DNA of 32,772 nucleotides from Bifidobacteriaceae bacterium (lineage in GTDB: Bacteria; Actinomycetota; Actinomycetes; Actinomycetales; WQXJ01), in NCBI GenBank assembly GCA_031255835.1, contig JAIRRT010000084.1, forward strand, positions 1 to 32,772, written 5' to 3'. Position numbers and translations under genes: made by a program. Below, in pieces: positions 1 through 32,772 of the stretch. How positions within the stretch are numbered: position 1 is the first letter of the stretch; every line of letters begins with the position of its first letter. The notes under the pieces were generated by a model. The model searched no databases. It had not been told where the DNA came from and saw only the letters and a program-made list of their open reading frames with translations.

Positions 1-264
1 GCCGGCGTTGTCGCCTTGTTCAGTGGCAGCACCGTGGCGGTCATGGCGGCAACCATGAACCGGCCAGTCGCTGTGCAGTCGGCTTGGCTCGTTGGGACTT
101 GGATCATCAAGACCCTCATGCTGCTGGCGGTTCTGGTGGTTGTTGATGCCTCTTCTGGCGTCAACCGGACCGTTCTTGGGGTGGGGATTCTGGTGGGGGT
201 GATCGGCTGTCTGGTCCTTGACACCCGTCTGGTCTTGAAGGCCCGGATTTCGCCAGGAGAGTAA
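1..264 (+). CDS. AtpI-like small membrane protein, 3' end (5' truncated by window)
   Basis: Frame 1 is open from the window start; hydrophobic helices, directly upstream of atpB in the position usual for atpI. Confidence 0.55.
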   Translation, partial: AGVVALFSGSTVAVMAATMNRPVAVQSAWLVGTWIIKTLMLLAVLVVVDASSGVNRTVLGVGILVGVIGCLVLDTRLVLKARISPGE

Positions 265-326
265 TCCTCACGCACTCCAACATCCCCGAACAGGAGTGAT
301 CGAAGAATACGACCTGTCCACGGTGG

Positions 327-340
327 GGGACCTTGGTCCC
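327..340. promoter_or_regulatory. Perfect inverted repeat GGGACC-TT-GGTCCC in the atpI-atpB leader, followed by TGCTAGACT (extended -10-like, 344-352)
   Basis: Read directly from sequence; promoter role is inference. Confidence 0.3.
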
Positions 341-441
341 TTCTGCTAGACTCGCGCAGTTCCCTGGGAATCAATAACTGTGAGTTGGCCGAGCAGCAGC
401 GCCAGCGCTCCTGACCGGACCGACGGCAAGGAGTTTGGCTC

Positions 442-2880
<2,439 letters not shown>

Positions 2881-2901
2881 CAAGAAAGGAACGTTGACAC
2901 C

Positions 2902-4530
2902 ATGGCCGAATTGACGATCCGCCCCGAGGCGGTCCGCTCGGCACTGCAGGAGTTTGTTGCCGACTATCAGGCGCCCAGTGCTCAGGCTGAGCAGGTGGGC
3001 CGGGTGACCCTGGCGGGTGACGGCATCGCACACGTGGAGGGACTGCCTGGGGCAATGGCCAACGAGCTGTTGGTCTTTGCCGACGGAACCCTTGGGTTGG
3101 CGCAGAACCTGGACGTGCGAGAGATCGGCGTGGTGGTGCTGGGCGAGTTTGCCGGCATTGAGGAGGGCCAGGAGGTCAAGCGGACTGGCGAGGTGCTGTC
3201 GGTGCCTGTTGGCGATGGCTACCTGGGCCGCGTTGTTGACCCGCTAGGCCAGCCGCTGGACGGGCTTGGCGAGGTGCCAAGCGAGGAGCGGCGGGCGCTG
3301 GAGCTGCAAGCCCCTACGGTCATGCAACGCCAATCAGTTCATGAGCCGCTGCAAACCGGTCTGAAGGCCATTGACGCGATGATTCCGATTGGGCGGGGGC
3401 AGCGCCAGCTGATCATTGGTGACCGCGGGACAGGCAAGACGGCCATCGCGACGGACACCATGATCAACCAGAAAGCCAACTGGGATTCGGGCGATCCGAA
3501 GCGTCAAGTCCGGTGCATCTATGTGGCGATTGGCCAAAAGGGCTCCACGATTGCCGGTGTGCGGGCGGCTTTGGCTGACGCTGGAGCTCTGGAATACACC
3601 ACCATCGTTGCGGCGCCGGCTTCAGATCCGGCCGGGTTCAAGTACCTGGCGCCCTACACCGGATCGGCAATTGGTCAGCACTGGATGTATCAGGGCAAGC
3701 ATGTCCTGATCGTGTTCGATGACCTGTCAAAGCAAGCCGAGGCCTACCGGGCAGTCTCGTTGTTGCTGCGCCGCCCACCGGGCCGCGAGGCGTATCCAGG
3801 CGATGTCTTCTACCTGCATTCGCGTTTGCTGGAGCGCTGCGCCAAGTTGTCCGATGAGATGGGCGGCGGCTCAATGACTGGCCTGCCGATCATCGAAACG
3901 AAAGCCAATGACGTCTCGGCATACATCCCGACCAACGTCATCTCCATCACCGACGGACAGATCTTCCTTCAGTCTGATCTGTTCAATGCCGATCAGCGCC
4001 CCGCCGTCGATGTCGGCATTTCTGTCTCCCGTGTTGGCGGGTCTGCGCAGGTCAAGGCTATGAAGAAGGTGGCCGGGACGCTGAAGATCGATCTGGCGCA
4101 ATACCGTTCGCTTGAGGCGTTTGCCATGTTCGCCTCGGATCTGGACGCTGCCTCCCGCCAGCAGTTGACCCGCGGCTCCCGGCTAATGGAGTTGCTCAAG
4201 CAGCCCCAGTATCAGCCGTATTCGGTGCCCCGCCAGGTTGTGTCCATCTGGACCGGCTCGCAAGGCTATCTGGACGATGTCCCGCTTGACGCCATCGCCC
4301 GGTACGAGGCGGAACTGCTCGAATACGTTGAACGGCACACCGACGTTATGGACGTCATCGGCGGGAGCGGGGACCTTTCTGAGGAAACGCTGGAGAAGCT
4401 GCGGGCGGCCGTTGAACGGTTCACCACCGAGTTCAAGGTGGCAAACGGGATTGCCACCGGCGAGCCGGAAACTGATGATTCAGAGGTGGACGTTTCGCAA
4501 GAACAGATCGTGGTGCGGAAGCGAGGCTGA
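2902..4530 (+). CDS. atpA: F1Fo ATP synthase subunit alpha
   Basis: Walker [34 protein letters not shown]; 542 aa. Confidence 0.98.
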
Positions 4531-4533
4531 CAC

Positions 4534-5436
4534 GTGGCGGGATCGCAAAGGGCGTATCGGGCACGCATCGCCTCGACTTCGGCGCTGAAGAAGATCTTCA
4601 GGGCGATGGAACTCATCGCTGCCTCCCGTATTGGCAAAGCCAGGGACGCCGCTCACGCCTCCGAGCCCTACACAACCGCTTTGACCAGGGCAGTTTCAGC
4701 CGCGGCCAGCCATGTGGGGTCCGGGATAGACCACCCGCTGCTGTCTGAGCGGGATGACACATCCCGGGTTGCGATTCTGGTTCTGACCGCTGACCGCGGA
4801 ATGGCCGGAGCCTACAACGCCGGAGTTTTGCGGGAGACCGAACGGCTCATGGCGAGCCTGGCTGAGGAAGGCAAGACGCTCGATCTATATGTTGTGGGGC
4901 GCCGCGGCATCGGCTATTTCGACTTCCGAGGCGTGAATCTGGCGCAGACTTGGCAAGGTCAATCGGATGCACCTACGCCGGACTTGGCTGGGGAGCTGGC
5001 GGACGCGCTTTTGGAGCGCTTCACCGCTCCGGCCGGTCAAGGTGGCGTGCGTGAGATCCACGTTGTCTACAGCCATTTCCGCTCCATGGTTTCCCAAGTT
5101 CCCCGAGTCATCCGAATGCTGCCTCTAGAGGTAGTGGAAGGCGTTGTCGAGCCGACAGAGCTGTTCCCGCTGTATGAATTTGAGCCGAGCCCGCGGTTGG
5201 TGCTGGACGCACTGCTGCCGCGCTATATCCAGGCCCGGTTGTGGGACTGCCTGCTGCAAGCTGCCGCCAGCGAATTGGCGGCCCGCCAACAGGCAATGCA
5301 CACCGCGACAGACAATGCCGAGGATCTCATCCGCACCTACACACGCCTGGCCAACCAGGCAAGACAAGCCGAAATCACCCAGGAGATCTCGGAGATCGTT
5401 TCTGGAGCCGACGCCCTGGCTGGGGCGGGAAGCTGA
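4534..5436 (+). CDS. atpG: F1Fo ATP synthase subunit gamma
   Basis: N-terminal RARIAS...KKIFRAMELIAASRIGKA and operon position. Confidence 0.96.
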   Translation: MAGSQRAYRARIASTSALKKIFRAMELIAASRIGKARDAAHASEPYTTALTRAVSAAASHVGSGIDHPLLSERDDTSRVAILVLTADRGMAGAYNAGVLRETERLMASLAEEGKTLDLYVVGRRGIGYFDFRGVNLAQTWQGQSDAPTPDLAGELADALLERFTAPAGQGGVREIHVVYSHFRSMVSQVPRVIRMLPLEVVEGVVEPTELFPLYEFEPSPRLVLDALLPRYIQARLWDCLLQAAASELAARQQAMHTATDNAEDLIRTYTRLANQARQAEITQEISEIVSGADALAGAGS

Positions 5437-6990
<1,554 letters not shown>

Positions 6991-6998
6991 GCGGCGCC

Positions 6999-7277
6999 AT
7001 GGCTGAACGCAGTTTGCGAGTCGATGTTGTCGATAGGACCGCGCCGGTCTGGTCCGGTCCAGCCACCTTTGTCACCGTGCCGACCCCTGAGGGCTCAATC
7101 GGTGTGTATCCGCGTCACCAGCCCCTGCTGTCCGTGCTGGGTGAGGGAGAAGTCCGCATCCAATCCGGCGATGACGCCTGGCTCATAGTCCAGGTAAGCG
7201 GCGGTTTCGTCTCAGTCGATTCCGACGTGGTAACCGTGGTAACCGACACAGCCACCCTAGAACCCAACACCACCTGA
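6999..7277 (+). CDS. atpC: F1Fo ATP synthase subunit epsilon, short form
   Basis: 92 aa matching only the N-terminal beta-sandwich (VTVPTPEGSIGVYPRHQPLLSVLGEGEVRI). Confidence 0.92.
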   Translation: MAERSLRVDVVDRTAPVWSGPATFVTVPTPEGSIGVYPRHQPLLSVLGEGEVRIQSGDDAWLIVQVSGGFVSVDSDVVTVVTDTATLEPNTT

Positions 7278-7321
7278 CGGGGATCATCCCCAGAAGAACT
7301 CGGTGACCGTCTACAAAAGGC

Positions 7322-7337
7322 ATGCCGCCAGCGGCAT
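7322..7337. terminator. Short inverted repeat ATGCCG-CCAG-CGGCAT downstream of atpC
   Basis: Perfect 6-bp arms; no T-tract, so a weak call. Confidence 0.3.
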
Positions 7338-7574
7338 CGAACCCCCTACCCAACGCACGCACCACAACACGAACACCCAACCCTTGAACGCCATCGGCGG
7401 GAGGGCCACTGCGACAGGTGACCCCGACAACCGCAAGTGCTCAAAACGGGACGGAAAGCCGGAGGTGAAGTGAGGTTGTGGGCAGTTGCGGCGGTGACCT
7501 GGTGGGGGGTGGGGGCGGATTCGGGCTCGGGCCAGCTGACGGGGGTTTGGCTGGGGTCTGGGCCTCGGCGGGGC

Positions 7575-8363
7575 TCAGCAGCGGGAGTACAGATCGCGCA
7601 GGGCTTGGGCTATGGCTTGCGGGTTCTCCACTGGTGACAGATGTCCGGCATTCGGCACCACGGTCAGGTCCGCACCAGGGATCAGCTGCGCCATACGCTC
7701 GGCCACCTCGGGAGGGCTTAGCCGATCCTGCTCACCGACAATGACGCTGGCCGGGACGCGCAGTTGGCGCAGAGTCTGGGTCGAATCGCCGCGTGAGGCC
7801 ATGGCCGCTTGGGCCCATGCGATTGCTTCAGGATCGCCATCGGCTATCCAGCTGCGCACCTGATCGACAAGGTCCCGGCGGCTCGCCCGAGTGGTTGAGC
7901 CCAGCACCTTCTCTGCCATGCCGAGTACGGGGCCGGGCGAACCAGCGGCCAACACCTCACGGGCGGTGAGGTTGCGGGCTTGCTTGGTTGCGGCATCGTC
8001 GGGATCGGGTTTGGTGTCTATCAGGGCTAGCCCGGCAAGGCCCGCGGGATTCTGGCGAGCCATCGCCATGGCGACGTAGCCGCCCATCGAGACTCCGCCA
8101 ACAACCCAGCGGGCCGCACCCCAGGCGGTCAGGGCGTCAGTGATGGCCTGGGCGGCGGCGTCGAGACTTGGTTCAAGGCCCTGCGCGAGCCCCTCGCCAG
8201 GCAGATCGAACAGACAAACCGGCAGGTCAGACAGCAGATCCGCTACCGGACACCACATGCGATGGTCCAGTGGAAATGCGTGCAGCAGCACCAGCACCGG
8301 CTGGTCCGGCGCGACGGTGCCGCCACCGGCCAGGCTGCCGCGCGGCAGTACCTTCAGACCCAT
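7575..8363 (-). CDS. Alpha/beta fold hydrolase
   Basis: LLHAFPLDHRMW, nucleophile elbow GVSMGG, C-terminal GAGHLSPVE-like NAGHLSPVENP; start at ATG 8363 (MGLKVL). Confidence 0.9.
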   Translation of the reverse strand: MGLKVLPRGSLAGGGTVAPDQPVLVLLHAFPLDHRMWCPVADLLSDLPVCLFDLPGEGLAQGLEPSLDAAAQAITDALTAWGAARWVVGGVSMGGYVAMAMARQNPAGLAGLALIDTKPDPDDAATKQARNLTAREVLAAGSPGPVLGMAEKVLGSTTRASRRDLVDQVRSWIADGDPEAIAWAQAAMASRGDSTQTLRQLRVPASVIVGEQDRLSPPEVAERMAQLIPGADLTVVPNAGHLSPVENPQAIAQALRDLYSRC

Positions 8364-8590
8364 ATCAACCCCCACTTTCCTCGAGTCACCCCTTTGGTCC
8401 CCACCAGCGACCCTAGCCCACCAGGCAAAAGTGGTCATTTCGTCCTAAGCGGAATCTGTGGCGAGGGCGGGTCGTCTATCTCGGCAGGGGAGCGGAACGG
8501 GCGCGTGGTGCCGGCCCCGGCCACAGCGGAGATACGTTTCCAAGATGCCGCGCTAGGCGGGCGCGGGTCCCCCCTGTTGGGCAACGGCTG

Positions 8591-9325
8591 ATGTCGCCAT
8601 GGGAGAGTGAGGCGGGCATTATGGGGCGGCGGTTCGGAGGGACGGCGCTGGGCGTGGCTCTGGCCTTGACCTTTGCACCCAGCGCTGCTTGGGCCGAGGA
8701 TTACGAGCCAATCGACTGCTCCGAGGTCAAGTGCGTCGCGTTGACGTTCGATGACGGCCCTGGCCGCTACACCAAGCGCTACCTGAAGATCCTGCGCCGC
8801 CATGATGCGGTTGCGACGTTCTTCGTGATCGGCTCACAGGTATCGGGACACAAGTCCCTTGTGAAGAAGATGGCGGCCGAGGGCCACGAAATCGCCTCAC
8901 ACACCTGGAATCACCCTGCATTGACATCTCTGAGCGGCGCACAAATAGACAAACAACTCGAAAGAACTGCCCGCCGGATCGAAAAGGTAACAGGAGTGCG
9001 GCCGGCTCTGGTCCGTCCGCCATATGGCAGCATGAACGGGCGCGTGCTCAAAGCAATTGGTCGGTCGGGTGCCTCGGCGATTCTGTGGGACGTCGACACC
9101 CGCGATTGGGAGCACAGGTCGGCGTCGCGCGTGTTCAACCACGTCAAACGCGATACCCGCCGCGGCTCGATCATCCTGATGCATGACCTCCACAGAGCCT
9201 CAGCAGACGCCCTAGACCGCATAATCACCCACCTGGAGCGACGCGGCTTCACTCTTGTGACAGTCTCGGACATCCTGGGCGGACAACCTAAGGATGGCAA
9301 GGCGTATCACTCCGGGCTGAGGTGA
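8591..9325 (+). CDS. Secreted polysaccharide deacetylase (NodB homology domain)
   Basis: Signal peptide; LTFDDGPG, SHTWNHP, RPPYGS, WDVDTRDW, IILMHD; start could also be ATG 8621. Confidence 0.93.
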   Translation: MSPWESEAGIMGRRFGGTALGVALALTFAPSAAWAEDYEPIDCSEVKCVALTFDDGPGRYTKRYLKILRRHDAVATFFVIGSQVSGHKSLVKKMAAEGHEIASHTWNHPALTSLSGAQIDKQLERTARRIEKVTGVRPALVRPPYGSMNGRVLKAIGRSGASAILWDVDTRDWEHRSASRVFNHVKRDTRRGSIILMHDLHRASADALDRIITHLERRGFTLVTVSDILGGQPKDGKAYHSGLR

Positions 9326-9361
9326 GGCGGATGAGCCTGGAGTCCGGTAGCATTCGACGCC

Positions 9362-10057
9362 GTGCGCGCCGTCATCGCCCGCTGTTCCGTGGACTATTCC
9401 GGACGGCTGAATGCGCACCTCGCGCCAGCAGTGCGTCTGATCTTGGTCAAAGCCGACGGGTCGGTGCTGGTCCACGCCGATGGCGGCTCCTACAAGCCGC
9501 TCAACTGGATGTCTCCCCCCTGCAAGCTAACCGAAGGGCCGGCATCGTCAGCAGAATCCGCCGATGGCGTAACTTGCGTTTGGACGGTGCGGCACAACAA
9601 GTCAGAGGACACCTTGACAATCCGGATTCACGAACTGATTGCGGAAATGTCGCACGATCTTGGCGTGGACCCGGGACTGGTCAAGGACGGCGTCGAGGCG
9701 CACCTGCAGGAGCTGCTGGCCGATCAGATCGAGTTGCTGGGGCCGGGGCACAGGCTGGTTCGCAGGGAGTATCCGACGGCCATTGGACCGGTGGACATTG
9801 TTGCGCGCGATCCGTCCGGCGGGATGGTGGTGGTGGAGGTCAAACGGCGTGGCGAGATCGATGGCGTGGAGCAGCTGACCCGGTATCTCGACATCCTGCG
9901 GCGGGATCCAATGCTCGGCCAGCTCACTGGCGTGTTCGCTGCCCAAGAGATAAAACCGCAGGCCAAGGTGCTTGCCGAATCGCGCGGAATCCGTACGCTG
10001 AATCTCGATTACGCCGCGATGCGCGGCGCCGAGGATCCGACCGCGCGGCTGTTCTGA
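9362..10057 (+). CDS. nucS: Endonuclease NucS/EndoMS (mismatch-specific)
   Basis: N-term [50 protein letters not shown]; nuclease core [22 protein letters not shown]. Confidence 0.95.
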
Positions 10058-10076
10058 CGGGGGTGGTGAGCCAGCG

Positions 10077-10376
10077 ATGGGCAAGGGATCGCGCCGAGCG
10101 CGCCGGGCCGCCGAGGGGCACCGGCCGTTGGACGTTGAGCGAGCAAGGGGCGGTTTTCCGGTGCGCCAGGCAGGTGCGGACGGCGAGTGGATGGTGCGCG
10201 CCGCCGCCCCAGGTGACAAGACCTACATCTGTCCAGGTTGCGGCCAGCAGATCCCGCCTGGTGTTGCCAGCCTGGTGGTTTGGCAAGCCGATGGACTGCT
10301 TGGAGAGGCCGCCGCCATAGACGGGCGCCGCCACTGGCACCCCGCCTGCTGGCGGGAGCGTGCCCACCGCTTGTGA
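10077..10376 (+). CDS. Small actinobacterial protein with Cys/His Zn-binding-like motif
   Basis: CPGCGQQIPPG ... DGRRHWHPACW (CxxC...HxxC). Confidence 0.75.
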   Translation: MGKGSRRARRAAEGHRPLDVERARGGFPVRQAGADGEWMVRAAAPGDKTYICPGCGQQIPPGVASLVVWQADGLLGEAAAIDGRRHWHPACWRERAHRL

Positions 10377-10506
10377 CCCCCATGGTGGGGCGGGCCGGCC
10401 GGCGGCGCCGGGGTGAGGATTCGGGCCTTTGGTCCCGAACGGTGTAAGCTAGTACAAGCGCCCCGCGCGTCCCTGACTGACCAAATGGACACTATGAGGG
10501 GAAGTC

Positions 10507-11172
10507 GTGGCTGGTTATTCAGTAGTCGCTGTCAAGACAACCGGGTTCTTGCCCGAGGTCGGTGACAGAATTGTCGAGGTTGCCACCGTGCATCTCGACC
10601 CTGAGGGTGCCTTCGAATCGAGTTGGGACACCCTAATCAATCCGTGTCGTGACGTTGGTCCCATGTCCGTGCATGGACTGCGTACCGATGACGTGCAAGG
10701 CGCCCCCCGGTTCGATGAGATCGCAGGTCATCTGGCCTTCCGGCTGGCTGGCCGGGTCTTCACGGCCCACAACGCTGCCTTTGACCGCCGCTTCTTGGCG
10801 GCCGAGTTCGATTCTGCCGGCTGGGTAGTTCCACTGGCGTCAACCATCACCCTTTGCACCATGACCGAGGCACGAGCCACATGGTCCGGTGCTCCGCGCC
10901 GCCTTGGGGCTCTTTGCTCCATGCGCGGAGTCGAGGTGCTGCCGGGCAGGTCCGCCCTGGCCGATGCCCTGGCCGTGGCCGAGTTGGCGCGCCAACTCGT
11001 CAACGCCGCCAACACAGGCACCCGACACAACCGATCAGGCGCTTTGCCCTGGGCAGCCCAAGTCGAAGAGGCCACGCGTGTGCCGTGGCCCAGCATCCCG
11101 ATTGAGCCGTGTCCTCTGGCTTCAAGAAGTTCGCGCCCGGTTGCCGATCCATCGCTGCTGGTAGCAAGCTGA
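10507..11172 (+). CDS. DnaQ-like DEDDh exonuclease-fold protein, catalytic motifs apparently degenerate
   Basis: Fold landmarks (TTGF, VEVATVHLDPEG, HGLRTDDV, AHNAAFDRRFL, ALADALAVAEL) present, but DxE motif reads AVK and the His before ALADA reads S. Confidence 0.85.
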   Translation: MAGYSVVAVKTTGFLPEVGDRIVEVATVHLDPEGAFESSWDTLINPCRDVGPMSVHGLRTDDVQGAPRFDEIAGHLAFRLAGRVFTAHNAAFDRRFLAAEFDSAGWVVPLASTITLCTMTEARATWSGAPRRLGALCSMRGVEVLPGRSALADALAVAELARQLVNAANTGTRHNRSGALPWAAQVEEATRVPWPSIPIEPCPLASRSSRPVADPSLLVAS

Positions 11173-11273
11173 TTTGGCACTGATTTGCCCCTCGCGGCGC
11201 CTGTCGCGGTCAACATTTCTTGTTCGCTCTGGGAAGAATCACACCCCCCGCCCCGTCTAGCAATATGTACGTG

Positions 11274-11333
11274 GGCCCGGTCGGGGCCAGTGTGACCTAA
11301 TGGGGCGAAGGTCACACAAACCCCGCCCGGGCC
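11274..11333. terminator. 60-nt near-perfect hairpin between convergent genes (possible terminator or structured RNA)
   Basis: GGCCCGGTCGGGG/CCCCGCCCGGGCC (12 of 13 paired), 3x3 internal loop, GTGTGACC/GGTCACAC perfect, 12-nt loop; followed by TATTTC. Confidence 0.55.
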
Positions 11334-11398
11334 TATTTCATGCCTGCAGCCAGCGCGCCGACGCGCCGGCACAACTGGGCGTCGAGGGGTTAAAGCAA

Positions 11399-11430
11399 GG
11401 TGGGGGCCCGCCTTGCGACGGACCCCCACC
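11399..11430. terminator. Inverted repeat GGTGGGGG...CCCCCACC, probable terminator for the - strand coiled-coil operon
   Basis: 8-bp perfect stem plus 3 bp after a 1x1 mismatch; - strand continues TTGCTTTAA. Confidence 0.5.
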
Positions 11431-11571
11431 AACCACGGCGCTGCACTGGGGCGTTGTGCAGCTCCGAGCTCCTGATGATTGTCCTCACCTTAGTGAGGTT
11501 GCTCCAGGGAAGGATAGACCAATCGTAGTGGCAACCGAAAGACGTGGAGGCCACAAATCTGATCGAATTGG

Positions 11572-13473
11572 CTAGCGTCCGCGGGTTCGGCTCAGATCAC
11601 TGGCCACCAGGCGGCGCAAACGTGCCAGGTAGTGCTCCAGGGCAGAGCGGTTGCGTTCCAGCTGATCGACCTGTATGTGGGCCCGGGAGGTGACGCGCTC
11701 GGCCTCGGCTATGGCGTTGTCCATTGTGGCGGAGGAGTCGGCGTTGGCTGAGGCCAGGAGTTGATCGGCTTCCTCGCGGGCGGCCGCGAAGACGTGCTCT
11801 TGGTATTGCTCGGCGTGTTGGATCATGCGGTTGGCTTCTTCGCGGGCCTGGAGCAGACGGGCGGTGGCCTGGGCACGCCGCTCGGTTGGACCGATCAGAC
11901 GAGACTCGGCATCGGCGATTGACTTGGCGTTCCGGGTAGCGATCTGCGTGAGTGAACTCTCGACCTGTTGGGCGATCTGCCTCTCGACGGCCTCTTGGAA
12001 CTCACGTGCGGCGGCGATGACGGCCGTCGCCTGGGCGTAGGCCTGCTCCAGATGCGCTTTGGAATGGGCACGGCTCTCTGCCAGCAGCCTGGCGGCCCGG
12101 GTGCGGCCTTCTTCCAGCACGCCGCGGGCGTACTCCTCAGCCTCCGCGCGGACCTGCTCTGCATACTCCTGGGCCGCAGTCTTTGTGACAGTGGCCTTCT
12201 TGGAGGCGGCAGAGGCGACGGTGACTGCGTCAACCTCAGCGCGGGCACGTACGTCATTCGCGTACTCCAAGGCGTCCGAGCGGCGTTTGGAGGAATCGGC
12301 ATCGGCGGCTGAACGCTGGGTCTTGGCGAACTCTTCGGCGCGGGTGCGCTCTGTGCGCGACTCCTCTCCGGCCACAGAACGCTGGCGGGAGACATGCTCG
12401 GCTGATTCGTCTCTGACCTCGCGAGCGTAGCGATTTGCCTCAAGGAACAGAGTCTCGATCTCGGTGCGGGCGTCTTCCCTCAGCGCGGCAACCTCAGAAT
12501 CAACCGACCGCTTGACCGCGGCGAAGTGCTCGCGGGCAGCGCCCAGGGTCGCTGAAGTTTCAGTCTGGACCTGGTCCCGGATCAGTCCGGCGGCGGCATC
12601 GGCCTTGGATGTGACCCTGTCCACCTCGCGGCGCACCGAGCGGCGGATCCTGTCCGTGTCCTCGCGGGCACTGGTGAGCAGCGCGTCGATCTCGGCATCG
12701 GCGGTGGCCTGCTGGGTCTCGGCCTCGCGGCGGGCCGATTCAAGCGCGGCGTTGCCTTCCTCAATCGAAGCCTGACGAGTGGCCTCGGCCTGGGCTAGGG
12801 CGTCTGCCCGGATCGAGTTGGCTTGGGCCTCGGCATCGGTCACAAGCTGGGCGGCCTGGTCCCGGGCGGTGGCCACGGTGGCGTCCGCCGTGTTGCCGGT
12901 TTCGGCTCGCAGAGTCTCGATTTGCCGGTGGGTCATCGCCAGCAGCGACTCACGGTCCCGTAAAGCCCTGGCAGTCTCGCGCCGGGAGGTCTCCTCGGAT
13001 TCGGTTACCTGCGCCTCAGCGCTCTCGATCAGGTCTTCCAGGCGGCGCGCGACGTCGGCCTCAACCATGGCGGCGAAGTCCGCCGCTTGGCCCTTGCGCC
13101 TGCCTGGCACACGCCAGGAGGACTCTCGCAGTGAGGCGCGGGCCTCATCGAGTTGTTGCGCCAGACGATGGGCGTGGCCCTCCAGCCGTTCGATTTGGGC
13201 TTCCAGCCCGGCCAGTTCGCTGTGAGCAGAATCCGCCCCGTACCCAGGCTCACCGCCAAACCCAGGGCCAGCCTCCACGGCGAACCCAACACCATAGTCA
13301 CCGCCAAACTCAACCCCGCCAGGCCCATCGGCACCACGCCGGCTAGGCCGGGTACGGGTCTCCACAGTGGGTTGGTCAGACGCCTGTGGCACAGGCAATC
13401 GCGGCGCAGGAAGACCAGCGCCCGTCCCGAACGCCCCTGGTTCGGGACGTAGATCGGGATGCGGGTGGCTCAC
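11572..13473 (-). CDS. Long hendecad coiled-coil protein, Gly/Pro-rich N-terminus (Scy/FilP-like cytoskeletal candidate)
   Basis: 633 aa; 35 consecutive 11-residue units over residues 149-533; no DivIVA domain seen; GTG start. Confidence 0.85.
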   Translation of the reverse strand: MSHPHPDLRPEPGAFGTGAGLPAPRLPVPQASDQPTVETRTRPSRRGADGPGGVEFGGDYGVGFAVEAGPGFGGEPGYGADSAHSELAGLEAQIERLEGHAHRLAQQLDEARASLRESSWRVPGRRKGQAADFAAMVEADVARRLEDLIESAEAQVTESEETSRRETARALRDRESLLAMTHRQIETLRAETGNTADATVATARDQAAQLVTDAEAQANSIRADALAQAEATRQASIEEGNAALESARREAETQQATADAEIDALLTSAREDTDRIRRSVRREVDRVTSKADAAAGLIRDQVQTETSATLGAAREHFAAVKRSVDSEVAALREDARTEIETLFLEANRYAREVRDESAEHVSRQRSVAGEESRTERTRAEEFAKTQRSAADADSSKRRSDALEYANDVRARAEVDAVTVASAASKKATVTKTAAQEYAEQVRAEAEEYARGVLEEGRTRAARLLAESRAHSKAHLEQAYAQATAVIAAAREFQEAVERQIAQQVESSLTQIATRNAKSIADAESRLIGPTERRAQATARLLQAREEANRMIQHAEQYQEHVFAAAREEADQLLASANADSSATMDNAIAEAERVTSRAHIQVDQLERNRSALEHYLARLRRLVASDLSRTRGR

Positions 13474-13549
13474 CGGTTGCTCTCCGTGTTATCCAGGGTT
13501 GTATTCCGCATGATAAACACGCGGAGCCTCCACGTGCGTGAGACTCGCC

Positions 13550-15538
13550 CTACCGATCCTGACCTTCCTCCGAGACTGCGTTCCAAGTTGGGATCTCATC
13601 GAACAGAGCGCCAGAATCATCGACCTGTCCTGCGGCAGCCTGCGGCGCAACCTCGGGCTCATAGGCGCTCGCCTCATACTCCGAGACAGTCACCTCTTCG
13701 GTGTTCTGAGCCGTCAGCGGGACGTCCGGGCTGAAGTAGGCCGGTGGGGCCGGCGGTGCCGGAGCTTCGGGATCAACCAGAGGAGCCTCGACCTGGGCGC
13801 TGGCCTCGAGCACTGCCTCAACGTTGGGCAGCGGGGCTGAACCAAGCAGTCCGCGCAACTCTTCGAGGTAGACGGTGATCGATTCGCGCTGGCGGTTGAG
13901 ATCGTCAACCTGACGCTGGACGGTGATCTTCTGCCGCTCGGCCTCTTCGACAGCCTCGGACAGCGTGCGCTCGGCAAACGCCCTGGCATCGGCCAGGACC
14001 CTGTCCGCGTTGCGCCTGGCGTTGGCCAGCAGATCCGATGCCTGCTGATCGGCGTCATGGCGCAGCTTCTCGGCCCGAGCAAGGGCCTGAGCAACTCGCT
14101 CCTCGGCTTCATCGGCCCGGGCGGTTGCCTCAGCGACAAGCTGATCAGCCTTGGCCTTCGATGCCTCGAACCGCTCGGAGTTGGCAGCTTCAGCGGCCTC
14201 AACACGCTGGGCGATGTCGACCTCGGCCTGAGCTTTCCACTCCTCGGCCCGTTCGGTCAGAGCAGCAGCCTGCTTCTTGGCCTCAGCCAGCAACGTCGAA
14301 GCCTCGCGCTCGGACCGGGCAGTCAGCTCTTCAGCCTTCACGCGGGCCTCCTCGTAAACCTCAGACGCTGCCCGCTCAGCCTCAGCCCTCGTTGAAGATG
14401 CGTAGTGATCGGCGCTCTCGCGCAGCTCAATGGCCTCGCGGGATGTGGTGGACAGGAGGTCAGTAGCTTCACGCTCAGCAGTGGCGCGCAGCTCCTGGGC
14501 GGCAAGATCGGCTGCGGCACGGGTTGAAGTCTCGAAGGACTCAGCATCCGCCCTTGTCTGCTGGGCGTACTGCTCAGCCTCGGAACGGATCTGCAACGCG
14601 TACTGCTCGGCATCAGACCGCAGCTGTTGGGCGTACTGATCGGCCGCGGAGCGGGCTTGCTGTGCGTACTGATCGGCCGAGGAACGGCGCTCGGAGGCGT
14701 CAGCTTCAGAAGCAGAACGCTGTTCAGCAATCTCACGCTGGGCAGCTGCCCGAGTCTGAGCCGCATACTCCTCAGCAGCGGCCCGCAAAGACGAGGCCTC
14801 CTGCTCGGTAGCAAGACGCAACGCGGAAGTGTCGGCATCGGCGGATGCACGCAACTGGGTCGCATACTGCTCGGCATCTTCGCGCTGCTGGGCGACCTCC
14901 ACCGCGACGGTGGCCCGCAACTCCGATGCCTCACGCTCGGCAGCAACCCGCTGCTCGGTTGTCTCACGCTCAACCGTTGCCGTCAAAGCAGCGATCTCAC
15001 GCTCCAGAGCCGCCCGCCGCTCAGCTTCCTCAGTGGCGAGTTGGCTGACAACGCGAGCCGCCTCACGCTCGGCAGAGGAGACAAGCTCCTCAGCACGCCG
15101 CGAAGCGTTGGTCAACTCGGCCTCGGCCTCAGCTGATGCTCCTGATTGGATCTCTTCAGCCTCACGCCGAGCGGTGGCCAACAGCTCAGCCACCTGGTTC
15201 TCGACTTGGGCCTTCATTTGGTCGGTCTCCAGCTTGGTCCGAGCCAACAACGCTGAAGACTGGGACTTCGCTTGGTTGAGGACGTCTTGCGACTGTTCCT
15301 CCGCGGAGCGCATTAGCTGCTCGATGCGGGTGCCAAGACCGGAGTAACTCGGCCTCTCCACCTCCGCCATCTGCCGGCGCGACTCCGCCAGTTCTGCCGT
15401 CAGACTGGCGACCCGCGCGTCAAGATCCTGTACGCGCGCTCGTGCCTGTTCCAACGAACTTTCGATACTTGAGACGTGTTGGTCAACAGTGGCGCGGTCA
15501 TAACCGCGCACAGCAGTTGGGAAATCACGATCTGCCAC
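13550..15538 (-). CDS. DivIVA-domain long hendecad coiled-coil protein, paralog of the downstream gene
   Basis: 662 aa; N-term FPTAVRGYDRATVDQHVSSIE resembles DivIVA GYD...VD motif; 38 consecutive 11-residue units over residues 69-486; acidic/Pro-rich tail. Confidence 0.87.
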   Translation of the reverse strand: MADRDFPTAVRGYDRATVDQHVSSIESSLEQARARVQDLDARVASLTAELAESRRQMAEVERPSYSGLGTRIEQLMRSAEEQSQDVLNQAKSQSSALLARTKLETDQMKAQVENQVAELLATARREAEEIQSGASAEAEAELTNASRRAEELVSSAEREAARVVSQLATEEAERRAALEREIAALTATVERETTEQRVAAEREASELRATVAVEVAQQREDAEQYATQLRASADADTSALRLATEQEASSLRAAAEEYAAQTRAAAQREIAEQRSASEADASERRSSADQYAQQARSAADQYAQQLRSDAEQYALQIRSEAEQYAQQTRADAESFETSTRAAADLAAQELRATAEREATDLLSTTSREAIELRESADHYASSTRAEAERAASEVYEEARVKAEELTARSEREASTLLAEAKKQAAALTERAEEWKAQAEVDIAQRVEAAEAANSERFEASKAKADQLVAEATARADEAEERVAQALARAEKLRHDADQQASDLLANARRNADRVLADARAFAERTLSEAVEEAERQKITVQRQVDDLNRQRESITVYLEELRGLLGSAPLPNVEAVLEASAQVEAPLVDPEAPAPPAPPAYFSPDVPLTAQNTEEVTVSEYEASAYEPEVAPQAAAGQVDDSGALFDEIPTWNAVSEEGQDR
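14560..14710 (-). repeat. Degenerate 33-bp tandem repeats encoding (D/E)QYAQQxRSxA hendecads
   Basis: DQYAQQARSAA/DQYAQQLRSDA/EQYALQIRSEA/EQYAQQTRADA read in frame. Confidence 0.85.
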
Positions 15539-15737
15539 AACAAACCTCCGAACGATGGGAGCGGGCGAAGTGGGGTGGCCCGCCCCTTACACACAGCCGG
15601 GGCACAGCCTAGTGCCTAGGACGGACTAAGGGTACCGGGATTGCGCGGTTTCGCGACAAGAAATTGGATCTGGGGCTGTCGGCGAGCCCTCCCGGCCTGC
15701 CATTCAGTATTGTGGCACCAGTTCGGGGGAGGAGCAT

Positions 15738-17828
15738 TTGGTGATTCGACGTTTCCTCGCACCCGCCCTCGTGGGGCTTGGGGCGTGCGTCATCCTGGCC
15801 GCGGTCGGCTCGGCCACACTGTGGCGCCCGCCTGACCACGCCACGGCTACCGCAACGGCCAAAGCTCCCCTGATGGCGGCCGTACCAGGCGTTATGGACG
15901 CCTTGGCCGACGATGTCGAGATCCGCATCGAGCCGCCCGATGACGTCGCGGTTGTGGCCGTCATCGGCCGCGATACGGATGTGGCGGCCTGGATTGGCGC
16001 CTCGCCAGCAACCTGGCTGACCGGTTTCGCTACGGCTGACGAATTCGCCACCGCCCCCAAGCCGCCAGACCCCACAGAATCAGCCGAGAGCGAACGGCGT
16101 GTCGCCACAGATTCATCCCCAACCCCTGAACCCGACGATGCCGTCCCACCAGCACCCGCCGAGGGTTCCGATTTGTGGATCTCGAGTCACCTGATTGAAG
16201 GCGAGGGCGTGATTGAGTGGCAGCGCCAGCCAGGCAGGTGGAGTTTGCTAATCGCCCCTGCCGGTGCTGCCCCGCCAGCCGATGCCTCCATTGCCGGCAC
16301 GGCGGTTTCGATGACGTGGCCGCGTGTGGTCACTACGCCGTTCTTGGTTCCAGGAATTGTTCTTGGCGCCGTGATGCTGGCTGCCGGAGTGGTTCTGTGG
16401 GTGCTTCTGCGCCGCCGCAGGGTTGCCAGTGCCGAGCCGCCTGGAGCTGTTGGCGGTGTGCGCGGCGGAGCAACTGGGATCGAGCGCGCTGCCGGAGCCG
16501 CAGGTTCGCCTGACGGGGTGCCTGAATTGGTGCCGGCCGGCGCGGCCCAAAGCGGGCCGGATGGTGCAGGCGGTGCGGGGGCCGGCTTGTTGGGGGCGAC
16601 GCTGGTATCGGGCCCGGACAGGACTGGCGCGGCTGAGTCGCCTGTTGATGAGGGTTCTGAGGCAGTGCACGATGGCGCGGCGCAAGGTGGCGACGGCTTG
16701 GTTGAGCCTGTGCGCCGTGTGCCGGCAACGGTGGATCCGGGACGGCGTTTCCCGTTGGAGGCCGGGCCAGCGGCCGCAGAGACGATGGAGATGTCCCCTG
16801 AGGCGATCATGGCTGCGGTGGAGGCCGGTGCAGTGGCCGGTTTGACGCGCCGTCAGATTCGTGAGGCACAGCAGCTGGTCGAGGCGCGCGCAAAGGCATC
16901 CAAGGCATCCGGCTCGGCAGGCCGCGGCGGACGCGGCCGGAGTGGGCCAGCTGCCGATGTCGCGAAACGGGCTCCTGATCAGGATCAGGTGGACGCGGCA
17001 TCGGACCTGGCAGAGCCAAAGGTGGAGGCGGCTGCGCCAGAGGTTGGGGGTCCGCAGGGTGCTGGGCTTGCGGGACCGCAGGTGCCGGAACAGAAGGCGG
17101 AGGGCCCGCAGGAGCCGGAAAAGAAGGTGGAGGGTACGGGGGAGCGTCAGGTACCGCCCGATCAGGCCGTGTTGGCGCCTGAATCCATCTTTGGCCCGGC
17201 AGGCGGGTTTGAGATGGCGGACAGCCAGCCGCTCGTGCCGCCCAGCCCACCAAGGCGCCAGGTGGAGGAGCCGCCAGTACAGCCGTCTCCTTCCCCTGAG
17301 GCGGATGAAACCGCAGGCAAAGGCCAACAACCGGTCACCCCGGGGTACTACGTTGCCGTCCCGGACCAGGCCGCACAGCCCACCCGGCCGAGCGCAGGTC
17401 CTGTGCCCGGACTGACTCCTGTCTTGCCGACCCCACCTGCGCGCCACGCGGACCACCGCGCTCCGGAACACCGGACCCCTGAGCACCGCACGCCTGACCA
17501 TCACGCACCTGAGCACCGCGGGGCCGATGCCGCCCGTGGAACGTGGAACACCGACGGGACGCCGCCCGTACCTGCCGGGGACGCCATCAGCCGCGCTCGC
17601 GGGTTCTTGGCATCGCTCTCGGACAGGCCGGGCACGGGAGGCAGGCCGCCGGCGCCGCGTCCCACGGTTCTTCCGCCGCCACCGCTTGGCGGACCCGGTC
17701 CGGCGCGTCCGGATGCTGGCGTGGAGGGTTCGCAGTTGCCGCCACCATCCCACTTTGTTTCGGCTCCGCCTGGGGCGGCGAGGCCCAAACCCCGGCCATC
17801 GAAGAACCCTGGGGAGGTGGAGAAGTGA
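15738..17828 (+). CDS. Membrane protein with two TM segments and a long disordered Pro-rich tail
   Basis: TM at N-term (LAPALVGLGACVILAAVGSATLW) and near residue 205 (VPGIVLGAVMLAAGVVLWVLLRRRR); GGAGGAG upstream; start TTG 15738 or GTG 15741. Confidence 0.8.
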   Translation: MVIRRFLAPALVGLGACVILAAVGSATLWRPPDHATATATAKAPLMAAVPGVMDALADDVEIRIEPPDDVAVVAVIGRDTDVAAWIGASPATWLTGFATADEFATAPKPPDPTESAESERRVATDSSPTPEPDDAVPPAPAEGSDLWISSHLIEGEGVIEWQRQPGRWSLLIAPAGAAPPADASIAGTAVSMTWPRVVTTPFLVPGIVLGAVMLAAGVVLWVLLRRRRVASAEPPGAVGGVRGGATGIERAAGAAGSPDGVPELVPAGAAQSGPDGAGGAGAGLLGATLVSGPDRTGAAESPVDEGSEAVHDGAAQGGDGLVEPVRRVPATVDPGRRFPLEAGPAAAETMEMSPEAIMAAVEAGAVAGLTRRQIREAQQLVEARAKASKASGSAGRGGRGRSGPAADVAKRAPDQDQVDAASDLAEPKVEAAAPEVGGPQGAGLAGPQVPEQKAEGPQEPEKKVEGTGERQVPPDQAVLAPESIFGPAGGFEMADSQPLVPPSPPRRQVEEPPVQPSPSPEADETAGKGQQPVTPGYYVAVPDQAAQPTRPSAGPVPGLTPVLPTPPARHADHRAPEHRTPEHRTPDHHAPEHRGADAARGTWNTDGTPPVPAGDAISRARGFLASLSDRPGTGGRPPAPRPTVLPPPPLGGPGPARPDAGVEGSQLPPPSHFVSAPPGAARPKPRPSKNPGEVEK
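17454..17519 (+). repeat. 15-bp tandem repeat encoding HR(A/T)PE units
   Basis: HRAPE-HRTPE-HRTPD-HHAPE-HR in frame within the 15738..17828 CDS. Confidence 0.9.
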
Positions 17829-18844
17829 AACCGCGACATGCCTTGACGCCGCCGGCCCGCTGGCGCGCAACGGCCCTGATTGCAGCGTGCGCAGTCTTGG
17901 CCGGCTGCTCCGGACCTCCGCCGGTAATCCATCCCGACCCGGTGCCGGCCGCGGCGCCCCCTGCTGTCCTCGAATTGCAGACCAGCCGGATCCTGGATGA
18001 CTTGTCCACCCAGTTGGCGCAGTCCGAGGCCAGCCAGTCAACGGCCGAGGTGACGAGGATCGGCGGGACGGCGTTGGAGATGCGAACAGCAGAATTCGCA
18101 ATGCACGCGGCCGATCCAGAAGAGGTCTCAAACGACGTTCTGGCCACAGAATTTGCTGGGACTGTTGTGCCAGCTACAACTGAATGGCCCCGCTCCTTTG
18201 TGGCGGTCACTACTCCAACCGACACAGGCGCCCAATACCTGTACGTTTTGACCCAAGCAGAGGCCCGCGCGCAATACGCAATGACTAGTTGGACACGCCT
18301 GCTAGCAGGTGTAACTCTGCCCGAGACCGCCCCGCCCGATGTCGGTAGCCCCACCCTCGCATTGGGTGAAGAAGGCGATTTGGCGCACACTCCCCAGGCC
18401 GCCTTGGCCAGTTATGCGGAAGCCAAAGATAATCCCGCCTCAGGGGCCGCAGGGTTGTTCGATGGCACAGACCCAGCCAGAGACGCATGGGTTGGCTTGA
18501 TTGAACGGTGGGGAGCCGCTTTGGAGCCAATTGAAGGGACGGTGGCACCGGCATCGTCGGCTGATACTGAGGGGGCTTACGTAATGGCGACGGCCGATGG
18601 CGGCGCGATAGTCCTCGGAACCATCCGCTCCGCTTTGACGTTGACCATTCCCGAAACACCCGGCCGGAGTTTTACTCTCGCACCGTACTTCGGGGCGCTG
18701 GGGGCGGCCAGTACCACTGTGACCAGGTCAGCTACCATCGAGTTCGCCCAACCGGTGGCGCTGGCCATCCCGCCCAAGGCCTCCGGCCAACCGGTCGCAG
18801 TGCTTGGCGTGGCGCAGGTGCCCGTGAAAGCCACAACAGAATGA
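17825..18844 (+). CDS. Lipoprotein of a conserved actinobacterial family
   Basis: GTG at 17825 overlaps upstream stop; lipobox LAGC in VKPRHALTPPARWRATALIAACAVLAGCSG; the listed ORF from 17543 overextends upstream. Confidence 0.8.
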   Translation: MKPRHALTPPARWRATALIAACAVLAGCSGPPPVIHPDPVPAAAPPAVLELQTSRILDDLSTQLAQSEASQSTAEVTRIGGTALEMRTAEFAMHAADPEEVSNDVLATEFAGTVVPATTEWPRSFVAVTTPTDTGAQYLYVLTQAEARAQYAMTSWTRLLAGVTLPETAPPDVGSPTLALGEEGDLAHTPQAALASYAEAKDNPASGAAGLFDGTDPARDAWVGLIERWGAALEPIEGTVAPASSADTEGAYVMATADGGAIVLGTIRSALTLTIPETPGRSFTLAPYFGALGAASTTVTRSATIEFAQPVALAIPPKASGQPVAVLGVAQVPVKATTE

Positions 18845-18868
18845 ATCCCCCGCCTGGCAGAAAGGACC

Positions 18869-19783
18869 ATGATGCCTGAACAAGGATCAGCCAACCAAAC
18901 CCCTGATCGCTTTGCCGATTCCCAAATGCCAGATTTGGCGCGCGTCAAGACTGACGAGGCCGCCCAGGTGACCCCGATGATCGCCGTCACCGATGAGATG
19001 TTTCCTCAAGTTGTCGAGAACTCCAAACGCGTCCCGACAATCGTTGACCTCTGGGCGTCCTGGTGTGAGCCATGCAAGACGCTGACACCGGCCCTGGAAC
19101 GTTTGGCAGCAGAATACGGTGGCCGCTTCCTTCTGGCAACAGTGGATATCGATGCTGCACCGAACACTGCCAAAGCATTCGGCGTTCAATCCGTCCCAAC
19201 TGTTGTGGCGCTGATAGGCGGTCAAGCCATTCCACTGTTTACCGGCGCCCCGCCGGCAGATCGCATCAAACCAGTCATAGAAGAAGTGCTGAAAGTGGCG
19301 GGTGCGAAGGGTATTACGGGCACGGTAGCAGTCAATTCCCAAACCGACGGGACACCTGCCCCGCCCCCAATTCCGCCGCTTCACCGCAAGGCAATGGATG
19401 CAATTGAGAAAGGTGATTTGGCCGGTGCAAGCGCCGCCTATCGCGAGGCCTTGAGCGCCAACCCGGGGGACGGGGAGGCCAAGGCCGCCCTGGCCAGTGT
19501 CGAGCTGATGATCAGGGTGGAGGCAATGGATGCCGACGCCACGTACCAGGCTGCCTTAGCCGATCCGAAGTCCATCACCAAAGCCCTGGCAGCAGCTGAT
19601 CTGGAAGTGGCCAGCGCCGCTCCAGACGCCGCCTTTGACCGTCTCCTACCGCTTGTGCGGATCTCCGCCGGCACTGATCGCGAGACGTTGCGCGCCCGGC
19701 TGGTCGAGTACTTCGAGATAGTCGGGTTGGAAGATCCGCGCGTGGCAGTAGCGCGCCGAGCCCTGGCCACAGCGCTCTTCTAG
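18869..19783 (+). CDS. Thioredoxin-TPR protein (CnoX/YbbN-like)
   Basis: IVDLWASWCEPCKTLTPALERLA, VQSVPTVV, C-terminal TPR-like helices. Confidence 0.9.
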   Translation: MMPEQGSANQTPDRFADSQMPDLARVKTDEAAQVTPMIAVTDEMFPQVVENSKRVPTIVDLWASWCEPCKTLTPALERLAAEYGGRFLLATVDIDAAPNTAKAFGVQSVPTVVALIGGQAIPLFTGAPPADRIKPVIEEVLKVAGAKGITGTVAVNSQTDGTPAPPPIPPLHRKAMDAIEKGDLAGASAAYREALSANPGDGEAKAALASVELMIRVEAMDADATYQAALADPKSITKALAAADLEVASAAPDAAFDRLLPLVRISAGTDRETLRARLVEYFEIVGLEDPRVAVARRALATALF

Positions 19784-19789
19784 CCCCGC

Positions 19790-22351
19790 CTAGGTGGCGT
19801 TGGCCACCAGACCCAGGTCGGTTGCGGCCACCAGCAGCGGGTGATTCGGGACCACGCGAACCGCGTAGCCGAACGCACCGGACCGCAGCAGCGGGATGGT
19901 GCCGGTGAAGGTGTAGGTACCGTCCTGGCCGCCGGGCAGCGCGGTCAAAGCTGCTGTCTTGGGTTCGCGCAGGTTGTCGTTGTCGGTGGCGCGGCCGTAG
20001 ACCGCCTGGACTTCGACATCGTCCGGAGTCAGTGAACCTAGGGTGACCTGCGCGTTAACTGTCAACGCGTCACCCACCTGGACCACGTCACCGACTCCCT
20101 CGGAGGAGATGTGGTCAACGTGAACGTCCGGCCACGCCCCCCGCACCTTGGCCTTCCATGTGGCCAGTTCCTTAGCCCCAGCGAACGATGACGCCGTCAA
20201 GGAACGGTGTGTGGCTGCGGCTGGCGCGTAGAGGTTCTCGACATACTCGGCCACCATCCGGGTTGCCTGCACCTTGGGGGACAACGTCGCCAGGGTGTGG
20301 CGGATCATCTCGATCCAGCTGACCGGGATTCCGCGCTCGTCGCGGGTGTAGAAGTGAGGCGCCACCTGGTTTTCGATCAGGTCATACAGGGCGGTCGCCT
20401 CAAGGTCGTCGCGGCGCGTCGGGTCGGTTACGCCATCGGCGGTGGGGATGGCCCAGCCGTTCTGGCCGTCAAACCACTCATCCCACCAGCCATCCAGGAT
20501 GGACAGGTTCAGGGCGCCGTTGATGGCTGCCTTCATCCCGCTGGTGCCACAGGCCTCCAGTGGGCGCAGGGGATTGTTCAGCCAGACGTCGCAACCGGGG
20601 AACAGGTGTTGGGCAACCGCGATGTCGTAGTTGGGCAGGAAGACGATGCGTTTGCGCACCTCAGGATGGTCAGCGAAGCGCACCAGATCCTGGATGAGCA
20701 GCTTGCCCTGCTCGTCCGCCGGGTGGGCTTTGCCTGCCACCACAATCTGGATTGGCATTGTGGAATCCATCAGCAGCTCACGCAGCCGCTCGGGGTCCCG
20801 CAGCATCAGGGTCAGCCGCTTGTAGGTGGGCACGCGGCGGGCAAAACCAATGGTCAGAACATCGGGGGACAGGACCTCGTTGATCCAGCCAAGCTCGGCT
20901 GGGCTGGCGCCGCGGCGCAGCCAGGACGAACGCACGCGCATCCTGGCATCGGCCACCAGCCGTGCCCGCGAGGAGCGGCACAGGGACCACAAAGTGGCGT
21001 CATCGATCTGCTCGGGGTCTTCCCAGCGGGTCGGATCGGCGGGGGTGCCGAGGTGGGCGGCTTCGACATCGGCCAACTCGCGGTCTATCCACGTGGGCGA
21101 ATGGACGCCGTTTGTCACCGAGCCGATGGGCACCTCTTGGGCGTCGAAACCGGGCCACAGGGAGGAGAACATGCGGCGCGAAACCTCGCCGTGCAGCTTG
21201 GAAACGCCGTTGGCCCTGGACGCTAGGCGCAGGCCCATCACTGCCATGTTGAACACCGACGGATCGCCGCCGGCGTAAGTCTCTGCTCCCAGCGCCAGAA
21301 TCTGTTCCACCGGCATGCCTGGCACGGCCAGGTCACCGGAGAAGTAGCGCGCCACACCAGCAGCTTCAAAGCGGTCGATGCCGGCCGGCACCGGGGTGTG
21401 TGTGGTGAACACAGTGGCCCCGCGGACGGCTTCGAGGGCCTCGGGGAACGTCAGGCCGCGCTCAACATGCTCCCGGATGCGCTCCACGCCGAGGAACCCT
21501 GCGTGCCCCTCGTTCATGTGGTAGACCTCGGGCCGGGGTGCGCCGGTGATCCTGGACCATGCCCGCAGCGCCCTGATTCCGCCAACCCCGAGTAGCAGCT
21601 CTTGCAGCAGGCGGTGGTCTTCGCCCCCGCCGTAGAGACGGTCGGTGACAACGCGTTCTTGGATGTCGTTCAGGACAAGGTTGGAATCCAGCAGCAGCAG
21701 CGGCACGCGCCCCACCGAGGCAACCCAAACGTGGGCATGCAGGGTCCGTCCGGAAGGCAGGCCCAACTTGATTACTTCCGGGGCGCCATCGTCGGAGCGA
21801 AGTAGGGCTAGGGGCAGGCCGTCCGGGTCCATTACTGGATAGGTCTCGGCTTGCCAACCCTCCCGGGTGAGCGATTGCTTGAAATAGCCCGAGCGGTACA
21901 GCAGCCCCACCCCGACCACCGGAACGCCCAGGTCAGAGGCAGACTTGAGATGGTCACCGGCCAGAATGCCCAGACCGCCGGAATACTGCGGAAGCGCCGC
22001 GGTGATGCCGAACTCCGGGGAGAAATAGGCGATGGCGCGAGGTGAGCCCTCCGGGATGTCGTGATACCAGCGCGGCTCTGACAGATAGCGCTCAAGGTCC
22101 TCGTCAAGGGCGGCGACGCGGGCCACAAAGTCCTCGCTCTCGGCCAATTCGGCCAGGCGCTCGGGGGTCAGCTCGCCCAGTAGCGCGACAGGATCGCCGT
22201 GGACTTTGCGCCACAGTGGCGGATCGATCGACTCAAGCAAATCTCGAGTCGGTCCGTGCCAGGACCAACGAAGGTTGTTGGCCAGGCGGTCGAGTGAAGC
22301 AATGGCAGGAGGCAGAACGGTACGCACCGTGAATCTTCCGATGAGTTTCAC
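19790..22351 (-). CDS. glgP: Alpha-glucan (glycogen) phosphorylase, GT35
   Basis: NNLRWSWHG, YFSPEFGITAALPQYSGGLGILAGDHLKSASDLG, NPLRPLEACGTSGMKAAINGALNLSILDGWWDE; start at GTG 22351 (VKLIGRF). Confidence 0.95.
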   Translation of the reverse strand: MKLIGRFTVRTVLPPAIASLDRLANNLRWSWHGPTRDLLESIDPPLWRKVHGDPVALLGELTPERLAELAESEDFVARVAALDEDLERYLSEPRWYHDIPEGSPRAIAYFSPEFGITAALPQYSGGLGILAGDHLKSASDLGVPVVGVGLLYRSGYFKQSLTREGWQAETYPVMDPDGLPLALLRSDDGAPEVIKLGLPSGRTLHAHVWVASVGRVPLLLLDSNLVLNDIQERVVTDRLYGGGEDHRLLQELLLGVGGIRALRAWSRITGAPRPEVYHMNEGHAGFLGVERIREHVERGLTFPEALEAVRGATVFTTHTPVPAGIDRFEAAGVARYFSGDLAVPGMPVEQILALGAETYAGGDPSVFNMAVMGLRLASRANGVSKLHGEVSRRMFSSLWPGFDAQEVPIGSVTNGVHSPTWIDRELADVEAAHLGTPADPTRWEDPEQIDDATLWSLCRSSRARLVADARMRVRSSWLRRGASPAELGWINEVLSPDVLTIGFARRVPTYKRLTLMLRDPERLRELLMDSTMPIQIVVAGKAHPADEQGKLLIQDLVRFADHPEVRKRIVFLPNYDIAVAQHLFPGCDVWLNNPLRPLEACGTSGMKAAINGALNLSILDGWWDEWFDGQNGWAIPTADGVTDPTRRDDLEATALYDLIENQVAPHFYTRDERGIPVSWIEMIRHTLATLSPKVQATRMVAEYVENLYAPAAATHRSLTASSFAGAKELATWKAKVRGAWPDVHVDHISSEGVGDVVQVGDALTVNAQVTLGSLTPDDVEVQAVYGRATDNDNLREPKTAALTALPGGQDGTYTFTGTIPLLRSGAFGYAVRVVPNHPLLVAATDLGLVANAT

Positions 22352-22425
22352 GCGGTCAACCCTAGCCGTTCGCAGGCCGCACCCAGGCCGTACGTTGGGC
22401 CTACCTCGCTGGTGGATCAGACGGC

Positions 22426-22445
22426 GGTGGTGTGCGGTGGTGTGC
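22426..22445. repeat. Two tandem copies of GGTGGTGTGC
   Basis: Read directly, upstream of glgP. Confidence 0.7.
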
Positions 22446-22710
22446 GGTGCGCTGTCAGCGAACACCCAGGCGCGGGCGGTCTGCGTTGCAGCGGACTGGC
22501 TGCCAGGCAATATGGCTGGCGCATCGTTTGCATTGGCGTCATAGGGGCACGCAATTGACACCTCTTGCGCTCCACAAGGCCAATTTCGACGCGTTGACTG
22601 TGGCCTGGGCAGGTACTGATACTGGGCGAGTCCCCCACGGCAGTCAGAAGCGGTTTCACTCGCCGCCGCCGGCGCCGTGGGCTTTGTCGCTGATCTATGG
22701 AGATTGCGTT

Positions 22711-23172
22711 ATGCCTACAGGTCCAGAAGGCCCCGTCAAGCCGGCATTCGAGGCTGCTTGCGCCCACGTCCCGTCCAAAACTCGCCCGCCTTCGCGTCAA
22801 CGTGAAAGGCTCGCCAGTCCGCCTGGTCCCAACAGGCCGGCAGGCGCGCCGGACCCAGGAGATTGGGCCGCGCGAATTGCGATCTCTTCGGCTCAAGTCA
22901 CCTATGGCTGCCGTCCCGTGATGCAAATGCACCGTTGGGTCACGCGCGAGATCTTCGACACGATGAAGGGTGAGGTGCGCCGCGTCCGGCCGGGCAGCCG
23001 TGAACTCAATCGGATTCACTTCCATGTGAGGCGCGTTCGCGTCTCTGAGCCAGCTTTCGGGGTGGCTGAGGCCGCTGTAGTGCTCGATGACGGCAGGCGG
23101 CCCTATGCAGTTGCGATGCGTTTGGAGTGGCGGCGCAACCGCTGGTTGGCCTGCATTCTGGACGTTTTGTAG
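22711..23172 (+). CDS. Rv3235-family-like protein
   Basis: C-terminal pattern MQMHRWVTREIFDTM...IHFHVRRVRVSEPAFGVAEAAVVLDDGRRPYAVAMRLEWRRNRWLACILDVL; start chosen at ATG 22711. Confidence 0.6.
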   Translation: MPTGPEGPVKPAFEAACAHVPSKTRPPSRQRERLASPPGPNRPAGAPDPGDWAARIAISSAQVTYGCRPVMQMHRWVTREIFDTMKGEVRRVRPGSRELNRIHFHVRRVRVSEPAFGVAEAAVVLDDGRRPYAVAMRLEWRRNRWLACILDVL

Positions 23173-23198
23173 GGCCGTGTGCGCCCTAGACTGAGGCG

Positions 23199-24056
23199 AT
23201 GAGCCAGGTCGACCCAGGGCAAGGCGGGGCCAACAATTCGGATGGATTGTCCCCTCAGGGGCTGGCTGCGCAGGCTGCTGAGGCGCTGACCAGGCTTACC
23301 GGGGTGGACCGGTATGAGATCGCCATCGTGCTGGGAAGTGGTTGGAGCGCGGCGGCTGAGCAGCTCGGGACGGTTGGTGCGGTTGTTGACGCCAGCGAGA
23401 TCCCCGGGTTTACGCAGGCGGATGTGCCCGGTCATCGCGGCCAGCTCTTGGCGGTCAAACTGGCGGGCTCGGGCGCTGATGCGCTGGTCATCGCGGCCCG
23501 TAACCACTACTACTCCCAGCGCGACGCGGCGGCTGTGGCTCTCCCAATCCGGATGGCGGCTAAGGCCGGCGCTCACTGCGTTCTGCTGACAAATGGCAGC
23601 GGGGCTGTCCGCCCGTGGCCGCCTGGAACTGTTGCGATCATTGAGGACCACATAAACCTGACTGCTGCCAGCCCTCTGGTTGGCTCGCAATTCGTTGACC
23701 TGACTGACCTGTATTCGCAGCGCTTGCGCAGAGTTATTGCAGGGCTTTTCCCGGACCTGCCGTGCGCCGTTTATGCGCAATTCCCTGGACCGCAATACGA
23801 GACGCCGGCTGAGATCCGGGCAGCCGCCACATTGGGCGCGGATTTGGTGGGTATGTCAACCGCTTTGGAGGCAATTGCTGCCCGGGCCGCAGGAATGGAA
23901 GTGGCGGCACTTTCACTTGTGACCAATCCGGCTGCCGGCACCAGCGCGGGCGGAATATCGCACGCCGAGGTCTTGGAAGCCGGCGCCCGTGAGGGGAACC
24001 GTCTGGCCCGACTGTTGGCTGAGGTGGTCCCAGCCCTGGTTGCAGCGACCTGCTAG
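23199..24056 (+). CDS. Purine nucleoside phosphorylase
   Basis: IVLGSGW, DHINLTAASPLVG, GPQYETPAEIR, VGMSTALEAIAAR, LSLVTNPAAG. Confidence 0.92.
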   Translation: MSQVDPGQGGANNSDGLSPQGLAAQAAEALTRLTGVDRYEIAIVLGSGWSAAAEQLGTVGAVVDASEIPGFTQADVPGHRGQLLAVKLAGSGADALVIAARNHYYSQRDAAAVALPIRMAAKAGAHCVLLTNGSGAVRPWPPGTVAIIEDHINLTAASPLVGSQFVDLTDLYSQRLRRVIAGLFPDLPCAVYAQFPGPQYETPAEIRAAATLGADLVGMSTALEAIAARAAGMEVAALSLVTNPAAGTSAGGISHAEVLEAGAREGNRLARLLAEVVPALVAATC

Positions 24057-24069
24057 GCCGGCGCGGGCG

Positions 24070-26664
24070 CTACAGCAGTCCTTCGTCGTGCACGCCCACC
24101 TGGTCGAGTTCTATGCGTCCGCCCTGCTTGCGCCAGAAGTGGAGCTGCCTAGCGGCCGGTGCGCCGCGCTGCAACGCCACCCGCATCGCCACAGCGCCAT
24201 CGTCGCGTTTGCGAGTTGGAGAACCGCCAGCCGAGCTGGAACGCAGCCGGTGCATTGTCCGTCCGTGAGAATCCTTTGCCCGCTTCACCAACACCTCGAC
24301 GATGACGGTCAGCACCTTTTCACGCGGGATTCCTTGTAGCTTTTCCAGCGACGCCAGGAAATTGGGCCCCACATCATATTCAGGCAGAGGGTACGTGTCT
24401 TTCTCATCAGGCAAGATATGCAATGCCCAAGCTAAAGAAATCTCCCAGCGAAGTTGATCCACCGGATCGGCGAATTTGTCTGCAACTTGCTCCCAGATGC
24501 TGGCAGGAGAGGCGGCCGGCTGATTGTGAACGGCATCGCGCAAACCGCGTGACTGCTCCCGGGCGTGACGGAGCATTGTGCGCAGACGCTCCACTTGCCG
24601 CTCCGTGGCGTTTCCCCTGGCGGCCACTTGGTCGAACTCTTCGGACAGTCTGGCAAATTCGCGCCTGAGCCCCTCGACTTGTTCATGTGCCCTGGCCTCG
24701 CGGCCTTCCGCCACCTCGGCCCGGTTCTTGTACGCGCCAACCAGGTTCTCGACCTCAACCAGCGTCAGGCCACTGGCTTCCCCGATGGTGAACGGTCCGG
24801 CTCCTGCGGGGCGAGTGGGCGGTGATTCGCCGTCCTGGCCTGGACCGGGTCGCGGCCGAGCCACCCGTGCGCCTGGCGGGGGAGTAGGGACAGGGCCAGG
24901 TTTGGCCGCAGGTTGGACAGCCTGAGGGGCGGGGGATTCCTGCGCGGGGGTCGGTTCGCCAACTGCTGTGGCGCCCACTTCGGCAGCCGGAGCCTGCCCG
25001 GGCACGCTAGCAAGCCAGGCCCCGGGAACTGGAGCCTGGGCCGGCCCCGGTGCGGGCTGGCCCGCTTGGCCAGGCACGCCAGGAAGCCCGGCGCCTGGAG
25101 TGGGGGGTTGGACTGCCGCCGGCGTGGGCTGGCCGGCCGCATCCGCTTTACCAGGTACAGCGCCAGGGATCTGGGGTACCCCAGGCGGCGGGAGTGGCGC
25201 CGGAGCGCCGGCTGGCCGCCCTGCCCGCCGAGGCCCTGGACGCGGGCCCGGCTTTGGCGCACTCGGAGCATCACCAGCGCCCGCGACAGCCCCACCTGGG
25301 ATTCCACTCGGCCCAGGGACGCCGCCTGGTCCCGGGACCCCGGGCGTACCGGGGACCCCAGTTGCCCCACTGACCCCAGGGGCCCCGTCGCCAACCCCTG
25401 CCGCACCTGCCGCACCTGCCCCACCAGGCTGCGGGGCATCGGGCGGGGGTGGAGGCGGAGGAGGGGTGTAAGGGACGCCGGCCTTGCGGGCCGCCATCCG
25501 GGCGCTGAGTTCGCGTGGGCTCGGACCAACCCGGCGCGCCGCCACCTGCTGCGCACCGCCGCCCACCCCGCCGGGTGCACCGGCACCGGGTAGGGGAGGG
25601 ACGGCATCGGCGGGGAGCTTTGGGGTTGGAGGGGGCGGGGGAGGCTCGGGGGGCGGAGGCGGGTTGATCCATGGGGGGCCGCCGGGCAGGAGGCTGGGGG
25701 CGGTGCGCGGGGAGTCGGTCGAGGTGACGTCATCCATGCGCAGGGTCAGCGGGTCCAACTCCACCAGGCGGACGCTCACAACCTCACCGGGGGAGAACAG
25801 GTCCGTCAGCTCGCCCGTGGCACCGGTCTCCTCGGCGGTGAGTTTGAGTTCGATGCCGGGATACGGGCTGACCGTGATGCTGCCAACGTGCGTGCGCACC
25901 ACCCGCGCGAGGATCACATCCCCGGGTTGGTAGGTGGCTAGCGCCTGGTCAGCCGGGATAAGGCTCGTACGCACGTCCAAGCGCTTGGCCCGCTGGTCAA
26001 CTATCCCCTCGACCTTCTGGCCTGCCCGGACAAGGTCGCCAATCTGGACACCCGCCACGGTCAGCTCGGAGGAGATTGTCACCCACACGCCGCTGTCGAG
26101 TTCAACCATTGCCCGCTGGGTGACGTGCCCCTTGACCACGCCGGATGCCCGCACGGCGGCCCGCCGGGTCGGCTTGGGGCCGGCCATGATCCCCGAGGCC
26201 AGCGCGAAACTCATGGCGTCGGATATGAGGGTGTCGGTCACATCGCTGGCGGCCTCGCGGCGCAACACAAAGCGCAACGGCGAGGAGTGCGGGTCGGTCT
26301 GCCAGGTCGGCGTGGCCGGATAGACGCGGCCGGCGCCGCCGTAGACCTGGGTCATCGAGGGCAGCGCGTCAGCCAACCGCCAGGACAGCGCGCCCGTCGG
26401 CACCACCCAAACCTGGGCGAAATCGCCAACTTCCTGGGCAATCCTGTCTGCTTCGATCCAGGTTTCCGTCTCGCCTTGGCGGGTCGATACCACCACAACA
26501 GGCTGCGTGCGGCGCGGGTCAAGCAGCAGCGACGTCAACTGTGCCACGTCGGATTCCGAGGCGATGTGCCGGACGCCGAGCCCATCCATCTGCGCACTCA
26601 CCTCACGTGTGGGATTCGCCCCTGCCGATTGACCTGGCAATCCTAGACCCCGCCGCTGCGCCAA
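24070..26664 (-). CDS. Multidomain protein: unknown N-terminal domain, two S1/OB-like segments, polyproline, collagen-like Gly-X-Y, coiled coil, conserved C-terminal domain
   Basis: Segments read from the translation; VVKGHVTQRAMVELDSGVWVTI and GDVILARVVRTHVGSITVS are S1/OB-like. Confidence 0.8.
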   Translation of the reverse strand: MAQRRGLGLPGQSAGANPTREVSAQMDGLGVRHIASESDVAQLTSLLLDPRRTQPVVVVSTRQGETETWIEADRIAQEVGDFAQVWVVPTGALSWRLADALPSMTQVYGGAGRVYPATPTWQTDPHSSPLRFVLRREAASDVTDTLISDAMSFALASGIMAGPKPTRRAAVRASGVVKGHVTQRAMVELDSGVWVTISSELTVAGVQIGDLVRAGQKVEGIVDQRAKRLDVRTSLIPADQALATYQPGDVILARVVRTHVGSITVSPYPGIELKLTAEETGATGELTDLFSPGEVVSVRLVELDPLTLRMDDVTSTDSPRTAPSLLPGGPPWINPPPPPEPPPPPPTPKLPADAVPPLPGAGAPGGVGGGAQQVAARRVGPSPRELSARMAARKAGVPYTPPPPPPPPDAPQPGGAGAAGAAGVGDGAPGVSGATGVPGTPGVPGPGGVPGPSGIPGGAVAGAGDAPSAPKPGPRPGPRRAGRPAGAPAPLPPPGVPQIPGAVPGKADAAGQPTPAAVQPPTPGAGLPGVPGQAGQPAPGPAQAPVPGAWLASVPGQAPAAEVGATAVGEPTPAQESPAPQAVQPAAKPGPVPTPPPGARVARPRPGPGQDGESPPTRPAGAGPFTIGEASGLTLVEVENLVGAYKNRAEVAEGREARAHEQVEGLRREFARLSEEFDQVAARGNATERQVERLRTMLRHAREQSRGLRDAVHNQPAASPASIWEQVADKFADPVDQLRWEISLAWALHILPDEKDTYPLPEYDVGPNFLASLEKLQGIPREKVLTVIVEVLVKRAKDSHGRTMHRLRSSSAGGSPTRKRDDGAVAMRVALQRGAPAARQLHFWRKQGGRIELDQVGVHDEGLL

Positions 26665-26684
26665 CCTGGACAGGCAGGCGTGCG

Positions 26685-28061
26685 CTAGGCGAGTGGTGTT
26701 TGGCCGGCGGCAGCGTAGGCCGGCAGTATGACCTCCTCGACGATGCCGTCCCTCTCGTCAGCGTGTATGAAGGCACCTTTGGCGGCGTTGACGGTTGCGT
26801 CCCTGACGTCGCCGAGAGTCCATCCGGCCTCGGACATCAGGCGGGTGAACTCTTGGGTCATCGATGTGCCGGACATCAGGCGGTTGTCGGTGTTGACGGT
26901 GACGGCGAAGCCGAGCCGTTTGAGGGCCGTGATCGGGTGGGCTGAGATCGATTCTGCTGCACCGGTCTGCACGTTGGAGCTGGGGCACATCTCCAGCACA
27001 ATGCCCCAATCGCGAATCCAATGTGCCAGTTCACCGAGCTGGGCGAACTCCGCGCCGCCCTGTGCACCGCCATCGGCGGAGGGTTTGGCGTCGAAGCCGT
27101 CCTCATCCCACGGGCCGGCCGGGCTGCCCGGCAACCCCAGGCCGGCTATGTCCTCAACCAGCGCCACGCCGTGACCAATCCGCCGTGCGCCAGCCTTGAC
27201 CACGGCCTGCCAGATCGAGTTCAGACCGTCGGATTCTCCGGCGTGGACGGTTACGGGAACGCTTGCCTCGGACAGCAGTTCGAATGCGGCCATGTGGTGC
27301 AGCACCGGGAATCCCTTCTCCGGTCCGGCTATGTCATACCCGGCCACCCGCGTCCGGTTGTCGATCACCAGCCGGGCGATCTGCTCCGACCGGTCCGCCT
27401 GGCGCATCGCATCCAGCAGGAGTTTGGCGACGATGGTTCGGCCTTGGCGCCGGGCTTCTTGGGTCCCCTCGTCAATCCCGGCGAGCACCGCGTCGACAAT
27501 CTGCTGTAGCCCGAGGCCGCGGCGTTCATGCAGCTCAGGGGCAAATCGAAGCTCGGCGTAGACCACGGCATCGGCCGCCAGATCGATCACAGCTTCGCGG
27601 GCAACGCGGGTCAGGGCAGCGGAGGTCTGCATGACGGCCAATGTGTGATCGAACGTTGTCAGATACCGCTCAAGCGACCCAGCGCTGGCAGCCTCAACGA
27701 ACCATTCGGCCAGCGCGCCCGGGTCTGAGGCCGGCAGTTCATGCCCAATCTCGCCAGCCAACTCCAACAGCGTCCCCGCCCGAAGCCCACCATCCAAATG
27801 ATCATGCAAAACAACCTTGGGCACCCCCTCCAAAACCCCCCTCCCCAACGCCACCCCACCGGCAGAGACACCGGCCCCGGCCGCCAGGGTCGCCCGGTTT
27901 GGCGCGGGGTCCGCCCGCCCCAACGAACCGCTTTGGCCGGACCCAGTCGCCTTTCCCTCACAAGGTGGCACCGCACCGGCATCGTGCAGCGGACCAGAGG
28001 AGGCGGACGGGAAGGCGGCACCACTGGGCAGGCTGGCAGCGGCATCGGAAGGTTGTGTCAT
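26685..28061 (-). CDS. add: Adenosine deaminase
   Basis: KVVLHDHLDGGLR, TVHAGES, RIGHGVAL, CPSSNVQTGA, VTVNTDNRLMSGTS; start ATG 28061 or 28070. Confidence 0.95.
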   Translation of the reverse strand: MTQPSDAAASLPSGAAFPSASSGPLHDAGAVPPCEGKATGSGQSGSLGRADPAPNRATLAAGAGVSAGGVALGRGVLEGVPKVVLHDHLDGGLRAGTLLELAGEIGHELPASDPGALAEWFVEAASAGSLERYLTTFDHTLAVMQTSAALTRVAREAVIDLAADAVVYAELRFAPELHERRGLGLQQIVDAVLAGIDEGTQEARRQGRTIVAKLLLDAMRQADRSEQIARLVIDNRTRVAGYDIAGPEKGFPVLHHMAAFELLSEASVPVTVHAGESDGLNSIWQAVVKAGARRIGHGVALVEDIAGLGLPGSPAGPWDEDGFDAKPSADGGAQGGAEFAQLGELAHWIRDWGIVLEMCPSSNVQTGAAESISAHPITALKRLGFAVTVNTDNRLMSGTSMTQEFTRLMSEAGWTLGDVRDATVNAAKGAFIHADERDGIVEEVILPAYAAAGQTPLA

Positions 28062-28117
28062 GCGGTTCACGGTACTCAGGGCGCACCGGGCCGGCGGGCT
28101 GGACCCGGCCGCAATCT

Positions 28118-29335
28118 CTAGAGGCGGGCGGCGAGGGCGGTGGCGGCGAGGACTTGGACGCCGACGGCGATGGCGCGCTCGTCGATGTCGAAGTCCCCGG
28201 AGTGCAGGTCAACCGTGGGTCCGCCGGGGCGCCGGGTGCCCAGCCGCATCAGCGCGCCGGGGATCTCGCGCAGGTACCAGGCGAAGTCCTCCCCGCCCAG
28301 CGACTGCTCCGCAATCGCCACCCCGTGCTCGCCCAGCATCGCCCGGCCAACGCCAGCGATCAGCGCGGCGATCCGCTCATCATTGGTGACCGGCGGCACG
28401 CCGCGGCGATGCGAAACCTCCACGCGCACGCCGTAGGGCCGCGCAATATCCGCAACTGCCTGCGCCAACACCTGGCCGGCCGTCTCCCAAGCCCGCTCAT
28501 CCAGCACCCGCAGCGTGCCCTCAATCACCGCCGATGTCGGAATGACATTGTGCGCCGCCCCGGCATGGACCGCACCCCAGGTCAAGCTGGCTCCGGCACG
28601 CGGATCGAGCAACCGGTCCAACACGGCCGGGACCTGCACCAATAGCTGCCCCGCGGCAAACACCAGGTCCTGGGTCAAGTGCGGGCGCGAGGTGTGGCCG
28701 CCCTCGCCGTAGGCATAGATCGACACCAGATCAGTGGCCGAGGTGATTGCACCAGGCCGCGTGGCAACGGTGCCGGCGTCATACCGCGGATCGCAGTGCA
28801 GGGCGACAATCGCCCCAACCCCCTCCAACCCCCCATGGACGATGACGTCCCTCGCCCCAGACGGTTGAACCTCCTCAGCCGGTTGGAAGACCAACCGGAC
28901 CGGCAGCGGGAGTTTGCCCCGCCGGTCCAACTCGGCCAACACCAGCCCGGCGCCCAAAACGCAGACGGTGTGAACATCGTGGCCACAGGCGTGCGCCACA
29001 CCCTCGCGCTGTGACTTCCACGCGGTCTCGGTCAAGTCCTGGACCGGCAATGCGTCCAAGTCAGCGCGAATGGCAAACCGCGGCATGTCCGGATTGTCGG
29101 GCCCAAAATCCGCCAACAGCCCGGTCTCAGGCAGAAACCTGACCCCAATCCCAGCAGCCTTCAACCGCTCGGCCACCAGAGCGGTGGTCCGGTGCTCGGC
29201 CCGCGACAACTCCGGATTGGCATGGATATCGCGCCGCAATGCGAGCAACTCACCCGTCGCCTCGACCGTCAACGCCCGAATCTCGCGGCGCAACTCCGAG
29301 CCAGGCAGCCGCGGTGGTGCAGGAAAATCAGCCAC
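28118..29335 (-). CDS. M20-family amidohydrolase/peptidase
   Basis: ACGHDVHTVCVLGA, LVFQPAEEVQPSGA, GGEDFAWYL. Confidence 0.93.
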   Translation of the reverse strand: MADFPAPPRLPGSELRREIRALTVEATGELLALRRDIHANPELSRAEHRTTALVAERLKAAGIGVRFLPETGLLADFGPDNPDMPRFAIRADLDALPVQDLTETAWKSQREGVAHACGHDVHTVCVLGAGLVLAELDRRGKLPLPVRLVFQPAEEVQPSGARDVIVHGGLEGVGAIVALHCDPRYDAGTVATRPGAITSATDLVSIYAYGEGGHTSRPHLTQDLVFAAGQLLVQVPAVLDRLLDPRAGASLTWGAVHAGAAHNVIPTSAVIEGTLRVLDERAWETAGQVLAQAVADIARPYGVRVEVSHRRGVPPVTNDERIAALIAGVGRAMLGEHGVAIAEQSLGGEDFAWYLREIPGALMRLGTRRPGGPTVDLHSGDFDIDERAIAVGVQVLAATALAARL

Positions 29336-29338
29336 CCG

Positions 29339-29950
29339 CTAACGATACGCGCCCAGGGGTTCGGGGGGTTGGGGGGTTGAGGGGTGGAGGACGATGCCGG
29401 CCCTTGCCATCTCCTGCCGGGCCGCCTCGCCGAGTTCTGGGCTGACCGGGACGGTCAGATCGGTCAGCACGCGTGTTGCGTAGCCGAGCCGGATGGCATC
29501 CAGGGCCGTGGCGGCGACGCAGTGCGATTCGGCAATCCCGACCACGTCCACGGCGCCCACTCCGGCACGGTACAAAATCGCGTGAAGGGGGGTGCCGGCA
29601 TCGTCGGAGCCTTCGAAGCCGGAATAGGCGGCGGCGTACTGGCCCTTCCTCACGGCGCCATCGGCGGCCAATCCGGCCAGCGCCGGGTGCAGCGCGGCAT
29701 TGGGTGAATCGGCCTGCCCGTGCGGCGGCCAGGTGTCGATGAAGTCCGGCGCGGCGGAAAAGTGCTCGCCGGGATCGATGTGCCAATCCTGGGTGGTGAC
29801 CACCAGGGCGTACGCGGTCCGGTTGGCGCTCACATACTCAGCAATAGCGCCGGCGATGGCGTTGCCTCCTTCAACCGGCAACTCACCTCCTTCGCAGAAG
29901 GTGGGCTGGACATCCACAACGATGAGGGCGCGGGCGGGGCTGGGATTCAC
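29339..29950 (-). CDS. pncA: Nicotinamidase / isochorismatase-family hydrolase
   Basis: [36 protein letters not shown], catalytic Cys in [12 protein letters not shown]. Confidence 0.88.
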
Positions 29951-29989
29951 CCGCCAAGCCTACGGCGGCGGGGCGGGTACCCTGTCTGG

Positions 29990-31813
29990 GTGCTACGACT
30001 CTCGACGCTTTTTGTGCGCACGCTGCGCGAAGACCCGGCTGACGCTGAAGTCGCCTCCCACAAGCTGCTGGTCCGCGGCGGATACATCCGCCGGGCCGCC
30101 CCGGGCATCTACTCCTGGTTGCCGTTGGGCCTGCGGGTATTGGGCAAGATCGAAACGGTGGTTCGCCAGGAGATGGACGCCATCGGCGGTCAAGAGGTGC
30201 GCTTCCCGGGGCTGCTGCCACGCGAGCCCTACGAGGCCTCGCGGCGTTGGTATGACTACGGCCCCAACATTTTCCGCCTGAAGGACCGCAAGCAAGCCGA
30301 CTACCTTTTGGCGCCAACCCATGAGGAAATGTTCACCTTGCTGGTGAAGGACCTGTATACATCATACAAAGACCTGCCGTTGGTGCTATATCAGATCCAG
30401 ATCAAGTACCGCGACGAGGCTCGCCCGCGCGCCGGCCTGCTGCGCGCGCGAGAGTTCATAATGAAGGACGCCTACTCCTTCGACATCGACGATGACGGCC
30501 TGGGAGTCGCGTACAACGACCAGCGGATCGCCTACCAGCGGATTTTCCGCCGCCTTGGGCTGCCAACCGTCATTGTTTCTGCGATGTCCGGGGCCATGGG
30601 CGGTTCGCGCAGCGAAGAGTTCCTGTTCCCCACGCCGGTGGGCGAGGACTCGTTTGTCCAATCCCCTGGCGGATATGCCGCCAACGCTGAGGCCGTCACA
30701 ACCCCAGCACCGGCGCCGCTGCCTTTTGACGGCGTAGGCCCGGCCCACGTCGAGAACACCCCCGAGACACCCACCATCGCAACCCTGGTGGCCCTCGCGA
30801 ACGAGCGTTTCCCCAGGTCAGACAGGCCTTGGCAAGCCAGCGACACGCTGAAGAACGTTGTTGTGGCGCTCACCCATCCCGACGGCACGCGCGAGACCGT
30901 GGTGGTCGGAGTGCCAGGTGATCGCGAAGTCGACATGACCAGGCTGGCTGCCTCTGTCGATCCGGCCGCAGTCGAGGTGGCTGAGGATGCAGACTTCGCC
31001 CGCCACCCCGAGCTGGTTCGCGGATACATCGGCCCTGCGGTGCTGGGGATTAACGCGCCAGATCCAGACAACGCGATCCGCTACCTGTTGGACCCACGGG
31101 TTGTTGTGGGAACACGCTGGATCACCGGGGCGAACACCGCCGGGCACCACGTGTTTGACCTGGTGGCAGGACGCGATTTCGCCGCCGCCGGCCAGGAAGG
31201 CCAACCGACCGTTGAGGCAGCCGAGATCCTCGATGGCGATCCAGCGCCAGACGGCTCCGGCCCCCTGTCCAGGGCTCGCGGCATGGAGCTGGGCCACCTG
31301 TTCCAGCTTGGCCGCAAGTACTCCACCGCCCTCGGCCTGCAGGTCCTGGACCAAAACGGCCGGCAGGTCACCGTTGTGATGGGTAGCTACGGCATCGGCG
31401 TCACCCGCATCATGGCCGCCCTGATCGAAGCGAACCACGATGATCGCGGCATGATTTGGCCGGTCAACGTGGCGCCGGCCCAGGTTCACATTGTGGCGAC
31501 TGGCAAGGACCCGGCCGTTTTCGAGCAAGCCGAAGCCCTTGCCCAGGACCTGGAGAACCGCGGCCTGGAGATCATGTATGACGACCGCCCCAAGGTCTCC
31601 CCAGGCGTCAAGTTTGCTGACGCCGAGCTGCTGGGCGTGCCGTTCGTGGTGATCGTAGGCAAGGGCCTGGCCAACGGAGTGGTCGAGTTGCGTGACCGCC
31701 GCGACGCCTCCTCCCGCGAAATCCCAGTGGACGATGCCGCCACCACCATCGCCGACCTCGTCGCCTTGGCCCAAGCGGCCACCGAGCTCCCGCCGGGTGA
31801 GACCCCGGCCTGA
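29990..31813 (+). CDS. proS: Prolyl-tRNA synthetase, bacterial type with editing insertion
   Basis: [46 protein letters not shown]; insertion with DTLKNVVV; start GTG 29990. Confidence 0.97.
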
Positions 31814-31819
31814 CGAACC

Positions 31820-32772
31820 ATGAAAACCGTTCGGCTGGTCGTGGTGGCGGTGTGCTTGTGCGCCATAGGACTCGTGGTCACGAGCAGTTTGGGCGGCCTG
31901 GGTAAGCGGGCGCCTGACCCCGCGCCGAGTTCCCCGTCCACCCAGGCGAGCAAAGAGCCGAGCGCCGGAGCTGTGGGCGCGTCGATGGCGCCACCGTTCA
32001 CGCCATCGCCCACCCCGACCCCACCTCGAGTTGTCGCTGCCAGCACCCGGATCCTGTTTACCGGCAACACCTTTTGGGGCCGGTATATGGACGATTGGTC
32101 CCGGGACTCAGATCTCGGTGTCGCCTACCCGTTTTCTCGCCTCGATGAACTGGACCGGGAATTCTATGACGCTTGGATCTCCGGTCTGGAGTGTCCCATG
32201 GTTGAAGGCCTCGAATTGAGTTCAGCCCAACAGGATTCGACGCTGAGTTTCAATTGTGACCCGGCCTACCTGGAGGAAGCCGCCAAATGGTTCACGGCCT
32301 TCACGCTGGCCAACAATCACACAGACAACCAAGGCGCAGAGGCGTTCACAGAAACAAAGCAGCACCTCACCGAGGCCGGCATCCAATACTTTGGCCACTA
32401 CGATCCAAACGAGCTAGATGAAGTCTGCGGACTAGTAATCCTTCCAGCAACCCTAACCTACGATGACGGAACCAACACCCCCGGCAACCTTCCCCTGGCA
32501 ATGTGCGGACACCACGGCGTGTTCCAGATACCCTCCGAAGAGTCGCTGGACCTGATATCACACTATGGCGATTACCTGCCGGTAATCGCCATGCCGCACA
32601 TGGGTGCTGAATACAAAGCAACGCCAGACAGTATCAAAACGGACACATACAGGAGCATGATAGACCGCGGCGCGATGGCCGTGATAGGCGATCATCCGCA
32701 CTGGATCCAGACCGCCGAGTCATACAAAGGCAAGCCCATCTTCTACTCGCTGGGCAACTTCATGTTCGATCA
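31820..32772 (+). CDS. CapA-like poly-gamma-glutamate synthesis/metallophosphoesterase-fold protein (3' truncated by window)
   Basis: Not in the ORF track because it runs off the edge; ATG 31820, N-terminal TM, LANNHTDNQG, MPHMGAEY, IGDHPHWIQTAESYKGKPIFYSLGNFMFD. Confidence 0.9.
   Translation, partial: MKTVRLVVVAVCLCAIGLVVTSSLGGLGKRAPDPAPSSPSTQASKEPSAGAVGASMAPPFTPSPTPTPPRVVAASTRILFTGNTFWGRYMDDWSRDSDLGVAYPFSRLDELDREFYDAWISGLECPMVEGLELSSAQQDSTLSFNCDPAYLEEAAKWFTAFTLANNHTDNQGAEAFTETKQHLTEAGIQYFGHYDPNELDEVCGLVILPATLTYDDGTNTPGNLPLAMCGHHGVFQIPSEESLDLISHYGDYLPVIAMPHMGAEYKATPDSIKTDTYRSMIDRGAMAVIGDHPHWIQTAESYKGKPIFYSLGNFMFD

Follow-up and report, generated by a model that had tools for sequence, protein, structure and literature searches.

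A probable FilP-family coiled-coil protein and a length-matched putative paralogue without a DivIVA-like cap in a Bifidobacteriaceae bacterium

The analysed stretch of DNA (hereafter the window; 32,772 nucleotides, contig JAIRRT010000084.1) encodes two very long, straight coiled-coil rod proteins, here called A and B. Judged from its sequence, A almost certainly belongs to the FilP branch of the FilP/Scy group, and B is very probably a paralogue of A. Between the first coil and the end of the rod, B is collinear with A and of the same net length; the cap and the C-terminal tail of A are both missing from it. A is thus a new member of the already known FilP kind, an ordinary long one. The pair is a new variant, a length-matched FilP paralogue without the cap. 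It is only modestly surprising, since lineage-specific duplicates are already common in the superfamily of FilP, Scy and DivIVA type (PMC9858780). The host is likely an uncultured actinobacterium of termite-gut origin.

Genomic locus and periodicity of the two proteins

Both minus-strand reading frames given in a preliminary description of the window are present as described there. An overview of the locus is given in Table 1. A and B share an apparent operon. A terminator-like hairpin was looked for between the two genes and none was found. The F-type ATP synthase operon, nucS and an exonuclease-like gene are located nearby. Beyond A, the opposite strand encodes two proteins without Pfam matches and a thioredoxin-TPR protein, followed by a glycogen-phosphorylase-like gene. 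The order trx-orf433-orf696-A is conserved in Cellulomonadaceae, Promicromonosporaceae and their relatives. In two Streptomyces genomes, scy adjoins filP, and nucS and the atp operon are found further on, in the same order as at the A/B locus. The genome has its own DivIVA elsewhere (225 aa, with REGYDQVEVDD), flanked by sepF-like and YggT-like ORFs; the sepF-yggT neighbourhood is thus occupied by this protein and not found at A. A Scy family search of the genome gave no match, and MreB was not found in this 90%-complete genome, where the sole match to an MreB model is weak, below the cut-off and located in a 619-aa frame.

Table 1 Features of the A/B locus (window positions; residues refer to the respective protein)
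Feature	Position	Strand	Remarks
Gene A	13550..15538	-	662 aa, FilP-family coiled-coil protein (probable), GTG start
A, DivIVA-like cap, residues 1-19	15482..15538	-	ADRDFPTAVRGYDRATVD; RGYDxxEVD motif; Pfam DivIVA
A, first coiled coil, residues 15-61	15356..15496	-	predicted helix 15-61; B matches at offset 58
A, hinge, residues 62-66	15341..15355	-	inside conserved ERPSYSGLG; helix break in model
A, single-register hendecad block, residues 68-432	14243..15337	-	~33 units; Fourier analysis and register model
33-bp DNA tandem array	14557..14687	-	4.0 copies, 73% matches, no indels; within the hendecad block of A
A, C-terminal rod, residues 433-567	13838..14242	-	after +4/+8 register shifts; ends QRQVDDLNRQRESITVYLEELRGLLG
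A, Pro/acidic tail, residues 568-662	13553..13837	-	pLDDT mostly <50; probably disordered
Gene B	11572..13473	-	633 aa, probable paralogue of A without cap; same strand, 76 bp downstream of it
B, N-terminal extension, residues 1-80	13234..13473	-	low complexity, low confidence, no RGYD motif
B, first coiled coil, residues 81-119	13117..13233	-	predicted helix; offset 58 to A
B, hinge WRVPGRRK, residues 120-127	13093..13116	-	model; WR-PGRR-GQ nearly invariant
B, long single-register hendecad block, residues 138-492	11998..13062	-	~32 units; boundaries approximate
B, C-terminal rod, residues 493-632	11578..11997	-	homologous to A 435-567; conserved Gly-Pro 528-529
Terminator-like hairpin	11399..11430	-	14-bp stem, downstream of B

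The 11-residue periodicity of A and B is real and far above chance. Fourier analysis of hydrophobicity and of a core-residue indicator over the spans previously proposed (A 69-486, B 149-533) gives a peak at 3.66-3.67 residues with a power of 17-23 in both proteins. The 99% quantile of shuffled-sequence maxima is 8-9, and at the heptad period of 3.5 the power does not exceed about 3. The preference for a period of 3.67 over 3.5 is therefore borne out, and position 11 is mostly Ala as described (about 0.6-0.75 in the register models).

Register was assigned with a circular, 11-state model that was trained on orthologues from Cellulomonadaceae and Promicromonosporaceae and on Streptomyces Scy, with the family of the window excluded. 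In A, a single register runs over about 65-432 and is followed by shifts of +4 at 432/433 and +8 at 476/477. Phase changes of +4 and +8 are what one and two heptads, respectively, produce among hendecads; the steps in A are accordingly of heptad type. In B, a single register extends over about 138-492, with a +4 shift near 493 and another jump at ~528-533 across the whole B family; these shifts fall near positions equivalent to those of A. The exact boundaries in B, including the N-terminal one, vary with model and penalty. They are to be read as approximate, since decoding of the B family alignment breaks into short segments under a weak penalty on register jumps. The 11-mers of the preliminary description do fall at the residues where it placed them, but its gap-free single register over the full spans does not hold: one register covers about 33 and 32 units in A and B, not 38 and 35, and heptad-size shifts lie inside both spans, in which it had seen no 7-residue inserts.

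The same description had contrasted the uninterrupted hendecads of the pair with the mixed hendecads and heptads of Scy and FilP. A is no departure from Scy/FilP, however, but very probably a FilP-family protein itself, and the long run is not special to this pair. Nearly all orthologues in the order show a long register followed by the same +4 and +8 shifts as A, and the heptad-type steps are thus conserved in their register decodings. Their longest registers span about 145-470 residues; for the FilP family in this order, unbroken hendecad blocks reaching about 470 residues are thus nothing unusual. What sets the pair apart is B, which is collinear with A, has the same rod length, carries no cap and is confined to one family. 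In the same model, Streptomyces FilP has a short single-register block of about 100 residues. Streptomyces Scy decodes into 16-21 segments with one shift per about 50-60 residues, +4 being the commonest, in keeping with the 51-residue repeat published for it (PMC3718342). Such a Scy-type repeat, in which a heptad interrupts the hendecads once per 51 residues or so, was found in neither A nor B, whose single registers extend over about 365 and 355 residues.

Separate short helices had been named earlier as a finding that would speak against continuous coils. Single-chain predictions instead give long helices, with moderate confidence (14 sequences each, mean pLDDT 75 for A and 73 for B). A is predicted as a short N-terminal element, a helix 15-61, a hinge break, a single helix 66-567 (with a rise of 0.149 nm per residue, about 75 nm long) and a disordered tail. 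For B, helices 81-119, 127-389 and 394-632 are predicted, with a low-confidence break near 390.

Family assignment and relationship of A and B

The RGYDxxEVD motif was defined for DivIVA, GpsB, FilP and Scy by Martinez-Goikoetxea and Lupas (PMC9858780), who describe the FilP/Scy coils as dimeric with Ala-rich cores. A carries it as RGYDRATVD (residues 11-19), in which T replaces the usual E and the remaining positions agree. Its N-terminus reaches 29.1 bits with Pfam DivIVA (cut-off 28), and its profile matches solved GpsB N-termini. The motif is followed by a short first coil, a hinge and a long Ala-rich hendecad rod, and FilP homology extends over the hinge and C-end at a conserved genomic position. 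The assignment to FilP rests on the cap, the Pfam match, the hinge and C-end, the homologues, the conserved neighbours and the synteny with Streptomyces. Scy/FilP had been suggested as the closest analogy, which is apt to the extent that A itself very probably is a FilP. Of 248 genomes sampled from the order, 174 have a homologue of A; at class level, a profile search detected homologues in 138 of 247 genomes. In an alignment of 16 A orthologues, the cap residues R11, G12, Y13, V18 and D19 and the hinge residues P63, Y65, G67 and G69 are invariant; common to these orthologues are the cap, the PSYSGLG hinge and the C-end QRQVDDLNRQRESIT-YL-ELR-LLG.

FilP shares with A the RGYD motif, the first coil, the Ala-rich hendecad rod, a rod length of 4 mod 11 and the nucS-atp neighbourhood. 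The hinges read PSYAGLGAR in FilP and PSYSGLGTR in A, and the C-ends RRDSINAQL and QRESITVYL. In contrast to Streptomyces FilP, A has 488 instead of 202 rod residues between the anchors and a long acidic/Pro C-tail, and it is followed by the paralogue B, whereas the Streptomyces gene is preceded by scy. Scy resembles A and B in its long hendecad coiled coil, encoded beside filP in the same chromosomal neighbourhood. It differs in its length of about 1130-1600 aa (Streptomyces frames), its heptad-type shifts every ~50-60 residues and its RGY motif. DivIVA, Wag31 and GpsB are similar to A only, by the DivIVA-like N-terminal motif and the coil after it; A is far longer and has a hendecad rod. PolyDIV proteins contain 2-8 copies of the DivIVA-like domain (PMC9858780); A, which shares the motif, has one and B has none. 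Matches of A to apolipoproteins (Pfam, PDB) were rejected, as they stay under the Pfam cut-off and are explained by a shared 11/22-residue amphipathic periodicity.

Of the HMM searches proposed earlier for Scy and DivIVA, only the Pfam DivIVA match of A passed. With the NCBIfam Scy model NF041483 (cut-off 1040 bits), A scores 41.6 and B 19.7 bits, and with the DivIVA/Wag31 model NF050102 (cut-off 260 bits), A scores 36.0 bits. The DivIVA-like N-terminus and the partial match to the latter model could be taken to mean that A is a second DivIVA/Wag31 and not a FilP. This reading is hardly credible: the score lies far below 260 bits, the separate 225-aa DivIVA beside the sepF-like and YggT-like ORFs contradicts it, and the hinge, rod and C-end of A are common to FilP. 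A and B could be unrelated and alike only as Ala/Glu/Arg hendecads. Profile comparison of the two gives E 4e-38 over 554 columns, a score inflated by repeat composition (A even matches apolipoprotein models), and the A-B branch is saturated. The stretches 20-59, 66-431 and 477-566 of A, however, each select the identical offset of 58 to B as the best of all offsets. Compared with phase-preserving shuffles, the similarity at this offset reaches z 3.6, 4.9 and 6.7, respectively, and 13.1 over 66-566; the hinge region 60-100 of A gives no signal over such shuffles. The non-hendecad ends, inspected with chance resemblance in mind, align at the common offset as well. First coil, hinge and C-end follow in the same order, and the register shifts lie near equivalent positions. 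An origin without common ancestry is accordingly very improbable, and the paralogy proposed in the preliminary description holds up. In the tree, A and B of the window's family are each monophyletic. The branch between them, with about 10 changes per column, is saturated, so the tree gives no date for the duplication.

B shows the coil-hinge-rod-C-end architecture homologous to the FilP/Scy group with a WR-PGRR-GQ hinge of its own. It was filed as a capless paralogue and not classed as FilP. As described earlier, a DivIVA-like N-terminus is present on the 662-aa protein only: the RGYDxxEVD motif was found neither in the window's B nor in the aligned B orthologues that have N-termini. Most other genera of the family have a short version of the B extension (residues 1-80) or none. 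Among the genomes sampled from the order, B is found beside A in the window's family only, and matches elsewhere fall on A orthologues.

Possible roles of A and B

FilP self-assembles into filaments, and DivIVA recruits FilP to the subapical zone. Streptomyces FilP forms 37-nm rods, which were proposed to be parallel dimers; the rods assemble into protofilaments that show a 60-nm striation (PMC6599971). Recruitment by DivIVA is documented, and deletion of scy or filP alters hyphal shape (PMC6599971, PMC11571769). By analogy, a polar cytoskeletal role of A is quite probable, and membership in the FilP family combined with a function as polar scaffold can be expected with reasonable confidence. 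A would dimerise in parallel to a rod of roughly 75-80 nm, and the separate DivIVA of the genome would hold it near the poles via its cap, an interaction extrapolated from Streptomyces. Polymerised A could build a network underpinning wall growth at the poles. B, of equal length and unable to dock, might join A either by forming heterodimers or as B dimers packed alongside, and thereby set the spacing or extent of the A network, in the simplest case by diluting or spacing docking sites in mixed polymers. For co-assembly of B with A, suggested by the shared apparent operon, the occurrence of B in a single family, the matched length and the homology, the chances appear evenly balanced. B could also act alone. 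The equal length may reflect only common ancestry and slow length change, as rods in the order rarely change length.

Two other explanations of B have to be weighed. Given that scy nearly always neighbours filP (PMC4255298), that both are found in the same neighbourhood in two Streptomyces genomes and that the hendecad-rich coil of Scy binds ParA (PMC3718342), B could be the functional counterpart of Scy, with a role in pole organisation and ParA recruitment, beside A as FilP. B is about half as long as Scy, however, scores 19.7 bits where the Scy model demands 1040, and lies downstream of A whereas scy lies upstream of filP. Scy also keeps the RGY motif and shifts register every ~50-60 residues, in contrast to the motif-free single long register of B; an equivalence in function is thus improbable. 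Alternatively, B could be a decaying duplicate with little function, retained by chance. B is about 31-43% and A about 70-76% identical to the respective orthologues from the remaining genera of the family, from which it follows that B evolves much faster. Decay is expected to accumulate indels and stops, but aligned B orthologues show zero indels from the first coil to the C-end. The W-R-PGRR-GQ hinge and the C-end are conserved among them, and B is present next to A in the genomes of the family with adequate contigs. Chance retention is therefore a still weaker candidate than a Scy counterpart, and B as a partner of A is the preferred reading. FilP and Scy, studied mainly in Streptomyces, raise the question of what sets filament spacing there; nature here provides two rods of the same length, of which only one carries the presumed docking cap, so that docking can be told apart from polymerisation.

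Rod length in the FilP family

The FilP rod is described as gradually expanded by hendecads, with nothing further on its length (PMC9858780), and no statement of an 11-residue length rule was found in the FilP/Scy literature consulted. With strict anchors, the length from hinge to C-end equals 4 mod 11 in 96 of 96 distinct orthologues, which are related sequences and hence not independent counts. Their lengths take 14 values, the shortest being 202 (Streptomyces FilP) and the longest 587, with A at 488, and thus imply at least 13 length changes. FilP-like frames of 900-1400 aa from family f10, whose sequences did not match the anchor motif pattern, are excluded from the count. When the anchors are loosened and class-level loci included, further fitting lengths and two exceptions appear, L029 (261, 8 mod 11) and L201 (447, 7 mod 11), both of which deviate by what one or two heptads would give.

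Such quantisation of length in 11-residue steps across the class is a testable geometric rule, and it makes rods between about 200 and 590 residues long comparable for axial repeat and stiffness. A more far-reaching proposal, tentative and rather doubtful, is that A and B would form an obligate or preferred two-component polymer of intermediate-filament type with in-register rods of equal length, only one kind of them able to dock, in which the A:B ratio sets the polar docking density, and that FilP rods in general would act as a ruler adjusted in 11-residue steps by gain or loss of 33-bp repeats. The 33-bp tandem array of A is located in a block that is missing from shorter relatives, and it is a plausible source of gain and loss of 11-residue units.

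Repeat units and rod length

Hendecads of the DQYAQQ-R-S-A type in A, the 662-aa FilP-family protein, are the coding product of a tandem DNA array with a 33-bp unit, which suggests that rods may lengthen or shorten by gain or loss of this unit. The rule that rod length (hinge to C-end) is 4 mod 11 residues is broken by two FilP relatives (L029 and L201), each deviation having the size of one or two heptads. At loci L194-L199, all from family f10, there are open frames that resemble FilP and span roughly 900-1400 aa. Both ends of these frames match A, and they were not picked up by the motif search.

Location of the features in the window
Feature	Position	Strand	Remarks
A (filP)	13550-15538	-	
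33-bp tandem array	14557-14687		4.0 copies, 73% matches, no indels
orf696 and orf433	15738-18844	+	adjoin filP divergently
864-aa ORF	24070-26664	-	flanked by nucleoside-phosphorylase-like and adenosine-deaminase-like genes

Apolipoprotein matches

A is also matched by apolipoprotein A/E profiles from both Pfam and PDB. This identity was rejected, as the matches stem from the common 11/22-residue amphipathic periodicity; they are a pitfall for automatic annotation.

Other ORFs

The 864-aa ORF had no match in the Pfam search. orf696 encodes membrane segments and a Pro-rich tail, while orf433, which probably starts near 17830, contains the lipoprotein-like sequence LAGCSGPP. Although neither had a Pfam match at the cut-off applied, their divergent placement beside filP is kept across the order.
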